A stretch of 64,000 bases of DNA from Xanthobacter sp. YC-JY1 (lineage in GTDB: Bacteria > Pseudomonadota > Alphaproteobacteria > Rhizobiales > Xanthobacteraceae), in contig NZ_CP032674.1 of assembly GCF_021730305.1 (NCBI RefSeq), positions 1 through 64,000 of the forward strand. Direction: 5' to 3'. Under the pieces are notes generated by a model. That model was not told the DNA's origin and did no database searches. It was given only the letters and a program-made list of their open reading frames with translations. Shown here piece after piece: positions 1-64,000 of the stretch. Positions within the stretch are counted from its first letter, which is position 1, and every line of letters begins with the position of its first letter. The position numbers and the translations under genes were made by a program.

Positions 1-409
1 CACCGCCGGTGGGGACCATTTCGCGCACTTCGCCGCGGGCCTCGCTGACGCGGGGGGCGGGCTTCGACTCGACGGGACGCTCGGTGCGCTCGCTCACCAC
101 CTCGCGCGGGGCGGAGGCCTTCAGCGCCACGGGGCGCGCGAAGGCGTTGCGCACGGCGAGATCCACGCGGCGGCGGGCGCCGGTCTCTTCCGCCCAGATG
201 TCGGTGATGCGCGGCAGATAATTCTCCTGAATCCACGACTTCAGGAATCGCGTGGGCACCGACAGGCGCACCACGTCCGCGGTCAGCGCGTCGAGGTCCA
301 TGCGCGCGAACCAGCTGGTGAACTTCTCCTCGCCGATCTCCTCGCGCAGACGCTGCAGCACCCGATCCCACGGGCCCGCGGACGCGCTGGGGTTCGACGC
401 GCAATCCAT
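1..409 (-). CDS. dnaA: Chromosomal replication initiator DnaA, N-terminal part (runs off the window)
   Basis: The reverse strand reads an open frame from ATG at 409 to the window edge, giving the first 136 residues. The segment after the start (WDRVLQRLREEIGEEKF, then TSWF and later FLKSWI-ENY) is the domain I helical region of DnaA, which binds DnaB and other partners. After about residue 85 comes the charged low-complexity linker (domain II). The ATPase and DNA-binding domains lie outside the window. ATG 409 is preferred because GGAGG lies 8 bases upstream. An in-frame ATG at 481 would add 24 residues but has no visible ribosome-binding site. DnaA opens the replication origin and also acts as a transcription factor. 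Identity is secure; the exact start is less so. Confidence 0.93.
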   Translation of the reverse strand, partial: MDCASNPSASAGPWDRVLQRLREEIGEEKFTSWFARMDLDALTADVVRLSVPTRFLKSWIQENYLPRITDIWAEETGARRRVDLAVRNAFARPVALKASAPREVVSERTERPVESKPAPRVSEARGEVREMVPTGG

Positions 410-1461
410 CTCGGCGGCCTCCGCAAGGGCTGACTGAAAAGGAACGGTGCGCGCGGCAACCGGCGCATGAGGCTTGAGCATAAGGATCGCGACCGCGCGA
501 AAGGCGGTTCCCTGGTTGGAGACGCAAAAGCCGTCCGCGCCCTGGGGCGGGCTGCGCGGCCTCGGTCTCGTGGGGAGTTTCGGAAACGGGTGCTAAGGCA
601 CCCACGGCATCAGCGCAACGGGGTCAACACACCGTCATGCGCGGTCCTTGCCGTAACAGGGCGGCGGGGCGCAACTGGAATGGAGCGCAGTGCTCCGAAA
701 GGCTCGAACGCAACGCGTAGCCGAAAAGATCGAGGGACCTGTTTCTGTGTCCGCTGCCGCGCATGTGCCCGAAGTCATAGCCGCCCCATCTCCGACGATG
801 CCAACCATCGACGGGTGTTGGAATGAACCAGTTTTTTGTTCGGTCTCGTAGATGCCCTAAGGCGGAGCAGATGTCCGCCCTTAGCATAGCTCCAACGAAT
901 GAAGGTAACGCAGATTACGGATACGGCCGAAGACGAGGGGTACGTGAACGAATTCAGACACGATACATCCCCTCCTCATCCACGAAGAGCCGTGAAAACT
1001 TCATTCTATCGGTGAACCCCGGTGTCGCTCCCGGAGTGAGATTGAACATACACAGCCGGTTTGGGGGGTGCAACGCCTTTGACCCCGGAGGGGGGATAGC
1101 GGGCAAAAGCCGGTGCGCCCGCGCCACACCCCCGACTTTGCGTTCAGCCGGCAAACCTCTGTCGCGACAATGAGATTCGCGAAGTCGGCGCAGGAAGTGC
1201 GGCGCCCCGCCTCGTAGGGAAACACGGTTACCCAATACTCCTTCAAAGGGGCCGCTTTGGCGTGTTCCACCCTTTGGCCTCTAAGCCTTTCTCGCGGATC
1301 GGGTTTTTCTGATCGGTCGGCAACGGCCCGCGGAGCCGCGCCGCAGCTGGAAAAAACCCGCGTCCCCGTCGCGTTTCCGGCCCTCGCGCCCTTGACGGGG
1401 CGGGAGAATCGGGGTCCGCGCGCAGCAGTCAGGCTGAAGATGTCTAAGGCCACGCCAAAGC
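410..1461. other. Gene-poor interval between dnaA and rpsT
   Basis: No convincing coding region is seen in these 1.05 kb: the open frames lack ribosome-binding sites and the strong third-position G/C preference of the neighbours. The interval must hold the dnaA promoter. It contains two hairpins, GGGTGC-TAAG-GCACCC at 588-603 and a longer one at 852-887 (ATGC..TAAGGCGGA pairing with TCCGCC-C-TTA..GCAT). I looked for DnaA boxes (TTATCCACA) and found only degenerate ones such as TCATCCACG near 980, so I do not call an origin. Confidence 0.5.
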
Positions 1462-1487
1462 AAAAAGGCCCGGCAGAGCCGGGCCTT
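1462..1487 (-). terminator. Intrinsic terminator of rpsT
   Basis: A perfect 10-bp stem, AAGGCCCGGC with GCCGGGCCTT around an AGA loop (1465-1487), is followed on the reverse strand by a run of five T (complement of A at 1462-1466). It lies 33 bases past the rpsT stop codon. Confidence 0.9.
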
Positions 1488-1519
1488 CAAGATAAGTCAG
1501 TCTGCTTGATTGATCTAAA

Positions 1520-1786
1520 TCAAGCGCTGAGCTTCTTCACGCGGGCGGCAAGGCGGGACACCTTGCGGGACGCGGTGTTCTTGTGAATGACGCCCTTGGT
1601 GACGGCGCGCATGATTTCCGGCTCGGCAGCCTTGAAGGCGGCGGAAGCGGCCGTGGCGTCGCCGGTGGCGAGCGCGTCTTCGAGCTTGCGCAGATAGGTG
1701 CGCACGCGAGACCGGCGAGACCGGTTGACCTCGGTGCGGCGCTCGATCTTGCGGACCGCCTTTTTGGCGGAAGGCGTATTGGCCAT
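1520..1786 (-). CDS. rpsT: 30S ribosomal protein S20
   Basis: This encodes 88 residues beginning [17 protein letters not shown], the typical S20 N-terminus. The protein is a lysine/arginine-rich helical bundle that binds the 5' domain of 16S rRNA early in 30S assembly. The open frame continues upstream to 1861, but ATG 1786 has a good ribosome-binding site (AAGGACG, about 6 bases upstream) and gives the family's usual length. It is monocistronic: dnaA follows on the same strand after 1.1 kb, and an intrinsic terminator lies directly downstream. The rpsT-dnaA neighbourhood is common in Hyphomicrobiales. Confidence 0.97.
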
Positions 1787-2088
1787 CGGCCGTCCTTGCT
1801 GGTTCGCGCCCGGCGGCACGGCCATCTGGCCACTTCGCGTCGCGCATGAATGAGTGAACAAGCCGGCAGCCCATGCCGCCAGCTAGGTGGCGGGCTTATA
1901 CGGTCGCGCGGCTCCCGCGTCAACACGTTGTACGGAAAAGTCGTCCACGCGTGGCACCTTGGCGGCTTTACGGAACCCGCCGGCATCGCGTATGTGCTGC
2001 GCGCACTCTATATATGGCATGCCGGCACGAAGGCATGCCGGCGGCGCGAGGCTGAAGCCGGCGCGGCGCATCAAGGCGGGGGTTCGGC
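1787..2088. other. Divergent intergenic region between rpsT and the SDR gene
   Basis: No gene is visible in these 302 bases. The interval must carry the rpsT leader and the promoter of the rightward gene. It contains an 11-base direct repeat, GGCATGCCGGC, at 2016-2026 and 2032-2042; because each copy is itself largely self-complementary, GCCGGCA at 2021 can also pair with TGCCGGC at 2036. Confidence 0.5.
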
Positions 2089-3075
2089 ATGAGCGATGTG
2101 ACGGTGACCGATCGTCCGGTGAACGACAGCCTGGTGACGGTCTTCGGCGGCTCCGGCTTTCTCGGCCGGCATGTGGTGCGGGCGCTGGCCATGCGCGGCT
2201 ATCGCGTGCGCGTCGCGGTGCGCCGGCCGGAACTGGCCGGCTTCCTCCAGCCGCTGGGCTTTGTCGGCCAGATCCAGATTTCCCAGGCCAATGTGCGCTA
2301 TCCCGAGAGCGTCGCCCGCGCCGTGGACGGTGCCGAGGCGGTGGTGAACCTCGTGGGCGTGCTGGCCGAGGGCGGCCGGCAAAGCTTCGACGCCGTGCAC
2401 GCCTTCGGCGCCCGCGCGGTTGCCGCCGCGACTGCCGCCCAGGGCGTGCCGCTGGTGCATCTCTCGGCCATCGGCGCCGATGCCAATTCCCCCTCCGGCT
2501 ACGGCCGCAGCAAGGCGGCCGGCGAGGCCGTCGTGCGCGCCACTGTGCCGGATGCGGTGATCTTCCGCCCCTCCGTGGTGTTCGGGCAGGAAGATGAGTT
2601 CTTCAACCGCTTCGCCGCCATGGCCCGCCTCTCCCCGGCGCTGCCGCTGATCGGCGGCGGGGTCACCAAGTTCCAGCCGGTGTTCGCCGGCGACGTGGCC
2701 GCCGCCGTGCTCGCCGCGGTGGACGGCAAGGCCAAGGCCGGCACCACCTATGAGCTGGGCGGACCCGAGGTGCGCACCTTCCGCGAGCTGATGGAGCTGA
2801 TGCTCTCCGAGATCGGCGCCAAGCGGCTGCTGGTGGACCTGCCGTTCGGGCTCGCCACCTTCATGGCCAAGCTCACCCAGTGGGCCCCCGGCGCGCCGCT
2901 CACCGTCGATCAGGTGGACATGCTGCGCTCGGACAATGTGGTGTCCGAGGCTGCGGTCGCCGAGGGCCGGACGCTCGCCGGCCTCGATCTCACCCCCACC
3001 TCCCTCGCGGTGGTGCTGCCGACCTATCTCTGGCGGTTCCGTAAGGCGGGGCAGTTCACCCGCGTCGAGACCTGA
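2089..3075 (+). CDS. NAD(P)-binding protein of the complex I NDUFA9 / atypical SDR family
   Basis: This encodes 328 residues. The Rossmann motif GGSGFLGRHVV lies at about residues 20-30, followed by a second-strand arginine (VRVAVRRPE) that suggests NADP(H). The family is the extended, atypical SDR group that includes the mitochondrial complex I accessory subunit NDUFA9 and bacterial NmrA-like proteins. The classical catalytic YxxxK is not evident, as usual in this group, so a structural or quinone/complex I role is possible, but the bacterial function is not established. The ATG at 2089 follows a purine-rich AAGGCGGGGG stretch. It stands alone, about 100 bases before trpF. Confidence 0.85.
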   Translation: MSDVTVTDRPVNDSLVTVFGGSGFLGRHVVRALAMRGYRVRVAVRRPELAGFLQPLGFVGQIQISQANVRYPESVARAVDGAEAVVNLVGVLAEGGRQSFDAVHAFGARAVAAATAAQGVPLVHLSAIGADANSPSGYGRSKAAGEAVVRATVPDAVIFRPSVVFGQEDEFFNRFAAMARLSPALPLIGGGVTKFQPVFAGDVAAAVLAAVDGKAKAGTTYELGGPEVRTFRELMELMLSEIGAKRLLVDLPFGLATFMAKLTQWAPGAPLTVDQVDMLRSDNVVSEAAVAEGRTLAGLDLTPTSLAVVLPTYLWRFRKAGQFTRVET

Positions 3076-3179
3076 CCGGCACGCCGGTCGCTCCCGACGC
3101 ATCGCGCAGGGCCGTTGAATTGGCGGCCCTCACCTCTACGGTGTGAAGGTTCACGACCGGCACCCCCCAGGTTCACTCC

Positions 3180-3932
3180 ATGGCTCGCGACGACAGGCGC
3201 TTCGAGATCAAGATCTGCGGCATCCGCACGGCGGAGGCCCTCGACGCCGCCCTCGATGCGGGCGCCGATCTCGTCGGCTTCGTCCATTTCCCCAAGAGCC
3301 CGCGCCACCTCGCGCTCGCCGATGCGCCGGCCCTCGTCGCCCGCGTCGCCGGGCGCGCCGGCAAGGTGGCCCTGCTGGTGGACCCGGACGACGCGCTGCT
3401 TCAGGACGTGATCGCCGCCGTCTCGCCTGACATTCTCCAGCTGCACGGCCACGAGACGCCCGAGCGCGTCGCCGACATCCGCGCGCGCTTCGGCCTGCCG
3501 GTGATGAAGGCGCTGCCGGTCGCCCGCCGGGAGGACCTCGCCGTCCTGCCGGCCTATGCGGCGGTGGCCGACCGCATCCTGTTCGACGCCAAGCCCGATC
3601 CGGGGGCGCTTCTGCCCGGCGGCAACGGCCGGCCGTTCGACTGGGCGCTGGTCGCCGGCCTTGACGTCAACCGGCCTCTCATGCTTTCCGGAGGCCTTAC
3701 CGCCGACAACGTGCCGCAGGCCCTCGGATTGGTCCGGATGGACGGCGTGGACGTATCGTCTGGCGTGGAGGACGCGCCCGGCGTGAAAAGTCCCGACAAG
3801 ATCCGTGCCTTCGTCGCTGCGGCGAGGAGCGCCTCGCCGGACCGGCTGCCGCAAGCCTCCACACCATCGCAAGACTCGTTGTCGCAAGACCCGTTGTCGC
3901 AAGATCTCACATCGAAGGCCCGCGCGTCGTGA
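3180..3932 (+). CDS. trpF: N-(5'-phosphoribosyl)anthranilate isomerase
   Basis: TrpF converts phosphoribosylanthranilate to the carboxyphenylamino-deoxyribulose phosphate in tryptophan synthesis. The 250-residue protein has the (beta/alpha)8 pattern. The KICGIRT motif carries the general-base cysteine (Cys13), LFDAK carries the general-acid aspartate (Asp136), and the phosphate-binding segments LSGGL and DVSSGVE are present. The last 25 or so residues are not part of the barrel: they are a serine/glutamine/aspartate tail from a triplicated 15-base repeat at 3867-3911. The stop codon overlaps the trpB GTG start by 4 bases (GTGA), implying translational coupling. Confidence 0.96.
3867..3911 (+). 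repeat. Three tandem 15-bp units inside the 3' end of trpF
   Basis: The units are TCGCAAGACTCGTTG (3867-3881), TCGCAAGACCCGTTG (3882-3896) and a diverged third copy (3897-3911). Because 15 is a multiple of three the frame is kept, and the repeat encodes S-Q-D-x-L units in the extra C-terminal tail of TrpF, just before the trpB start at 3929. Confidence 0.85.
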
Positions 3933-5146
3933 CCGTTCTCAATTCCTATCGCACCGGCCCCGATCACCGCGGCCATTTCGGCATCCATGGCGGCCGCTTC
4001 GTCGCCGAGACGCTGATGCCGCTCATCCTGGAGCTGGAAAAGGCCTATGAGGCGGCCAAGGTCGATCCCGCCTACCACGCGGAGATGGCCGGCTACCTCA
4101 CCCATTATGTGGGACGCCCCTCGCCGCTCTATTTCGCCGAGCGCCTCACCAACCATCTCGGTGGCGCCAAGGTCTATCTGAAGCGCGAGGAGCTGAACCA
4201 CACCGGCTCCCACAAGGTGAACAATGTGCTCGGCCAGATCATGCTCGCCCGCCGTATGGGCAAGGAGCGGATCATCGCCGAGACTGGCGCCGGCCAGCAC
4301 GGCGTCGCCACCGCCACCATGTGCGCGCGCTTCGGCCTGAAGTGCGTGGTCTATATGGGCGCGGTGGACGTGGAGCGTCAGGCCCCCAACGTGTTCCGCA
4401 TGAAGATGCTGGGCGCCGAGGTGGTGCCCGTGCAGTCCGGCTCGCGCACCCTCAAGGACGCCATGAACGAGGCGCTCCGTGACTGGGTGACCAACGTCCA
4501 CGACACGTTCTACTGCATCGGCACGGTGGCCGGCCCGCACCCCTATCCGGCCATGGTGCGCGATTTCCAGTCCATCATCGGCCGCGAGACCCGCGAGCAG
4601 ATGCAGGAGATGGAAGGCCGCCTGCCGGACAGCCTCATCGCCTGCGTCGGCGGCGGCTCCAATGCCATGGGCCTGTTCCACCCCTTCCTCGACGATCCTG
4701 AGGTGAAGATCTACGGCGTGGAGGCGGCGGGCCGCGGCATCGACACCAACGAGCATGCGGCGTCCATCGCCGGCGGACGCCCGGGCGTGCTGCACGGCAA
4801 CCGCACCTATCTGCTCATGGACGGCGATGGCCAGATCACCGAGGCCCATTCCATCTCGGCCGGCCTCGACTATCCCGGCATCGGGCCGGAGCATTCCTGG
4901 CTGAATGACGTGGGCCGCGTCACCTATCTCAATTGCACCGACCAGGAGGCGCTGGACGCCTTCCAGCTGCTGACGCGGCTCGAGGGCATCATTCCGGCGC
5001 TGGAATCGGCCCATGCCATCGCCAAGGTGATCGAGCTGGCGCCCAAGCTGCCGGCGGACCACCTGATGGTCGTCAACCTTTCCGGCCGCGGGGACAAGGA
5101 CGTCCCCCAGGTGGCGGAGATACTCGGGACTCGTCTGGGGGCGTGA
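3929..5146 (+). CDS. trpB: Tryptophan synthase beta chain
   Basis: TrpB condenses indole with L-serine in a pyridoxal-phosphate-dependent reaction and forms an alpha2-beta2 complex with TrpA, which channels the indole. The 405-residue protein has the PLP lysine in GSHKVNN (Lys96) and the phosphate-binding GGGSN loop at residues 241-245. ETGAGQHG, typical of the serine-binding region, is also present. It starts with GTG overlapping the trpF stop. A small secreted-protein gene begins 2 bases after its stop, before trpA. Confidence 0.98.
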
Positions 5147-5148
5147 CC

Positions 5149-5490
5149 ATGAAGAGCATCTGCGGGAAAGTCGTGTCGTCCTCGATCGCCGCGGCGGCGA
5201 TCGGGCTGAGCCTCGGCGCCGCGCAGGCGGCCGACCTCGAACTGACGCCGGGCAAGATCTACACCGACGCCGCCGGGGCCTATGTCTCGGTGGCGGTGAA
5301 GAATTCGGGCGCCGCCACGGCGGCAGAGGTGAAGGTCACCTGCGAGTTCTTCGCCGGCAAGCGCGCCCTCGGCAAGGCCTCCACCACGCTGTTCTCCATC
5401 GTCGGCGGCGTCACCGGCACCGACCAGGTGCGCTTCCTCGGCGGCACCAGCGCCACCAGCGCCACCTGCACGCTGGCCGGACAGAAATAG
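5149..5490 (+). CDS. Small secreted protein of unknown function inserted between trpB and trpA
   Basis: This encodes 113 residues. Residues 1-27 form a classical Sec signal peptide ending in the AQA type of cleavage site. The mature part of about 86 residues is beta-strand-like ([11 protein letters not shown], then [19 protein letters not shown]) and has two cysteines, in VTCEF and ATCTL, which could form a disulfide in the periplasm. The layout resembles small FxLYD-like or immunoglobulin-like periplasmic domains, but I do not recognise a family. ATG lies 2 bases after the trpB stop and trpA follows after 29 bases, so it must be co-transcribed with tryptophan genes although nothing in it suggests a tryptophan role. 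Confidence 0.8.
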
Positions 5491-5519
5491 TCCGCGTCTC
5501 CTCTCATCCAGGCAAGCCC

Positions 5520-6347
5520 ATGACCACCCGCATCTCCGACCGCTTCGCCGCCCTCAAGGAAGAGGGGCGGCCGGGCCTCGTCACCTTCGTCACCGCCGGC
5601 GACCCGGACGGCGAGACCTCGCTCGCCATCCTCAAGGCGTTGCCGGGCGCGGGGGCCGACGTGATCGAGCTGGGCGTGCCCTTCACCGATCCCATGGCCG
5701 ACGGCCCGGCCATCCAGGCGGCGGGGCTGCGCGCGCTCAAGGGCGGGCAGACGCTGGCCAAGACGCTGGAAATGGTCCGCGTCTTCCGCGGCGAGGACCA
5801 GACCACGCCCGTCGTGCTCATGGGCTATTTCAACCCCATCTACGTCTATGGCGTGGAGCGCTTCCTCGTCGACGCCAAGGTCGCCGGCGTGGACGGCCTG
5901 ATCGTGGTCGACCTGCCGCCGGAGGAGGACGACGAGCTCTGCATCCCGGCGCTGAATGCCGGGTTGGACTTCATCCGCCTCGCCACCCCGACCACCGACG
6001 ACAAGCGCCTGCCCACCGTGCTCGCGAACACCGCGGGCTTCGTCTACTACGTCTCCATCACCGGTATCACCGGCGCGGCGACGCCGGACGCGAATGCGGT
6101 GGCCACCGCCGTGGCGCGCATCAAGTCGCACACGGCGCTGCCCGTGGCGGTCGGCTTCGGCGTGAAGACCCCGGAGCAGGCGGCCGCCATCGCGCAGGGC
6201 GCCGATGCGGTGGTCGTCGGCTCCGCCCTCGTGGAAGTGGTGCGCCGCACCCTCGACGAGGAGGGCAAGGCGACGTCCAACACCGTGATCGGCGTGGAAG
6301 CCCTCGTCAGCGAGCTGGCCGAGGCAGTGCGCGGCGTGCGGCGCTGA
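5520..6347 (+). CDS. trpA: Tryptophan synthase alpha chain
   Basis: TrpA cleaves indole-3-glycerol phosphate to indole and glyceraldehyde 3-phosphate. The 275-residue TIM-barrel protein carries both catalytic residues, Glu50 in IELGVPF and Asp61 in PMADGPAIQ. The phosphate-binding end is also present ([11 protein letters not shown], then VVGSALVE). It follows trpB in the same operon, separated only by the small secreted protein; accD follows after 153 bases. Confidence 0.98.
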
Positions 6348-6500
6348 GCCGGCTTCGCCGTAACGGCAGCAAGGTGGTATGCTCGACGGCAACAGCGGCG
6401 CTCGCCGTACTTTCGCCGTGTCAGACTTGCCATTAGGGCGGAGGGGGGACTATGTGCGCCGCAGCGCGGCGCCGCGCCCCTCCGTACCGGAGATGATCCC

Positions 6501-7394
6501 GTGAACTGGATTTCCAACGTCGTCCGCCCGAAGATCCGCGACTTCCTGGCGCGGCGCGAGGTGCCCGAAAACCTCTGGGTGAAGTGCCCGGAGACCGGGC
6601 AGATGGTGTTTCACAAGGATCTGGAGGCGAACCTCTACGTCATCCCGGCGTCCGGCTACCACATGCGCATGGACGCGGTGACGCGGCTGAAGAACACCTT
6701 CGACGACGGCGCCTATGAGGAGGTCACCCTTCCCGAGGTGGCGACCGACCCGCTCAAGTTCCGCGACGAGCGCCGCTACGTGGACCGCCTGAAGGACGCC
6801 CGCACCAAGACCGGCTACCAGGACGCGGTGAAGGTGGCGACCGGCTTGCTCACCGAACTGCCCGTCACCATCGCCGTGCAGGACTTCGGCTTCATGGGCG
6901 GCTCGCTCGGCATGGCTGCCGGCGAGGCGGTCGTGAAGGGGCTGGAGACCGCCGCCGAGCGCGGCACGCCCTTCATCATGTTCGCGGCCTCCGGCGGCGC
7001 CCGCATGCAGGAGGGGATCCTCTCCCTCATGCAGATGCCGCGCACCACCGCAGCCATCCAGGAGCTGCGCGAGGCCAAGAAGCCTTACATCGTCGTGCTC
7101 ACGAACCCGACGACGGGCGGCGTCACCGCCTCCTACGCCATGCTGGGCGACATCCAGATCGCCGAGCCCGGTGCCCTGATCGGCTTCGCCGGCCCGCGCG
7201 TGATCGAGCAGACCATCCGCGAGAAGCTGCCCGACGGCTTCCAGCGCGCCGAATATCTGCGCGAGCACGGCATGATCGACATGGTGGTGCACCGCCACGA
7301 GCTGCGTGACACGCTGGGCCGCCTGTGCCGGATGCTGACCAAGGCGCCGGCGCTGCCGCCCAAGGGCCGGCTGCCGCGCCCGCAGGCGGCGTGA
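6501..7394 (+). CDS. accD: Acetyl-CoA carboxylase carboxyltransferase subunit beta
   Basis: AccD with AccA transfers the carboxyl group from biotin to acetyl-CoA, the first step of fatty-acid synthesis. The 297-residue protein has the crotonase-like carboxyltransferase core ([27 protein letters not shown], and the [12 protein letters not shown] oxyanion segment). In the N-terminal region, where the E. coli protein has a four-cysteine zinc ribbon, only one cysteine remains ([11 protein letters not shown]), as I recall for Rhizobiales AccD. The start is GTG at 6501. The trpA-accD-folC order is a conserved bacterial arrangement. Confidence 0.97.
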
Positions 7395-7443
7395 GGGAGG
7401 CCTGATCGCGGGCCCCTCCCGTGGGGCCCCGGCTCGACGCACC

Positions 7444-8769
7444 ATGGCACTGCCCCTGCCCGCCCGCGCCACGGACGAGATTCTCTCCCGCCTCGCCGCG
7501 CTTCACCCGAAGAAGATCGACCTGTCCCTCGCCCGGATGGAGCGTCTGCTGGAGGCGCTCGGCCATCCCGAGCGACGCCTGCCGAAGGTGATCCACGTCG
7601 CCGGCACCAACGGCAAGGGCTCCACCATCGCCTTCATGCGGGGGATGCTGGAAGCGGCCGGGCAGAGCGTGCACGTCTACACCTCGCCGCATCTGGTGCG
7701 CTTCAACGAGCGCATCCGCCTGGGCGCGCCGGGCGGCGGGCGGCTCGTTTCCGACGCGGCGCTGGCCGATGCCCTCGACCGGGCCGAGGCGGCCAATGCC
7801 GGCGCCCCCATCACCTTGTTCGAGATCACCACGGCGGCCGGCTTCCTGCTGTTCGCCGAGCATCCGGCGGACGTGCTGCTGCTGGAGGTGGGCCTCGGCG
7901 GCCGGCTCGACGCCACCAACGTGGTGGACAAGCCGCTGGCCAGCGTCATCACGCCCGTTTCCATCGACCATGTGGACTTCCTCGGCACCTCCGTTGAGGC
8001 CATTGCGGGGGAGAAGGCCGGCATCATCAAGCCGCGCGTGCCGGTGGTCGTCGGCGCCCAGTCGCCCGATGCGCTCGCCGTCATCGAGCGGGCGGCGGCG
8101 AAGAAGCTCGCGCCCCTGTTCGTGCGCGGCCAGCAATGGAACGTGCAGGAGGAAAGCGGCCGGCTCGTCTATGCGGACGAGGACGGCCTGCTCGACCTGC
8201 CGCGCCCGCGCCTCGTCGGGCCGCACCAGATCGACAATGCGGGTCTCGCCGTCGCTGCCCTGCGCGCGGTGAAGCTGCCCGCCGCCCATGATGCGGGCAT
8301 CCTGCGCGCCGACTGGCCGGCGCGCCTCCAGCGGCTCGCCCCCGGTCCGCTTTCCGCCCGTGCGCCGGCCGGCGTGGAATTGTGGCTCGACGGCGGGCAC
8401 AACGCCGCCGGCGGCGCCGCCCTCGCCCATGCCCTGTGCGAGCTGGAAGAGCGCTATTCGCGGCCGCTCGTGCTCATCCTCGGCATGCTCGGCACCAAGG
8501 ATGTCACCGGCTTCCTCCAGCCCTTCGCCGGCCTCGTGCGCGAGGCCATCGCGGTGCCGGTGCCCGGCGAACATGCGGGTCTGAAGCCGGAGGACGTGGC
8601 GGCCGCCGCCGTAGGTCTCGGCATGAAGGCGAGCGTGGCGCGGGACGTGGGCAGCGCGCTCGACGGCATCGCTCGCGAGGCGGTGGTGCCGCCGCCGCGG
8701 GTGCTGATTGCCGGTTCGCTCTATCTGGCCGGCGCCGTGCTCGCCGCCAACGGGACGGCGCTGGGCTGA
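7444..8769 (+). CDS. folC: Bifunctional folylpolyglutamate synthase / dihydrofolate synthase
   Basis: FolC adds glutamate to dihydropteroate and extends the polyglutamate tail of folates. The 441-residue length fits the family. The ATP P-loop is GTNGKGST at about residues 50-57; the signature [12 protein letters not shown] and the C-terminal Mur-ligase-like domain ([10 protein letters not shown]) follow. ATG at 7444 lies about 50 bases after the accD stop, in line with the common accD-folC operon. The next gene, edd, converges from the opposite strand, 15 bases past the folC stop. Confidence 0.96.
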
Positions 8770-8784
8770 GGCCCGCCGCGCCGG

Positions 8785-10620
<1,836 letters not shown>

Positions 10621-10683
10621 GGGGCTCCTCCTTGCGGCGATCCTCCACCCTGAGCGACGCCCAGCGCAAGGGTTGGGCCTGTT

Positions 10684-11118
10684 CTAAAGGACGACTTCGC
10701 CCTCGTCCTCGCCGTTCCACCAATGGAGGCGCTTGGCCTCGACCTTGATGAGCACGAGGCCGGGCGTGTCGATGCCGGCCGGGAACCAGGCGTCGAGATC
10801 GGCCGTCCAGCGCGCCTCGAAGGCGGTCTTGTCGCGGACGATCTGCGCCTTGCCTTCCACGGTGGCGAAGAAGGGCCGCTGGCCGAGAAGTCCGCTCGTT
10901 CCCTGCAGGGAGAGGCCGACATTGGGGTCGCGGGAGATCTCGCTCACCGCCCGGGCATCCTCCTTCGCGAAGAAGAAGCTGCTGCCGTCATAGTCCACGT
11001 CGCCATTGTTGCTCATGGGGCGCCCGGCCAGCGCACCGCCCTCGCTCTTGGTGAAGAGGGTGGTGAAATCGATGTCGCGCATCTTCTCCACCACTTCGTC
11101 CAGCGTCATCTCGGCCAT
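10684..11118 (-). CDS. Pyridoxamine 5'-phosphate oxidase-fold (general-stress type) protein
   Basis: The 144-residue protein has the split-barrel flavin-binding pattern of the general stress protein 26 / PPOX group: FTTLFTKSEGGALAGRPMS at the N-terminus, FFFAKEDA, then a C-terminal hydrophobic strand ending in WW-NGEDEGEVVL. Members bind FMN, F420 or nothing, and physiological substrates are mostly unknown. ATG 11118 is chosen over the far-upstream end of the open frame because AGGAG lies about 10 bases before it. It is transcribed towards edd. Confidence 0.85.
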   Translation of the reverse strand: MAEMTLDEVVEKMRDIDFTTLFTKSEGGALAGRPMSNNGDVDYDGSSFFFAKEDARAVSEISRDPNVGLSLQGTSGLLGQRPFFATVEGKAQIVRDKTAFEARWTADLDAWFPAGIDTPGLVLIKVEAKRLHWWNGEDEGEVVL

Positions 11119-11337
11119 GGCGTCGTCGCTCCTGTTCTGTCCTGCATTCAATGCCGGCGGGGCGGTTTGGTTCAGGCGAGCGTGTGCCGGCGGGTGAAAC
11201 CGCACTTGGTGGCGTTGACAAGTTACCTGCATCTTGTAACCTTAAAAAATAATATGATTGGTTACATATCGCGAGCGCATGCCCGTCCTCGCCGCCCGCA
11301 GGCGAGCCGGCGACGCCGCGCCAGGAAAGGACACATC

Positions 11338-11862
11338 GTGAAAACAAGGACGATCGCCGCCGCCCTTCTGCTCGTGGCCACCAGCTGGGTCGCCCCCGTC
11401 ATGGCGCAGGTGGGCTACAGCGGATATGCGCTGCCACTCGCGCTCGCGATGGAAGCGGCGACGGCAGCGGTGACGGCCTGCGAGGCCAAGGGCTGGCCGG
11501 TCACGGCAACGGTGGTCGATGCGTCGGGCCTGGTGAAAGCCACGCTGAAGGCCGACCATGCCACGGTCCACACGCCCGACACCGCCTTCCGCAAGGCCTA
11601 CACGGTGGCCACCCTCGGCCCGATCTTCAAGTTCGACCGGTCGAGCGCGTTCGCGGAGATCGTCGCCAAATATCCCGGCGGCGCGGGTACGTCGCTCACC
11701 ACCATTCCCAACGTGATCGCGCTGGCGGGTGGCGTGGGCGTGATGCACGGCTCCGAGATCGTCGCCGCCATCGGCGTCGGGGGCGCGCCCGGGGGCGACA
11801 AGGACGAGGCATGCGCCAGCGCCGGCCGCGCGGCCATTGCGGATCGTGCCAACGCGCAGTGA
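11338..11862 (+). CDS. Secreted GlcG/HbpS-family (DUF336) protein
   Basis: The 174-residue protein starts with GTG, preceded by GGAAAGGA. Residues 1-23 form a signal peptide (cleavage after VMA). The mature part follows the GlcG/HbpS plan: a long first helix (ALAMEAATAAVTACEAKGW), then VTATVVDASGLVKATLKAD, TPDTAFRKAYTV, and the glycine-rich VIALAGGVGVMHGSEIVAAIGVGG. Relatives bind haem or degradation products extracellularly, or accompany glycolate and diol metabolism; the ligand here is unknown. No linked transporter or sensor is visible. A 219-base region separates it from the divergent PPOX gene. Confidence 0.85.
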   Translation: MKTRTIAAALLLVATSWVAPVMAQVGYSGYALPLALAMEAATAAVTACEAKGWPVTATVVDASGLVKATLKADHATVHTPDTAFRKAYTVATLGPIFKFDRSSAFAEIVAKYPGGAGTSLTTIPNVIALAGGVGVMHGSEIVAAIGVGGAPGGDKDEACASAGRAAIADRANAQ

Positions 11863-11905
11863 TGGAAGGACGGGATTGGTGCGCCGAAGCGGAGCGGAGG
11901 CGAAC

Positions 11906-11986
11906 CCGCGCAATCGGTTGACGGGCGGCATCGCGCAAGCAAAGCATCCGCGCGATGGGTTGGCGGGCGGCATCGCGCGAGCAAAG
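11906..11986. repeat. Two imperfect 39-bp repeats with 42-bp period beside the tRNA
   Basis: Copies at 11906-11944 and 11948-11986 match at 35 of 39 positions (core CGGGCGGCATCGCGC followed by AGCAAAG). They end 2 bases before the 3' end of tRNA-Leu. No open frame with coding character covers them. Whether this is a dispersed repeat family in the genome cannot be told from this window. Confidence 0.8.
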
Positions 11987-11987
11987 A

Positions 11988-12074
11988 TGGTGCGGGCGGT
12001 CGGACTCGAACCGACATATCCGTGAGGACGGCGGATTTTGAGTCCGCTGCGTCTACCAGTTCCGCCACGCCCGC
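11988..12074 (-). tRNA. tRNA-Leu (anticodon CAA)
   Basis: On the reverse strand the acceptor stem GCGGGCG pairs with CGCCCGC, the discriminator base is A (11991) and CCA is encoded (11988-11990). The D arm GGCGGAACTGGTAGACGC is typical of leucine tRNAs. The anticodon stem GCGGA/TCCGC encloses CTCAAAA, giving anticodon CAA for UUG. A long variable arm (class II) and the T loop TTCGAGT are present. Confidence 0.97.
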
Positions 12075-12151
12075 AGCCGAAGCCTCTTTATAGGCTTGCC
12101 GGCCGGGCGCCAACAGGAAAGCGGCGGAGATATCCCCGCCGCTCGCTATAC

Positions 12152-13636
12152 TCACGCACCGCGCGGTAGCGCGCTCGATCCCCAGCCCACCGGCAGGCGC
12201 ACCACGCTGCGCATCGCCGCGCGGGGCAAAGCGATGTCGCGCCGCTCCGGCTGCAGGTCCGGCTCCAGCGCCGCGAGATAGTCCTCGGCCCAGCGGTTGA
12301 TGTCGTGCTCCTCGAGCACCCGCATCATCCGGCGGTGGCGATCGCGCCGCTCCACCAGCGGCATCTCCAGCGCCCGGCGCAAGGCGGCGGCGACGCTCTC
12401 GGTGTCATGCGGATTGACGATGAGCGCACCGGTCCCCAGCTCGCTGGCCGCTCCCGCGAACTGGGACAGCAGCAGCACGCCCGGATCTTCCGGGTCCTGC
12501 GCGGCGACGAATTCCTTGGCGACGAGGTTCATGCCGTCGCGCAGCGGCGTCACCAAAGCCACGTCGGCGCGACGGTAGAAGCCCGCGAGGGCGGAGCGCG
12601 AATAGGTGCGGTTCACATAGCGCAGCGGCGTCCACGACACGTCGCTATAGGCGCCGTTGATCTGGCCCGCCCGGTGCGACACGCTGCGATCCATGTCCTG
12701 ATATTCGGGCACGTCGGTGCGGCTCTTGGGCGTGATCTGCACGAAGGTCACGCGGTCGTGCCAGTCCGGCTCCTTGCGCAGGAACTGGTCGTAGGCGTCC
12801 AGCCGGTTGGGGATGCCCTTGGAATAGTCCAGCCGGTCGACGCCGATGATGAGCTTGCGGCCCGAGAGGCTTTCGTCGAACGCCTTCACGAAGCGGGTGC
12901 GGCTCGCGTGCCGCGCCCGCCGCGCAAAGGCGCCGGTCTCGATGCCAACAGGGAAGGTGCCGAGGCGCACCCGCCGCCCGCCGATGTCGCAGCCGGTGCC
13001 GTCGGGCGTGGACTGGCCGCCGCGGGTCTCCAGATAGCGGGCGAAATTCTCCCGGTCGCCCTCGGTCTGGAAGCCCACGAGGTCGTAAGAGGCCAGCGCT
13101 CCCACCGTGTCGGCATGCTGCGGCAGGGCCTGGATGATGTCCGCCGGCGGCATGGGGATGTGCAGGAAGAAGCCGATGCGGTTGTTGTGGCCGCGCTCCC
13201 GCAGATATTTCGCCAGCGGCATCATGTGGTAGTCGTGGATCCACAGGATGTCGTCCGGGCGGATGATCTTCTCTAGGTGGTCCGCGAACATCCGGTTGAC
13301 ACGGATATAGCCGGAGAGGTCCGAGCGGTAGAATTCCGACAGGTCCACCCGGTAGTGCAGCACCGGCCACAGCACCCGGTTGGCGAAGCCGTTGTAATAT
13401 TCCTGATAGTCCTCGTTGGTGAGGTCCACCACGGCATAGGTGACGCCGGCGTGCTTGGTCTCCTGCGGCGTATCGGAGGGGTCCGGCGCGATGCGCCCGC
13501 TCCAGCCGAACCAGATGCCGCCGCGATCCTTGAGCGCGGCGTTGACGGCGACGGCGAGGCCCCCTGCCGGCGCACCGGACTTCTGGGGGAGAGCCACTCG
13601 GTTCGATACGACCACGATGCGGGACACTGAGGTCAC
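12152..13636 (-). CDS. otsA: Alpha,alpha-trehalose-phosphate synthase (UDP-forming type)
   Basis: OtsA joins a nucleoside-diphosphoglucose to glucose 6-phosphate to make trehalose 6-phosphate, the committed step of osmoprotectant trehalose synthesis. The 494-residue GT20 protein begins with VSNRVALP and has the [13 protein letters not shown] donor loop, [22 protein letters not shown] and the donor-binding [14 protein letters not shown] and [14 protein letters not shown]. Its ATG overlaps the otsB stop by 4 bases, so the pair is translationally coupled. The operon's promoter appears to be the EcfG-type site at 14455-14479. Confidence 0.97.
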
Positions 13637-14424
13637 CTCCTTCGTTGTCGCGGCTCGGCCGCGAGGTGGGTGATGAGGGCACGGACCGAACGCGGGTCCG
13701 GCAAGAGTGCCTGAGCGCCGTCACGCGGCGTACCGACCGCGACCGCAATGCCGCCGGCCTGGTTCACCGCCCGGAAGCCCGCCTCGTCGGTGACGTCGTC
13801 GCCGATGAAGACGGGGCGGCGGCCGGCGAAGGGCGGGGCGGCCATGAAGCGGTCCACCGCCGCGCCCTTGTCGATGCCTTTACGGCGCACTTCGAACACG
13901 CAATGGCCGGGCATGATCTCGACGCCGGGCCGCTGGCCGACCACCTCGGTGATGGCGCGATTCAGTATAGGGGCGATCTCGGGGTGGGTGCGGTAATGTA
14001 TTGCCACCGCGCATTCCTTGTCCTCGGCGAGGACGCCGCTGAACTCGGACGCGGTCGCGCGCAGTTCGCGGCGCAAATCCTCGTCGAGCCGGGCGGCCCG
14101 TTGCGAGGACAAGCCCGGCGCAAGCCGGATGTCGGCCCCATGGACTCCGGCGGCAGCGAACCGGCCGGCACCGAACAATTCGTCAAGCGAGGCGAGCGAG
14201 CGTCCGCTCACAAGCGCCAGCGCGCCCTGCGCGCGATCGGCGAGAGCCGCTAGCGCATCGGGCAAGCCGGGGGGCACCACGACTGCCTCTGGCCGGGCGG
14301 CGATGTCGATCAGCGTCCCATCCACGTCGAGGAAAAAAGCGTGAGTCGAGGGATCGAGAGCCACAAAGGCTCCCGGAATTTCTGAATCCGCAACGGGAAA
14401 CGATGCTTTGGGCATGCCGGACAC
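13633..14424 (-). CDS. otsB: Trehalose-6-phosphate phosphatase
   Basis: OtsB dephosphorylates trehalose 6-phosphate to trehalose. The 263-residue HAD-superfamily protein has motif I FFLDVDGTL near residue 32 (two catalytic aspartates), motif II LVSGRS, and a C-terminal GDDVTDEAGF motif IV with the Mg-binding aspartates. It is the first gene of the otsB-otsA operon. The start is 31 bases downstream of the -10 element of an exact GGAAC-N16-CGTT promoter on the same strand. Confidence 0.96.
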   Translation of the reverse strand: MSGMPKASFPVADSEIPGAFVALDPSTHAFFLDVDGTLIDIAARPEAVVVPPGLPDALAALADRAQGALALVSGRSLASLDELFGAGRFAAAGVHGADIRLAPGLSSQRAARLDEDLRRELRATASEFSGVLAEDKECAVAIHYRTHPEIAPILNRAITEVVGQRPGVEIMPGHCVFEVRRKGIDKGAAVDRFMAAPPFAGRRPVFIGDDVTDEAGFRAVNQAGGIAVAVGTPRDGAQALLPDPRSVRALITHLAAEPRQRRR

Positions 14425-14454
14425 GAACTGGGCCTTCTCCGTTTCAGGTAAGAT

Positions 14455-14479
14455 AACGCCGCCGCGCCGCCACGGTTCC
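14455..14479 (-). promoter_or_regulatory. EcfG-type general-stress promoter of otsBA
   Basis: The reverse strand reads GGAAC (complement of 14475-14479), a 16-base spacer, and CGTT (complement of 14455-14458). This is an exact match to the alphaproteobacterial general-stress sigma factor consensus. Trehalose synthesis is a known member of this regulon in several species. The start codon is 31 bases beyond the -10 element. Confidence 0.85.
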
Positions 14480-14544
14480 CCCGCAGCTTCGACTCAATAC
14501 CGCCACAGGGGCGCGCAAACAGCTTGGCTTCGGCTTGGTTCGAC

Positions 14545-14569
14545 GGAACCGGAGCGGTTCGGCAGCGTT
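14545..14569 (+). promoter_or_regulatory. EcfG-type general-stress promoter of the 14596 gene
   Basis: GGAAC at 14545-14549, a 16-base spacer and CGTT at 14566-14569 match the EcfG consensus exactly. The downstream ATG lies 27 bases past the -10 element, leaving a leader of about 20 bases. It stands back to back with the otsBA promoter, 65 bases away. Confidence 0.85.
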
Positions 14570-14595
14570 CGTCTCGGCGTTACGGGAGACAGCAT

Positions 14596-14991
14596 ATGTT
14601 CGGCATGCACAGGACTTCGACCGACGGGTTTTCCCGGCGCGTTGCGGCGTTGAGGGATGAGCTCGACCATCTCCAGTCGTCGTTCCACAAGCGGGAGCGC
14701 GAGTGGGGCCGCATGGCCTCCGATGTCGCGTCCGATGCGCATGACTGGGTGGCGGAGCGGGCGGAAGCCTTGCCCAGCCTGTCCCTGGACAATATTCGCC
14801 GACACCTGCCCGCAATGCCGCATCGCCCCTTCCGCTCGGAAACGTCGGCGGTGCCGGTCATCGTCGCGGCGGTGGCTGTGGGCGTCGGGGTGGGGTGCAT
14901 GCTATATGCCGTAACGTCGTGCGGACGACGGTCCGCCCGCGGCAAGGCCCGCGATGGCGAGCGCAAGGCTGCTGCGCCCGTGGTCGAATAG
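14596..14991 (+). CDS. Small membrane-anchored protein, DUF883/ElaB-like layout
   Basis: The 131-residue protein has an N-terminal 85-residue amphipathic, probably coiled-coil region (RRVAALRDELDHLQSSFHK.., later DAHDWVAERAEAL). One hydrophobic segment at about residues 88-108 (VPVIVAAVAVGVGVGCMLYA) is followed by a short basic tail. This is the layout of stress-induced ElaB/YqjD-type inner-membrane proteins that bind ribosomes in E. coli, but similarity is only architectural. ATG 14596 follows GGGAG and an exact EcfG-type promoter, so general-stress induction is expected. The lipoprotein gene 117 bases downstream may be in the same transcript. Confidence 0.7.
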   Translation: MFGMHRTSTDGFSRRVAALRDELDHLQSSFHKREREWGRMASDVASDAHDWVAERAEALPSLSLDNIRRHLPAMPHRPFRSETSAVPVIVAAVAVGVGVGCMLYAVTSCGRRSARGKARDGERKAAAPVVE

Positions 14992-15108
14992 TGTGGCGGG
15001 CCTGACGCCTCGGGCGGTCGGGCGCGCTGTTTCGCCCTCGTGTTCCCAGACGGGGCAGGGGGCAGGATGGATGTCCGGCATTGAGCCGGCAGGGCAAGGG
15101 AGAACGAG

Positions 15109-15378
15109 ATGAAAGCGGCTCTCATGATTGGCGTGATGGCACTCGCCCTCGGCGGTTGCAGCGAATATTCGCGGCAGGATCGCGCGGTGGGTGGTGCTGC
15201 GATCGGCGCCGGTACCGGTGCGCTGATCGGTGCCGCCGCCACGGGCACCGGCACGGGCGCCCTCGTCGGCGGCCTCATCGGCGCGGGCACGGGTGCCATC
15301 ATCGGCGCCGAGACGACCCCTCGCGCCTGCTGGGCGCGCGACGCCTACGGCAACCGCTATCGCGTGCAGTGCCCGTGA
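15109..15378 (+). CDS. Glycine-zipper lipoprotein
   Basis: The 89-residue protein has a lipoprotein signal with lipobox LGGC (lipidated Cys17). The mature part is a run of glycine/alanine zipper repeats (GGAAIGAGTGALIGAAATG, then GALVGGLIGAGTGAIIG), as in OsmB and Pcp/SlyB family outer-membrane lipoproteins. The C-terminus has two cysteines (RACWARD, VQCP). OsmB-like proteins are osmotic and stress-induced. AAGGGAGA precedes the ATG. No separate EcfG site is seen, so it may be read from the promoter at 14545. A strong terminator follows at 15425. Confidence 0.85.
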   Translation: MKAALMIGVMALALGGCSEYSRQDRAVGGAAIGAGTGALIGAAATGTGTGALVGGLIGAGTGAIIGAETTPRACWARDAYGNRYRVQCP

Positions 15379-15424
15379 TGTGCTGAGCCGCCACGCTCGG
15401 CGATGGCGGCACAGGACGACAAAA

Positions 15425-15448
15425 GGCGCCCTCAGGGGCGCCTTTTTT
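15425..15448 (+). terminator. Intrinsic terminator after the lipoprotein gene
   Basis: GGCGCCC pairs with GGGCGCC around a TCAG loop (15425-15442), with flanking A and T runs and six T at 15443-15448. Confidence 0.92.
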
Positions 15449-15520
15449 GTGCCTGCAGCAGGGCCGTTAGCGGCGCCTTTACCTTAGCAAACTATCACCA
15501 GACCCATCTCCAAGTGACTT

Positions 15521-15558
15521 CAGGGCGGCCCGGACCCCACCGGACCGCCCTGTTTTTT
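15521..15558 (+). terminator. Orphan rightward intrinsic terminator
   Basis: CAGGGCGG at 15521-15528 pairs with CCGCCCTG at 15545-15552, and CCGG with CCGG inside, separated by one C-A mismatch; six T follow at 15553-15558. The previous gene already has a terminator 73 bases upstream and the next gene is on the other strand, so the transcript it ends is unexplained. It may end a short RNA starting after 15448. Confidence 0.8.
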
Positions 15559-15577
15559 GTGCCGTCGGTCGGATGGA

Positions 15578-15754
15578 TCAGACCGGGCCTCGGCCCCGGC
15601 GCATCAGTCCCATGACCGCGGAGATGAGGAACAGGATGATCGCGACGAAGAAGATGATCTTCGCGATTTCGATGGCCGTACCCGCGATGCCGCCGAAGCC
15701 CAGCACCGCGGCGATCAGCGCGACGATGAGAAAGGTAACTGCCCAGCTCAGCAT
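15578..15754 (-). CDS. DUF1328 (YtjA-type) small membrane protein
   Basis: The 58-residue protein starts [16 protein letters not shown] and has two hydrophobic segments (about residues 4-22 and 28-48) linked by [12 protein letters not shown], the hallmark of DUF1328. Many alphaproteobacteria carry copies near stress genes; no molecular function is established. ATG 15754 has AAGGAG 8 bases upstream, and the longer open frame to 15859 is not used. A near-consensus EcfG promoter lies 104 bases upstream on the same strand. Confidence 0.9.
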
Positions 15755-15857
15755 GGCCGTATCTCCTTGCCTTGAATTGTCGAATGACGTGCGCCGCCGG
15801 CTGAAGACGCTTTTGATATCGCTCAGCTTTTGGCGTTGAAGTGTTACGCGGATTGTC

Positions 15858-15883
15858 AACTTCCCAATTGCACCGCTTGTTCC
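15858..15883 (-). promoter_or_regulatory. Probable EcfG-type promoter of the DUF1328 gene
   Basis: The reverse strand has GGAAC (complement of 15879-15883), a 17-base spacer and AGTT (complement of 15858-15861). Only the first -10 base differs from GGAAC-N16/17-CGTT. It stands divergently from the exact site at 15941. Confidence 0.55.
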
Positions 15884-15940
15884 CGGTGAGGGCCGATTCC
15901 CGCGGACGTTGCGTCACGCCACGTTTCGAGTCACAGACGT

Positions 15941-15965
15941 GGAACAAATCCCCATCCCCCGCGTT
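15941..15965 (+). promoter_or_regulatory. EcfG-type general-stress promoter upstream of the unknown gene and nepR
   Basis: GGAAC at 15941-15945, a 16-base spacer and CGTT at 15962-15965 match the consensus exactly. The downstream ATG (16001) is 36 bases away. A NepR-like gene follows, which would close a feedback loop on EcfG. Confidence 0.85.
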
Positions 15966-16000
15966 TTCTCGGCGATCTGGAGACGCAGGAGGAGGCGCGG

Positions 16001-16354
16001 ATGAGCGGATTGCGAAACGAACCCCTGTCGGGCGGCTCCGCCATGCGGAATACGGTCGCGCAAGCTAACGCACCGGAAGCCCATACGCCGGACGGCGAGG
16101 TTTTGCCCCCGGGCCTCGAGGCCACGCCGCACGGTTATGATCCTGTAGAATTCGGCCCCGGCGAGAGCCGGCGTGATTTTCCCCCGCGCCGCGAGCGGGT
16201 GGTTGACGAGGAGCGACGCCTGCTCAAGGAAATCCAGGCGGCCTTCGACGGCACCGAGAAGCGGCACGATGTGGACGACGGACCCGACGTGGACGCGGCA
16301 GGCCCGGAGACCGACCCGGACGGCGGGCACCTGTCGCGACTCTATCGTGACTGA
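16001..16354 (+). CDS. Acidic hypothetical protein in the general-stress cluster
   Basis: The 117-residue protein is hydrophilic and proline/aspartate-rich. I recognise no domain. The N-terminal 60 residues look disordered, followed by one predicted helix (RRERVVDEERRLLKEIQAAFDG) and a disordered acidic tail (VDDGPDVDAAG). The helix ends like the NepR-like protein next door (LQAAFEG against IQAAFDG), which may be chance. Expression is well supported: AGGAGGAGG lies about 6 bases before ATG and an exact EcfG promoter is 36 bases upstream. The NepR-like gene starts 154 bases downstream. Confidence 0.75.
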   Translation: MSGLRNEPLSGGSAMRNTVAQANAPEAHTPDGEVLPPGLEATPHGYDPVEFGPGESRRDFPPRRERVVDEERRLLKEIQAAFDGTEKRHDVDDGPDVDAAGPETDPDGGHLSRLYRD

Positions 16355-16508
16355 GGCCCGCGCCCAGAACCATATTGCAACGTACGTGGACGTGTCCCAT
16401 CCTGAGGCCGCCCGCGTCTGTCAGAAGACCCCAGCCATGCGATCGGCACGCTTTCAAGGTCCCCTCGACACCCCCATGACGACGCAGCATCAGAAAGAGG
16501 CAGGCGGC

Positions 16509-16733
16509 ATGCGAACGCCTCACCGCCGCGACATCTCCGCCCGTCAGGATCTGCTGGGCCGCGAGCTGCGCCAACTGTTCGACGACTATACCCAGGAAGA
16601 CATGCCGGACGAGCTGCAGAGCCTTGCCCAGCGTCTTCAGGCGGCCTTCGAGGGTCGCGATCCGGAATCCGACGCCGCAGATGGCGCCGCCTCCCCGGAC
16701 GCCGAGGCCAAGGCCGAGCCCAAGAAGGACTGA
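16509..16733 (+). CDS. nepR: NepR-family anti-sigma factor (general stress response)
   Basis: The 74-residue protein has the NepR helical signature LLGRELRQLFDDYTQEDMP followed by DELQSLAQRLQAAF and an acidic disordered tail. NepR binds and holds the sigma factor EcfG; under stress, phosphorylated PhyR takes NepR away. ATG 16509 has AGAGG about 8 bases upstream; ATG 16476 would add 11 residues. NepR is normally next to phyR and ecfG, which are absent here, so this may be a second NepR paralogue. It could be transcribed from the EcfG promoter at 15941. Family assignment rests on the short motif and should be treated as probable. Confidence 0.75.
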   Translation: MRTPHRRDISARQDLLGRELRQLFDDYTQEDMPDELQSLAQRLQAAFEGRDPESDAADGAASPDAEAKAEPKKD

Positions 16734-16965
16734 GGTCGGGGGGAGGTTTCCCTCCTTCAGCCCGTGCCAGATTCAAGGGTCCCCGACCGGACGCTCGGCC
16801 GGTCTGCTTGCATTTCCGCCCCATTCGCGAACCCCATCCCTCCGCCGCGATATCGCGTAGCGTCAGGGCGTGGGGTTCTGTCTTTTCAAGGGGCTGCGGC
16901 TCCTTTTGCGGTATTTGGCGGCGCGCTTTAACCCCTTTGCAAGGCGGGCTCCGCAAGGTGGGGCA

Positions 16966-18201
16966 ATGTCGCGCGACACGCCCCGCATCTTCCTCGCCCT
17001 CCTCCTTCTGGCCGGCGCCCTCTCGGGCTGTCGCTTCGGCCTGGAGGAGCGCGATTCGTGGCGCTCCGAGGCGGAGGAGCAGTGCCTTGCAGCCAAGGCG
17101 GTGGTTCCCTCCGTCTTCATGGAGCCGCTTCCCGCCACCCAGGGCCCCGGCGCCTGCGGCATGGACCATCCCTTCCGCGTGAGCGCGCTGGCGCAGGGGA
17201 ATGTGGTGCTGGAGCCGGCCGGCAAGCTGGCCTGCCCGGTGATCTATCAGGTCGACATGTGGGTGCAGGACGTGGTGCAGCCGGCGGCGCTGGCGTGGTT
17301 CGGCCAGCCGGTCGTCGCCATCAGCCAGATGTCCGCCTATTCCTGCCGCGGCATGAACGGCGACCCCAATGCCAAGATTTCCGAGCATGCGTTCGGCAAC
17401 GCGCTCGACATCGGCGGCTTCCGCATCGCGGACGGTCGCTGGATCACCGTGAAGAACGGCTGGAAGGGCACGCCGGAGGAGCGCGGCTTTCTGCTGCAGG
17501 TGCAGGCGGGGGCGTGCGAGCGCTTCACCACCGTGCTGGCGCCCGGCTCCAACATCTTCCACTACGACCACATCCATGTGGACCTGATGCGCCACGCCAA
17601 GGGGCGGACCATCTGCAAGCCGGCGCCGCGCCCGATGCCGGCCCCGCCCATGCCCACCAAGGCGCCGCCGATGGCCTCGGCCGAGCCGCGCGCGCCGGTG
17701 GCAGTGGCCCCGGTCTATGCCCCCGCGCCGCAGCAGGTCTCGGCCCCGGCGGAGCAGCCCTCCTTCTTCTCCACCCTGTTCGGCGGCGCGCGGGCCGCGC
17801 CGCAGCCCCAGCCGGCGCCGGTCGCCGCCGAGCCGCCGCCGCCTCTGCCGCCGGTCGAGGCCACGCGGGCGCCGCAGATCATTGCCTCGCCAGCACCGCC
17901 CCCGCCCGCCGGATACTCGCCGTCCAGCTATCCGCCCTCCAATTATCCGCCCTCGAACTATCCCCCCGGCGCCGTGAGCGGCGCCCCGGCGCCTGCCGCC
18001 GCGCGCGCCCCCGCGCCCCCGCCGGCGCAGCAGAAGGGCGGGCTGCCGCCGGGATGGCAGGTGGGGCCGCAGGGCATCCCCGTATCCTCCGCCGCGTCCA
18101 GCAATCCCGAGACCGGCTCCATCAAGCGCAAATATTACGCGGCGCCGATCCCGCAGCCCTCCACCATCCCCCTGCCCAAGGCCAAGGCCGGCGAGGACTG
18201 A
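16966..18201 (+). CDS. Extensin-like family lipoprotein with proline-rich C-terminal half
   Basis: The 411-residue protein has a lipoprotein signal ending in LSGC (Cys22). Residues about 40-215 form the bacterial extensin-like C-terminal domain, with GPGACGMDHPFRVSAL, SCRGMNG, SEHAFGNALDIGGF and HYDHIHVDLM. The SEHAxGxAxDI and HYDHIH histidines/aspartates resemble the zinc site of LAS-type peptidases (D-Ala-D-Ala carboxypeptidases), suggesting a cell-wall role. Residues 215-411 are a long alanine/proline tail with YPPSNYPPSNYPPG repeats, probably reaching into or across the wall. ATG 16966 is preferred to the open-frame start at 16870 because the lipobox then sits at the right distance. Confidence 0.88.
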   Translation: MSRDTPRIFLALLLLAGALSGCRFGLEERDSWRSEAEEQCLAAKAVVPSVFMEPLPATQGPGACGMDHPFRVSALAQGNVVLEPAGKLACPVIYQVDMWVQDVVQPAALAWFGQPVVAISQMSAYSCRGMNGDPNAKISEHAFGNALDIGGFRIADGRWITVKNGWKGTPEERGFLLQVQAGACERFTTVLAPGSNIFHYDHIHVDLMRHAKGRTICKPAPRPMPAPPMPTKAPPMASAEPRAPVAVAPVYAPAPQQVSAPAEQPSFFSTLFGGARAAPQPQPAPVAAEPPPPLPPVEATRAPQIIASPAPPPPAGYSPSSYPPSNYPPSNYPPGAVSGAPAPAAARAPAPPPAQQKGGLPPGWQVGPQGIPVSSAASSNPETGSIKRKYYAAPIPQPSTIPLPKAKAGED

Positions 18202-18205
18202 GGTC

Positions 18206-18958
18206 ATGAGCCTGCATCTCGCCGGCATCGACGGCTGCCGCGGCGGCTGGGTGGTCGCCCGATGGGACGGCGGCAGCCGGCTCGATCTGATCCGGGTGGC
18301 GCGGGTGGAGGCGCTATTCGACGCGCCGGATGCTCCTGCCATCGCCTGCGTGGACATGCCCATCGGCCTGCCGGAAACCGGCGAGATCGGCGGGCGCAGC
18401 GCGGAGCGGGCGGTACGCCCGCTGCTCGGCGCGCGGCAATCCTCGGTGTTCGCCGTGCCGGCACGGGCGGCGGTGATGGCCGGCATGGGGCCGGGGGATG
18501 AAAAGGCGCGCTTTGCCGCCGCCTGCGCCGCGGCGCTCGCGCATTCGAGCCCGCCGCGCAAGGTCTCCATCCAGTGCTTCAACCTCTTCCCCAAGATCGC
18601 CGAGCTGGACGAGCTGCTGCTGCGCCGAGCCGAGCTGCGGGACCGGCTGATCGAGTGCCACCCGGAAGTGTCGTTCCGCATCATGAACGGCGCGCCGCTC
18701 GAGCTGGCGAAGAAGGTGAAGAACCGGCCGCACCCGCCCGGCCTCGACCTGCGCATCGGCCTCCTCGCCCGGGCCGGCATGCCGGTCGATCTGCTCCAGG
18801 CGAGGACCGCGGCTGCGCTCGGCGCAGGGCTCGACGACCTCGTGGATGCCTGCGCCTGCGCCGTCACCGCGAAAAGAGTGTTCGAGGGCAAGGCCTTGCG
18901 CTTCCCCGACCCGCCGGAGCGCGATGCCTTCGGCCTGCCGGTGGCCATCACCGCCTGA
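18206..18958 (+). CDS. DUF429 domain protein
   Basis: The 250-residue protein starts LHLAGIDGCRGGWVVARWD, the ribonuclease-H-like first strands of DUF429 (predicted nuclease-like fold). CVDMPIGLPE and the GARQSSVFAVP segment follow, and LIECHPEVSF with DDLVDACACAVTA supply further acidic residues. Biochemical activity is unknown. ATG is 4 bases after the extensin-like gene stop, so the two are co-transcribed and probably coupled. Confidence 0.88.
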   Translation: MSLHLAGIDGCRGGWVVARWDGGSRLDLIRVARVEALFDAPDAPAIACVDMPIGLPETGEIGGRSAERAVRPLLGARQSSVFAVPARAAVMAGMGPGDEKARFAAACAAALAHSSPPRKVSIQCFNLFPKIAELDELLLRRAELRDRLIECHPEVSFRIMNGAPLELAKKVKNRPHPPGLDLRIGLLARAGMPVDLLQARTAAALGAGLDDLVDACACAVTAKRVFEGKALRFPDPPERDAFGLPVAITA

Positions 18959-19042
18959 GCCGCCTTCGATCTAAGTCGAATTCCGATCGCCCTGCGCGCC
19001 TCGCTATGCGCAAGAGATTGTCTCCACGACGGAATTGCCGAC

Positions 19043-20569
19043 ATGCCCGAAAACCGCATCCGCCTCTCGTCCTTGCGTGACAGGATCGTCCCGGCCGAGG
19101 AGGCCGCGGCGCTGATCGGCGACGGCATGATCGTGGGCATGAGCGGCTTCACCCGCGCCGGCGAGGCGAAGGCCGTGCCGATGGCGCTGGCCGCCCGCGC
19201 CAATGCGGCCCATGCGCGCGGCGAGCCGCTGCGCATCACCCTCATCACCGGCGCCTCGCTGGGCAACGACCTCGACAAGCAGATGGCGGAAGCCCACCTG
19301 CTCTCCCGCCGCATCCCGTTCCAGTCGGACCCGGCCCTGCGCAAGGCGATCAACGCTGGCGAGGTGATGTTCGTGGACCAGCATCTGTCCGAGACGGTGG
19401 AGCACCTGCGCACCAACCAGCTCGGCCCCATCGACGTGGCGGTGATCGAGGCGGTGGGCATCACCGCGTCCGGCGGCATCATTCCCACCACCTCGGTGGG
19501 CAATTCGGCCACCTTCGCCATCCTGGCGAAGAAGGTCATCGTCGAGATCAACCTCACCCAGCCGGAGGAGCTGGAAGGGCTGCACGACATCTACATCCCC
19601 ACCCGCCGCCCGTTCCGCGAGCCGATCCCGGTGGTGACGCCGGAAAGCCGGGTGGGCCTGCCCTTCATTCCCATCGACCCGGAAAAGATCGCCGCCATCG
19701 TGGTGACGCGGAAGCTCGATTCCGCCTCGAACGTGCTGCCGCCGGACGCCGAGACCGCCGCCATCGCCGGCCATCTCATGGAGTTCCTGAAGCACGAGGT
19801 GAAGATCGGCCGCCTCACCAACCGGCTCCAGCCGCTGCAGGCCGGCATCGGCACCATCGCCAACGCGGTGATGCACGGCTTCATCGAGAGCCCGTTCGGC
19901 GACCTCACCATGTATTCCGAGGTGCTGCAGGATTCGACCTTCGACCTGTTCGACGCCGGCAAGTTGAATTTCGCGTCGGGCTCGTCCATCACCCTGTCCA
20001 AGGCGAAGTACGACCAGGTGATGCCGCGCATCACCGACTACAAGTCGCGCCTCATCCTGCGGCCGCAGGAGATCTCCAACCATCCCGAGATCATCCGCCG
20101 CCTCGGCCTCATCGGCATCAACACGGCGCTGGAATTCGACCTCTACGGCAACGTGAATTCCACCCATGTGGGCGGCACCCACATGATGAACGGCATCGGC
20201 GGCTCCGGCGATTTCGCCCGCAATGCCTATCTCTCGGTGTTCGTCACCAAGTCCATCGCCAAGGGTGGGGCGCTCTCCTCCGTGGTGCCCATGGTGAGCC
20301 ATGTGGACCACACCGAGCACGACGTGGACATCCTCGTCACCGAGGTGGGCCTTGCGGACCTGCGCGAGCTGGCGCCGCGGGAGCGGGCGCGGGTCATCAT
20401 CGCCAATTGCGTGCATCCGCTCTATCGCGATGCGCTGTCCGACTATTTCGAGCGGGCCACGGCGCGCGGCGGGCACACGCCGCACATCATCGAGGAGGCG
20501 CTCGCCTGGCACGTGCGGGCGCGGGAAGAGGGCACCATGCTCCCGGAAAAGACACGGAAGATCGCGTGA
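19043..20569 (+). CDS. Acetyl-CoA hydrolase/transferase family (succinyl-CoA:acetate CoA-transferase type)
   Basis: The 508-residue class I CoA-transferase has GMSGFTRAGEAKAVP, ITLITGASLGNDLD, GITASGGIIPTTSVGN and the glutamate context MYSEVLQDSTF (Glu293), which forms the glutamyl-CoA thioester. The C-terminal block GGTHMMNGIGGSGDFARNA is strongly conserved in the AarC/SCACT group. It would exchange CoA between acetyl-CoA and succinate or another carboxylate. It stands alone between DUF429 and the phosphohexomutase. Substrate is inferred from family only. Confidence 0.92.
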   Translation: MPENRIRLSSLRDRIVPAEEAAALIGDGMIVGMSGFTRAGEAKAVPMALAARANAAHARGEPLRITLITGASLGNDLDKQMAEAHLLSRRIPFQSDPALRKAINAGEVMFVDQHLSETVEHLRTNQLGPIDVAVIEAVGITASGGIIPTTSVGNSATFAILAKKVIVEINLTQPEELEGLHDIYIPTRRPFREPIPVVTPESRVGLPFIPIDPEKIAAIVVTRKLDSASNVLPPDAETAAIAGHLMEFLKHEVKIGRLTNRLQPLQAGIGTIANAVMHGFIESPFGDLTMYSEVLQDSTFDLFDAGKLNFASGSSITLSKAKYDQVMPRITDYKSRLILRPQEISNHPEIIRRLGLIGINTALEFDLYGNVNSTHVGGTHMMNGIGGSGDFARNAYLSVFVTKSIAKGGALSSVVPMVSHVDHTEHDVDILVTEVGLADLRELAPRERARVIIANCVHPLYRDALSDYFERATARGGHTPHIIEEALAWHVRAREEGTMLPEKTRKIA

Positions 20570-20605
20570 GCGCCACGGCGGCGTCACCGTGCCGCCGCCG
20601 CGAGG

Positions 20606-20630
20606 GGAACTAATCCGAAGCGCAGCCGTT
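20606..20630 (+). promoter_or_regulatory. EcfG-type general-stress promoter of the phosphohexomutase
   Basis: GGAAC at 20606-20610, a 16-base spacer and CGTT at 20627-20630 match the consensus exactly. The preferred start codon is 68 bases downstream. Confidence 0.8.
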
Positions 20631-20697
20631 CGTACGGTCACGAATCCGTGCTATCTCGCGACCGCGAAATTTTGCGTGCTGCGGAGGAATGGTCCCC

Positions 20698-22197
20698 ATG
20701 TTCCCGACGCCGAAGCCGGTCCTGACGCCCAATACCTACGCCTACGAGTCCGAGCCCATGGTGAAGCCGACCGGCTTCCGGGAGTATGACGCCCGCTGGT
20801 TGTTCCAGAAGGAAATCAACCTGATGGGCGTGCAGGCCCTGGGCATGGGCCTGGGCACGCTGATGCACGAGATGGGCGTGAAGCCGGAGATCGTCACCGG
20901 CCACGACTTCCGCTCCTATTCCTCCTCCATCAAGCTGGCGCTGGTCTCCGGCCTCATGGCGGCGGGCATCAAGGTGCATGACATCGGCCTCGCCATGTCG
21001 CCCATGGCCTATTTCGCCCAGTTCGCCCTCGACGTGCCGGCGGTGGCCATGGTCACCGCCTCGCACAACGACAATGGCTGGACCGGCGTGAAGATGGGCG
21101 TGAACCGCCCGCTGACCTTCGGCCCGGATGAGATGACCCGGCTGAAGGAAATCGTGCTCGGCGCGAAGTTCGACCTCAAGGGCGGCGGCGCCTACGTGTT
21201 CGTCGAGAACTTCCCCGAGGTCTACATCAAGGACCTCACCGACCGGCCGAAGCTGAAGCACCCCATCAAGGCGGTGGTGGCCTGCGGCAACGGCACGGCC
21301 GGCGCCTTCGCCCCGAAGATCCTCGAGGCGCTGGGCGTCGAGGTGGTGCCGCTCGATACCGAGCTGGACCACACCTTCCCCAAGTACAATCCGAACCCCG
21401 AGGACATGGAGATGCTCCATGCCATGCGGGACGCGGTGCTGGAGCACAAGGCGGACGTGGCGCTCGGCTTCGACGGCGACGGCGACCGCTGCGGCGTGGT
21501 GGACAATACCGGCGAGGAGATCTTCGCCGACAAGGTGGGCGTGCTGCTCGCCCGCGACCTCGCCAAGATCTACCCCAACTCCACCTTCGTGGTCGACGTG
21601 AAGTCCACCGGCCTGTTCGCCACCGACCCCGAGCTCATCAAGCTCGGCGTGAAGGCGGACTATTGGAAGACCGGCCATTCCTACATGAAGCGCCGGGTGA
21701 ACGAGACCGGCGCGCTCGTGGGCTTCGAGAAGTCCGGCCACTACTTCTTCAACAAGCCCGTGGGCCGCGGCTATGACGACGGCCTCGTCTCCGCCATCGC
21801 CGTGCTCGACATGCTGGACCGCAACCCCGGCAAGAAGCTCAGCGAGCTGCGCGAGGCGCTGCCCAAGACCTGGTCCTCGCCCACCATGTCCCCCCACTGC
21901 GCGGACGAAGCCAAGTATGGCGTCGTCGCCAAGGTGGTGGAGCATTACGAGAAGCTGGCTGCTGAAGGCGCCACCGTCACCGGCCAGAAGATCCGTGACC
22001 TCGTGACGGTGAACGGCGTGCGCGTCACCTGCGAGGACGGCTCCTGGGGCCTCTTGCGCGCCTCCTCCAACAAGCCCGAGCTTGTGGTGGTGGTGGAAAG
22101 CCCGGTCTCCGAAGCCCGCATGCGCGAGATGTTCAAGGAGATCGACGGCGTGCTGCGCCAGCACCCCGGCATCGGCGAATACAACCAGACGATCTGA
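20698..22197 (+). CDS. Phosphomannomutase/phosphoglucomutase
   Basis: The 499-residue alpha-D-phosphohexomutase carries the phosphoserine motif VTASHND (Ser122), the Mg-binding loop GFDGDGDRC (Asp259, 261, 263), the sugar-binding loop GFEKSGHYFF and a C-terminal phosphate-binding domain (RASSNKPELVV). It interconverts hexose 6- and 1-phosphates, feeding exopolysaccharide, LPS and nucleotide-sugar synthesis (and trehalose precursors). ATG 20698 is chosen because GGAGG ends about 10 bases upstream; ATG 20689 overlaps that ribosome-binding site. An exact EcfG promoter precedes it, so stress induction alongside otsBA is plausible. Confidence 0.93.
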   Translation: MFPTPKPVLTPNTYAYESEPMVKPTGFREYDARWLFQKEINLMGVQALGMGLGTLMHEMGVKPEIVTGHDFRSYSSSIKLALVSGLMAAGIKVHDIGLAMSPMAYFAQFALDVPAVAMVTASHNDNGWTGVKMGVNRPLTFGPDEMTRLKEIVLGAKFDLKGGGAYVFVENFPEVYIKDLTDRPKLKHPIKAVVACGNGTAGAFAPKILEALGVEVVPLDTELDHTFPKYNPNPEDMEMLHAMRDAVLEHKADVALGFDGDGDRCGVVDNTGEEIFADKVGVLLARDLAKIYPNSTFVVDVKSTGLFATDPELIKLGVKADYWKTGHSYMKRRVNETGALVGFEKSGHYFFNKPVGRGYDDGLVSAIAVLDMLDRNPGKKLSELREALPKTWSSPTMSPHCADEAKYGVVAKVVEHYEKLAAEGATVTGQKIRDLVTVNGVRVTCEDGSWGLLRASSNKPELVVVVESPVSEARMREMFKEIDGVLRQHPGIGEYNQTI

Positions 22198-22218
22198 GGC
22201 GGTATCGCGTGCCGTGGA

Positions 22219-22530
22219 TCAGGCGGCCGGAGCCAATGGCTTCGCCCGCTCGATCCGCGCGCGCTCCTCGGGCGAGTTCAGTGTCTGCCACAGATCCGTC
22301 CGGCGCTGGACGTTCAGCCAGAAATCCGGGCTGTTGCCGAAGACGCGCGCGAGGATGAGCGCCGTCGCGGCCGTCACGGCGCGGCGATCGTTGCACAACT
22401 CGTTCACATGCTTCCGGGGAACACCCATGGCCTCCGCGAGCGCGGCCTGGGTGAGGCCGAGCGGGACCATGAATTCCTCGACGAGGATTTCGCCGACGCC
22501 CGCTGGCTTTCGCTTGGTCATCTTTCGCAT
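22219..22530 (-). CDS. higA: HigA-family antitoxin without an adjacent toxin
   Basis: The 103-residue protein has an XRE-type helix-turn-helix (GVGEILVEEFMVPLGLTQ, then ALAEAMGVPRKHVNELCN) and the VFGNSPDFWLNVQ segment characteristic of HigA. In complete modules the HigB mRNase gene lies just upstream; here the upstream neighbour on this strand is the sugar kinase, whose stop is 8 bases before this start, and no small toxin frame is seen on either side. ATG 22530 follows AGGGG; the TTG at 22542 is an alternative. It may be a solitary regulator. Confidence 0.85.
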   Translation of the reverse strand: MRKMTKRKPAGVGEILVEEFMVPLGLTQAALAEAMGVPRKHVNELCNDRRAVTAATALILARVFGNSPDFWLNVQRRTDLWQTLNSPEERARIERAKPLAPAA

Positions 22531-22538
22531 GTGTCCCC

Positions 22539-23483
22539 TCAATGCGCCGTCGCGCCCTCCTGCGCGGCGCGGGGGATGATGGCGCCGCGGTGCATGATGA
22601 CTTCGGCGGCGAGGCGGTGGCCGGCCTGGGCGGCGGCTTCGGGCGTCGCGCCGGCGATGCGGGCGGCGAGATAGCCGGCATTGAAGCTGTCGCCGGCCCC
22701 CGTGGTGTCGAGGGGGGAGACGGTGCGCTCCACCGGCACCTCCACGGTGCGCCCCTCGGCATGGACCAGCGCGCCGCCGGCCCCGTTCTTCACCACCACT
22801 TCGCTCACCCCGTAGGTGGTGATGCGCTCGATGGTGGCGGCGGGGGAGGCGTCACCCCACAGGGCCGCCTCGTCCTCGAAGGTGGGCAGCGCCATGCTGG
22901 AGCGCTTCAGCGCCTCGGCGAACACGGTGCGGGCGCGGGAGAGATCGCCGCCCCAGCCGCGCGGGCGGAAATTGCCGTCGAAGATGCGCCAGGCCGGCGG
23001 ACCGCTGCGGCTGTCGCCGGCTCCGCCCGCCATTTCCAGCGCGGCGAGGAAGCGGCCGAGCCCCTGGTTGGAATAAAGCGACAGGGTGATGCCGGAATAA
23101 TAGACCGCGCCCGCCCCCACCAGCGCCGCCGCCACCTCCTGCCAGCCGTCCGCCTCGAACAGGGCGCGGGCGGGGGAGGTGTCGCGCCAGTAATGGAAGC
23201 TGCGCTCGCCGGCGTCATCCGTGGTGATGAGATAGAGGCCGGGCACCTTGCCGCTGACGCGCGGGATCAGGTTCATGTCCACGCCTTCCGCCGCGCCGAG
23301 GGCGAGGATGTCGCCGGAGAAGGCATCGTCGCCGAGCGCGGTGGCATAGGCCACGTCCACGCCGGCCCGGGCGAGATAGACGGCGGTGTTGAAGGTGTCG
23401 CCGCCGAAGGCGAGGCCGAAGCGCCCGTCGGAACCGCGGGCGAGTTCCACCATCACCTCGCCCACACAGACCACTTTCGCCAC
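22539..23483 (-). CDS. kdgK: PfkB-family sugar kinase, probably 2-dehydro-3-deoxygluconokinase
   Basis: The 314-residue ribokinase-fold protein has VGEVMVELARG with FGGDTFNTAVYLARAG at the N-terminus, YWRDTSPAR, a conserved substrate segment in KDG kinases, and the catalytic DTTGAGDSFNAGYLAA near residue 265. KDG kinase phosphorylates 2-keto-3-deoxygluconate for entry into the Entner-Doudoroff pathway, consistent with edd in the window. Substrate specificity is inferred. It is followed closely by the HigA gene on the same strand. Confidence 0.88.
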   Translation of the reverse strand: MAKVVCVGEVMVELARGSDGRFGLAFGGDTFNTAVYLARAGVDVAYATALGDDAFSGDILALGAAEGVDMNLIPRVSGKVPGLYLITTDDAGERSFHYWRDTSPARALFEADGWQEVAAALVGAGAVYYSGITLSLYSNQGLGRFLAALEMAGGAGDSRSGPPAWRIFDGNFRPRGWGGDLSRARTVFAEALKRSSMALPTFEDEAALWGDASPAATIERITTYGVSEVVVKNGAGGALVHAEGRTVEVPVERTVSPLDTTGAGDSFNAGYLAARIAGATPEAAAQAGHRLAAEVIMHRGAIIPRAAQEGATAH

Positions 23484-23622
23484 GGCTGCCTCCGTTCCTG
23501 GTGCCCTGCGCCGGGCGCCGGACCCTAGAGCACGCGCCGGGCGGCTTGCAACGCAAGCGGACCGGATAACGCGTTCTCTTGCGCAAAGAGAGGCCGATTC
23601 ACCGCTCCTGAGCCGGAATGGC

Positions 23623-24330
23623 TCATTCCACCGGCGGCGGCACCGGGTGGGTCCAGGTGCCGTCGCGCGGCTCGGGGCCGGTGGGGCCGGGCTTTGCGCC
23701 GTCCTTGGCGGCGTCGCCCTCCGGCCGCGGCGTCCCGTAGCGCGCCCTGAGATCAGCGGCGCGGCCGCGATTGGCGGCGATGAGGCAAAGCGAGCGCTGC
23801 TCGAAATTGCCGATGCCGCGCGGCCCCTCGAACGGCGCGACGCCCTGGCAGTCGAGATTGCGGAACAGGAGGAAGCGCGACTGCGCCTCGTCGAGCTGCG
23901 TCTTCCAGCGGGCGCGCTGGGTGCTCTGCAGGTCGGTGCGCGCTTCGATGACGGTGAAGGCGTTGGCCAGCTCCGCCTCCAGCGCCTGCTCGGACGTGCG
24001 GGTCACGTCATAAAGGCAGCGATTGTATTGCCCGCCCGACACCTTCTCGCGCGGGCAGGCGACGACGACCTTCCAGCGCTCCGGCGTCGCCGCGTCGCTG
24101 CCGGACGCGCGGGGTGGCTGGGGGCGCGCCGGGGACGGGCCCGGTGGCAGGTCCGCATCGGCCGGAACGGGCGGTTCCGGCGCGGGCTCCGGCAGAGCGG
24201 GAGCGACCATGGGGGCGGGACCGTCCGGCGGCGGGCGCGTCAGCACCAGCAGCACGGGCGAGAAGGCCAGCAGCACGAGGGCGAGGGCGAGAAGCGCCCG
24301 CCGCCCCGGTCGCCGCCGCGCCGCCCCCAC
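23623..24330 (-). CDS. Membrane-anchored protein with LprI/DUF1311-like domain
   Basis: The 235-residue protein has a basic start and a hydrophobic anchor (RRALLALALVLLAFSPVLLVL, residues 11-31). A proline-rich linker of about 50 residues leads to a domain with QYNRCLYDVTRTSEQALEA, LDEAQSRFLLFRNLDC and SLCLIAANRGRAADLR. Three cysteines and this helical spacing match the lysozyme-inhibitor LprI / DUF1311 group, which works in the periplasm. The C-terminus is again proline-rich and disordered. Its start is 3 bases after the aminotransferase stop, so they share a transcript. Family assignment is probable. Confidence 0.75.
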   Translation of the reverse strand: MGAARRRPGRRALLALALVLLAFSPVLLVLTRPPPDGPAPMVAPALPEPAPEPPVPADADLPPGPSPARPQPPRASGSDAATPERWKVVVACPREKVSGGQYNRCLYDVTRTSEQALEAELANAFTVIEARTDLQSTQRARWKTQLDEAQSRFLLFRNLDCQGVAPFEGPRGIGNFEQRSLCLIAANRGRAADLRARYGTPRPEGDAAKDGAKPGPTGPEPRDGTWTHPVPPPVE

Positions 24331-24333
24331 GCC

Positions 24334-25521
24334 TCAGGCCACCTTGCGGTTGGCGGCGAGGAAATCGCCCATGCGGCCGAGCGCTGCGGTGATGTTCTCT
24401 CGCGAGGTGGCGTAGGAGAGGCGCAGGTAGCCCTCGCCATGGACGCCGAAATCCGGCCCGCCGATCACCGCCACGCCCGCTTCCTCCAGCAGGGCCGAGG
24501 CGAGCTTCTTGGCCGAGGTCCAGCCGGTGCCGGTGATGTTGGGGAAGGCGTAGAAGGCGCCCTTGGGCGTCGCGCAGGTGACGCCGGGCAGCGCGTTCAG
24601 CCCCTCCACCACCATGCGGCGGCGGGCGTCGAACTCGGCGGTCATGGCGAACACCGCATCCTGAGGACCTTCGAGCGCGGCGATGCCGGCATACTGTGTC
24701 GCGGCGTTGACGCAGGACCAGCAGTTCACCGCCAGCTTGCGCACCTGGTCGTAGAGGCTCTTCGGCCAGATGGAATAGCCGAGGCGCCAGCCGGTCATGG
24801 CATAGGTCTTGGACCAGCCGTTGAGCAGGATCAGCCGGTCGCGGATATCGGGATAGGCGAGGAGGGTGCGGTGTTCCTCCCCGTCGAAGAGGAAGCGGTC
24901 GTAGATCTCGTCCGACATGAGCGCGACGTGGGGATGGGCGGAAAGGCCCTTCACCAGCTTGTCGATCTCGGCGGCGGGGGTGACGCCGCCCGTGGGGTTG
25001 GCGGGCGAATTGATGATGAGGAGCCGCGTGCGCGGCGTGATGAGGGCAAGCGTCTCCTCGGCCGAGAAGGCGAAGCCGTTCTCCTCGCGGATCGGCACCG
25101 GGATGGGCGTCGCGCCGGTGTGCTCGATCATGGAGCGATAGATGGGAAAGCCGGGGTCGGGATAGAGGATCTCCGCGCCGGGCTCGCCGAACAGGCGGAT
25201 GGCCGCATACATGGTGACCTTGCCGCCAGGCACGATCATCACGAGGTTCGGGTCCACCTCGACGCCGTAGCGGCGGTTCAGATCGCCGGCCACCGCCTCG
25301 CGCAGCGGCAGGATGCCGACGGAGGGGGTATAGCCGTGCTGGCCGTCGCGCAGCGCCTTCACCGCCGCCTCGACGATGTGGGCGGGCGTCTGGAAGTCGG
25401 GCTGACCGATGCCGAGATTGAGGATGGAGCGCCCCTCCGCCTGGAGCGCCGTGGCGCGGGCGAGGACGGCGAAGGCGTTCTCCTCGCCGATGCGGTCGAA
25501 GGCGGGATTGGTGGTGAGCAT
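24334..25521 (-). CDS. Class I/II pyridoxal-phosphate aminotransferase
   Basis: The 395-residue fold-type I aminotransferase has GIGQPDFQTP at residues 37-46, Asn175 in NSPANPTGG, Asp204 in SDEIYDRF and the PLP lysine Lys238 in GWSKTYAMTGWRLGY. This pattern fits aspartate/alanine-type enzymes of subgroup I-gamma; the substrate cannot be read from the sequence. The start ATG 25521 is supported by AAGGAG about 9 bases upstream, and the long upstream frame to 25695 is rejected. A striking nested inverted repeat lies 44-95 bases upstream, towards the divergent FAD oxidase gene. Confidence 0.93.
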   Translation of the reverse strand: MLTTNPAFDRIGEENAFAVLARATALQAEGRSILNLGIGQPDFQTPAHIVEAAVKALRDGQHGYTPSVGILPLREAVAGDLNRRYGVEVDPNLVMIVPGGKVTMYAAIRLFGEPGAEILYPDPGFPIYRSMIEHTGATPIPVPIREENGFAFSAEETLALITPRTRLLIINSPANPTGGVTPAAEIDKLVKGLSAHPHVALMSDEIYDRFLFDGEEHRTLLAYPDIRDRLILLNGWSKTYAMTGWRLGYSIWPKSLYDQVRKLAVNCWSCVNAATQYAGIAALEGPQDAVFAMTAEFDARRRMVVEGLNALPGVTCATPKGAFYAFPNITGTGWTSAKKLASALLEEAGVAVIGGPDFGVHGEGYLRLSYATSRENITAALGRMGDFLAANRKVA

Positions 25522-25564
25522 CGCCGGCAGCTCCTTGGGCGCGCGGCGTCTTGTGCGCCGCTTC

Positions 25565-25616
25565 CAGAGCGCGATCCGAGCAAATTGACCCAATTTGCTC
25601 GGTGAATCGCCCTCTG
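25565..25616. promoter_or_regulatory. Nested inverted repeat, probable operator between divergent genes
   Basis: The inner arms CCGAGCAAATTG (25576-25587) and CAATTTGCTCGG (25591-25602) are a perfect 12-bp inverted repeat around ACC. The outer arms CAGAGCGCGAT (25565-25575) and ATCGCCCTCTG (25606-25616) match at 10 of 11. It sits 44 bases before the aminotransferase start and 138 bases before the FAD oxidase start. There is no T run, so it is not a terminator. The AT-rich centre inside GC-rich DNA suits a dimeric regulator site. Confidence 0.7.
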
Positions 25617-25754
25617 AACGTAGGGAAAGAGGACGCCTTGGATAGCACCGAAGGCCACGGGTGGGGAGTGGGGGAAAACCTGCTGCGACGCGCAAAGCGT
25701 GGCCATGGTCAGCATGTTACGAGAAAGCCAAGAGCCGAATCGGGAAACGTGCCC

Positions 25755-26882
25755 ATGTCCCAATCGACCGCCTCCCCCTCGACCGCCCCCCTGCCATTCG
25801 AGGAAACCGAGATCGCCATCGTCGGTGCCGGCATTGTCGGCCTGTCGGTCGCCCATGTGCTGACGAGCCTCGGCATCTGTGTGCGCTGCTTCGATGCCGG
25901 CGCGGCGGGCGGTGCCCAGTCGGCCGGGGGCTCGCGCATCATGCGCGCGGCCTATAACGATCCGCGCATGCTCTGGCTCGCCCGCAAGGCCAGCACCGGC
26001 TGGGCGCGGTGGGAGGAGGAGGCCGGCCGCCCCCTCATCGAGCGCACCGGCTCCTTCCTCATCGTCTCCGAGGCCGAGGCGGAGCTGAAGCGCCTCGCCG
26101 GGCTCGACCTCAAGGTCCGCTTCGTCTCTCCCGCCGAGCAGGAAGAGCTTCTGCCGGTGCACCGCCCGTGGTCCCGGCCGGTGATCCTGGAGGAGGAGGC
26201 CGGCACCATCCGCGCCCGCGACAGCATCGAATGGCTTGCCGCGACGCTCGGCGATGCGCTGCACGAGCACACGCCGGTGCTGGGCCTCACCCAGCGCGCC
26301 GGGCATGTGCTGGTCTCCACCCGCAGTGCCATCTACCGCGCGCGACGCGTGCTGGTGGCGGCGGGGATGCAGACGCCCATGCTCTCCGGCGCCATGGGCG
26401 TGCGGGTGCCGCAGGTCTACAGCGTGCACCAGCGGCTGCTCTTCCCCATGACCGGCGATCTCGCGGCGCGGCCCATGGTCTCCTTCCGGGACAAGAGCGA
26501 CCACCGCCACGGCGTGCTCTACACCTACGGCCTGCCGGCCCTGCATGACGGCCTGTTCGCCGTGGGTCTGGAGCCCAGTGACACCGACCGCAGCGGCGGC
26601 GGCCATCCCGACCAGGTGATCGAGCATACGCTGGCGCTGGCGGCCGAGACGCTGCCCGGCCTCGACACCTCGCGCTTCACCATCGAGAGCTGCGTCTCCA
26701 CCTCGCTGGAGCATCCCGACGACGGCGCGCCGTGGGAATCCGAACGCCTCGAGGTGGTCAGGCGCGGCGCGGTGGACTTCTTCGCCGGCGGCCACCTCTT
26801 CAAGTTCGCCCCGGCGCTGGGCGAAATGCTCGCCGGCATGGTGCTGGGCGAGGAGGTGCCCGCTATGCTCCGTCCGGAGTAG
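25755..26882 (+). CDS. FAD-dependent oxidoreductase, sarcosine oxidase (MSOX/SolA) type
   Basis: The 375-residue DAO-family protein has the dinucleotide-binding motif IAIVGAGIVGLSVAHVL with the matching DAGAAGG acid, the GGSRIMRAAYND segment, and a C-terminal HLFKFAPALGEMLA typical of monomeric sarcosine or N-methylamino-acid oxidases, which make an aldehyde, an amine and hydrogen peroxide. The usual FAD-linking cysteine of MSOX (near the C-terminus, in KxCxYT) is not evident: the corresponding stretch reads ESCVSTSLEH. ATG 25755 is chosen at the start of the fold; the upstream frame to 25551 is non-coding in character. The aldolase gene follows after 82 bases. Confidence 0.87.
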   Translation: MSQSTASPSTAPLPFEETEIAIVGAGIVGLSVAHVLTSLGICVRCFDAGAAGGAQSAGGSRIMRAAYNDPRMLWLARKASTGWARWEEEAGRPLIERTGSFLIVSEAEAELKRLAGLDLKVRFVSPAEQEELLPVHRPWSRPVILEEEAGTIRARDSIEWLAATLGDALHEHTPVLGLTQRAGHVLVSTRSAIYRARRVLVAAGMQTPMLSGAMGVRVPQVYSVHQRLLFPMTGDLAARPMVSFRDKSDHRHGVLYTYGLPALHDGLFAVGLEPSDTDRSGGGHPDQVIEHTLALAAETLPGLDTSRFTIESCVSTSLEHPDDGAPWESERLEVVRRGAVDFFAGGHLFKFAPALGEMLAGMVLGEEVPAMLRPE

Positions 26883-26964
26883 GCGGCACCCCCGCCGACC
26901 GCCATCGGCAAAGCCGCGCAAAGCGGTGACGAAAAATCCCAGAAAACGCCCCCGAGGAAGCCCC

Positions 26965-27732
26965 ATGCAACTGCCCGAGAATCCGTTCAAGCGCGCGATC
27001 CACGCCGGCACCCAGCAGATCGGCCTGTGGTGCGCCGTGCCCTCAAACTATGTCTCGGAGATCCTCGCCGGCGCGGGCTTCGACTGGCTGGTGCTGGACA
27101 CCGAGCACGCGCCCAACGAGCTGCCCAATGTCTTCAACCAGCTCCAGTCCATGGTGGGCTACGGCACCCAGCCGGTGGTGCGGGTGCCGTGGAACGATGC
27201 GGTGACGCTGAAGCGCTTCCTCGACATCGGCACCCAGAGCTTCCTCATCCCCATGGTGCAGGATGCCGAGGAGGCGCGCGCGGCGGTGGCGGCGACGCGC
27301 TATCCGCCGGACGGCATCCGCGGCTATGCGGTGGCCTCCCGCGCCACCCGCTTCGGCCGCGTCAGTGATTACTTCACCCGCTATGCCGACGAGATGTGCG
27401 TGCTGGTGCAGGTGGAGACCATGGAAGCGCTGGAGAAGGTGGAGGAGATCGCCGCCGTGCCGGGCGTGGACGGCATCTTCATCGGCCCCGGCGACCTCTC
27501 CGCCTCCATGGGCCTTCTGCACCAGCCCACCCATCCCCGGGTGGTGGAAGCCATCGAGGACGGGCTGAGGCGCATCACCGCCGCCGGCAATCGCGGCGGC
27601 GTGCTGGTTGTGGGCGACGAGGCGCTGGCCCGCCGCTACATGGCGGCCGGCTCGGTGTTCACCGCCGTGGGGGTGGACGCCGCCTTGTTCGCCCGCAGCT
27701 CCGAGGCGCTGGCCAAGCAATACAAGGGCTGA
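26965..27732 (+). CDS. HpcH/HpaI-family class II pyruvate aldolase
   Basis: The 255-residue TIM-barrel protein has WLVLDTEHAPNE, the arginine/glutamine segment TQPVVRVPWND, VQVETMEAL (metal-binding glutamate) and FIGPGDLSASMG (metal-binding aspartate). Family members cleave 4-hydroxy-2-oxo acids such as 4-hydroxy-2-oxoheptanedioate or 2-keto-3-deoxy-rhamnonate to pyruvate and an aldehyde. The precise substrate is not clear; no aromatic-degradation cluster is next to it. ATG 26965 has GAGGA upstream. Confidence 0.9.
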   Translation: MQLPENPFKRAIHAGTQQIGLWCAVPSNYVSEILAGAGFDWLVLDTEHAPNELPNVFNQLQSMVGYGTQPVVRVPWNDAVTLKRFLDIGTQSFLIPMVQDAEEARAAVAATRYPPDGIRGYAVASRATRFGRVSDYFTRYADEMCVLVQVETMEALEKVEEIAAVPGVDGIFIGPGDLSASMGLLHQPTHPRVVEAIEDGLRRITAAGNRGGVLVVGDEALARRYMAAGSVFTAVGVDAALFARSSEALAKQYKG

Positions 27733-27735
27733 GCT

Positions 27736-29364
27736 TTAATCCCGCAGCATCCGGCGGATGACCTTGCCGGTGGTGGTCAGCGGCAGCTCGTCCACGAACT
27801 GGATCTCGCGGGGATACTCGTAGGCCGCGAGGCGCGTGCGCACGAAGTCGCGGATTTCCGCCTCCAGCTCCGGCGTGGGCTCCACGCCGGGCATGGGCAC
27901 GATGACCGCCTTGACGATCTCCGTGCGCAGCGGGTCCTTCTTGCCCACGGCGGCGGCCATGGCGACGGCGGGGTGCTTCAGAAGCACGTCCTCAATCTCC
28001 GCCGGGCCGATGCGATAGCCGGCGGAGGTGATGACGTCGTCGTCGCGGCCGAGGAAGTGGAAATAGCCCTCCTCGTCCCGCGTCGCGAGATCGCCGGTGA
28101 GGAGCCAGCCGTTCTTCACCTTGTCGGCGGTGGCCTCGGGGCGGTTCCAATAGCGCAGGAACATCACCGGGTCGGGCGTGTGCACGGCGATCTGGCCCAT
28201 CTGGCCGGGCGGCAGGATGCGCCCGTCCTCGCCCAGCACCGCCACATCGTGGCCGGGCACCGCCTTGCCGGTGGCGCCCGCCTTGGCGACGCCCAGCGCG
28301 GCCGAGGAGCCGATGACATAGTTGCATTCGGTCTGGCCGTAGAATTCGTTCACCGGCACGCCGAGGGCCTCGCGGCCCCATTCGAACGTCTCCGCGCCCA
28401 GCGCCTCGCCGGCCGAGCCCACCGTGCGCAGGGCGAAACCGAACTTTTCGCGCGGGTTCTGCACCTGCCGCATCATGCGCAGCGCCGTGGGCGGGATGAA
28501 GACGTTGCGCACCTCGGCGCGCTTCATCAAGGCGAAGGCGGCTTCGGGATCGAACTTGCCGCGCGGCTGCGCCACCACCGGCACGCCCAGCGCCAGCGCC
28601 GGCAGCACGGTGTTCAGGAGCCCGCCGGCCCAGGCCCAGTCCGAGGGCGTCCACATGCGGTCGCCCGCCTGCCCGATGCCGTCATGGGTGAAGGTGACGC
28701 CGCTGACATGGGCGAACAGCACCCGGTGGCCATGCAGCGCGCCCTTGGGCTGGCCGGTGGTGCCGGAGGTGTAGATCATCAGCGCCGGATCGTCCGGGCC
28801 GGAAGCGATGGGAAGCGGGCGGTCGGAGGCCGCCTCCACCAGAGCGGAGAAGCCCATGGCGCCATCGCGCGCCCCATCCACATTGACCACGAGGTCCAGC
28901 GCTTCGGGCCGCGCGATGAGCTTGGCGAGGCCGGCATCGTCGGTGACGAGGGCGCGGGCGCCGGAATCCAGAAGGCGATAGGCGATGGCATCCACGCCGA
29001 ACGCACCGGCCAGCGGCACCGCGATGGCGCCCATCTTGTAGACGGCGAGATGGGTGACGAGCACTTCCAGCGACTGGGGAAGGAGAATGGCTACCCGGTC
29101 GCCGGGCCCGATGCCCTGCGCGACGAGCGCATGGGCCAACTGGTTCGAGAGCCGCGCCAGCGCGCCGTAGGAAACGTGAGAGAAGCCGTTGCCGTCGGGC
29201 AGGAACAGCGCGGGACGGTCCGGATGCTGCGCCGCGATGGCGTCGCAGGCGTGGACCGCCATGTTGTAGCGCTCCGGCACCATCCAGAGGAAGGCGCGGC
29301 GTCGGCGCTCATATTCGCTGGATTGTGCGCCTGATCCCGATGCGCCCGTGCTGTGCGCAAGCAT
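27736..29364 (-). CDS. AMP-forming acyl-CoA synthetase
   Basis: The 542-residue adenylate-forming enzyme has the P-loop YTSGTTGQPKG, the adenine motif NEFYGQTECNYV, LTGDLATRDEEGY, GRDDDVITSAGYRIGP and the terminal catalytic lysine in TTTGKVIRRML. It activates a carboxylate as acyl-AMP and then the CoA thioester. The overall pattern resembles medium-chain/acetyl-type synthetases, but the chain length is not predictable. It converges with the aldolase, with only 3 bases between the stop codons. Confidence 0.93.
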   Translation of the reverse strand: MLAHSTGASGSGAQSSEYERRRRAFLWMVPERYNMAVHACDAIAAQHPDRPALFLPDGNGFSHVSYGALARLSNQLAHALVAQGIGPGDRVAILLPQSLEVLVTHLAVYKMGAIAVPLAGAFGVDAIAYRLLDSGARALVTDDAGLAKLIARPEALDLVVNVDGARDGAMGFSALVEAASDRPLPIASGPDDPALMIYTSGTTGQPKGALHGHRVLFAHVSGVTFTHDGIGQAGDRMWTPSDWAWAGGLLNTVLPALALGVPVVAQPRGKFDPEAAFALMKRAEVRNVFIPPTALRMMRQVQNPREKFGFALRTVGSAGEALGAETFEWGREALGVPVNEFYGQTECNYVIGSSAALGVAKAGATGKAVPGHDVAVLGEDGRILPPGQMGQIAVHTPDPVMFLRYWNRPEATADKVKNGWLLTGDLATRDEEGYFHFLGRDDDVITSAGYRIGPAEIEDVLLKHPAVAMAAAVGKKDPLRTEIVKAVIVPMPGVEPTPELEAEIRDFVRTRLAAYEYPREIQFVDELPLTTTGKVIRRMLRD

Positions 29365-29504
29365 CCCGACCCGTGCCTTTCCGCCCCGCCCTTTTGTTGC
29401 GGCGCACGCTACAGGCTCGGACGCAGAAGGTCCACCCAGCCGTTAGCCGGGGTACCTCCATCAGGATTCGGGACGGGAGGAGGAAGGCCGGCGCGGCCGG
29501 GGGC

Positions 29505-29696
29505 TCAGCGCCGGACGCCTTCTTCCTGCATCAGGGCCTCGGTGGCGGCGATGGCGCCTTCCAGCTCGGAAATCTTGCGCAGCATGCCGTCGGAGGGGAG
29601 GGTAGAGCCCTTGGCTGCGGTGAGGACCAGCTCGCGCTGGGCCGCCTTGAGGCGATCGAGAAGGCTTGCGAGGTCAGCCTCGGCCTGTTGCGCCAT
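29505..29696 (-). CDS. Small coiled-coil protein of unknown function
   Basis: The 63-residue hydrophilic protein is almost all helix (AQQAEADLASLLDRLKAAQ, then RELVLTAAKG, then LRKISELEGAIAATEALM), compatible with a coiled coil. I recognise no family. ATG 29696 has GGAG about 12 bases upstream; ATG 29717 would add seven residues. Codon use matches the neighbours, which favours a real gene. It lies between the acyl-CoA synthetase and the cold-shock gene, all leftward. Confidence 0.6.
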   Translation of the reverse strand: MAQQAEADLASLLDRLKAAQRELVLTAAKGSTLPSDGMLRKISELEGAIAATEALMQEEGVRR

Positions 29697-29851
29697 GGTC
29701 GTGTTCAACTCCGGCATCGCTCCCAGGCCGAACCTGCGGAACGGAAACTGCAAAAACGGAAACGGCGCCGCGCTTGCGCCCGGCACCGCTGGTCGCATTG
29801 CTCCTCACCGCCGCCCGGAAGGACCGGCCGGCGGCGAAGGAATCTGCGAGA

Positions 29852-30544
29852 TCAATCGGCGAGCTCGATGCCGCGGGCTTCCGGACCCTTGGGGCCCTGA
29901 CCCACCTGCACCATCACGCGCTGGCCCTCGGCGAGGTCGCTGAGGCCGGAACGGGAGATGACGGTGACGTGCACGAACACGTCCTTGCCGCCGCCTTCCA
30001 CCGCGATGAAGCCGAAGCCCTTCTCGGGGTTGTACCACTTCACGGTGCCCACGCGCTCTTCGGTGGGGCCGGTCGCGGCACGGGGGCCGCCACCCGAACG
30101 GGGAGCGCCGCCGAAGCCGCCGCCACCACCGCCGCCGAAGCCGCCGGGACGATCGCCGAAGCTGCGGCGGGCCGGAGCGGCTTCCGCAGTCGAGGTGTCG
30201 ACTTCGAGCACTTCAGTGACCTGACGGCCCTTCTGGCCCTGGCCAACGCGCACCGACAGCTTGGAGCCGGGGGGCACGCTTTCCTGGCCGGCGGCCTCGA
30301 GGGCACGGGCGTGCAGGAACACGTCACCCGAACCGTCGGACAGCTCGACGAAGCCGAAACCCTTCTCAGGGTTGAACCACTTCACGGTGGCGTCGATGGG
30401 CGGGCCAGACGGGGCGGGGGCGCTGAAGCTGCTGCTGGGCGAGGAAAAGGGGCGGTCCCCTCCGAAGCCGCGGTCACGCGGCGGCGCAAAATCGTCGTCA
30501 AAGCCACGGCGGCGCGGCTCTCGGAAGTCTCGGTTACGGCTCAT
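29852..30544 (-). CDS. Cold-shock protein with two CSD domains
   Basis: The 230-residue protein has an arginine-rich N-terminus, a first cold-shock domain at about residues 51-115 (VKWFNPEKGFGFVELSDGS, VFLHARALE), a glycine-rich linker (GGFGGGGGGGFGG) and a second domain (VKWYNPEKGFGFIAVEGG, DVFVHVTVI). Each has RNP1 (KGFGF) and RNP2 (VFxH) motifs for single-stranded nucleic acid binding. Two-domain forms are usual in Hyphomicrobiales. ATG 30544 follows GGAAA. The 455-base upstream region leaves room for a long leader, typical of cold-shock genes. Confidence 0.95.
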   Translation of the reverse strand: MSRNRDFREPRRRGFDDDFAPPRDRGFGGDRPFSSPSSSFSAPAPSGPPIDATVKWFNPEKGFGFVELSDGSGDVFLHARALEAAGQESVPPGSKLSVRVGQGQKGRQVTEVLEVDTSTAEAAPARRSFGDRPGGFGGGGGGGFGGAPRSGGGPRAATGPTEERVGTVKWYNPEKGFGFIAVEGGGKDVFVHVTVISRSGLSDLAEGQRVMVQVGQGPKGPEARGIELAD

Positions 30545-30999
30545 GTGTATTTCCGTTGAGGTCAGTCGCCAATTTTGGCTTAGGGCCATCCACCACTGCC
30601 GGACAATGATGCGTTTCTTCGTGCCACACTTTAACTTGCACGCTTCGGGCGTATTAAATTCCGCCTTCGCACAACGCCTGTTCCAGCCACCCGCGTCTCG
30701 CCTCGCAGCCTATATGACAGGTCGGAAAACGTACCCACACACTCGGGCGCACGGCCCCGACCAACATGCAGACTAACACATCTCAGCCGCTTTGGTACAT
30801 GAATGTTGGGCGACGGCGCCGCTTGATTGTTGCGCAGCATTTCGTGGGGGTTCCTCGGCCCGCCGGACCCGTCCGTTCCGCAGGTGACGGCTGCCCGCCG
30901 CGGCGACGCGAAGACTTCTAGTTCGATTGTACCTCGTTCTATTTTGCGGCAGTGCATCTATTCATGAACGCCCTGCCGCCTGTGCCGAAGGAGGCCGCC
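30545..30999. other. Divergent intergenic region between the cold-shock and nitroreductase genes
   Basis: No gene is seen in these 455 bases. It is less GC-rich than its surroundings near 30590-30680 and presumably contains the cold-shock promoter and leader on the reverse strand and the nitroreductase promoter on the forward strand. I find no clear hairpin, riboswitch or EcfG-type site. Confidence 0.4.
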
Positions 31000-31677
31000 A
31001 TGGCCGAGGCCGCCGCATCGTCATCCGCCGATCCGCAGACCGCGCCCCCTCCGCACGGACACGGCGCGGCCGTCGCCTACGAGATGCCGCTGGCGGACGT
31101 GCCGGTCTCCCCCGCGACGCTGGACCTGCTGGAGACGCGCCGCTCTTTGCCGCTGCGCGCGCTGCTCGAACCCGGCCCGACGCCGCAGGAGCTGGACCGC
31201 ATGCTCGCCATCGCCGCCCGGGTGCCGGACCATGGCCGGCTGGTGCCGTGGCGCTTCATCGTCATCGAGGGAGAGGCGCGGGAGGTGGCCGGGGCGCGGC
31301 TCGATGCGCTCTATGCCGCGCAGAATCCGGGCCTCGCGCCGGACAAGGCGCGCATGTGGCGGGACTATCTGATGCGGGCGCCGGTGACGGTGGTGGTGGT
31401 CAGCCGGGCGGACCCGTCCGCCAAGATCCCGGAGCTGAACCAGATTCTCTCCGCCGGGGCGGCCGCGATGAACCTGGTGGTGGCGGCGACGGCGCTGGGC
31501 TTCTCGGCGCTGTGGCTGCTGAAATGGCCGGGGCGCGACCCTGCGGCGGCGGCCCTGCTCGGCGTCGGGGTGGGGGAGAAAGTGGCCGGCTTCATCCATA
31601 TCGGCCGGCCGGCGACGCGCCCGGACGACCGGCCGCGACCGGCACTCGCCGACGTGGTGACGCGCTGGCAGCCGTGA
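31000..31677 (+). CDS. Nitroreductase-family protein
   Basis: The 225-residue protein has the FMN-binding pattern of the YdjA-like nitroreductase group: LETRRSLPLRALLEPGPT, AARVPDHGRLVPWRFIVIEG, AAAMNLVVAATALGFSALWL and a C-terminal GFIHIGRPA. Such enzymes reduce nitro compounds, quinones or flavins with NAD(P)H. ATG 31000 is selected because AGGAGG lies 5 bases upstream; the open frame extends back to 30952. Natural substrate unknown. Confidence 0.9.
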   Translation: MAEAAASSSADPQTAPPPHGHGAAVAYEMPLADVPVSPATLDLLETRRSLPLRALLEPGPTPQELDRMLAIAARVPDHGRLVPWRFIVIEGEAREVAGARLDALYAAQNPGLAPDKARMWRDYLMRAPVTVVVVSRADPSAKIPELNQILSAGAAAMNLVVAATALGFSALWLLKWPGRDPAAAALLGVGVGEKVAGFIHIGRPATRPDDRPRPALADVVTRWQP

Positions 31678-31683
31678 GGCGGC

Positions 31684-31926
31684 TCAGGTCAGCGACATCT
31701 CCACCTGATAGGCGCGGCGGAAATATTTCACCGTGATGTAGAGCGCGGCGATGCTGAACAGCCCCATCAGGGCATACTCGCCGATGTCGCCGAGGTGCAT
31801 CAGGCCGGCCAGCGCCCAGCCGGCGGCAATGGCGGTGGCGAAAGCCTCGGTGGCGACCAGCGTGGTGGCGCTCACCACGGTGAACAGGCTGCCGCCCCCC
31901 GTCTTGCCCACACCCGAACCCGCCAT
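31684..31926 (-). CDS. Small integral membrane protein
   Basis: The 80-residue protein has two or three hydrophobic segments (about 15-38, 42-64), ending in a basic/acidic tail (KYFRRAYQVEMSLT). I do not recognise a family; a channel, assembly factor or stress peptide are all possible. It converges with the nitroreductase, 6 bases apart. Codon usage is like that of real genes. Confidence 0.65.
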   Translation of the reverse strand: MAGSGVGKTGGGSLFTVVSATTLVATEAFATAIAAGWALAGLMHLGDIGEYALMGLFSIAALYITVKYFRRAYQVEMSLT

Positions 31927-32097
31927 TCCAGTCTCCCGATACCGTTCGGCGCGATCCCGCCAAACCGCGCGGCGGGCGTCGGACGCTGGAGTCTTTCGCC
32001 GGCCGCTGCTCTATATGGGGCGGAAACTGCGCTGGGCGCGTCGCCGGGTCAAGTCCGGCCGCCCCGGTCCCTCTCCCGCTTTGCCCCGAGGACCCTC

Positions 32098-33705
32098 ATG
32101 CTGGCCGCCGAAGAGTATGAAAGCACCCACGCCGCCCGTGGCATCGTCGCCGCGCCGCATCACCTCGCCGCCACGGCCGGGCAGGAGGTGCTGGCGGAGG
32201 GCGGCAACGCCATCGAGGCGATGATCGCGGCGGCGGCGGCCATCGCGGTGGTCTATCCGCACATGAACCATGTGGGCGGCGACGGCTTCTGGCTCATCCG
32301 CGAGCCGTCCGGGCGGGTGCGCTACATCGAGGCGTGCGGCTTCGCCGGCAGCCTCGCCACCATCGCCCGCTACCACGACCTCGGCTTCGAGACGATTCCC
32401 ACCCGTGGCCCGAACGCCGCCGTCACCGTGCCCGGCGCGGTGGGCGGCTGGGGAATGGCGCTCGACGCGGCGCGCGGCCATGGCGGGCGGATGACCCTGC
32501 GTCGGCTGCTGGAGCCGGCCATCCGCTACGCCCGCGAGGGTGTGCCGGTGACGCGCTCCCAGACGCGGCTCACCCAGGAGAAGAAGGCGGATCTGGAGAG
32601 CGTGCCCGGCTTCGCCGAGGTGTTCCTGCTGGGCGGCGCCGTGCCGGAAGAGGGCTCGCTGCAGCGCCAGCCGCGCCTTGCCGATACGCTGGACCACCTC
32701 GCCGCCGCCGGCCTCGCCGATTTCTACCGGGGCGACGTGGGCCGCGAGATGGCATCGGACCTCGAACGCATCGGCAGCCCGGTCACCCGCGCCGATCTCG
32801 AGCGCTACACCGCCCGCGAGCGTCCGCCGTTGGAGATGAAGATCGGCGGCGCCCGCCTGTTCAACGCCCCGCCGCCGACGCAGGGCCTCGCCTCCCTCCT
32901 CATCCTCGGCCTGTTCGACCAGCTCAAGGTGGCGCGGGCGGAGACGTTCGAGCACATCCATGGCTTGGTGGAGGCCACCAAGCGCGCCTTCCTGGTGCGC
33001 CAGCAGGTGGTGTGCGATCCCGAGCACCTGCCCTACGATCCCGCCTCCTTCCTCGAGCCCAAGGCGGTGGCTCAGCGGGCGGCGAAGATCGACATGGGGC
33101 GGGCGCTGGCCTGGCCGCACGAGGCGAAGCCCGGCGATACCATCTGGATGGGCGCTGCCGACGCCTCTGGACTGGCGGTGTCCTACATCCAGTCCATCTA
33201 TTTCGAGTTCGGCTCGGGCTGCGTGCTGCCCTCCACCGGCGTGCTGATGCAGAATCGCGGCGTCAGCTTCGCCCTCGACCGCAAGTCGCTCAACCCGCTG
33301 ATGCCCGGCCGGCGGCCGTTCCACACCCTCAACCCGGCCCTCGCGGAACTCGCCGACGGGCGCATCCTCGCCTATGGCACCATGGGCGGAGAGGGCCAGC
33401 CGCAGACGCAGGCAGCGGTGTTCACCCGCCACGCCATGTTCGACGTGCCGCTGGGCGAGGCCATCGCCCGGCCGCGCTGGCTGCTAGGCCGCACCTGGGG
33501 CGACCAGGAGACCAATCTGAAGCTGGAATCGCGCTTTGACGGCAATATCGTAGATCGCCTCCTGTCCGTGGGTCACGAGCTGGTGGTTCTGCCGGAAGCC
33601 TATTCCGACACCATGGGCCATGCCGGCGGCGTGGTGATCCACACCAGCGGACAGCTCGAAGGCGCCCACGATCCCCGCGCCGACGGCGGGGCGGCGGGCG
33701 TCTGA
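32098..33705 (+). CDS. Gamma-glutamyltransferase family protein (Ntn hydrolase)
   Basis: The 535-residue protein matches the heterodimeric GGT plan. The N-terminal half has AAPHHLAATAGQEVLAEGGNA and MNHVGGDGFWL. Autocleavage should occur before Thr348 in KPGDTIWMGAADASG, the position of the catalytic threonine of E. coli GGT, although the usual second threonine is isoleucine here. The C-terminal half keeps MGGEGQPQTQAAVF. It resembles the GGT-like group that acts on cephalosporins, glutaryl amides or oxamates as well as glutathione. No signal peptide is seen, so it may be cytoplasmic. GAGGA precedes ATG 32098. Confidence 0.9.
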   Translation: MLAAEEYESTHAARGIVAAPHHLAATAGQEVLAEGGNAIEAMIAAAAAIAVVYPHMNHVGGDGFWLIREPSGRVRYIEACGFAGSLATIARYHDLGFETIPTRGPNAAVTVPGAVGGWGMALDAARGHGGRMTLRRLLEPAIRYAREGVPVTRSQTRLTQEKKADLESVPGFAEVFLLGGAVPEEGSLQRQPRLADTLDHLAAAGLADFYRGDVGREMASDLERIGSPVTRADLERYTARERPPLEMKIGGARLFNAPPPTQGLASLLILGLFDQLKVARAETFEHIHGLVEATKRAFLVRQQVVCDPEHLPYDPASFLEPKAVAQRAAKIDMGRALAWPHEAKPGDTIWMGAADASGLAVSYIQSIYFEFGSGCVLPSTGVLMQNRGVSFALDRKSLNPLMPGRRPFHTLNPALAELADGRILAYGTMGGEGQPQTQAAVFTRHAMFDVPLGEAIARPRWLLGRTWGDQETNLKLESRFDGNIVDRLLSVGHELVVLPEAYSDTMGHAGGVVIHTSGQLEGAHDPRADGGAAGV

Positions 33706-33777
33706 CAGCTTGAGCTTGACGCCCGGCGCGGCGCGCGACGAGCATGCCGCCAACACCAACACGGGAGAGCGGCGCCG

Positions 33778-34665
33778 ATGATCGGACGGGGGATGGTCGG
33801 GCGCGGGGCGATCGGGCGGCGTTCGCTCATGAAGGGCCTCTCCGGGCTCGGCCTGACGGCTCTGGCCGCCGGCCGTGCCCGTGCGGCGGGGGAGCAGTCC
33901 TACACCGGCGAGCCCCCCACCCACGGGCCGGTCCAGCTCACCTCCGAGCGCGTGCTGGGGCAGAGCGCCATCCCGGTCTACCGCTACCGCGTGGTCAAGG
34001 TGCATCCGCACGATACCTCGTCCTATACGGAAGGCTTCGTGCTGGAGGGCGGCAGCATCTATGAGGGCACCGGCCTCTACGGCCGCTCCCGCCTGATCGA
34101 GTGGGATCTGGCGAGCGGCCGGGTGCTGCGCGAGCGGGCGCTGGACCCCAACGTCTTCGGTGAGGGCGTGACGGTGATGGGCGAGCGCATCTACCAGCTC
34201 ACCTATCTGGACAATCACGCCTACGTCTATGACCGCAGGACGTTCGAGCAGATCGGTGCCTTCCGCTATACCGAGCAGGGGTGGGGGATGACCCATGACG
34301 GCACCCACCTCATCACCAGCAACGGCTCGTCCTCCATCGTCTTCCGAGATCCCGCAACCTTCGAGCGGGTGCGCACCATCTTCGTCTCCGACGCGGTGGC
34401 GCCGCTGGGCTTCCTCAACGAGCTGGAATATGCGGACGGCAAGCTCTACGCCAATGTCTGGCAGAGCCATTTCATCGCCATCATCGATCCCGTGGACGGC
34501 AGGATGCTCGGCTGGATCGACCTGTCCGGCCTCAATCCGGATCCGGCGAAGCTCGTCTATCCCTACGTGCTGAACGGCATCGCCTTCGACAAGGCCACCG
34601 GCCACCTGCTGGTCACCGGCAAGTGCTGGCCGCATGTGTGGGAGATCGCGCTGGAATTGCGCTGA
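33778..34665 (+). CDS. Exported glutaminyl-peptide cyclotransferase
   Basis: The 295-residue protein has a signal peptide with a Tat-like twin arginine (GRRSLMKGL, Arg14-Arg15; cleavage near residue 36). The mature part is the five-bladed beta-propeller of plant-type glutamine cyclotransferases, with PHDTSSYTEGFVLEGG, YEGTGLYGRS, FGEGVTV, LTYLDNHAYVYD, GWGMTHDG, LNELEYADGKLYANVW and LNGIAFD. It converts N-terminal glutamine of peptides to pyroglutamate. It follows the gamma-glutamyltransferase by 72 bases, so both may handle gamma-glutamyl or glutaminyl peptides. The enzyme identity is well supported; the physiological role is unknown. Confidence 0.92.
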   Translation: MIGRGMVGRGAIGRRSLMKGLSGLGLTALAAGRARAAGEQSYTGEPPTHGPVQLTSERVLGQSAIPVYRYRVVKVHPHDTSSYTEGFVLEGGSIYEGTGLYGRSRLIEWDLASGRVLRERALDPNVFGEGVTVMGERIYQLTYLDNHAYVYDRRTFEQIGAFRYTEQGWGMTHDGTHLITSNGSSSIVFRDPATFERVRTIFVSDAVAPLGFLNELEYADGKLYANVWQSHFIAIIDPVDGRMLGWIDLSGLNPDPAKLVYPYVLNGIAFDKATGHLLVTGKCWPHVWEIALELR

Positions 34666-35132
34666 GGCCGGAAGCCCTTGGGCCGGGGCAGGGTCGTTGG
34701 CCTGGTCCTGACATGAGTCCGGCTGCCGTCCGGGGAAGACGACAGCCGGGGAGCTTCGGCTGCGCCGGCGGGCAGGGCCCGCGGCGCCGCACGGGTCACA
34801 GCCCGACGCAGATCGCGCCGCTGCTGGGTCTTGACGTCAACTTGACCTCCTTGCTCGGTGCCGCGCTCGCAGCCCGGCCTTCGCGCCCGCAGGTGCTGGC
34901 GCGCCGGACCCCGGCGGGGCTTTCTTGATCTTGCTTGGGATGTTGCCGATCGCGGGCTTTGGGGAGCGGACTTTGGGGGAGCATGAGACGTCTCCATGCC
35001 GACGCCCCCGCCTGCTCAGCGTTGCCATCATAGCGTGCCGGCAGGCCGCGTACACCCCACCGGGCTGCCCGCGCGAAAACTTGATCCGGGCCGGCGTAGG
35101 GTGCGGTCGTCCGCAGGGACAGTCGTGCGCAC
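34666..35132. other. Intergenic region between glutaminyl cyclase and the carD terminators
   Basis: No gene is supported in these 467 bases: reading frames lack ribosome-binding sites and the local base composition is more even than in genes. Apart from the two terminators immediately to its right I see no regulatory motif. Confidence 0.4.
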
Positions 35133-35155
35133 AAAAAACCCGGCCGAAGCCGGGT
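35133..35155 (-). terminator. Second of two tandem terminators after carD
   Basis: On the reverse strand ACCCGGC-TTCG-GCCGGGT is followed by TTTTTT. The stem-loop is the same as that of the first terminator at 35167-35192. Confidence 0.85.
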
Positions 35156-35166
35156 GCGTCATCTCC

Positions 35167-35192
35167 AAAAAAGAACCCGGCCGAAGCCGGGT
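35167..35192 (-). terminator. First of two tandem terminators after carD
   Basis: On the reverse strand AACCCGGC-TTCG-GCCGGGTT is followed by CTTTTTT. It lies 40 bases past the carD stop. A near-identical hairpin follows 34 bases further on. Confidence 0.9.
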
Positions 35193-35231
35193 TCCTGTCG
35201 CTCGCCGTGTAAAACTTTGAGGTCTGGACGC

Positions 35232-35819
35232 TCAGGCAGCCTCGTCGGCTTCCATGTCCTGGTCGAGATCGGCTTCGTCCGCCACCTTGGCGGCGCCGCG
35301 GCGCGGGCCCTTGAGCAGGTTCTGCTCGATGAGCTTCACGGCCTCGGTCTCGGTGATGTTCTGCACCGCCGACAGCTCGCGAGCCATGCGGTCGAGGGCG
35401 GCTTCGTAGAGCTGGCGCTCGGAATAGGACTGCTCGGGCTGGGCCTCGGAGCGGTAGAGGTCGCGCACCACCTCGGAAATGGCGACGAGGTCGCCGGAAT
35501 TGATCTTGGCTTCGTATTCCTGCGCGCGGCGGCTCCACATGGTGCGCTTGACGCGGGCGCGACCCTGCAGGGTCTCGAGCGACTTCTCGACGATGTTGGT
35601 CTCGGAGAGCTTGCGCATGCCGACGCTGGCGATCTTGGCGAGGGGCACCCGCAGCGTCATCTTGTCTTTTTCAAACGAGATCACGAAGAGTTCGAGCTTG
35701 AAACCGGCGACTTCCTGTTCCTCGATGGCCATGATACGGCCAACACCATGGGACGGGTAAACAATGTGCTCGCCCGTCTTGAAGCCGAGACGGGCCTGCG
35801 CGTTCTTCTTTGCCGACAT
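35232..35819 (-). CDS. carD: CarD-family transcription regulator (CdnL-type)
   Basis: The 195-residue protein has an N-terminal RNA-polymerase-interacting Tudor-like domain (FKTGEHIVYPSHGVGRIMAIEE, LELFVISFEKDKMTLRVP) and a C-terminal helical domain (WSRRAQEYEAKINSGD, RSEAQPEQSYSERQLYEAALDRMARE). CarD/CdnL proteins bind the polymerase beta subunit and stabilise open complexes, mainly at rRNA and growth promoters; in Alphaproteobacteria they link to stringent and stress responses. The C-terminal tail is acidic. ATG 35819 has AGGAG 9 bases upstream, and the longer frame is rejected. It is monocistronic with two terminators. Confidence 0.95.
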   Translation of the reverse strand: MSAKKNAQARLGFKTGEHIVYPSHGVGRIMAIEEQEVAGFKLELFVISFEKDKMTLRVPLAKIASVGMRKLSETNIVEKSLETLQGRARVKRTMWSRRAQEYEAKINSGDLVAISEVVRDLYRSEAQPEQSYSERQLYEAALDRMARELSAVQNITETEAVKLIEQNLLKGPRRGAAKVADEADLDQDMEADEAA

Positions 35820-36383
35820 GCTCTTGACACTCCTGATCCGGCCCTGGAAAACCGGGGCCGAACCTGTTGATGCGCAAGCCGGCCGGTCCGGTCCCGGTAC
35901 GGCGCACACCTTCAGCTGCGGATATGGGTCGCGGCCGGAACGCCCGCCACCCCGCTCTGCCAGACGATGCACAGACAGCCAGTCGCCGCGCCGCAGGAAG
36001 TCGGCCGGCACAATATTCTCGCCCCTTTGTTCCCGAGAATGCGCCCAGGATATGCGCGAACACATTGCGGGCGCGATGTGGCTGGTGGTGGAAGCAATCG
36101 ACTGTAAAGTCACGTATATCACATTTTTTGTCGGAATCAAAGCGCGCGTGTCGCCAACCTTACCTTCGGCGGTATGGGGCCGCGACTTGCGCGACGACTA
36201 TGCCTCCACCGCACGCCGACTTGCGGGACGTTGTACGGCGCCGCTTTGCGCAGCGTCGCACATGGGTCATATAAGCATTTCTTTATATCCTTATTGCCCG
36301 CTCCGACCCGCCATGCTATTGGGCAGGCCACGATTGGCGGCCCGCACTGTGCCGCCCTGAGCCGATCTCAAGCGGAGCGATCC
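35820..36383. other. Divergent intergenic region between carD and ahcY
   Basis: These 564 bases hold no gene I can support. An AT-rich patch at 36100-36140 may include the carD promoter on the reverse strand. Near ahcY there is an AT-rich inverted repeat (36269-36288). I do not see a convincing SAH or SAM riboswitch fold. Confidence 0.45.
36269..36288. promoter_or_regulatory. AT-rich inverted repeat upstream of ahcY, candidate operator
   Basis: ATATAA and TTATAT flank an 8-base centre (GCATTTCT), in the middle of GC-rich DNA, 95 bases before the ahcY start. ArsR-type SahR regulators are known to control ahcY and methionine genes in Proteobacteria, which makes such a site plausible. Assignment to SahR is inference. 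Confidence 0.5.
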
Positions 36384-37781
<1,398 letters not shown>

Positions 37782-37810
37782 TCGCGGCGCGCCGCCGTCC
37801 CAGTCCCGTG

Positions 37811-37843
37811 AACGCCGGCCCGAGTGGCCGGCGTTCTGCGTTT
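37811..37843 (+). terminator. Probable terminator of ahcY
   Basis: AACGCCGGCC (37811-37820) pairs perfectly with GGCCGGCGTT (37826-37835) around CGAGT. A short T run follows only after CTGCG, so termination is likely but may be less efficient. Confidence 0.7.
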
Positions 37844-38250
37844 TCGGGCCTCGCACAGGGTCCGTGTGGCACCGCATTGTGTTCACCTGCGAACGGGGAT
37901 AGGTGTTGGGGACCCGCAACGCGCGGGGAAGCCGGTTCCGTGATCGCCATGCGGCGGGGTGTCGGAACGGATCGATCCGGGGCATACCGCGCTCCGGGGC
38001 GAAGGCTTCCGGCGTCGAGCGGGGGCGGGTTCGGGCCTCGGGACGATCGGGGCGGAGACCTGCAGCGGGGCATGTGCGGGGGCTGGTTGCGGGGGCTTGG
38101 CCTTGGACGGTTACGTGCGACGCTCGCGAGGCGCCTTCCTGCGCGATGCATCCGACTGCGATGCCCATTCTCCCGCCGGCCGGAGCGCCGGTCGCGGTTC
38201 GTCACGCTCATCCCTGACGTTCGCGCCCGGCTGAGAGGCAGCCGCCCTTC
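37844..38250. other. Intergenic region upstream of kup
   Basis: Nothing coding is supported in these 407 bases. Short GC-rich frames lack start signals. No clear riboswitch or operator is seen. Confidence 0.4.
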
Positions 38251-40137
38251 ATGTCCACGAGCTTTTCCCGCGACCGTTCGCGCACCCTGCCGTTCGCTGC
38301 GGAGATCGGCGCCCTCGGCGTCGTCTTCGGCGACATCGGCACCAGCCCCCTCTACGCCCTCAAGCAGGGCGTGCTGGCGGTGGGCGGCACCAATTTCATC
38401 GGCGCCGACGTGCTCGGCCTGCTATCCCTCATCACCTGGAGCATCATCCTCTCCGTCACGGTGAAATACGTGATGCTGGTGCTGCGGGCGGACAATGACG
38501 GCGAAGGCGGCATCCTTGCCCTCGTGACGCTGCTCGATCTCCATCGCAGCGCCATCGGCCTGAGATGGTACCTGCTTGCGGCCGGCCTCCTTGGCGCGGC
38601 CATGCTCATCGGCGACGGCGTGCTCACCCCGGCCATCTCCGTGCTCTCGGCCATCGAGGGCCTTCAGGTCATCTCGCCGGAGCTGGAGCACTGGGTGGTG
38701 GCGCTCACCTGCCTAGTGCTGCTCGCCATCTTCTTCTCCCAGCGCCTCGGCACCGAGCGCATCGCCTCCTTCTTCGGCCCGGTGATGCTGCTGTGGTTCG
38801 GTTCGCTGGCCGCGCTCGGCGTCTACGGCATCCTGCAGGCGCCGCAGGTGATTGCGGGCCTCGATCCGCGCCATGGCATCATGCTGATGGTCCAGCATCC
38901 CGGCCTTGCCGGCGTCATCCTCGGTGCCTGCTTCCTGGCGGTGACGGGCGGTGAGGCGCTCTATGCGGACCTCGGCCATTTCGGCCGGCCGGTGATCGCG
39001 CGGGCCTGGCTGTTCGTGGCCATGCCGGCGCTGCTGCTCAACTATTTCGGGCAGGGCGCGATCCTGCTGGTGGACCCGAGCGCGGTCCGCAATCCCTTCT
39101 ACGACCTGTGCCCCGACATGTTCGACGTGCCGCTGCTGTTCCTTGCCACGGCGGCCACGGTGATTGCCTCGCAATCCATCATCACCGGCGTGTTCTCGCT
39201 GGCGAAGCAGGCCATCGAGCTGGGCTACCTGCCGCCCATGCGCATCCGCTACACCTCCGAGCACAACGAGCAGCACATCTATGTGGGCCGGTTGAACTGG
39301 CTGCTGATGATCGCCTGCATCGCCGTGGTGCTGGGCTTCGAGGCGTCCGAGAAACTCGCCTCGGCCTACGGCATCGCGGTGGCGTTCGCCATGGTGACGA
39401 CCTCCATCCTGTTCATCGCCCAGGTGAAGCGGGCGTGGGGCTGGCCCTCCTTCGCGGTGTGGGCCATGGCCGCCGGCCTGCTGACGGTGGATTTCGCCTT
39501 CGCCTCCGCCAACATGACCAAGATCCATGACGGCGGCTGGCTGCCGCTCTCGATTGCCGCGGTCATCATCTTCGTGATGGTCAGCTGGCGCCGTGGCCTT
39601 GAGGCGGTGGTGGCCCAGCAGGTGCGCTTTACCGAGCCTCTGGACAATTTCGTCGCCCGCAAGGACCGGGTGAACGATGTCGAGGCGCCGCGCACTGCCA
39701 TCTTTCTGTCTCGTGCAGGTGCGATGACGCCTGTGGCCCTTTCCCGAATGGCAGACCTGCTGAAGGTCCGGTTCGAGAAGGCCGTGATCGTCTCGGTCTG
39801 GATCGCCGCCCGCCCCAGGGTGTCGGTGGAGGACCGGGTCAAGGTGACCACCCTCAACGAGGGGTTCGTGCGGGTCGATCTGCGCTTCGGCTACATGCAG
39901 CAGATCGACGTGCCGTCTGTGCTGGGTCCGGCGCTGAGTGCGCGGGGCATCGATCCGGATGCGGCGATCTACGTGATCGGCCACGAGCGGATCATCCCGC
40001 CCGACGAGGTCATCAAGCTGAGGGACGTGGTCGCCCACGTCTTCGCGTTCCTCGCGCGCAATGCCGAGCGTTCGGTCGACCGGTTCGGCCTGCCGCGCGC
40101 CCGGACGGTGGAGATCGGCTATCCGGTGAAGCTCTGA
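38251..40137 (+). CDS. kup: Kup/Trk-D-type potassium uptake protein
   Basis: Kup is a proton-coupled K+ importer of the inner membrane. The 628-residue protein has the family start GALGVVFGDIGTSPLYALKQ at about residues 12-31, about twelve hydrophobic segments up to residue 445, a conserved AITGGEALYADLGHFG-like block (VTGGEALYADLGHFGRP) and a C-terminal cytoplasmic domain of about 180 residues. It is monocistronic. Rhizobial genomes often carry several kup copies. Confidence 0.96.
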   Translation: MSTSFSRDRSRTLPFAAEIGALGVVFGDIGTSPLYALKQGVLAVGGTNFIGADVLGLLSLITWSIILSVTVKYVMLVLRADNDGEGGILALVTLLDLHRSAIGLRWYLLAAGLLGAAMLIGDGVLTPAISVLSAIEGLQVISPELEHWVVALTCLVLLAIFFSQRLGTERIASFFGPVMLLWFGSLAALGVYGILQAPQVIAGLDPRHGIMLMVQHPGLAGVILGACFLAVTGGEALYADLGHFGRPVIARAWLFVAMPALLLNYFGQGAILLVDPSAVRNPFYDLCPDMFDVPLLFLATAATVIASQSIITGVFSLAKQAIELGYLPPMRIRYTSEHNEQHIYVGRLNWLLMIACIAVVLGFEASEKLASAYGIAVAFAMVTTSILFIAQVKRAWGWPSFAVWAMAAGLLTVDFAFASANMTKIHDGGWLPLSIAAVIIFVMVSWRRGLEAVVAQQVRFTEPLDNFVARKDRVNDVEAPRTAIFLSRAGAMTPVALSRMADLLKVRFEKAVIVSVWIAARPRVSVEDRVKVTTLNEGFVRVDLRFGYMQQIDVPSVLGPALSARGIDPDAAIYVIGHERIIPPDEVIKLRDVVAHVFAFLARNAERSVDRFGLPRARTVEIGYPVKL

Positions 40138-40321
40138 GCATCCGCTCCGGCACCGGCGGCCAGTCCGATCCCAGCCTTAGGCAGGGCTTACAGTGTATCA
40201 CGAACCCCAAGACGGCCTGGCTTCGAACGACGCTCCGCAAAAAAACGCTCCCCATAGGGCAGGGGAGCAAACTACAACAGGGGCGTCCGAGGTCGTCGCG
40301 GGCGGGGGGAACGGTGACGAT

Positions 40322-41365
40322 ATGGGTACGCGCACTTTCGCGGTGAGAGTATCGACGTTCTTCAAGGAGCGGGTGGGCCTGCACGGCCTCGGCTTCATCC
40401 TGAGCCTGATCGTGATTGGCTTCGCGGCGGTCGTGCTCTACCGGATGTTGCACAACCTCAAATGGTCGGATGTGCTGGATGCCCTGCGCGAGAAGAACCC
40501 GCGCGACGTGGCCATCGCCTTCTTCCTGGTGGCCGGCGCCTATCTGACGCTCACCTTCTATGACTGGTTCGCCCTGCGCACCATCGGCAAGGGCCACGTG
40601 CCCTACCGCACCGCCGCGCTGGCCGGCTTCTGCTCCTATTCGGTGGGGCACAATGTGGGCTTCACCGTCTTCACCGGCGGCTCGGTGCGCTACCGCATCT
40701 ATTCGGCCTGGGGTCTCGGCGCCATCGACGTGGCGAAGATCTGCTTCGTGGCCGGCCTGACCTTCTGGCTCGGCAACATCGCGGTGCTCGGCCTCGGCAT
40801 CACGCTGCATCCCGAGGCGGCCACCGCCGTGGACCAGCTGCCGCCCTTCGTGAACCGGCTGATCGGCGTCGGCGCCTTGTGCGCGCTGGTGGCCTACATC
40901 ACCTGGGTGTCGCTGGCGCCGCGCACCATCGGCCGCTCGAGCTGGTTCGTCACGCTGCCGCGCGGCCCCACCACGCTGCTGCAGGTGGGCATCGGCATCC
41001 TCGACCTCAGCCTGTGCGCCGCCGCCATGTACATGCTGATGCCGGCCTCGCCCTATATCGACCCCATCAGCCTCGCGGTCATCTTCGTCACCGCCACCCT
41101 GCTCGGCTTCGCCAGCCACGCGCCGGGCGGGCTGGGTGTGTTCGATGCGGCGCTGCTCGTGGCGCTGCCGCAGTTCGACAAGGCGGAGCTTCTGGGCGCG
41201 CTGCTGGTGTTCCGGCTGTTCTACTACATCGTGCCCTTCGCCTTCGCCTTGACCCTGCTCGGCGCCCGCGAGCTGGGCCTGCGCATCGCCGGCAAGGAGC
41301 GGGCCGCCGCCGAGAAGGCCGAGGCCGAGGCCCGCGCGGCGGTGTCCAAGACGCCTGCGGAATAA
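40322..41365 (+). CDS. Lysylphosphatidylglycerol synthase-type (UPF0104) membrane protein
   Basis: The 347-residue protein has about eight membrane segments and the pattern of the LPG synthetase transmembrane domain (YDWFALRTIGKGHVPY, GFCSYSVGHNVGFTVFTGGSVRYR, SHAPGGLGVFDAALL). The aminoacyl transferase domain of full MprF is absent, so this is a flippase-like or unknown lipid-handling protein. ATG 40322 is preceded by GGGGGAA; a GTG at 40193 would add 43 polar residues and is less likely. The C-terminus is a charged alanine/glutamate helix (KAEAEARAA). Confidence 0.85.
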   Translation: MGTRTFAVRVSTFFKERVGLHGLGFILSLIVIGFAAVVLYRMLHNLKWSDVLDALREKNPRDVAIAFFLVAGAYLTLTFYDWFALRTIGKGHVPYRTAALAGFCSYSVGHNVGFTVFTGGSVRYRIYSAWGLGAIDVAKICFVAGLTFWLGNIAVLGLGITLHPEAATAVDQLPPFVNRLIGVGALCALVAYITWVSLAPRTIGRSSWFVTLPRGPTTLLQVGIGILDLSLCAAAMYMLMPASPYIDPISLAVIFVTATLLGFASHAPGGLGVFDAALLVALPQFDKAELLGALLVFRLFYYIVPFAFALTLLGARELGLRIAGKERAAAEKAEAEARAAVSKTPAE

Positions 41366-41658
41366 GACCCGCAGAACCGGCTCCGGCGCCGTGCGGCGGA
41401 GCCGTCCGCCACCGTGTCGCGACGCCCATCGCGCCCGCCTTCGACACCGTCCGCCTCACGGCCGCGATCCGCGCGGCGCAGCAGCAGGTGCCGGGTTACA
41501 TCTGTCGCGCCCTCTGTTTCGGCTGAACCGCGGAGACACACCTGGAGCTGTTTCCGGGCTCGTGAGGGCCTTCCGCCGCATCGGGCCATTCTCCTCCCTT
41601 GCACCATGACGGTCGGCATGGCACAGGCGAAAGGAGCCCCGAGCCAGGAAACAGAGGC

Positions 41659-42135
41659 ATGTTCCGCACCCTCTCCGACTTCATCTCCGACATCACCGGG
41701 GGCCATCGCGAGGCCGCCGCCTTTGACGAGAGCGACTATCGCCTCGCCGCCGCGGCGCTTTTGGTCCACGTCATGTCCATCGACGGGGCGGTGACGCCGG
41801 AAGAGCGGGACGTGCTCAAGACCATCCTCGCCGGCCGCTTCGCCCTCGACGAGGCCGAGACCGAGCAGCTGGTGGAGCTGGCCATCGCCAAGGATGCCGA
41901 GGCGGTGGACCTCTACGCCTTCACCAGCGTGCTCAACCGGGCGCTGGACGAGGAAGGGCGCCTGCGCATCGTCGAGATGATGTTCGAGGTGGCCTATGCG
42001 GACGGCGGCCTCTCCGAGTTCGAGGACAATCTCGTCTGGCGCGCCGCCGAGCTTCTGAATGTCGGCTCCCGCGACCGCATCCGCATCCGTCGCGAGGTGC
42101 GCGAGGAGACCGAAGGCGGCGACACGCCGGTCTGA
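41659..42135 (+). CDS. TerB-family protein
   Basis: The 158-residue, all-helical protein has the TerB/tellurite-resistance-like metal-binding pattern, with LAAAALLVHVMSIDGAVTPEERDVL in the first repeat and EMMFEVAYADGGLSEFEDNLVWRAAELL in the second. Each carries the acidic loop (SIDGAVTPEE and ADGGLSEFE). Stand-alone TerB proteins of this kind are common in Alphaproteobacteria and their job is unknown. ATG 41659 follows AGGAA and GAGG. The amidotransferase follows after 12 bases, so they are co-transcribed. Confidence 0.9.
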   Translation: MFRTLSDFISDITGGHREAAAFDESDYRLAAAALLVHVMSIDGAVTPEERDVLKTILAGRFALDEAETEQLVELAIAKDAEAVDLYAFTSVLNRALDEEGRLRIVEMMFEVAYADGGLSEFEDNLVWRAAELLNVGSRDRIRIRREVREETEGGDTPV

Positions 42136-42147
42136 GGCGCGCCCGCC

Positions 42148-42900
42148 GTGGACCAACCCCCGGAACAGGGCGCAGGCACGCTGCTGGTCGTGCTCCATCA
42201 GGAGCGCTCCACGCCCGGCCGCGTGGGCGAGCGCCTGAAGGCGCGCGGCTTCCAGCTCGACGTCCGCCGTCCGGCGCTGGGCGATCCGCTGCCGGACACC
42301 TTCGCGCGCCATGCCGGCCTCCTCGTCTTCGGCGGCCCCATGAGCGCCAATGACGAGAGCGACTTCATCCGCGCCGAAACCCGCCTGATGGAGCGGGCGC
42401 TGGCGGCGGACCTGCCCACCCTCGGCATCTGCCTCGGCGCCCAGATCATGGCCCGGGCGCTGGGGGGGCAGGTGGCGCCCCACGCCGAGGGCGTCTGCGA
42501 GATGGGCTACTACCCGCTCCGCGCCACCGAGGCCGGCGCCGCGCTGATGCCGTGGCCCAGCCATGTCTACCACTGGCACACCGAGGGCTTCGACGTGCCC
42601 CCCGGCGCCGACCTGCTCGCCACCGGCACCGTCTTCCCCAATCAGGCCTTCCGGGCGGGGGCCGCCTGGGGCGTCCAGTTCCACCCCGAGGTGACCCGGG
42701 AGATGATGGTGACCTGGATCGAGCGCGGCGCCCACCGCTTCAGCCGGAAGGGCGCCCAGCCGGGGGACGCCCACCTCGCCGGATGGGCGCTTCATGACGG
42801 TGCGGTGATGACCTGGCTCGACGCATTCCTCGCCACCATCTTCGCCACGGGGGAAGAGGCCGGGATCGCGACCGCGCTCGACGATGAAAGCGGTATCTGA
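42148..42900 (+). CDS. Class I glutamine amidotransferase
   Basis: The 250-residue stand-alone GATase has the nucleophile elbow GICLGAQIMARALGG (catalytic cysteine), an oxyanion segment VFGGPMSANDE, and the histidine/glutamate pair in VQFHPEV. It resembles GuaA-like proteins of unknown substrate, such as gamma-glutamyl hydrolase or amine-specific amidotransferases. GTG start at 42148, 12 bases after terB. A structured sequence begins directly after its stop. Confidence 0.9.
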   Translation: MDQPPEQGAGTLLVVLHQERSTPGRVGERLKARGFQLDVRRPALGDPLPDTFARHAGLLVFGGPMSANDESDFIRAETRLMERALAADLPTLGICLGAQIMARALGGQVAPHAEGVCEMGYYPLRATEAGAALMPWPSHVYHWHTEGFDVPPGADLLATGTVFPNQAFRAGAAWGVQFHPEVTREMMVTWIERGAHRFSRKGAQPGDAHLAGWALHDGAVMTWLDAFLATIFATGEEAGIATALDDESGI

Positions 42901-42944
42901 GGGGGTGTCAGCAGCTGACAGTGCCTGATGGCACCGATACCCCC
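42901..42944 (+). other. Possible three-stem RNA/DNA element after the amidotransferase
   Basis: GGGGG at 42901-42905 can pair with CCCCC at 42940-42944. Inside are two perfect hairpins: TGTCAG-CAG-CTGACA (42906-42920) and GTGCC-TGAT-GGCAC (42921-42934). There is no T run. It lies between the amidotransferase and the TIM-barrel gene, 121 bases before the latter. Confidence 0.55.
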
Positions 42945-43065
42945 ACTGAATCGATGCTGAACCTTAGCGATTCTCCTGTAGTGTGGGCCGAGCCGGCCGG
43001 CTGTCACAGGCATCTCACCTCTCTTCGCTAGCCTGAGGCGAAAAATCCCCGAGGGAGCATCGCCT

Positions 43066-43989
43066 ATGGACGCCCGCACGCCTTTTCCCGCCATCCGGGG
43101 TATCGGATATTCCGTGCGCACCACGTCGCCGGAATTCGACGACCTGCCCGCCGCCCTCGACGAGGCCGAGCGCCTGGGCGTTGATTTCGTTGAGCTTCCC
43201 GCCTTCAGCTGGACGCTGGTGGTGGATGGCCGGGTGCTGCAGGACCGCCTCGACCGGCTGGTCGCCGCCACCCGCGACCGCCCCTTCGGCTATACCGTGC
43301 ACGGGCCGTTGGCCATCAACCTCATGGGCCCCAAGGAGCGCCTGCCCCGTCACGAGGCGCTGCTGGACGCCATGATCCACATCGCCGGCAGCCTTGCCGC
43401 CCCCCACCTGGTCCTCCACTCCGGCTGCGTGCGGGGCGACGACGATGTGGCCATGGCCTATGAGCGGCAGCGCCATGCCCTGCTGCGGGCCGGCGACAAG
43501 GCCGGCGCGGCGGGCGTAACCCTTTGCGTTGAAAACATCTTCCGCTACGAGACCATGCGCGAGACGGCGCTGCCCTCGCGCCTCGCCGGCGAGCTGGACG
43601 CCATCGATCACCCCCACGTCCGCGCGACGCTGGACGTCAGCCACGCCCTGCTGCGCGCCACCGACGCGCGGGTGGATTTCGCCGCCGAGATCGCCGCCCT
43701 CGCCCCCTTCGCCCGCCATGTCCATGTCCACGAAAGCTTTGGCAGGCCTCAGGAAAGCTGGGCCATCGACGATGCGGAGCGGGCCGGCCTGGGCGAGGGC
43801 GACCTGCACCTCCCCCTCGGCTGGGGCGGCATCGACTGGGACCTCGTCGCCCGCCGCTGCGCCTTCCCTACCGGTACGATCGTGAACCTGGAGCTGAACC
43901 GCCGCTACTGGCGCGAACTGCCCGACCAGATCGTGCGCCTGCGCGCCCTCGCGGACGTTTTCGCGAGCCACGCCGACGCCCCGGCCTGA
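43066..43989 (+). CDS. Sugar phosphate isomerase/epimerase-like TIM-barrel protein
   Basis: The 307-residue protein has the xylose-isomerase-like barrel pattern: VDFVELPAFSWTLVV, FGYTVHGPLAINL, LVLHSGCV, VTLCVENIFRYE (metal-binding glutamate), RATLDVSHALL (metal-binding aspartate/histidine), FARHVHVHESFGR and WGGIDWDLV. These supply the usual divalent-metal site. The actual substrate (sugar epimerisation, inositol or AP-endonuclease-like) is unknown. A 165-base leader contains the structured element at 42901. Confidence 0.85.
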   Translation: MDARTPFPAIRGIGYSVRTTSPEFDDLPAALDEAERLGVDFVELPAFSWTLVVDGRVLQDRLDRLVAATRDRPFGYTVHGPLAINLMGPKERLPRHEALLDAMIHIAGSLAAPHLVLHSGCVRGDDDVAMAYERQRHALLRAGDKAGAAGVTLCVENIFRYETMRETALPSRLAGELDAIDHPHVRATLDVSHALLRATDARVDFAAEIAALAPFARHVHVHESFGRPQESWAIDDAERAGLGEGDLHLPLGWGGIDWDLVARRCAFPTGTIVNLELNRRYWRELPDQIVRLRALADVFASHADAPA

Positions 43990-44130
43990 GACGCGTGCAG
44001 TGCGGCAGAGGGCGGATCGCCCCATGCCGCAGCGCACATTCATGCCCTTGATTTGACGCGCCTTTTTTATCGCGCCGGTGCTCCCCTCCGGCGCCAAATC
44101 GACTAGCTTGGCGGCGAAGGAGACCGCCCC

Positions 44131-45840
44131 ATGCCCGTCGCCACCAAGCCCGAATACAAGTCCGCCCCCCAGCCCGAAGGCGGTGCGGATGGCCTATTCA
44201 TGTCCTCCAGCACCCGCGGGTTGCTGCGGCGGTGGAGCGTGTTCATCGCCGTGACGGTGATCGCGCTCGTCAGCCTCCTGCTCTCCTTCGCCTCCCACCA
44301 GGCCTGGCTCATTGTCTTCTGCGTGCTCTTTCCCCTTGTTTTGGTTGGCATTTTCGACGTCACCCAGTCCGAGCATTCGCTCCTGCGCAACTATCCGGTG
44401 ATCGGCTCGGTGCGCTGGATCTTCGAGGCGATGCGGCCCTATCTGCGGCAGTATCTGATGGAGGACGATCAGTCCGAGCGGCCCTACAACCGCGAAGACC
44501 GCTCCATCGTCTACGCCCGCGCGAAGAATGAAGAGGACCGCCAGCCCTTCGGCACCCAACTCGACACCTATGCGGCGGAATATGAGTGGATGACCCACTC
44601 CCTCGCCCCGGCGCCGGTCGCGCACGAGCCGTTCCGGGTGACGGTGGGCGGCAGCGCCTGCGCAAAGCCTTACTCCGCCTCGGTTCTTAACGTCTCCGCC
44701 ATGAGCTTCGGCTCGCTGGGGCGCAACGCCATCGAGGCGCTGAACCTCGGGGCGAAGACCGCCGGCTGCTATCACGACACCGGCGAGGGCGGCCTCTCGC
44801 CCTATCACCGCATGCATGGCGGCGACATCGTGTGGGAGCTGGGCTCCGGCTATTTCGGCGCCCGCAACCGCGACGGCACCTTCTCGCCCGAGCGCTTCGC
44901 CGAGCGCGCCACCGACCCCCAGGTCAAGATGGTGGAGATCAAGCTCTCCCAAGGCGCCAAGCCCGGCCATGGCGGCGTTTTGCCAGCCGCCAAGGTGACG
45001 CCCGAGATCGCCGAAATCCGCGGGATTCCCCTCGGGGAAGACTGCATCTCGCCCTCCCGCCACTCCGCCTTTTCGACGCCGGCGCAGATGATGGAATTCG
45101 TCGCGCAGCTGCGGGAGCTGTCTGGCGGCAAGCCGGTGGGCATCAAGCTGTGCGTCGGCCATCCGAGCGAGGTGTTCGCCCTCGCCAAGGCCATGGTGAA
45201 GACCGGCATCCAGCCTGATTTCGTCGTGGTGGACGGCGCGGAGGGCGGCACCGGCGCGGCGCCCCACGAACTCGCCGACCATCTAGGAATGCCGCTCCGC
45301 GAGGGCCTGATCCTGATGCGGAACGCGCTGGTGGGCACCGGTCTCCGGCATGAAGTGCGCCTCGCCGCCTCGGGCAAGGTCACGTCCGGCTTCTCCATGG
45401 CGGCGAACATGGCCATCGGCGCCGACTGGTGCAACGCGGCCCGCGCCTTCATGTTCTCGCTCGGCTGCGTCATGTCCATGCGCTGCCACACCGGCAGCTG
45501 CCCGACGGGTGTCACCACCAACGATCCCCACCTGCAGCGCGGTCTCGTGGTGGACGAGAAGGCCGAGCGGGTGGCGAATTTCCATCGCCACAGCGTTCAT
45601 GCGCTCGCGGAACTGGTGGCCGCGGCGGGGCTGGAGCATCCCGGCGACTTGTTGCCCCACCACGTCTGGCATCGGGTGAGCCCCATCGAGGTGAAGGCGC
45701 TCGACCGCATCTATACCTTCCTGCCCGCCGGTGCCCTTCTGGATGCGCCGGACGAGACGCCCTATGCCGCCGAGTGGCGCGCCGCCGACGCCGACAGCTT
45801 CGCGCCACGCCAGGCTGTGGGCCCGCGCCGCGCCGCCTGA
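44131..45840 (+). CDS. FMN-binding glutamate-synthase-like protein with two N-terminal membrane segments
   Basis: The 569-residue protein has two hydrophobic segments (about residues 34-52 and 55-75), then the GltB-type FMN/3Fe-4S synthase domain: SASVLNVSAMSFGSLGRNAIEALN, DTGEGGLSPYH, KLSQGAKPGHGG, CVGHPSEVF, DGAEGGTGAAPHEL, and the cysteines C-x5-C-x4-C in CVMSMRCHTGSC, which bind the [3Fe-4S] cluster. It lacks the amidotransferase and NADPH domains, as in the archaeal-type or ferredoxin-linked group. Membrane anchoring suggests a membrane electron donor. Reaction not established. Confidence 0.9.
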   Translation: MPVATKPEYKSAPQPEGGADGLFMSSSTRGLLRRWSVFIAVTVIALVSLLLSFASHQAWLIVFCVLFPLVLVGIFDVTQSEHSLLRNYPVIGSVRWIFEAMRPYLRQYLMEDDQSERPYNREDRSIVYARAKNEEDRQPFGTQLDTYAAEYEWMTHSLAPAPVAHEPFRVTVGGSACAKPYSASVLNVSAMSFGSLGRNAIEALNLGAKTAGCYHDTGEGGLSPYHRMHGGDIVWELGSGYFGARNRDGTFSPERFAERATDPQVKMVEIKLSQGAKPGHGGVLPAAKVTPEIAEIRGIPLGEDCISPSRHSAFSTPAQMMEFVAQLRELSGGKPVGIKLCVGHPSEVFALAKAMVKTGIQPDFVVVDGAEGGTGAAPHELADHLGMPLREGLILMRNALVGTGLRHEVRLAASGKVTSGFSMAANMAIGADWCNAARAFMFSLGCVMSMRCHTGSCPTGVTTNDPHLQRGLVVDEKAERVANFHRHSVHALAELVAAAGLEHPGDLLPHHVWHRVSPIEVKALDRIYTFLPAGALLDAPDETPYAAEWRAADADSFAPRQAVGPRRAA

Positions 45841-45859
45841 GCTCGCCTCCGCGTCGAGC

Positions 45860-45888
45860 CTTGCGGGGGGAGGGGGTGGCCCCCATAT
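45860..45888 (+). promoter_or_regulatory. Sigma-32 (RpoH)-type promoter of the hsp20 operon
   Basis: CTTGCG at 45860-45865, a 17-base spacer and CCATAT at 45883-45888 fit the alphaproteobacterial RpoH consensus (CTTGAA-N17-CCATNT) at 9 of 11 specified positions, both mismatches being in the last two -35 bases. The hsp20 start is about 94 bases downstream. Confidence 0.7.
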
Positions 45889-45981
45889 GCAACTCGTCGG
45901 GATGCCGCAAGGGTCCCGGCGGGCATGGCCGGATAGGTGCATGCCCGGCAATGCAAAGTCGCTTGACGAGGGCTTTGGCCG
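45889..45981 (+). ncRNA. Candidate ROSE-type RNA thermometer in the hsp20 leader
   Basis: The leader folds into at least two hairpins. The upper one has GGGCATG (45921-45927) with CATGCCC (45940-45946). The last one pairs AAAG-T-CGCT (45955-45963) with AGGG-CTTT (45969-45976), so the Shine-Dalgarno GAGGG is buried. It contains a bulged T and a G-G opposition inside the TYGCT block, the hallmark of ROSE elements in front of rhizobial small heat-shock genes. The start codon is 9 bases after the Shine-Dalgarno sequence. Melting at high temperature would free translation. Confidence 0.7.
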
Positions 45982-46407
45982 ATGTCGCGGATGTCTTCCC
46001 TGTCGTCCCCCTTTCTCCTGGGGTTCGACGAGGTCGAGCGGGCGCTCGACCGGGTGGCCAAGAGCGCGGACGGGTATCCTCCCTACAATGTGGAGAGGAT
46101 CGAAGCCGCCGGTGAGCCGCTGCGCCTCAGGATCACCCTGGCGGTGGCGGGCTTCACGGCGGAGCAGCTTGAGGTCGTGCTGGAGGAGAAGGAACTGACC
46201 ATTCGGGGCCGTCAGGTCGAGGATGGACAGGGCCGGATTTTCCTGCACCGGGGGATCGCCGCCCGGCAGTTCCAGCGCACCTTCGTGCTTGCAGAAGGCA
46301 TGAATGTGCTGGGCGCCGAATTGAAGCACGGCCTCCTGTCCGTGGATCTGGTTCGCCCCGAGCCGGCCCGCCACGCCAAGCGAATCGACATCGTCTCCCG
46401 CTCTTGA
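45982..46407 (+). CDS. Small heat-shock protein, Hsp20/IbpA family
   Basis: This ATP-independent holdase keeps denatured proteins soluble. The 141-residue length is typical for class A rhizobial proteins. It starts SSPFLLGFDEVERALDRVAKSADGYPPYNVE, the IbpA-like N-terminus, then the alpha-crystallin core (LRITLAVAGFTAEQLEVVLEE, LTIRGRQ, FLHRGIAARQFQRTFVLAEGMNV) and ends GLLSVDLVRP. Control looks two-level: a sigma-32-type promoter and a ROSE-like leader. DUF1150 follows after 43 bases in the same operon. Confidence 0.96.
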   Translation: MSRMSSLSSPFLLGFDEVERALDRVAKSADGYPPYNVERIEAAGEPLRLRITLAVAGFTAEQLEVVLEEKELTIRGRQVEDGQGRIFLHRGIAARQFQRTFVLAEGMNVLGAELKHGLLSVDLVRPEPARHAKRIDIVSRS

Positions 46408-46450
46408 AGGGGAGGGATGCCGGATTTGCCAGGAGTAGAGGAGTAGATTG

Positions 46451-46717
46451 ATGACCCACGATACCGAACACGAAGCCCTGGCGGATATCACCCCGGAGGC
46501 TCTGGCTGTCTTGGGCGGTGGCGAAATCGCCTATGTGCGCAGCATCAAGTCCGAGGACGTGCCGTCCTTGTTCCCGCAGGCGCCCGAAATCGCGCCCGGC
46601 ATGACGCTGTTCACACTGCACGCCGCCGATGGCACGCCGATCATGCTGACCGACAGCCGCGAGGCCGCGCTGGCCAATGCCATGCAGCACGAACTGGTGA
46701 CCGTCAGCGTCCACTGA
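46451..46717 (+). CDS. DUF1150 family protein
   Basis: The 88-residue protein has the DUF1150 pattern LAVLGGGEIAYVRSIKSEDVPSLFP and LFTLHAADGTPIMLTDSREAALANA. It is a small soluble protein of unknown function that sits behind hsp20 genes across Hyphomicrobiales, suggesting a heat-shock role. ATG 46451 has GAGGAG 7 bases upstream; the TTG three bases earlier is not needed. A strong terminator follows. Confidence 0.93.
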   Translation: MTHDTEHEALADITPEALAVLGGGEIAYVRSIKSEDVPSLFPQAPEIAPGMTLFTLHAADGTPIMLTDSREAALANAMQHELVTVSVH

Positions 46718-46764
46718 CGTCGTGGCGCCGGGCTGCAGCAGCCTAAGAGTTCTGGATTTTTCGG

Positions 46765-46789
46765 CCGGGCCGGCGACGGCCCGGTTTTT
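46765..46789 (+). terminator. Intrinsic terminator of the hsp20-DUF1150 operon
   Basis: CCGGGCC (46765-46771) pairs with GGCCCGG (46778-46784), followed by five T at 46785-46789. Confidence 0.88.
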
Positions 46790-46804
46790 GTTTGCCGCTC
46801 TGGC

Positions 46805-47269
46805 TCAGGCCGCGTTGGAGGCCGAGGCGGCGGTCAGCAGTGTGTGCATCGCGGTGGCATCGCGTGTGGCGCGGAGCTTTTCCACAACATCCGGATCCCG
46901 CAGCATGCGCGCGACCCGCGCCAGCGCCTTCAGGTGATCCGCGCCAGCCGCTTCCGGGGCCAGCAGCAGGAACACGAGGTCCACCGGCGCACCGTCCAGC
47001 GATTCGAAATCGATGGGCTTCTCCAGCCGCGCGAACAGCCCGAACAGCTTGGTGAGACCGGGCAGCTTGCCGTGCGGGATGGCGATGCCGTTGCCGACGC
47101 CGGTCGAGCCGAGGCGCTCGCGCTGAAGCAGGGTGTCGAAGATGTCCCGCTGGTCGCGGCCCATGAGCAGGGCCGCATGGTGGGAGAGTTCCTGCAGGGC
47201 CTGTTTCTTGCTGCTCGCCCGCAGCATCGGAAACACTGCGTCCGGGGCAAGGAGGTCGGCGAGCGGCAT
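46805..47269 (-). CDS. ptsN: PTS IIA-like nitrogen regulatory protein
   Basis: The 154-residue protein is the EIIA(Ntr) of the nitrogen phosphotransferase system. The phosphorylated histidine is His66 in GNGIAIPHGKLPGL, preceded by RERLGSTGVG, and the conserved PVDLVFLLLAPE follows. It receives phosphate from NPr and acts as a regulator (potassium transport, stringent response, sugar-related control), not as a sugar transporter. It lies 394 bases downstream of hpf on the same strand, as in the rpoN-hpf-ptsN neighbourhood, but rpoN itself is not adjacent here. Confidence 0.96.
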   Translation of the reverse strand: MPLADLLAPDAVFPMLRASSKKQALQELSHHAALLMGRDQRDIFDTLLQRERLGSTGVGNGIAIPHGKLPGLTKLFGLFARLEKPIDFESLDGAPVDLVFLLLAPEAAGADHLKALARVARMLRDPDVVEKLRATRDATAMHTLLTAASASNAA

Positions 47270-47663
47270 CGATCAGGTCCCTGGGGCGAGCGGCCGAGGC
47301 TCGGTAAAGCGGCGGACGCAAGGAACGGGTCAAAGGCGGCGGCACCCCCAAAGCGCCGATGCATTGCTCCGTCCCCATTCAAAACGCGGGAGGGTTGCCT
47401 CTCCCGGAGGTCTTCATGCGGCCTCCATCTAGCGTTAACCAGCCTCCGGCTCAAGCCGGGGCGGTAGGCGCAGAGATTCGTTGGGCGGGTCGGCGCTGTT
47501 CCGAAGCGTCCCGGCCGCCCGCTTCGCAGGGCTCCGGTACGGCTTTCAGCATCTGCCCCCCGGCATTGCCATGACCCGTGAGGGCACCGTTCCCGCCCGG
47601 GCTCGACTTCCATGATCCTCGACACGCATCGGGGAGCCTGCGAGCAGGCCCCCCGCGCGTGAT
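47270..47663. other. Intergenic region between hpf and ptsN
   Basis: No coding region is supported in these 394 bases. The interval is unusually long for hpf-ptsN, so ptsN probably has its own promoter here. I see no EcfG-type site; a GGAAC-containing stretch near 47500 lacks the -10 element. Confidence 0.4.
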
Positions 47664-48248
47664 CTAGTGCAGTTCCTCGGAGCCTGGGTCGATCCACCCC
47701 ACATGGCCGTCGGGCCGGCGGTAGACGACGCTGACCCGTCCATGGCCCGCGTGGCGGAAGACGACAACGGGAGCGCCGGTGATGTCGAGCTCCACGACGG
47801 CGTCCGCCACCGAGAGGGTGCGCAGGCGCGTCACCTGTTCCGCGACCACGGTCGGGCTCCAGCCAACCAATTCCTCTTCGGTCTCGGTCTCGGGCGCGGC
47901 GCTGAGAATGTAGCTCTGGGCGGCATGCTCGGCTCCGTTGCCGTTGCCATGCCCGTGACGATCCTTGAGGCGCTGCTTGTAGCGGCGGAGGCGCTTCTCG
48001 ATCTTCTCGACCGCCACGTCGGCGCAGGCATTGGGATCCTGCGCATTGCCGTGCGCCTGGAGGTTCACGCCCGAATCAAGATGAAGCATGCATTCGGAGC
48101 GGTAGCCGGAGCCGTCCCTGGTGACGGTGACGTGCCCTGACCATCCACCGTCGAAGTATTTGCCGAGGACTTCCGAGACCCGCTCGGTCAAACGCTGGCG
48201 AAGAGCTTCGCCGACGTCGAGATTCTTTCCGGACACGCGTAGGGCCAT
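47664..48248 (-). CDS. hpf: Ribosome hibernation promoting factor, long form
   Basis: The 194-residue protein has the N-terminal HPF/YfiA domain (LRVSGKNLDVGEALRQRLTERV, LGKYFDGGWSGHVTV, DPNACADVAVEKIEKRLRRYKQRLKD), which binds the 30S subunit, and a C-terminal dimerisation domain (VVEQVT-like linker, then DAVVELDITGAPVVVFRHAGHGRVSVVYRRPDGHVGWI). Long HPF dimerises 70S ribosomes to 100S in stationary phase. ATG 48248 follows AGGGG. An 8-bp perfect hairpin lies in the leader at 48268-48287. Confidence 0.95.
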   Translation of the reverse strand: MALRVSGKNLDVGEALRQRLTERVSEVLGKYFDGGWSGHVTVTRDGSGYRSECMLHLDSGVNLQAHGNAQDPNACADVAVEKIEKRLRRYKQRLKDRHGHGNGNGAEHAAQSYILSAAPETETEEELVGWSPTVVAEQVTRLRTLSVADAVVELDITGAPVVVFRHAGHGRVSVVYRRPDGHVGWIDPGSEELH

Positions 48249-48267
48249 GCGATTTGATCCCCTATGA

Positions 48268-48287
48268 ACGGTCCCGCGAGGGACCGT
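48268..48287 (-). promoter_or_regulatory. Leader hairpin upstream of hpf
   Basis: ACGGTCCC (48268-48275) pairs perfectly with GGGACCGT (48280-48287) around a four-base loop. It is 20 bases before the hpf start, just upstream of the ribosome-binding site. There is no T run, so it is not a terminator. Confidence 0.55.
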
Positions 48288-48425
48288 CTCATGCATTGCA
48301 AACCGGCCGGCTATCTAAAGAGGTAGGAGTGCTTCGCCGGCATGTCAACGGAAACAGCGGCCGGAAACCGAACGGTTTTTTGGGATGGCCGATCGTTAAC
48401 GAAAGCCGCCGCCTCGGCTCCTCGA

Positions 48426-48977
48426 TCAGCGCGACAGGCCCGGCCACATGCGCGAGAGCACGCCGTCGCGGCGGATGACGCCATGCCAAAGGCCCGCCCC
48501 CGCGTGCATGATCACCAGCGCGGTCATGACGAAGCCGAGGCGCGCATGCCAGTTGCCGAAGAGATCGGCGAGGGCGTCGTTCTTGGCGACGATGTTGGGC
48601 AGCGTGAACAGACCGAAGATGCTCACCGCGCTGCCGAAGGCGTTGGAGGCCAGCCACCCGAGCACGGGCATCACGAAGATCAGCACATAGAGCGCGTAGT
48701 GCACCGTATTGGCGACGATCCAGAGCGCCTTCGGCATGTTTTCCGGCGGCGCCGGCGGCGGATTGAGGATGCGCACCACCACGCGGATCACCGCGAGGCA
48801 GAGGATGGTGAAGCCGATGGAGCGGTGGAGATCGAACAGGCGGTCCTGGGTGGGGCCGGAATCCATGTTCATCATGGCGAATCCCAGCGGGATCACGAGA
48901 ATCACAAGGATCGCCATGATCCAGTGGATACGCCTAGCCGGCGGCGCGTAGGGCTCGGGATGCGACGGGTTGGTCAT
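48426..48977 (-). CDS. Cytochrome b561
   Basis: The 183-residue integral membrane protein of the bacterial b561 family has four hydrophobic segments. Histidines in RRIHWIMAILVILVIP (first), LFDLHRSIGF (second), NTVHYALYVLIF (third) and WHARLGFVMTALVIMHAGAGLWHGVIR (fourth) provide two haem b sites. Such proteins pass electrons from quinol to periplasmic acceptors or superoxide. The start (ATG 48977) lies inside the 3' end of the RibD-type gene, with a 44-base overlap, so the two are probably co-expressed. GGAGG lies 12 bases upstream, a rather wide spacing. Confidence 0.9.
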   Translation of the reverse strand: MTNPSHPEPYAPPARRIHWIMAILVILVIPLGFAMMNMDSGPTQDRLFDLHRSIGFTILCLAVIRVVVRILNPPPAPPENMPKALWIVANTVHYALYVLIFVMPVLGWLASNAFGSAVSIFGLFTLPNIVAKNDALADLFGNWHARLGFVMTALVIMHAGAGLWHGVIRRDGVLSRMWPGLSR

Positions 48978-49749
48978 CGGTCGGGCTAGCCTCCAGATGC
49001 GACGCCGAATCCTTGATTCCGGCACTGCGCGCGCTCTCCCGCAGGTCGCACCGGAACAGGACGTCGCCGTCGGCGAACACGTGCACCTGCGCCTTCGGGC
49101 GCAGCGCTTGAGCCAGAGTGTCGCATGCCTTTCGGGACAAGCCGATGCGGCCGGCTCCAAGGATCACCGGGGACACGAAAACGTGAAGCTGGTCCACGAG
49201 ATCGGCTTCGAGGAATGCCGAGAGCGTCGTCGGGCCCCCTTCCACGAGGATGCGCCTGAACCCGCGCTGCACGAGGGACTGGAGGACCGAGGACGGATCG
49301 AAGGCGGGAGCGTCGTCCATCGGCACCACCTCCACGCCGTCCGGCAGCGCGGGGGCAACGACGGTCCGCCGCCGGAAGACAAGACGGCGCGCGCCATCTT
49401 CGGCAAAGCAGCGCGCGGAGGGGTCGACGCGGCCGGAGGGATCGATCACCACCCGCGCCGGACTGACGCCGGCGATGCGGCGCACCGTCAGCAGCGGATC
49501 GTCCGCGCAGACCGTTCCCACCCCCACCACGACCGCATCAACGGAGGCCCTCAAGGCGTGCAGGTGATCGAGGGCGTGGGGGCCGTTGATATATTTCGAA
49601 TCGCCCGAGGTCGTGGCGATGCGCCCGTCCAGGGACTGTCCGAGCTGGGCGATGACATGCGGGCGGAGATTGGCCGCCTCTTCCTTCTCCTGCACCGGTG
49701 ATCCACTCACTCGCTTGTGCGACCGGAGCCGCAGGGTCGTGTCATCCAT
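48934..49749 (-). CDS. RibD C-terminal-type reductase (5-amino-6-ribosylaminouracil phosphate reductase-like)
   Basis: The 271-residue protein is a dihydrofolate-reductase-fold enzyme with RPHVIAQLGQSLDGRIAT, GDSKYINGPHALDHLHALRA, VDAVVVGVGTVCADDPLLTVR, RILVEGGPTTLSAFLEADLVDQ and LHVFVSPVILG. These are the hallmarks of the reductase half of RibD, which reduces the ribosyl ring intermediate in riboflavin synthesis with NADPH. The deaminase domain is absent. It is divergent from ribA, 129 bases away, supporting a riboflavin role. ATG 49749 has GAGG upstream; the open frame to 50235 is rejected. Confidence 0.9.
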   Translation of the reverse strand: MDDTTLRLRSHKRVSGSPVQEKEEAANLRPHVIAQLGQSLDGRIATTSGDSKYINGPHALDHLHALRASVDAVVVGVGTVCADDPLLTVRRIAGVSPARVVIDPSGRVDPSARCFAEDGARRLVFRRRTVVAPALPDGVEVVPMDDAPAFDPSSVLQSLVQRGFRRILVEGGPTTLSAFLEADLVDQLHVFVSPVILGAGRIGLSRKACDTLAQALRPKAQVHVFADGDVLFRCDLRESARSAGIKDSASHLEASPTDDQPVASRALRAAG

Positions 49750-49878
49750 CGGTCCTCGCCCGGCGTAAGCAGACTGTTCGATCAGGAACGCGTCATCATG
49801 CCGTTTGTTACGCTCCTGCCGATACGACAGATCGTTCGCGCCGCCGGCCGGCCGCGTTTCCCGCTGTGAGAGGTCAAG

Positions 49879-50991
49879 ATGGCGTCCATCGTTGAAGGTC
49901 TTGGGTTTGCGCCAGACGCGGGGCGGCTTTCCGTGGAGCGCGCCATTGCCGAGGTACGGTCCGCTCGCGCCGTTGTGATCGCGGCCGGAGATGCCCCGGT
50001 GGTGATGGTGGCGGCAGAGGCGTTCGATGCGGAGATGGCCGGAGTGCTCAAGGGTGCCGGTGCTGCCGATGCCTGCCTCGTGCTGGCCGCGCCCCGGCTG
50101 AACCGGATGGGATCGCCACGGACGCAGGCAGGGATCGTCGCCTTGCCGCACCTGGACCCCGAGCGCGTCGCGCAGCTCGCGCTCAAGCCCGACGCCCGGC
50201 TCGACGCGCCGGTCGCTCCGGCGCTGCCGGCCCATGTCGCGGCAATTGAGCTGCTTTCATTGGCTCTGGTGCTGCCGGCGGCTGTCGTTTGCTCGGTCCC
50301 GGAGGGGATGGCTGCGGGGCTGGCGCGCGTGGACGTTGCCGACATCATAGCCTTTCGGGCGGAAGAGGTTGCCCGGCTCGCCATCGTCGGCCGCGCGCCG
50401 GTGCCGCTCGAAGGCGCGCCGGAAACCGAGTTCGTCGTCTTTCGCGGCGGCGAGGGCCTGCGTGATCAGGTGGCGATCATTGTCGGGCGTCCGGACCTGT
50501 CGCGGCCGGTGGCGGTGCGGCTGCATTCCGCGTGCCTCACCGGCGATCTGTTCGGTTCGCTGAAGTGCGATTGCGGAGACCAGTTGCGCGACACCGTCCG
50601 CCGCATGGCGCAGGGCGATGGCGGCATCCTGCTCTATCTGGATCAGGAAGGCCGCGGCAACGGCATCTCCAACAAGATGCGCGCCTATGCCCTGCAGGCG
50701 CAGGGCTATGACACTTACGACGCGGATGCCGCGCTCGGCTTCGATCTCGACCAGCGCCGGTTCGATTTCGCCGCCGCCATGCTCCGCCAGCTGGGCGTTT
50801 CGGCCGTGCGGGTGTTCACCAACAACCCGCAGAAGATCGAGGCGCTGAAGGCGGCCGGGCTGGAGGTGGTCGCCGACCAGCGCGTGCTGGGCCGTCCGAC
50901 CGCGGAAAATGTCCGCTATCTCGCCTCCAAGCGCGACCGCGCGGGCCACTACATCGATTTCGACGCTCTCGCCGCCCGCGCGCCGGACTGA
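49879..50991 (+). CDS. ribA: GTP cyclohydrolase II
   Basis: RibA opens the imidazole ring of GTP, the first step of riboflavin synthesis. The 370-residue protein has a C-terminal GCHII domain with the zinc cysteines Cys219, Cys230 and Cys232 ([18 protein letters not shown]), the active-site [14 protein letters not shown], and [18 protein letters not shown]. The first 170 residues do not match the DHBP synthase active site; this extra N-terminal part is common in alphaproteobacterial RibA. It is divergent from the RibD-type reductase. Confidence 0.95.
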
Positions 50992-51077
50992 GACCGGCGC
51001 GCGCTCCATCTGATCCTCCTTGTCGTCCAGCTTCAAAACGATTTAGAACCGCCCGGCCAAGAACCTGGAGGAAGCAC

Positions 51078-51833
51078 ATGAGCAAGGCAGGACGGAAGGT
51101 CGCCATCGTTACCGGAGCCGGCTCGGGCGTCGGGCGGGCCGTGGCGGTGGCGCTGGCCGAGGCGGGCTATGCGGTGGCTCTCGCCGGGCGCCGGCTGGAG
51201 GCTCTGGAAGAGACCGTGGCGGCCATGGGCGATGCGCCGAGCCTTGCCGTGCCGACCGATGTGACTGATCCGGAGTCTGTGCGCGTCCTGTTCGCCGCAA
51301 CGGTGGAGAAGTTCGGCCGCCTCGACCTCCTGTTCAACAATGCCGGCACCGGCGCCCCCGCGATCCCGCTGGAGGATCTCACCTTTGCCCAGTGGCAGCA
51401 GGTGGTCTCCACCAACCTCACCGGCCCCTTCCTGTGCACCCAGGAGGCATTCCGCGTGATGAAGGCGCAGGAGCCGCGCGGCGGGCGGATCATCAATAAC
51501 GGGTCCATTTCGGCAACGGCGCCCCGGCCGTTCTCGGCGCCTTACACCTCCACCAAGCACGCCATCACCGGGCTCACCAAGTCCACGTCGCTGGATGGGC
51601 GGGCCTATGACATCGCCTGCGGGCAGATCGACATCGGCAATGCCGATACGCCCATGGCGCAGAAGATGAAGGCGGGCGTGCCCCAGGCGGACCTCTCCAT
51701 CAAGGTGGAGCCGGTGATGGACGTCGCCCATGTGGCGAGCGCCGTCGTCTACATGGCCAGCCTGCCGCTGGATGCCAACGTGCAGTTCATGACGGTGATG
51801 GCCACCAAGATGCCCTTCATCGGCCGCGGCTGA
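51078..51833 (+). CDS. SDR-family oxidoreductase
   Basis: The 251-residue classical short-chain dehydrogenase has [20 protein letters not shown] (TGxxxGxG), the NNAG motif in [11 protein letters not shown], the catalytic serine in INNGSISA and YTSTK with the catalytic Tyr and Lys. The arginine after the second strand (GRRLEALEE) suggests NADP(H). Substrate unknown. GGAGGAAGC precedes the ATG. A bidirectional terminator follows. Confidence 0.93.
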
Positions 51834-51860
51834 TCCTCCTTCGGCACCTACGGAAACGAA

Positions 51861-51886
51861 AAAGGCCCCGGCAATGCCGGGGCCTT
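51861..51886. terminator. Bidirectional intrinsic terminator between the SDR and Bax-inhibitor genes
   Basis: AAGGCCCCGGC (51862-51872) pairs perfectly with GCCGGGGCCTT (51876-51886). It ends in TTCTTGTTT on the forward strand and TTTTTCG on the reverse strand, so it serves both convergent genes. Confidence 0.9.
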
Positions 51887-51917
51887 CTTGTTTCTGGTGC
51901 GGCCCGTCAGCGGGACG

Positions 51918-52706
51918 TCACTCGCTGTTACGGCCGCCGAAGAGCTGGAGCAGCATCATGAACATGTTGATGAAGTCCAGGTAGAGCGCGAGCGCGCCCA
52001 TGATGGCCTTCTTGCCCGCCACGGCCACGTCGTCGCCGGCGAAGTACATCTCCTTGATGCGCTGGGTGTCGTAGGCGGTGAGGCCCGCGAACACCAGCAC
52101 GCCCACGACCGACACGATGAACTGAAGCATCGAGGAGCCGAGGAAGATGTTCACCACCGAGGCGATGATGATGCCGAACAGGCCCATCATCAGGAAGGAG
52201 CCCATGCCGGAGAGGTCACGCTGCGTGGTGTAGCCATAGAGGCTCAGCGCGCCGAACGAGGCGGCGGTGATGAAGAACACCCGCACGATGCTCTCGTGGG
52301 TGTACACGAGGAAGATCGTGGACAGCGAGACGCCCACCAGCGCCGCATAGACCCAGAAGGTCAGCTGCGCGGCCGATACGCTCATGCGCTCGATACGGAA
52401 GCTCAGGAAGAAGACCGCCGCCAGAGGCGCGAGCATCACCACCCACTTCAGCGGGCTCACGAACAGCGCGTAGCCGAACTGCGTCAGCATGATGCCGCCG
52501 GCAATGCGGCCGGCAGCCGAGGCCGGGTCGGTGGTCACGGACAGCATGTAAATGCCGAGCGCGGCCGCGCCCGTGATGGCGAGGCCCAGCGCCATGTAAT
52601 TGTACACGCTGAGCATGTACGTCCGCAGCCCTTGGTCGATCGCGGCCTGCGAGCGTGCCACCGACGGGTTGAAACGCCCGGCGACGTTGCGATCATAATC
52701 GGACAT
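51918..52706 (-). CDS. Bax inhibitor-1 / YccA family membrane protein
   Basis: The 262-residue protein has seven hydrophobic segments and the family's C-terminal pair of acidic residues (YDTQRIKEMYFAGDD, then ALYLDFINMFMMLLQLFGGR). The N-terminus (MSDYDRNVAGRFNPSVARSQAAIDQGLRTYMLSVYNYM) is that of alphaproteobacterial BI-1-like proteins. Family members are pH-dependent cation leak channels or protease-regulator partners (YccA with FtsH). It is monocistronic and terminates at 51861. Confidence 0.96.
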   Translation of the reverse strand: MSDYDRNVAGRFNPSVARSQAAIDQGLRTYMLSVYNYMALGLAITGAAALGIYMLSVTTDPASAAGRIAGGIMLTQFGYALFVSPLKWVVMLAPLAAVFFLSFRIERMSVSAAQLTFWVYAALVGVSLSTIFLVYTHESIVRVFFITAASFGALSLYGYTTQRDLSGMGSFLMMGLFGIIIASVVNIFLGSSMLQFIVSVVGVLVFAGLTAYDTQRIKEMYFAGDDVAVAGKKAIMGALALYLDFINMFMMLLQLFGGRNSE

Positions 52707-52886
52707 CGTCGTTCCCCTTGAAGAAATCTCAAACGCCCAAGACCGGCCGAGGCCGAGCCCATGCGTTCGCCGTCAATATGGTGGGTTCGCGATGGGGCGG
52801 CAAGACAAGGTTGGATGAAATTTACGCAAGGTCACTTTACGTCAGGCATACCCTCGGGGCTGCGTTAAGGTATAGTTGCAACCCGC

Positions 52887-53813
52887 ATGGGGGCTGGCAT
52901 GCGGACGGGGGATTATCTCAAGCGCCGGATCAAGGCCGGGCGGGCATGTCTTGCCGCCCGCGGGTTCGCGCGCCCAAAAGTCCGCCTCGGCAAATTCGCC
53001 AGCGACGGGCTCGGGTTCGGCCCTGTGCGCGCGCTTCTCGCTTTGATGCTGCTCGCCCTTCCCGCGCCGGCCCTCGGCGGCGCCTGGACGCAGGAGGAGG
53101 GGCACGGGCAGGTGATCCTGCAAAGCTCGGCCGCCTATTCCGCGACCGAGTTCGGTCCGTCCTATGATCTCTATGCCAGCCGGCCCTATGACAAGGTGGA
53201 GGTCACCCTCGTCTTCGAATATGGCGCGACCGATTGGCTGACGCTGATCGCGGCCCCGCAATTCCTCTATGTCTCGTTCGGCGATCCGTCCCCGTCGTCC
53301 TATACAGGGCCGGGCTATCAGGATGTGGGCGCGCGCATGCGGCTTTGGCGGGACGAGTCGAGCGTCGTCTCGGCGCAGGTTGTCGGCCGCTTCCCTGGGA
53401 CGGGCAATTCCCAGAGCGCCGCAGCGGTGGGCTACGAGGACCCCGAGCTCGACCTCCGTCTGCTCTACGGCCTGTCCTTCACCATGTTCGGAAAGGCCGC
53501 CTTCCTGGATGTCCAGCTGGCCCAGCGGATGCGCTTCGGCCCGCCGCCGGACGAACTGCATCTCGATGTCACGCTGGGCTGGCGCGTCGTGGAGAGCTGG
53601 CAGTTGCTTGCCCAGTCGTTCTCCGTGATCTCGGAGGGCGCGGGGACGGGGCCGTACTTCGGCGACTCCTATGAGTATTACAAGCTGCAGATGGGCGCGG
53701 CCTACGATCTCTCGGCGGCCGTGACGCTGCAGCTGTCCGTGGTCGGCACCGTGTTCGCCCGCAACGCGCCGCAGGAGAACGGCGTGGTGCTCGCCGCCTA
53801 TTACCGCTTCTGA
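52887..53813 (+). CDS. Secreted, outer-membrane beta-barrel-like protein
   Basis: The frame encodes 308 residues. After a signal peptide (VRALLALMLLALPAPALGG) the mature part is rich in alternating aromatic/polar strands (HGQVILQSSAAYSATEF, YDKVEVTLVFEYGATDWLTL, VGARMRLWRD) and ends in YYRF, an outer-membrane insertion signature. Relatives are often annotated simply as hypothetical or transporter-like barrel proteins. ATG 52887 leaves 46 basic residues before the signal peptide; ATG 52899 (GGGGGC upstream) or GTG 53025, which starts exactly at the signal peptide, may be the real start. It overlaps the opposing DMT gene by 13 bases. Confidence 0.75.
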   Translation: MGAGMRTGDYLKRRIKAGRACLAARGFARPKVRLGKFASDGLGFGPVRALLALMLLALPAPALGGAWTQEEGHGQVILQSSAAYSATEFGPSYDLYASRPYDKVEVTLVFEYGATDWLTLIAAPQFLYVSFGDPSPSSYTGPGYQDVGARMRLWRDESSVVSAQVVGRFPGTGNSQSAAAVGYEDPELDLRLLYGLSFTMFGKAAFLDVQLAQRMRFGPPPDELHLDVTLGWRVVESWQLLAQSFSVISEGAGTGPYFGDSYEYYKLQMGAAYDLSAAVTLQLSVVGTVFARNAPQENGVVLAAYYRF

Positions 53814-54727
53814 ACCGCCGGCGCCGTGGTGACGAGGCGGATGCCGAGGGCGATCGGCACGATGCCGACGAGATCGAGAGGCGGCACCGGCTCGCCCAGC
53901 AGCAGCCATCCGAACATCAGCCCGAGCGGCGGCATCAGGAAGTGCAGGGCGCTCGCGCGGGTGGCGCTGGTGCGGCCGAGGATGAAGAACCACAGGCTGA
54001 AGGCTCCGACCGACCCCGCCAGCGTCAGCCACGCGAAGGACAGGCCGAGCGTGAGTGTCGGGTGGATGGACGCCACGTCCTCCCGCCACAGCGCCACCGG
54101 CAGCAGCGCAATCCCGCCGGCCAAAGACTGGATGCCGCTGCCAATGAACAGGGAGGCGGAGGTGCGCACCTTCTTGAACATCAGCGTCGCCGCCGTGAGC
54201 GCCAGCAGCGCGCCGACCACATAGGCGGTGCCCAGCGGGTCTTCGTGGCCGGACACGATGCGTGAGCGCACCACGATCGCCACGCCGATCATGCCGAGGA
54301 CCAGCCCGAGCAGCTTGCGACCCGTCAGCCGCTCGCCCAGCAGCACCGCAGCGCCGAGCGCCGTCAGCAGCGGGTTGGCGGAGACGAGGACGGCCGTGAA
54401 GCCCGACGACACATGGGTCATGCCCACATAGCTGAGGCCGAGATAGACCGCGTTGTTGAGGATGCCCATCGCCGCCAGCGCCGCGATATCGCGCAGGTTC
54501 AGGCGGCGGAAGTGGGAGGCGGGCAGGAACAGCACGCAGCCGCCCAGCACAAGCAGGCCGGCCACGAGGAAGCGTCCGGAGAGGAGCAGCAAAGGCGGGC
54601 AATCCGCCAGCGCCACCTTGGCGACCGCGAAGGCCGAGCTCCAGATGATGCAGAACGCTGCGATGAAGACGGGCAGCAGCGCGTCTGTCCGGCGCGAGGC
54701 GGCGAGGGGAAGGGGCGTGGCGGTCAT
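53801..54727 (-). CDS. DMT-superfamily (EamA) transporter
   Basis: The 308-residue protein has ten hydrophobic segments in two EamA repeats (first repeat WSSAFAVAKVALADCPPLLLL, FVAGLLVLGGC, AVYLGLSYVGMTHVSSGFTAVL; second after residue 155). DMT exporters efflux amino acids, metabolites or drugs; the substrate is not predictable. ATG 54727 has AGGAG 5 bases upstream; the earlier in-frame ATG at 54754 is rejected. A LysR gene is divergent, 96 bases away. Confidence 0.93.
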   Translation of the reverse strand: MTATPLPLAASRRTDALLPVFIAAFCIIWSSAFAVAKVALADCPPLLLLSGRFLVAGLLVLGGCVLFLPASHFRRLNLRDIAALAAMGILNNAVYLGLSYVGMTHVSSGFTAVLVSANPLLTALGAAVLLGERLTGRKLLGLVLGMIGVAIVVRSRIVSGHEDPLGTAYVVGALLALTAATLMFKKVRTSASLFIGSGIQSLAGGIALLPVALWREDVASIHPTLTLGLSFAWLTLAGSVGAFSLWFFILGRTSATRASALHFLMPPLGLMFGWLLLGEPVPPLDLVGIVPIALGIRLVTTAPAVQKR

Positions 54728-54823
54728 GACATCTCCTGCGCCGCAGAAAAGCACGCCGGGACGGCATTGAAAAATTGAATGATTTGATGTTAGCTAGTGG
54801 AAATTCGAATATCGGGTGGCGCC

Positions 54824-55681
54824 ATGTTGGACATGGATCTTCTGAAGGCGTTCGTCAGCGTGGTGGATGCCGGCGGCTTCACCCGGGCGGGGGAGCGCGT
54901 CCATCGCACCCAATCGACCGTGAGCCAGCAGGTGCGGCGGCTGGAGGATCAGCTCGGCCACCAGCTTCTCAACCGCGACGCGCGCGGCGTGAGCCTCACC
55001 GCCGAAGGCGAGCGTCTGCTCGGCTATGCCCGGCGCATCCTCGCGCTTGGCGCGGAGGCGCGCGCGGCCCTCTCGGGTGTTGCCCCCGCCCGGGTGGTGC
55101 GGCTCGGCATCCCCGATGATTTCGCCTTGGCGGCCCTGACCTCGGTGGTGGCCGAGTTCGCCCGGAGCCGGCCCGCTGTGCGCCTCGCCGTGGAGTGCGG
55201 GCTGAGCTGCGATCTCGATGCCGGCTTCGCCCGTGGCGAACTGGACGTGGTGCTGCTCAAGCGCGAGCCGGGTTCCGGCCCCGCGGTGGAGGCCTGGCCG
55301 GAGCGGCTGGTGTGGGTCTGCGGGGCGGGCTTCGAGCCGGACGAGGAGGTGGTGAGCCTCGCCGCCTTCCGCCAGGGCTGCCTTTACCGCAACCGGGCCG
55401 TCCACGCTTTGGAGAAAGCCGGCCGCGCCTGGCGTGTCGCCTATGAATGCCCGAGCCTGATTGGCATCGAGGCGGCGCTTGCGGGCGGGCTGGGGGTGAC
55501 GGTCCTGAGCGACCTTGCGCTCAACCCGAAGCTCAGGGAATTGCGCACATCCGACCTCTGGCCGGCCATCCCGCCGACGGAACTTGCCCTGCGCGCGGCC
55601 GGCAATGCGTGTTCCGCCTCACGGGAGCTTGCCGGCCTGATCGCCGCCTTCTGCGGCCGGGAGGCCCGCGCCGCAGCCTGA
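54824..55681 (+). CDS. LysR-family transcriptional regulator
   Basis: The 285-residue protein has the N-terminal winged helix-turn-helix (LLKAFVSVVDAGGFTRAGE, VHRTQSTVSQQVRRLEDQLG, LLNRDARGVSLTAEGERLL) and a two-lobed inducer domain (VRLGIPDDFALAAL, ELDVVLLKREPG). The divergent layout with the DMT exporter suggests that it regulates it; the 96-base gap contains AT-rich stretches (ATTGAAAAATTGAAT) of the T-N11-A type. ATG 54824 is chosen; the GTG at 54797 would add 9 residues. Confidence 0.93.
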   Translation: MLDMDLLKAFVSVVDAGGFTRAGERVHRTQSTVSQQVRRLEDQLGHQLLNRDARGVSLTAEGERLLGYARRILALGAEARAALSGVAPARVVRLGIPDDFALAALTSVVAEFARSRPAVRLAVECGLSCDLDAGFARGELDVVLLKREPGSGPAVEAWPERLVWVCGAGFEPDEEVVSLAAFRQGCLYRNRAVHALEKAGRAWRVAYECPSLIGIEAALAGGLGVTVLSDLALNPKLRELRTSDLWPAIPPTELALRAAGNACSASRELAGLIAAFCGREARAAA

Positions 55682-55691
55682 CCGGTCGGCC

Positions 55692-56633
55692 TCAGCACTC
55701 CACCAGCAGGCGGCGGCCGATCTCGCCGATGCCCACGAGGCCGGGTGTCGCGTGCATCACCACATGGATGGGGATCTGCGCGAGCCGGTCGTGATAGGGC
55801 GGGTGCTCCTCGAACGCGGTGCGGAACGGGCTCTCGGCGAAAAGATGCGCCATGGCCCGGCCGACGCCGCCGCCCACATACACGCCGCCCTTGGCATCCA
55901 CGGCGAGCGCGAGGTCGCCCAGCACCCGGCCGAGCAGGCGCAGGAAGATGTGACAGCTTTCCTTCTCCTGCCGCTGACCGTCCAGCGCCGCCTTGATGAT
56001 GGCGTGGGAGGACAGGCTCTCGCCGGAGAGGATGCGGTGCAGGCGCACCAGCCCGGGACCGGAGAGCACATGCTCCACCGAAACCGGGCCAAGGTCGCGC
56101 ACGAGATGGGCGACGATGCGGGCCTCGTCGGTGGTCACGGCGCCGAGGCGCATGTGCCCGGCCTCGCTGGCCAGCACTTCGTAGCCGGCCTCGCGCGGCA
56201 GGATGAGGGCGGTGCCGAGCCCGGTCCCCGGGCCGGACAGCAGCATGGGCGCGCCGGCGACGGCCCGGCCCGTGCCCACCTCCAGCAGATCGTCGCGGGT
56301 GAGCAGCGGCAGCCCGTGGGCGAACGCCTCGAAATCGTTGAGAACAGCGAGCCGATGGAAGGAGAGGTCGGCGGCGAGCTTCTGCGTCGAGAAACGCCAG
56401 TTGCGGTTGGTCAGCCGCACGTCGTCGCCGTCGATGGGGCCGGCCACGGCCAGCGCCCCGCAGCTCGGGGCCGCCCCGCTGACGGACGCGAGGTAGGTGC
56501 CCAGCAGATCCTCGAGCGAGGCATAGGAATCGTTGGCTTCGAGCCGGACATCGAACGGGATGCCGTCGGCGCCGGCCCGGGCGACCCGGGTGGTTGTGCC
56601 GCCGATATCCGCAAGCAGGACTGTGGGAGCCAT
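55692..56633 (-). CDS. glk: Glucokinase
   Basis: The 313-residue protein is of the E. coli glucokinase type (ROK-independent), with LADIGGTTTRVARAG (ATP phosphate-1), LTNRNWRFS, NDFEAFAHGLP, LLSGPGTGLGTALI and GGGVGRAMAHL. It phosphorylates glucose to glucose 6-phosphate, feeding the Entner-Doudoroff route (edd in this window). It lies 121 bases downstream of tctA on the same strand. ATG 56633 begins the conserved fold; the ribosome-binding site is weak. Confidence 0.93.
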   Translation of the reverse strand: MAPTVLLADIGGTTTRVARAGADGIPFDVRLEANDSYASLEDLLGTYLASVSGAAPSCGALAVAGPIDGDDVRLTNRNWRFSTQKLAADLSFHRLAVLNDFEAFAHGLPLLTRDDLLEVGTGRAVAGAPMLLSGPGTGLGTALILPREAGYEVLASEAGHMRLGAVTTDEARIVAHLVRDLGPVSVEHVLSGPGLVRLHRILSGESLSSHAIIKAALDGQRQEKESCHIFLRLLGRVLGDLALAVDAKGGVYVGGGVGRAMAHLFAESPFRTAFEEHPPYHDRLAQIPIHVVMHATPGLVGIGEIGRRLLVEC

Positions 56634-56754
56634 TGGAGAGTCCGATGATGGAGAGCATCTACTGCGCCAAGCGTGGCCGCGACGCAAGCGCGCCGGCTTC
56701 GCCTTTGCCGGCAGGACCTCAAGCGCGGCGGAGCCGATGCGGTTCCCCGATGCC

Positions 56755-58245
56755 TCAGGTCGCCGCCGCGCGCCGTCGCTTCAGCGCCCCCCAGAGGGGC
56801 AGGCAGAAGACCAGCAGGGTCATCACGCCAAGCCCGCCCGCGATGGGCCGCTCGAAGAAGGCGAGGAGGTTGCCATCCGCCTTGATCATGGACGTGACGA
56901 AGCTCTCCTCCAGCATCTTGCCGAGCACGATGCCCAGCACGCAGGGGGCGATGGGGATGTCGTGCTCTTCCATGAGGAAGCCGAGGATGCCGAACACCAG
57001 CATCAGCACCACGCCATAGGCCGAGTTGTTCACCGCATAGGCGCCGACGATGCAGAACAGCAGGATGAGCGGGATGAGAATGCGCCGGGGGAAGCGCAGC
57101 AGGGCGGTTCCCGCCTTCAGCGCGGCGAGGCCGAGCGGGATCATCGCGAGGTTGGCGATGATGAAGATGATGAAGACCGCGTAGATGGATTCGGGGTTGT
57201 TCAGGAAGAGCGTCGGGCCGGGATTGAGGCCCTTGAGATAGAGCACTCCGATGACGATGGCGGTGATGCTGTCGCCCGGAATGCCGAAGACCAGCGCCGG
57301 CACCCAGGCGCCGGCAAGCGCCGCATTGTTGGCGGAGGTGCTCTCGATGATGCCTTCCACATGGCCGGTGCCGAACTTCTCCGGCGTCTTCGAGAACTTC
57401 CGGCTCATGGCGTAGGACACCCAGGCGGCGATGTCCGCGCCGGCGCCGGGCAGGATGCCGATGGCGGTGCCGGTGATGTTGCCGCGGATCTGCTGCGGCC
57501 AGTATTTCACGATCAGCCGGCCCCAGCCTTTCAGCGGATTGCCGAGCGAGGTCTGGCGCACGGACCAGTCGGGCGCGCCGGCGGCGATGGTGCGGATGAC
57601 CTCCGACATGGCGAACAGGCCGATCATGGCGGGGATGAAATCCACCCCGCCGAGCAGGTTGGAGTTGCCGAAGGTGAAGCGCGGCACGCCGGCCGGGTTG
57701 TCGATGCCGATCTGCGCCACGAACAGCCCGAGAAACAGCGACACCAGCCCCTTCACCGGCGAGCCCGAGCCGATGAAGATGGCGCAGGCGAGCCCCATCA
57801 GCGCCAGCCAGAAATACTCGAACGAGGAGAAGCCGAGCGCGATCTCCGCGAGCAGGGGCGCGGAGACGATGAGGACGGCTGTTCCAAACAGCCCGCCCAG
57901 CGCCGAGAACAGAACGTTGGCCCCGAGCGCCACCTCTGCCTCGCCCTTGCGGGTCATGGCGTAGCACTCGTCCGAATAGGCGGCGGAGGCCGGTGTGCCG
58001 GGCATGCGCATCAGCGTTGCCGGAATGTCGCCGGCGAAGATCGCCATGGCCGAGCACGAGATCATGGCCCCCACGGCGGGGATGGGGTCCATGAAGAAGG
58101 TGATCGGGACCAGGAGGGCGATGGCCATCGTCGCCGTCAGGCCCGGTATGGCGCCGACCACGAGGCCGAAGGCCGATGCGACGAGGATGGTGAGGATCAC
58201 GTCCCAGCGCAGGACAAGCTCAAGGCCGGCGAGCACGGCGTTCAT
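56755..58245 (-). CDS. tctA: Tripartite tricarboxylate transporter, TctA permease
   Basis: The 496-residue large membrane subunit has about eleven or twelve hydrophobic segments and the TctA signature GAIPGLTATMAIALLVPITF near the N-terminus, repeated in GILPGAGADIAAWVSY and the FGIPGDSITAIVIGVL block. The TTT system imports carboxylates using an ion gradient and a periplasmic receptor (TctC). The start overlaps the tctB stop by 4 bases. Confidence 0.95.
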   Translation of the reverse strand: MNAVLAGLELVLRWDVILTILVASAFGLVVGAIPGLTATMAIALLVPITFFMDPIPAVGAMISCSAMAIFAGDIPATLMRMPGTPASAAYSDECYAMTRKGEAEVALGANVLFSALGGLFGTAVLIVSAPLLAEIALGFSSFEYFWLALMGLACAIFIGSGSPVKGLVSLFLGLFVAQIGIDNPAGVPRFTFGNSNLLGGVDFIPAMIGLFAMSEVIRTIAAGAPDWSVRQTSLGNPLKGWGRLIVKYWPQQIRGNITGTAIGILPGAGADIAAWVSYAMSRKFSKTPEKFGTGHVEGIIESTSANNAALAGAWVPALVFGIPGDSITAIVIGVLYLKGLNPGPTLFLNNPESIYAVFIIFIIANLAMIPLGLAALKAGTALLRFPRRILIPLILLFCIVGAYAVNNSAYGVVLMLVFGILGFLMEEHDIPIAPCVLGIVLGKMLEESFVTSMIKADGNLLAFFERPIAGGLGVMTLLVFCLPLWGALKRRRAAAT

Positions 58246-58712
58246 GGCAGGAAGCCTTCCACGAGGCCGCGCGGCAGCGGCACGCGCAGGAGCATGTTGA
58301 ACGAGAGATAGGTGAAGAGCGCCGTCGCCAGCGCGATCCCGATCGCCTGCACCACCGGCACCCGCACGAGCAGGAAAAGACCGGTCAGGACCACCGTCGC
58401 CGTGGCAACGAAGCCGATGAGCGGTGTCAGCGCGATATAGGCGAGGACGAGAGCAATGGTGGCCGCCGCCCTGAAGCCCGCGCCGGGCGTGCGCACCCAG
58501 GTCGCCTGTGCGAGCGGAAAGGGCCCCGCGCGCACCGAGCCCACCGCCAGGATGAAGCCGCAGGCGGCGAGGCCTGCGGCCGTCAGAACGGGAAAGACAT
58601 CCGCGCCGTAGGCTTGCCCCGGAATGGGTGGCAGGCCGGAAGCGGCCGAGAACAAGACGGCAGCCCCCGCGAGCAGCAGCAGGCCGAGGATCAGGTCACT
58701 GAAGCGCATCAT
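58242..58712 (-). CDS. tctB: Tripartite tricarboxylate transporter, TctB subunit
   Basis: The 156-residue small membrane subunit has four hydrophobic segments (about residues 7-25, 35-55, 82-110, 120-145) and the pattern ILGLLLLAGAAVLFSA and FPVLTAAGLAACG found in TctB. Coupled to tctA by a 4-base overlap. It lies 60 bases downstream of tctC. Confidence 0.9.
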   Translation of the reverse strand: MMRFSDLILGLLLLAGAAVLFSAASGLPPIPGQAYGADVFPVLTAAGLAACGFILAVGSVRAGPFPLAQATWVRTPGAGFRAAATIALVLAYIALTPLIGFVATATVVLTGLFLLVRVPVVQAIGIALATALFTYLSFNMLLRVPLPRGLVEGFLP

Positions 58713-58772
58713 GCGGCTCCGGCGTCGCGGGGAGGAAGCGGCGGCGAGGGCCGCCGCGTTCAGGCGCCGTCG

Positions 58773-59747
58773 CTATTTGGCGAGGCCGACTTCCTTCATG
58801 ACGGCGCCGAGCGAGGCATCCGCCTTGGCCATGAACTCGGCGAAGCCGGGGCCGTCCGCATAGCGCCCGCCGAACCCGCGGTTGGTGAGGAAGTCCTGAT
58901 ATTCCTTGCTGTCGTAGACCTTCTTGAGGGCCGCCTGCAGCTTGTCCGAGGCCGCCTTGTCGAGGCCCTTGGGGGCGGCGAAGCCGCGCCACGCGCCGAT
59001 GGTCCAGCTGCTGCCTGTGGCTTCCTTCAGGGTGGGAATATCGGGCATCAGCTTGGAGCGCTCGCTCGCCATGATGGCGAGGCTCTTCACGCGCTTGGCG
59101 TCGATGAGCGAGCGCGCCTCGGGGATGGAGCAGGTGACGACCTGCACGCCGCCCGCCACGAGGTCTTGCAGGCCGGGCGCCGCACCGTTGGACGGCACCC
59201 ACGGCACGCTCTTCGGATCGAGCTTCAGGGAGGACAGCATGCCGGCGAGGGCAAGATGCCAGATGCCGCCCTGGCCGGTTCCGGAAGCCTTGAACTTGCC
59301 GGGGTTGGCCTTGATGTCGGCGATGAGGTCGTCGAGCGTCTTGTAGGCGGCGTCGGCGCGGACCTGCACGCCGGCAGGATCCTCGTTCATAAGGGCGAGG
59401 GGGGTGTAGGAGGCGCCGGTGAGCTGGGTCAGGCCCTGCCAGTGCATCATCCCGATCTCCACGGTGATGATGCCGATGGTGTAGCCGTCCGGCGTCGCGT
59501 CGGCGATGGCCTGATGGCCCACCACGCCCTGCCCGCCGGTGCGGTTCACCACCGCGATGGGCTGGCCGAGGTCCTTCTCGAGAAGCGAGGCGACGATGCG
59601 CGCGACCGCATCGGTTCCGCCGCCGGCGTTCCACGGCACGATGAGCGTGATGGGGCGGTCGGGATAGGCCGCCGTCGCGGCGTTCGGTGAAAGGGCGGCA
59701 AAAGAGGATACGGCGAGGGCGAGCCCCGCCATCAGAAACCGGCGCAT
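58773..59747 (-). CDS. tctC: Tripartite tricarboxylate transporter, TctC/Bug periplasmic receptor
   Basis: The 324-residue protein has a signal peptide of about 26 residues (cleavage after ATA) and a mature Bug-family receptor: YPDRPITLIVPWNAGGGTDAVAR, RTGGQGVVGHQAIADATPDG, GQGGIWHLALAGML, and AWRGFAAPKGL. Bug proteins bind small carboxylates through two beta-strand loops; the ligand here is unknown. It is first in the tctC-tctB-tctA-glk run. Confidence 0.95.
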   Translation of the reverse strand: MRRFLMAGLALAVSSFAALSPNAATAAYPDRPITLIVPWNAGGGTDAVARIVASLLEKDLGQPIAVVNRTGGQGVVGHQAIADATPDGYTIGIITVEIGMMHWQGLTQLTGASYTPLALMNEDPAGVQVRADAAYKTLDDLIADIKANPGKFKASGTGQGGIWHLALAGMLSSLKLDPKSVPWVPSNGAAPGLQDLVAGGVQVVTCSIPEARSLIDAKRVKSLAIMASERSKLMPDIPTLKEATGSSWTIGAWRGFAAPKGLDKAASDKLQAALKKVYDSKEYQDFLTNRGFGGRYADGPGFAEFMAKADASLGAVMKEVGLAK

Positions 59748-60059
59748 GGTGTCTCTCTCCCTGACATTCGGCTTCTTTGGCCGAAATCTAATCGTTTTGA
59801 ATGACCGTAGGTCAGTGCCTCCTATAGGTCAAGGCGATGACAGCCGCCGCGATCTTCCGGCGGGAGGTGGCGCCGGCGCCCCCGGTGGCTTAAGCTTCCT
59901 TGGAAAATGTGAGCTTCTGAGGCGCAGGGGCTGGCGATACGGCAGCTTCGACGTACATAAGCTGATGGGCAGGAAGCGCGCGCAGCGGGGTGCGCGCAAC
60001 CGGTCGAGGCAACCCGGCGGGCCGAAGATCGGCGCGCCCGAGAGGCATGGCGAAGCGCA
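59748..60059. other. Divergent intergenic region between tctC and the Tim44-like gene
   Basis: No gene is supported in these 312 bases. It contains an AT-richer patch next to tctC (59780-59830), a likely promoter, but no clear EcfG site or hairpin. Confidence 0.4.
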
Positions 60060-60776
60060 GTGCTGGACATCTACACGATCATCTTCCTGGCCCTTGCGGT
60101 CTTCATCTTCGTGCGGCTGCGCAGCGTGCTGGGGCAGAGGACGGGGCGCGAGCGGCCGCCTTATGACCCCTATTCCCGCGATACCGCCCGGCCGCCGCAG
60201 CCAGCCCCCGAGGGTAAGGTGGTGCCCCTGCCGGAGCGCAACGGCCCGCCGCCCGTGGCCGCAGGACCTGTCGAGGTTGAAGTGCCCGCTTTCCGCTGGG
60301 AGGGCGTTGCGGCCGAAGGGTCCGCGACCGCCGCCGCACTCGACGAGATCGCCCGCATCGAGCCGGACTTCGATGCCAAGCACTTCCTGACCGGCGCTCG
60401 CGCGGCCTATGAGATGATCGTCACCGCCTTCGCGGCCGGCGACCGCCGCCAGCTCAAGGACCTCCTCGCCAAGGACGTCTTTGACGGCTTCGTCTCCGCC
60501 ATCGCCGACCGCGAGAGCCGCAAGGAGACGATGGAATCGCGCTTCGTCTCCATCGAATCGGCGGACCTGCAGGACGTCACCGTGCGCGGGACCAATGCGC
60601 AGCTGACCGTCCGTTTCGTGTCGAAGCTCATTTCCGTCACCCGCGGCCCCGACGGGGCGGTGGTGGATGGCAGCCCGGACACGGTAGCCGACGTGACCGA
60701 CGTGTGGACCTTCGCCCGCGATCTCGGCACGCGCGACCCCAACTGGAAGCTGGTGGCGACGGAAGCCGCCCAGTAG
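60060..60776 (+). CDS. Tim44/TimA-like membrane-anchored protein
   Basis: The 238-residue protein starts with GTG and has a membrane anchor (LDIYTIIFLALAVFIFVRLRSVLG, residues 2-25) and a proline-rich linker with PPYDPYSRDTARPP. The C-terminal Tim44-like domain (DAKHFLTGARAAYEMIVTAFAAGDRRQLKDLLAKDVFDGF, then DVWTFARDLGTRDPNWKLVAT) is related to mitochondrial Tim44 and Mba1. Bacterial members sit at the inner membrane with unclear roles; TimA/TimB of Caulobacter are examples. The gene-to-mltA spacing is 3 bases, so they form an operon. Confidence 0.92.
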   Translation: MLDIYTIIFLALAVFIFVRLRSVLGQRTGRERPPYDPYSRDTARPPQPAPEGKVVPLPERNGPPPVAAGPVEVEVPAFRWEGVAAEGSATAAALDEIARIEPDFDAKHFLTGARAAYEMIVTAFAAGDRRQLKDLLAKDVFDGFVSAIADRESRKETMESRFVSIESADLQDVTVRGTNAQLTVRFVSKLISVTRGPDGAVVDGSPDTVADVTDVWTFARDLGTRDPNWKLVATEAAQ

Positions 60777-60779
60777 CCC

Positions 60780-62072
60780 ATGGCACAGGCGCGCGCCGTC
60801 ACAACCGGCGTGCGGCGCGCCGCTCCCGGCGCTGCCGCACGAGGCGCGATCCTCGCGGGGGCTGTGGTGGCGCTGCTTTCGGCGATGTCCGCCGACGCTG
60901 CCGACCGCGTTCCGCCCGCATCTTCATCGGCCATGTCGCTCCAGCCCATCGTTCCCGCTGTGCCCGGCGCCCGGCTTGAGCCCGTCGCCTTCACCGACCT
61001 GGCCGGCTGGACCTCTGACGACCTTGCCGCCGCCCTCGCGACGTTCCGGGTCAGCTGCGCGGCTTTGAAGACGCCGCCGGCGGAGGTCGGGCCGGCCTCC
61101 GCGCCAACGCTCCGGCAGGGCCTGCGTCACGCCTGCTCCGCCGCCGCGCGGCTCGGTCCGGACGCACCCTCTCCTCGTCTCGCCCGCCTGTTCTTCGAGG
61201 CGAATTTCCGCGCGTGGCGCGTGATTCCGGAGGGCAGCGCGGGCGGCTACTACACCGGCTATTACGAGCCGGAGGTGGAAGGCGCGCTCCAGCCCGGCAA
61301 CGGCTTCGACGTTCCCGTCTATGGGCGCCCTGACGATCTCGTCATGACCGGCCCCGGTGCCACGCCCAATTCCGGCTCCGCCTTCCGGCGGGAGGGCGGA
61401 GCCCTCGTGCCGTATCACGATCGCGCCGCCATCGAGGATGGCGCCTTGGCAGGGCGCGGGCTGGAGATCGTGTGGCTCAGAGACCCCGTTGACCTGTTCT
61501 TCATGCAGATCCAGGGCTCCGCACGCGTGCGCCTTCCGGATGGACGCATTCTTCGGCTCGGCTATGACGGCTTCAACGGCCAGTCTTATCTGCCGGTGGG
61601 GCGGCTCCTGATCCAGCGGGGGCTGGTGCCGCGGGAAGAGATGTCCATGGCGCGCATCCGCGCCTTCATGGAGGCGGATCCTGCGGCGGGCCGCGCATTG
61701 CGCCGGGAGAACCCTTCCTTCGTCTTCTTCAAGGCCCTGCCGCTGGGCGTCGACGCCGGGGCCATGGGCGCGCAGGGCGTGCCGCTCACGGCGGGGCGCT
61801 CGCTCGCGGTCGACCGCAAGCTCCACACCTACGGCACGCCCATCTTCGTGGAGGCGGACCTGCCGCTCTCCGCCCCCGGCACCGCCGAGCCTTTCCGCCG
61901 GCTGATGATCGCGCAGGACACCGGCTCGGCCATCGTCGGTCCGGCGCGGGCGGACCTGTTCTTCGGTGCCGGCGATGCGGCGGGCGCCGTGGCGGGCCGT
62001 ATCCGGCATCCCGGCACGTTCACCATGCTGGTGCCGCGCTTCGCCAGGGTGGGCTCCGGAGGCGCACCATGA
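60780..62072 (+). CDS. mltA: Murein lytic transglycosylase A
   Basis: MltA cleaves peptidoglycan glycan strands to 1,6-anhydromuropeptides. The 430-residue protein has a hydrophobic export segment (about residues 22-40), then the MltA domain (TGYYEPEVEGALQPG, DRAAIEDGAL, FFMQIQGSARVRLPDGR, GQSYLPVGRLLIQRG) and the C-terminal 3D domain with the catalytic aspartate in AQDTGSAIVGPARADLFFG. No lipobox is evident, so it is probably periplasmic or membrane-anchored. It overlaps the Smr gene by 4 bases. Confidence 0.95.
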   Translation: MAQARAVTTGVRRAAPGAAARGAILAGAVVALLSAMSADAADRVPPASSSAMSLQPIVPAVPGARLEPVAFTDLAGWTSDDLAAALATFRVSCAALKTPPAEVGPASAPTLRQGLRHACSAAARLGPDAPSPRLARLFFEANFRAWRVIPEGSAGGYYTGYYEPEVEGALQPGNGFDVPVYGRPDDLVMTGPGATPNSGSAFRREGGALVPYHDRAAIEDGALAGRGLEIVWLRDPVDLFFMQIQGSARVRLPDGRILRLGYDGFNGQSYLPVGRLLIQRGLVPREEMSMARIRAFMEADPAAGRALRRENPSFVFFKALPLGVDAGAMGAQGVPLTAGRSLAVDRKLHTYGTPIFVEADLPLSAPGTAEPFRRLMIAQDTGSAIVGPARADLFFGAGDAAGAVAGRIRHPGTFTMLVPRFARVGSGGAP

Positions 62073-62665
62073 GTCGCCGAGGCCGCCGGCGGATCCTCGA
62101 TGCGGAGGAGCGCGCGCTGTGGGACCATGTGGTGCGCTCGGTGAAGCGGCTGCGGCCTGAAAAGCCCGTTGGCGCCCCGGCCATTGTGGCCGCCCCCGAA
62201 CCGCCAGCCGTCGTCGAGCCACCGCCCGAGCCGAAGGCGAAGGCGAAAGCCAAGGCCGGCACCCCGCCCAAGGCGGCCGTCGCCCCCGCTTCCCCGCCGC
62301 CCCCGCCCCTTGCCGCGCTGGAGCCCAAGACCCGCCGCCGCCTCACCCGCGGGGCCGAGGTGGATGCCCGGCTGGACCTGCACGGCCTCACCCAGGCGGC
62401 CGCCCATCGCCGGCTGCGCCTGTTCCTGATGGAGGCACAGGCCAGCGGGCACGCGCTGGTGCTGGTCATCACCGGCAAGGGCGATCCCGAACGCCTGATG
62501 AGTTCCGGGCCGGCCTTCGGCGAGGGCCGGGGCGTGCTCAAGCGCGCGGTGCCGCTGTGGCTCGCCGAGCCTGATCTGCGGGCGGTGGTTGTGGGATTCG
62601 AATCCGCCGGGCGCCGCCATGGCGGGGAGGGTGCGCTCTATGTCCGTATCCGCCGCCGGCGCTGA
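62069..62665 (+). CDS. Smr-domain protein
   Basis: The 198-residue protein has a basic, proline/alanine-rich N-terminal half. A C-terminal Smr domain follows: ARLDLHGLTQAAAHRRL (LDLHG motif), LVLVITGKGDP (TGxG) and the final strand LRAVVVGFESAGRRHGGEGALYVRI. Smr domains are nucleases in MutS2-like or ribosome-rescue proteins (SmrB). Start ATG overlaps mltA stop. Usually found next to mltA and Tim44-like genes in Hyphomicrobiales. Confidence 0.94.
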   Translation: MSRRGRRRILDAEERALWDHVVRSVKRLRPEKPVGAPAIVAAPEPPAVVEPPPEPKAKAKAKAGTPPKAAVAPASPPPPPLAALEPKTRRRLTRGAEVDARLDLHGLTQAAAHRRLRLFLMEAQASGHALVLVITGKGDPERLMSSGPAFGEGRGVLKRAVPLWLAEPDLRAVVVGFESAGRRHGGEGALYVRIRRRR

Positions 62666-62671
62666 GCCCCT

Positions 62672-63373
62672 TCAGAGGCAAGCGGACGCGGGCATTCCGT
62701 AGGTGCGGCCGGCCCCGAGCAGGTGGGCGGTGAAGCGTCGCGTCGGGAACAGGCGGCCAATGGCGGGATCGGCGACACTCAGCCCGCCGGCATAGGCGCC
62801 GAAGGCCGGAAGGATCATGCGGCTGCCATCGGTGACGAAACACCGCCGCCGCACGCCACGCCCACGCATCACCACCCGCGCAGCGGGGTGGAGATGACCG
62901 CACACCTCGCCCGGCGCCGGCCCCTCTTCCGGCTCATGGCGGAAGAGAAGCGGGCCGAGGGCGAGCATGGCGGTGCCCTCGCCGCCGAGATCGTGGGGCA
63001 GGGGATCGTGGTTGCCGGCGATCCAGACGAAGGTGCGCCCCGACTGGATGCGACGGATCTCGTCGCGGAGCGGGTCGGCCATGCGCTCGCCGGCCCAGCG
63101 ATCGTGCAGGCTGTCGCCGAGCGCGATCACCATGCGCGGCTGGTGCAAGGCGACGACGGCGGAGAGGCGCTTCAGCGTATCGAGCGTGTCGTAAGGCGGC
63201 AGCATCTGGCCGCGGCGGGCGAAGGCGGAGCCTTTTTCGAGGTGAAGGTCCGCCACCACCATCAGCCGCTCGTCCGGCCAGAGCAGGGCACCGGACGGGT
63301 CAAGCTCCAGCTCTGCGCCGCGGAGATTGATCCGCGCGAGGGAGAGGTCCGCTGATTCGGCGAGGGCGAGCAT
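62672..63373 (-). CDS. pdeM: PdeM-like metallophosphoesterase (ligase-associated DNA damage type)
   Basis: The 233-residue calcineurin-like phosphoesterase has DLHLEKG (metal aspartate and histidine) at about residues 43-49, GDSLHD, GNHD and GHLHP. The LHLEKGSAFARRG segment is characteristic of PdeM proteins, found with a DNA ligase and helicase (Lhr) cluster in many bacteria; those partners are not in this window. ATG 63373 has no clear ribosome-binding site, and the frame is open further upstream. It converges with the Smr gene, 6 bases apart. Confidence 0.85.
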   Translation of the reverse strand: MLALAESADLSLARINLRGAELELDPSGALLWPDERLMVVADLHLEKGSAFARRGQMLPPYDTLDTLKRLSAVVALHQPRMVIALGDSLHDRWAGERMADPLRDEIRRIQSGRTFVWIAGNHDPLPHDLGGEGTAMLALGPLLFRHEPEEGPAPGEVCGHLHPAARVVMRGRGVRRRCFVTDGSRMILPAFGAYAGGLSVADPAIGRLFPTRRFTAHLLGAGRTYGMPASACL

Positions 63374-63440
63374 GGCGGCGGATTTTGCCCAATGGCGTGA
63401 CGCGAGCAAGCGCGACGTTGGCGCCGGCATTGAGGCACCA

Positions 63441-63908
63441 TCAGCGCCAGATGCCGGCCTCAGCCAGCATGGCCGCGACATCCTCCGGCCAGACCTGCTC
63501 GGCGAGGGAGGCCAGCGCGTCTCTTTTCCACCAGGCGTGGTGCACCAGCGCCTTGCGCTCATCCTCCGACCAGCCAGTGGACGAGACGACGAGGCCTGGC
63601 GCACGCACGAGGAAATAGACCTCCCGCGAGCGGACCCTCTGCCCGTCCGGCATCGTGAACGAGACCTCGCGGCGGGCGACGGCAGGGCCGGGATGGGCAA
63701 TCCGAAGGCCGGTTTCCTCCAGAAGCTCGCGGCAGGCGGCCGCCTCATAGGTCTCGCCCGGCTCAAGTCCGCCGCCGGGCGGCGCCCAGAAGACGTTCCC
63801 GGCAAGCACGCCTTCGGCATAGGCGAAGCGGAACAGCAGCAGCCGGTCCTGCGCGTCGAGCACGAGGAGCCGGGCGGCGGGGCGGTCGATGGCATCGCCT
63901 GTCGTCAC
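63441..63908 (-). CDS. NUDIX hydrolase
   Basis: The 155-residue protein carries the Nudix box GGGLEPGETYEAAACRELLE with EETGL, matching GX5EX7REUXEEXGU, followed by REVYFLVRAPG. Nudix enzymes hydrolyse nucleoside diphosphate derivatives; substrate unknown. GTG 63908 is chosen because it overlaps the upstream stop as GTGA, so it is coupled to the preceding gene; the open frame extends to 63980. Confidence 0.9.
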   Translation of the reverse strand: MTTGDAIDRPAARLLVLDAQDRLLLFRFAYAEGVLAGNVFWAPPGGGLEPGETYEAAACRELLEETGLRIAHPGPAVARREVSFTMPDGQRVRSREVYFLVRAPGLVVSSTGWSEDERKALVHHAWWKRDALASLAEQVWPEDVAAMLAEAGIWR

Positions 63909-64000
63909 AGGAAGCTCTGCGGGTCCACGTCGATGGCCACCTTGATGTTGCCCGTCACCTTTGGCGCGACGGCCCGCCATTCCCTGAGATAGGCGGGCAG
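63905..64000 (-). CDS. priA: 3' end of a gene, probably priA (primosomal protein N')
   Basis: The reverse strand reads 31 residues to a TGA at 63905, ending LPAYLREWRAVAPK.. and KVAIDVDPQSFL. The terminal VDVDPxSF-type motif is the C-terminus of alphaproteobacterial PriA helicase, which reloads DnaB at arrested forks. Only this stub is inside the window, so the assignment is probable at best. It overlaps the NUDIX start by 4 bases. Confidence 0.6.
   Translation of the reverse strand: MPAYLREWRAVAPKVTGNIKVAIDVDPQSFL

Follow-up and report, generated by a model that had tools for sequence, protein, structure and literature searches.

Comparative support for an RpoH-type promoter and a ROSE-like, Shine-Dalgarno-masking leader in front of the Xanthobacter hsp20-DUF1150 operon

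The hsp20-DUF1150 locus

Is the small heat-shock gene hsp20 of Xanthobacter sp. YC-JY1 preceded by an RNA thermometer as well as by a heat-shock promoter, and which of the known thermometers does its leader resemble? We analysed positions 1 to 64,000 of contig NZ_CP032674.1 (hereafter the window), part of a 5.39-Mb genome. An earlier note, made from the letters of this stretch, had proposed two-layer heat control of an hsp20-DUF1150 operon. The hsp20 gene (45982..46407, plus strand, ATG at 45982) encodes a 141-aa IbpA-like small heat-shock protein (Pfam PF00011, 50.8 bits) that is 99% identical to the Hsp20 of its nearest named relative, X. aminoxidans. The gap 5' of it is 141 nt long and contains a promoter pattern followed by three hairpins (I, II and the Shine-Dalgarno hairpin). 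We consider it highly probable that this region is the promoter and 5' leader of the operon, with transcription driven by RpoH and a ROSE-like hairpin masking the Shine-Dalgarno sequence.

The second gene encodes a DUF1150 protein (BQ00720 family; PF06620, NF052376) of 88 aa from the ATG at 46451 (46451..46717, plus strand). It lies 43 nt from hsp20 and has the hsp20 promoter in common. A pattern scan placed an intrinsic-terminator-like hairpin 3' of it (46763..46791, plus strand, stem 46763-46786), with 2 overlapping sites as against 0.4 in shuffles. Because DUF1150 has a Shine-Dalgarno sequence of its own (AGGAG, 46439-46443) and stands 43 nt apart, the thermometer layer would act on hsp20 directly; DUF1150 would come under it only if translation of the two genes were coupled. 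The proposal of two-layer control for both genes is narrowed accordingly: both layers have comparative support, as described below, but the thermometer bears directly on hsp20 only. No UYGCU block occurs within the 43-nt gap. A UUGCC at 46426 directly abuts an earlier AGGAG, and part of the intergenic region is paired in the predicted fold.

DUF1150 was found 3' of hsp20 in 133 of 134 order-level loci and in 46 of 69 class-level loci, as judged from one tblastn query over short stretches; our class-wide statements therefore cover the hsp20 leader and not the gene pair. A literature search for DUF1150 together with Hsp20 found nothing. Convergent with the operon, on the minus strand, are genes for an EIIA-type PTS protein (46805-47269) and an S30AE ribosome-hibernation-type protein (47664-48296).

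An RpoH-type promoter conserved in the order

Comparisons were made with 80 non-redundant order-level leaders drawn from 133 oriented loci, in which some places occur twice, as whole genomes and as named contigs. L122 (start codon not found) and L210 (too little leader) were dropped, and ten paralogue loci (L135-L144) were kept outside the counts. The class-level loci came from 69 of 182 genomes with a match, taken down the score list and not at random; three of them (L193-L195) belong to the window's own order.

The sigma-32 promoter that had been claimed, CTTGCG-N17-CCATAT (45860..45888, plus strand), could be read directly, with CTTGCG at 45860-45865, a spacer of 17 nt and CCATAT at 45883-45888. 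Its looser form, CTTG-N18..24-CATAT within 230 nt 5' of hsp20, was present in 77 of the 80 order-level leaders (all except L091, L133 and L134) as against just 15 of 68 class-level leaders (loci L193-L261), which makes this form of the promoter a trait of the order. The thermometer seems to be kept more widely than this promoter form, as its hairpin occurs in most class-level leaders. A tighter pattern, CTTGNN{15,20}CCATAT, matched twice in 64 kb where 0.10 matches were expected, and one of the two is the hsp20 promoter. The other (52776-52804, minus strand, CTTG-N17-CCATAT) lies before a 262-aa ORF (51918-52706, minus strand) which we take to resemble the BI-1/YccA family.

The E. coli sigma-32 consensus is given as NNCTTGAA-N(13-18)-CNCCATAT (PMC3669281, excerpt), and the window promoter fits it. 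The CTTGnn and CCATAT-like hexamers thus stand at the right spacing and are conserved in orthologues, which points to RpoH dependence. Judged by the distance to the -10 element, the likely transcription start is at 45894..45897 (plus strand), so that the mRNA would begin directly 5' of hairpin I.

Three hairpins and the ROSE hallmark

Hairpin I, CGGGAU[G]CC-GCAA-GGGUCCCG, occupies 45898..45918 (plus strand) and carries a bulged G45904. Hairpin II, GGGCAUG...CAUGCCC (45921..45946, plus strand), is formed by GGGCATG at 45921-45927 and CATGCCC at 45940-45946. The last one, the putative thermometer hairpin CAAAGUC[G]CU-UGACG-AGGGCUUUG, spans 45954..45977 (plus strand), its arms being CAAAGUCGCU (45954-45963) and AGGGCUUUG (45969-45977). 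It covers the Shine-Dalgarno sequence AGGG (45969..45972, plus strand), which lies 9 nt 5' of the ATG. Opposite stands the anti-Shine-Dalgarno UCGCU (45959..45963, plus strand), a form of the U(U/C)GCU block that is defined as the ROSE hallmark (PMC3669281, PMC11342760, both in excerpt).

That UCGCU faces AGGG in a last hairpin masking the Shine-Dalgarno sequence was borne out, and compensatory changes were found for it. A bulged T in this hairpin, also claimed, was not: T45959 faces G45972 in a U.G wobble, and at least 7 of 18 distinct Xanthobacter-group rows have U-A here, three rows being offset in that alignment. It is G45961 that stays unpaired in the hallmark. A G.G opposition, as reported for Bradyrhizobium ROSE (G83.G94; excerpt of PMC11342760), stands as the alternative at this position. 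The leader thus has the structural and positional features by which ROSE-like elements are broadly recognized, namely a U(U/C)GCU in the 3'-proximal hairpin, imperfect pairing to the Shine-Dalgarno sequence, an unpaired G, a place in the 5' leader of a small heat-shock gene (PF00011), and supported upstream hairpins I and II.

Two relatives, L128 and L218, read CUGCU, the motif of ROSE-G, where the window has UCGCU, so both motif types are found before orthologous hsp20 genes. In L011 and L012 the last 50 nt before hsp20 hold the anti-Shine-Dalgarno block in tandem, in two copies (AUCGCUUGACC / AAGUCGCUUGAUG in L011) with only one Shine-Dalgarno sequence to pair with, an arrangement that would suit two alternative hairpins, each excluding the other.

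Compensatory changes in relatives

Alignment A1 comprised 55 of the 80 order-level leaders, those with an anchored hairpin I at no more than 66 nt, and none of them came from Xanthobacter or Aquabacter. The outer pairs of hairpin I were anchored by sequence motifs, not by pairing; alignment A3 took a fixed stretch before the start codon. In A1, standard pairs were formed in 97.4% of 874 cells, and 7 of 16 pairs were altered on both sides. None of 500 shuffles attained any of five measures, and slid versions dropped to 25-63%. Double changes fell mostly in hairpin I, where 4 of 7 pairs were altered on both sides; the Shine-Dalgarno hairpin contributed 4 cells in 3 pairs, few because it is nearly invariant in these leaders (CAAAGUCGCUU...GAGGRCUUUG). 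The aligner had shifted L131 in the last hairpin and L025, L055, L068 and L093 in hairpin I (by one), which lowers the figures.

The near-invariance was overcome in a wider alignment of 97 leaders (68 class-level and 29 order-level), made with MAFFT without structure. Here 88.5% of the cells of the Shine-Dalgarno hairpin were paired, and double-change cells numbered 95 as compared to 42.1 in shuffles (0 of 500 attained this); slid versions gave no more than 32. The pair directly outside UCGCU was C-G in 44 leaders, G-C in 42, a wobble in 4 and unpaired in 7. Less striking were the double-change pairs (6, attained by 12 of 500 shuffles) and the further pair types (18, attained by 3 of 500).

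Hairpin II is an extra hairpin of the Xanthobacter/Aquabacter group, placed between the two conserved ones; the 55 A1 leaders, which had been chosen for a short distance, have no such hairpin between hairpin I and the last one. Among 18 distinct Xanthobacter-group rows, 5 of its 10 pairs showed a change on both sides and 89.5% of its cells were paired, so the GGGCATG/CATGCCC pairing read from the window is upheld by compensatory changes within the group. In the same rows hairpin I was paired in 100% of cells, with one pair A-U in 9 rows and G-C in 8, and the last hairpin in 91.4%, a figure lowered by L017, L035 and L036, which are offset there.

A score for the bulged-G hairpin was also computed for single leaders. 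This score uses pairing, and a shuffle control was applied for that reason. At the order level 76 of 80 leaders scored 6 or more, as did 5.9% of shuffles; at the class level the figures were 57 of 68 and 7.0%. Leader by leader, p was 0.05 or less in 75 of 80 at the order level and in only 42 of 68 at the class level. Zero scores were returned by 3 of 80 and 6 of 68 leaders, respectively; two of the three order-level ones, L026 and L114, have UCGCC and so miss the two inner pairs that the score requires. No anchor was found in L091, L123 and L129.

Compensatory changes thus occur in all three hairpins. Together with the conserved promoter pattern they support both layers, and the comparison shows a Shine-Dalgarno hairpin that is kept by selection. 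The covariance support in related genomes, whose lack would by the earlier note have refuted the proposal, is present and favors the ROSE-like reading.

A covariance model finds the leader where Rfam makes no call

We built a covariance model, R1, from the 55 A1 leaders, without any Xanthobacter or Aquabacter row. Against the window it matched the leader at 46.3 bits (E 2.1e-10). Against the whole 5.39-Mb genome the window leader was the sole credible match (E 1.7e-8), the next one having E 3.45. An hsp20 ortholog (E 1.2e-39 or better) was found in 54 of 61 relatives, and in 45 of these an R1 match at E 0.1 or better lay directly 5' of it, positions being compared by eye. All 13 genomes of the genus with the ortholog had the match. 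Training and search overlapped, since 24 of the 54 relatives gave an A1 row under the same handle; in the other 30 the match was found in 23. Six more matches among the 61 relatives (E 0.016-0.088) lie elsewhere and are probably due to chance.

Across the order, R1 matched at E 0.01 or better in at least 76 of 249 genomes, with one match each; this is a lower bound owing to strict filters and to a model trained mostly near Xanthobacteraceae. At all 30 loci fetched from this search the hsp20 start lay -1 to +3 nt from the match end and DUF1150 was present. A class-level R1 search found matches (E 0.1 or better) in 14 of 289 genomes. We rejected it as a census, as hsp20 came right after the match in just 5 of 13 non-window loci and the model was trained on one order.

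The search with the Rfam ROSE models that the earlier note had proposed gave no call. At gathering cut-offs the whole window returned tRNA only. RF00435 (ROSE), a 94-position model, aligned to the window leader end to end at 21.8 bits, under its gathering cut-off of 45, and RF02523 (ROSE_3) reached 15.9 bits, under its cut-off of 43. None of the 54 orthologous leaders in the 61 relatives passed the RF00435 cut-off under strict filters, and two were visible below it (27.9 and 24.4 bits). Above the cut-off there were 18 places in 12 genomes of these relatives, none before an hsp20 ortholog. In a permissive scan of 20 loci, L017 gave 35.5 bits and L035 gave 34 bits; the other 18 gave nothing at E 1 or better. 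A cut-off scan of 19 non-window loci (13 orthologous, 6 paralogous) called only the paralogue locus L140, with two leaders. The window leader is ROSE-like by its hallmark and plan, but by score it falls outside RF00435.

A canonical RF00435 ROSE exists elsewhere in the same genome (L264 1501-1587, C1:1767216-1767302, 60.5 bits, above the cut-off). It precedes an ORF of about 137 aa with no Pfam or NCBIfam match at E 0.1, which is not an Hsp20 gene. Above-cut-off ROSE elements likewise occur in three relatives of the genus (G002, G009 and G012). The only other hsp20 of the genome (L135) has a ROSE-like leader, CAUGUCGCUUCAAAGGAGGAUAUG (about 900-1002), that scores merely 22.1 bits with RF00435.

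Folding predictions, mechanism and rival readings

In ViennaRNA predictions the isolated hairpin had -8.4 kcal/mol at 37 C, and its Shine-Dalgarno sequence was unpaired with probability 0.05 at 25 C and 0.12 at 42 C. The hairpin of E. coli ibpA, predicted in the same way, had -4.6 kcal/mol and went from 0.00 to 0.03. Temperature folding was therefore rejected as proof of melting, since it fails equally on the E. coli thermometer. As folding energies do not demonstrate melting, the case for the mechanism is built on structural homology and covariation.

By analogy with tested ROSE relatives, the leader would repress at low temperature and melt at high temperature; most likely, an RNA hairpin over the ribosome-binding site opens when warm. 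During heat shock, RNA polymerase with RpoH would raise hsp20-DUF1150 transcription, as the conserved promoter suggests. At growth temperature UC[G]CU would pair with AGGG and keep ribosomes off the hsp20 mRNA. A weak helix would result from G45961, unpaired or facing a G, and from the U.G wobble 45959/45972; it would open on warming and allow hsp20 to be translated. Hairpin I, and in the genus hairpin II, may act upstream as stable folding aids or as 5' protection.

One other possibility is that the leader is chiefly a binding site for Hsp20, which would repress its own translation until heat titrates it onto aggregates, with no melting. E. coli IbpA is reported to repress itself via its 5' UTR and to need Arg93 (R93) for this (PMC10474464, excerpt), and Y32 and R95 of the window Hsp20 match Y34 and R93 of that protein. 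At the order level all 132 proteins carry the Arg motif and 130 the Tyr motif; at the class level each motif is present in 68 of 69. However, the Arg could be retained for chaperone or oligomer reasons, and the second Hsp20 of this genome has the same Tyr and Arg, so these residues are not special to the window leader. The conserved core, moreover, is a Shine-Dalgarno hairpin with the ROSE hallmark, which is temperature-responsive in relatives. We regard self-repression as the chief function as rather unlikely; it may work together with the thermometer, and the Y32/R95 match is a lead to a possible third control layer. A combined reading, in which an ancestral, vertically inherited alpha-proteobacterial thermometer has kept its core helix through C-G/G-C switches and is also a target of its own chaperone through Arg95, strikes us as unlikely on present grounds. 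If it were true, one hairpin would integrate temperature and the level of free chaperone.

It could also be speculated that the regulating fold is a different one, with the start codon buried in a helix between the anti-Shine-Dalgarno and the first codons (AUGUCGCG). Such a switch is predicted for the window when 9-12 coding bases are included (probability of the Shine-Dalgarno hairpin 0.1 to 0.3, or less than 0.1 when just the 3' part is folded), and L057 likewise is predicted to form the Shine-Dalgarno hairpin only rarely when 12 or 30 coding bases are present. This fold varies with the cut point, however: with about 30 coding bases the Shine-Dalgarno hairpin of the window returns to about 0.7. 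Among 77 leaders it exceeded 0.5 at 25 C in 69, 57 and 50 with 3, 12 and 30 coding bases, respectively. The compensatory changes favor the Shine-Dalgarno hairpin, and many relatives read AUGUCUCGUGUU; we therefore hold a start-codon fold to be very unlikely. That this is an ordinary G+C-rich leader, its hairpins due to chance or mere mRNA-stability elements, is hardly credible. The leader is rich in G+C, and its predicted folding does not stand out (z-score -1.53; 15 of 200 shuffles did equally well), but the held-out R1 match (E 1.7e-8) is single in the genome, and covariation exceeds that of shuffled and slid alignments.

The preferred reading, an RpoH-type promoter followed by a ROSE-like thermometer, adds the window leader, with good support, to a known kind of thermometer, in a form that the standard Rfam models miss. 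Most of the class-level leaders that we examined carry the hairpin before the hsp20 ortholog, and Rfam has no model for it. The comparison proves a structured leader that masks the Shine-Dalgarno sequence, with an RpoH-type promoter and a small heat-shock gene, at a site where Rfam calls nothing. This suggests incomplete annotation of thermometers in Alphaproteobacteria. The natural compensatory variants make the role of the unpaired G and its neighboring pair testable.

Comparison with known thermometers

In the part of the literature that was searched, which does not include the main surveys, no statement singled out the lineage of this leader. ROSE elements have been reported 5' of S. meliloti ibpA and of M. 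loti class A small heat-shock genes (PMC2873474, PMC3989490, excerpts), and RpoH dependence has been reported for S. meliloti (PMC3989490, PMC2976971, excerpts). Like hsp20 of the window these are alpha-proteobacterial small heat-shock genes, a likeness that does not imply orthology to the DUF1150-linked gene. ROSE-G (PMC12857270, excerpt) shares with the window an unpaired G facing a Shine-Dalgarno G; it differs in its CUGCU motif, where the window reads UCGCU, and in preceding ABC-transporter genes.

The hspA-type ROSE of Bradyrhizobium (RF00435) is similar in its hairpin I plan with a bulged G, in U(U/C)GCU and in its place before hsp20. In contrast, the window leader has no outer stem past the start codon and, in the alignments, its flanks are CAAAG/CUUUG, not CCAUG/UAUGG. 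The ibpA leader of E. coli is among the best-studied ROSE-like thermometers (PMC3669281, excerpt). E. coli K-12 ibpA also sets UCGCU opposite AGGA before an IbpA gene, with CUCGCUG...CAGGAG in the same place, and CUCGCU...AGGAG recurs in many class-level leaders; the window Hsp20 is 41% identical to E. coli IbpA. On the other hand, the upstream leader sequence of E. coli ibpA is different, and ibpB, not DUF1150, follows.

A further likeness is to the short ROSE-like element of Pseudomonas ibpA (PMC3669281, excerpt), where a sigma-32 promoter and a translational thermometer likewise precede an IbpA gene. The Pseudomonas thermometer has two hairpins, the second of which melts and places U(U/C)GCU over the Shine-Dalgarno sequence (same excerpt). 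The window leader differs in belonging to another bacterial class, in its extra middle hairpin, in its AGGG Shine-Dalgarno sequence and in the DUF1150 gene downstream, whereas the two-hairpin plan of Pseudomonas is that of the Ancylobacter-type relatives of the window.
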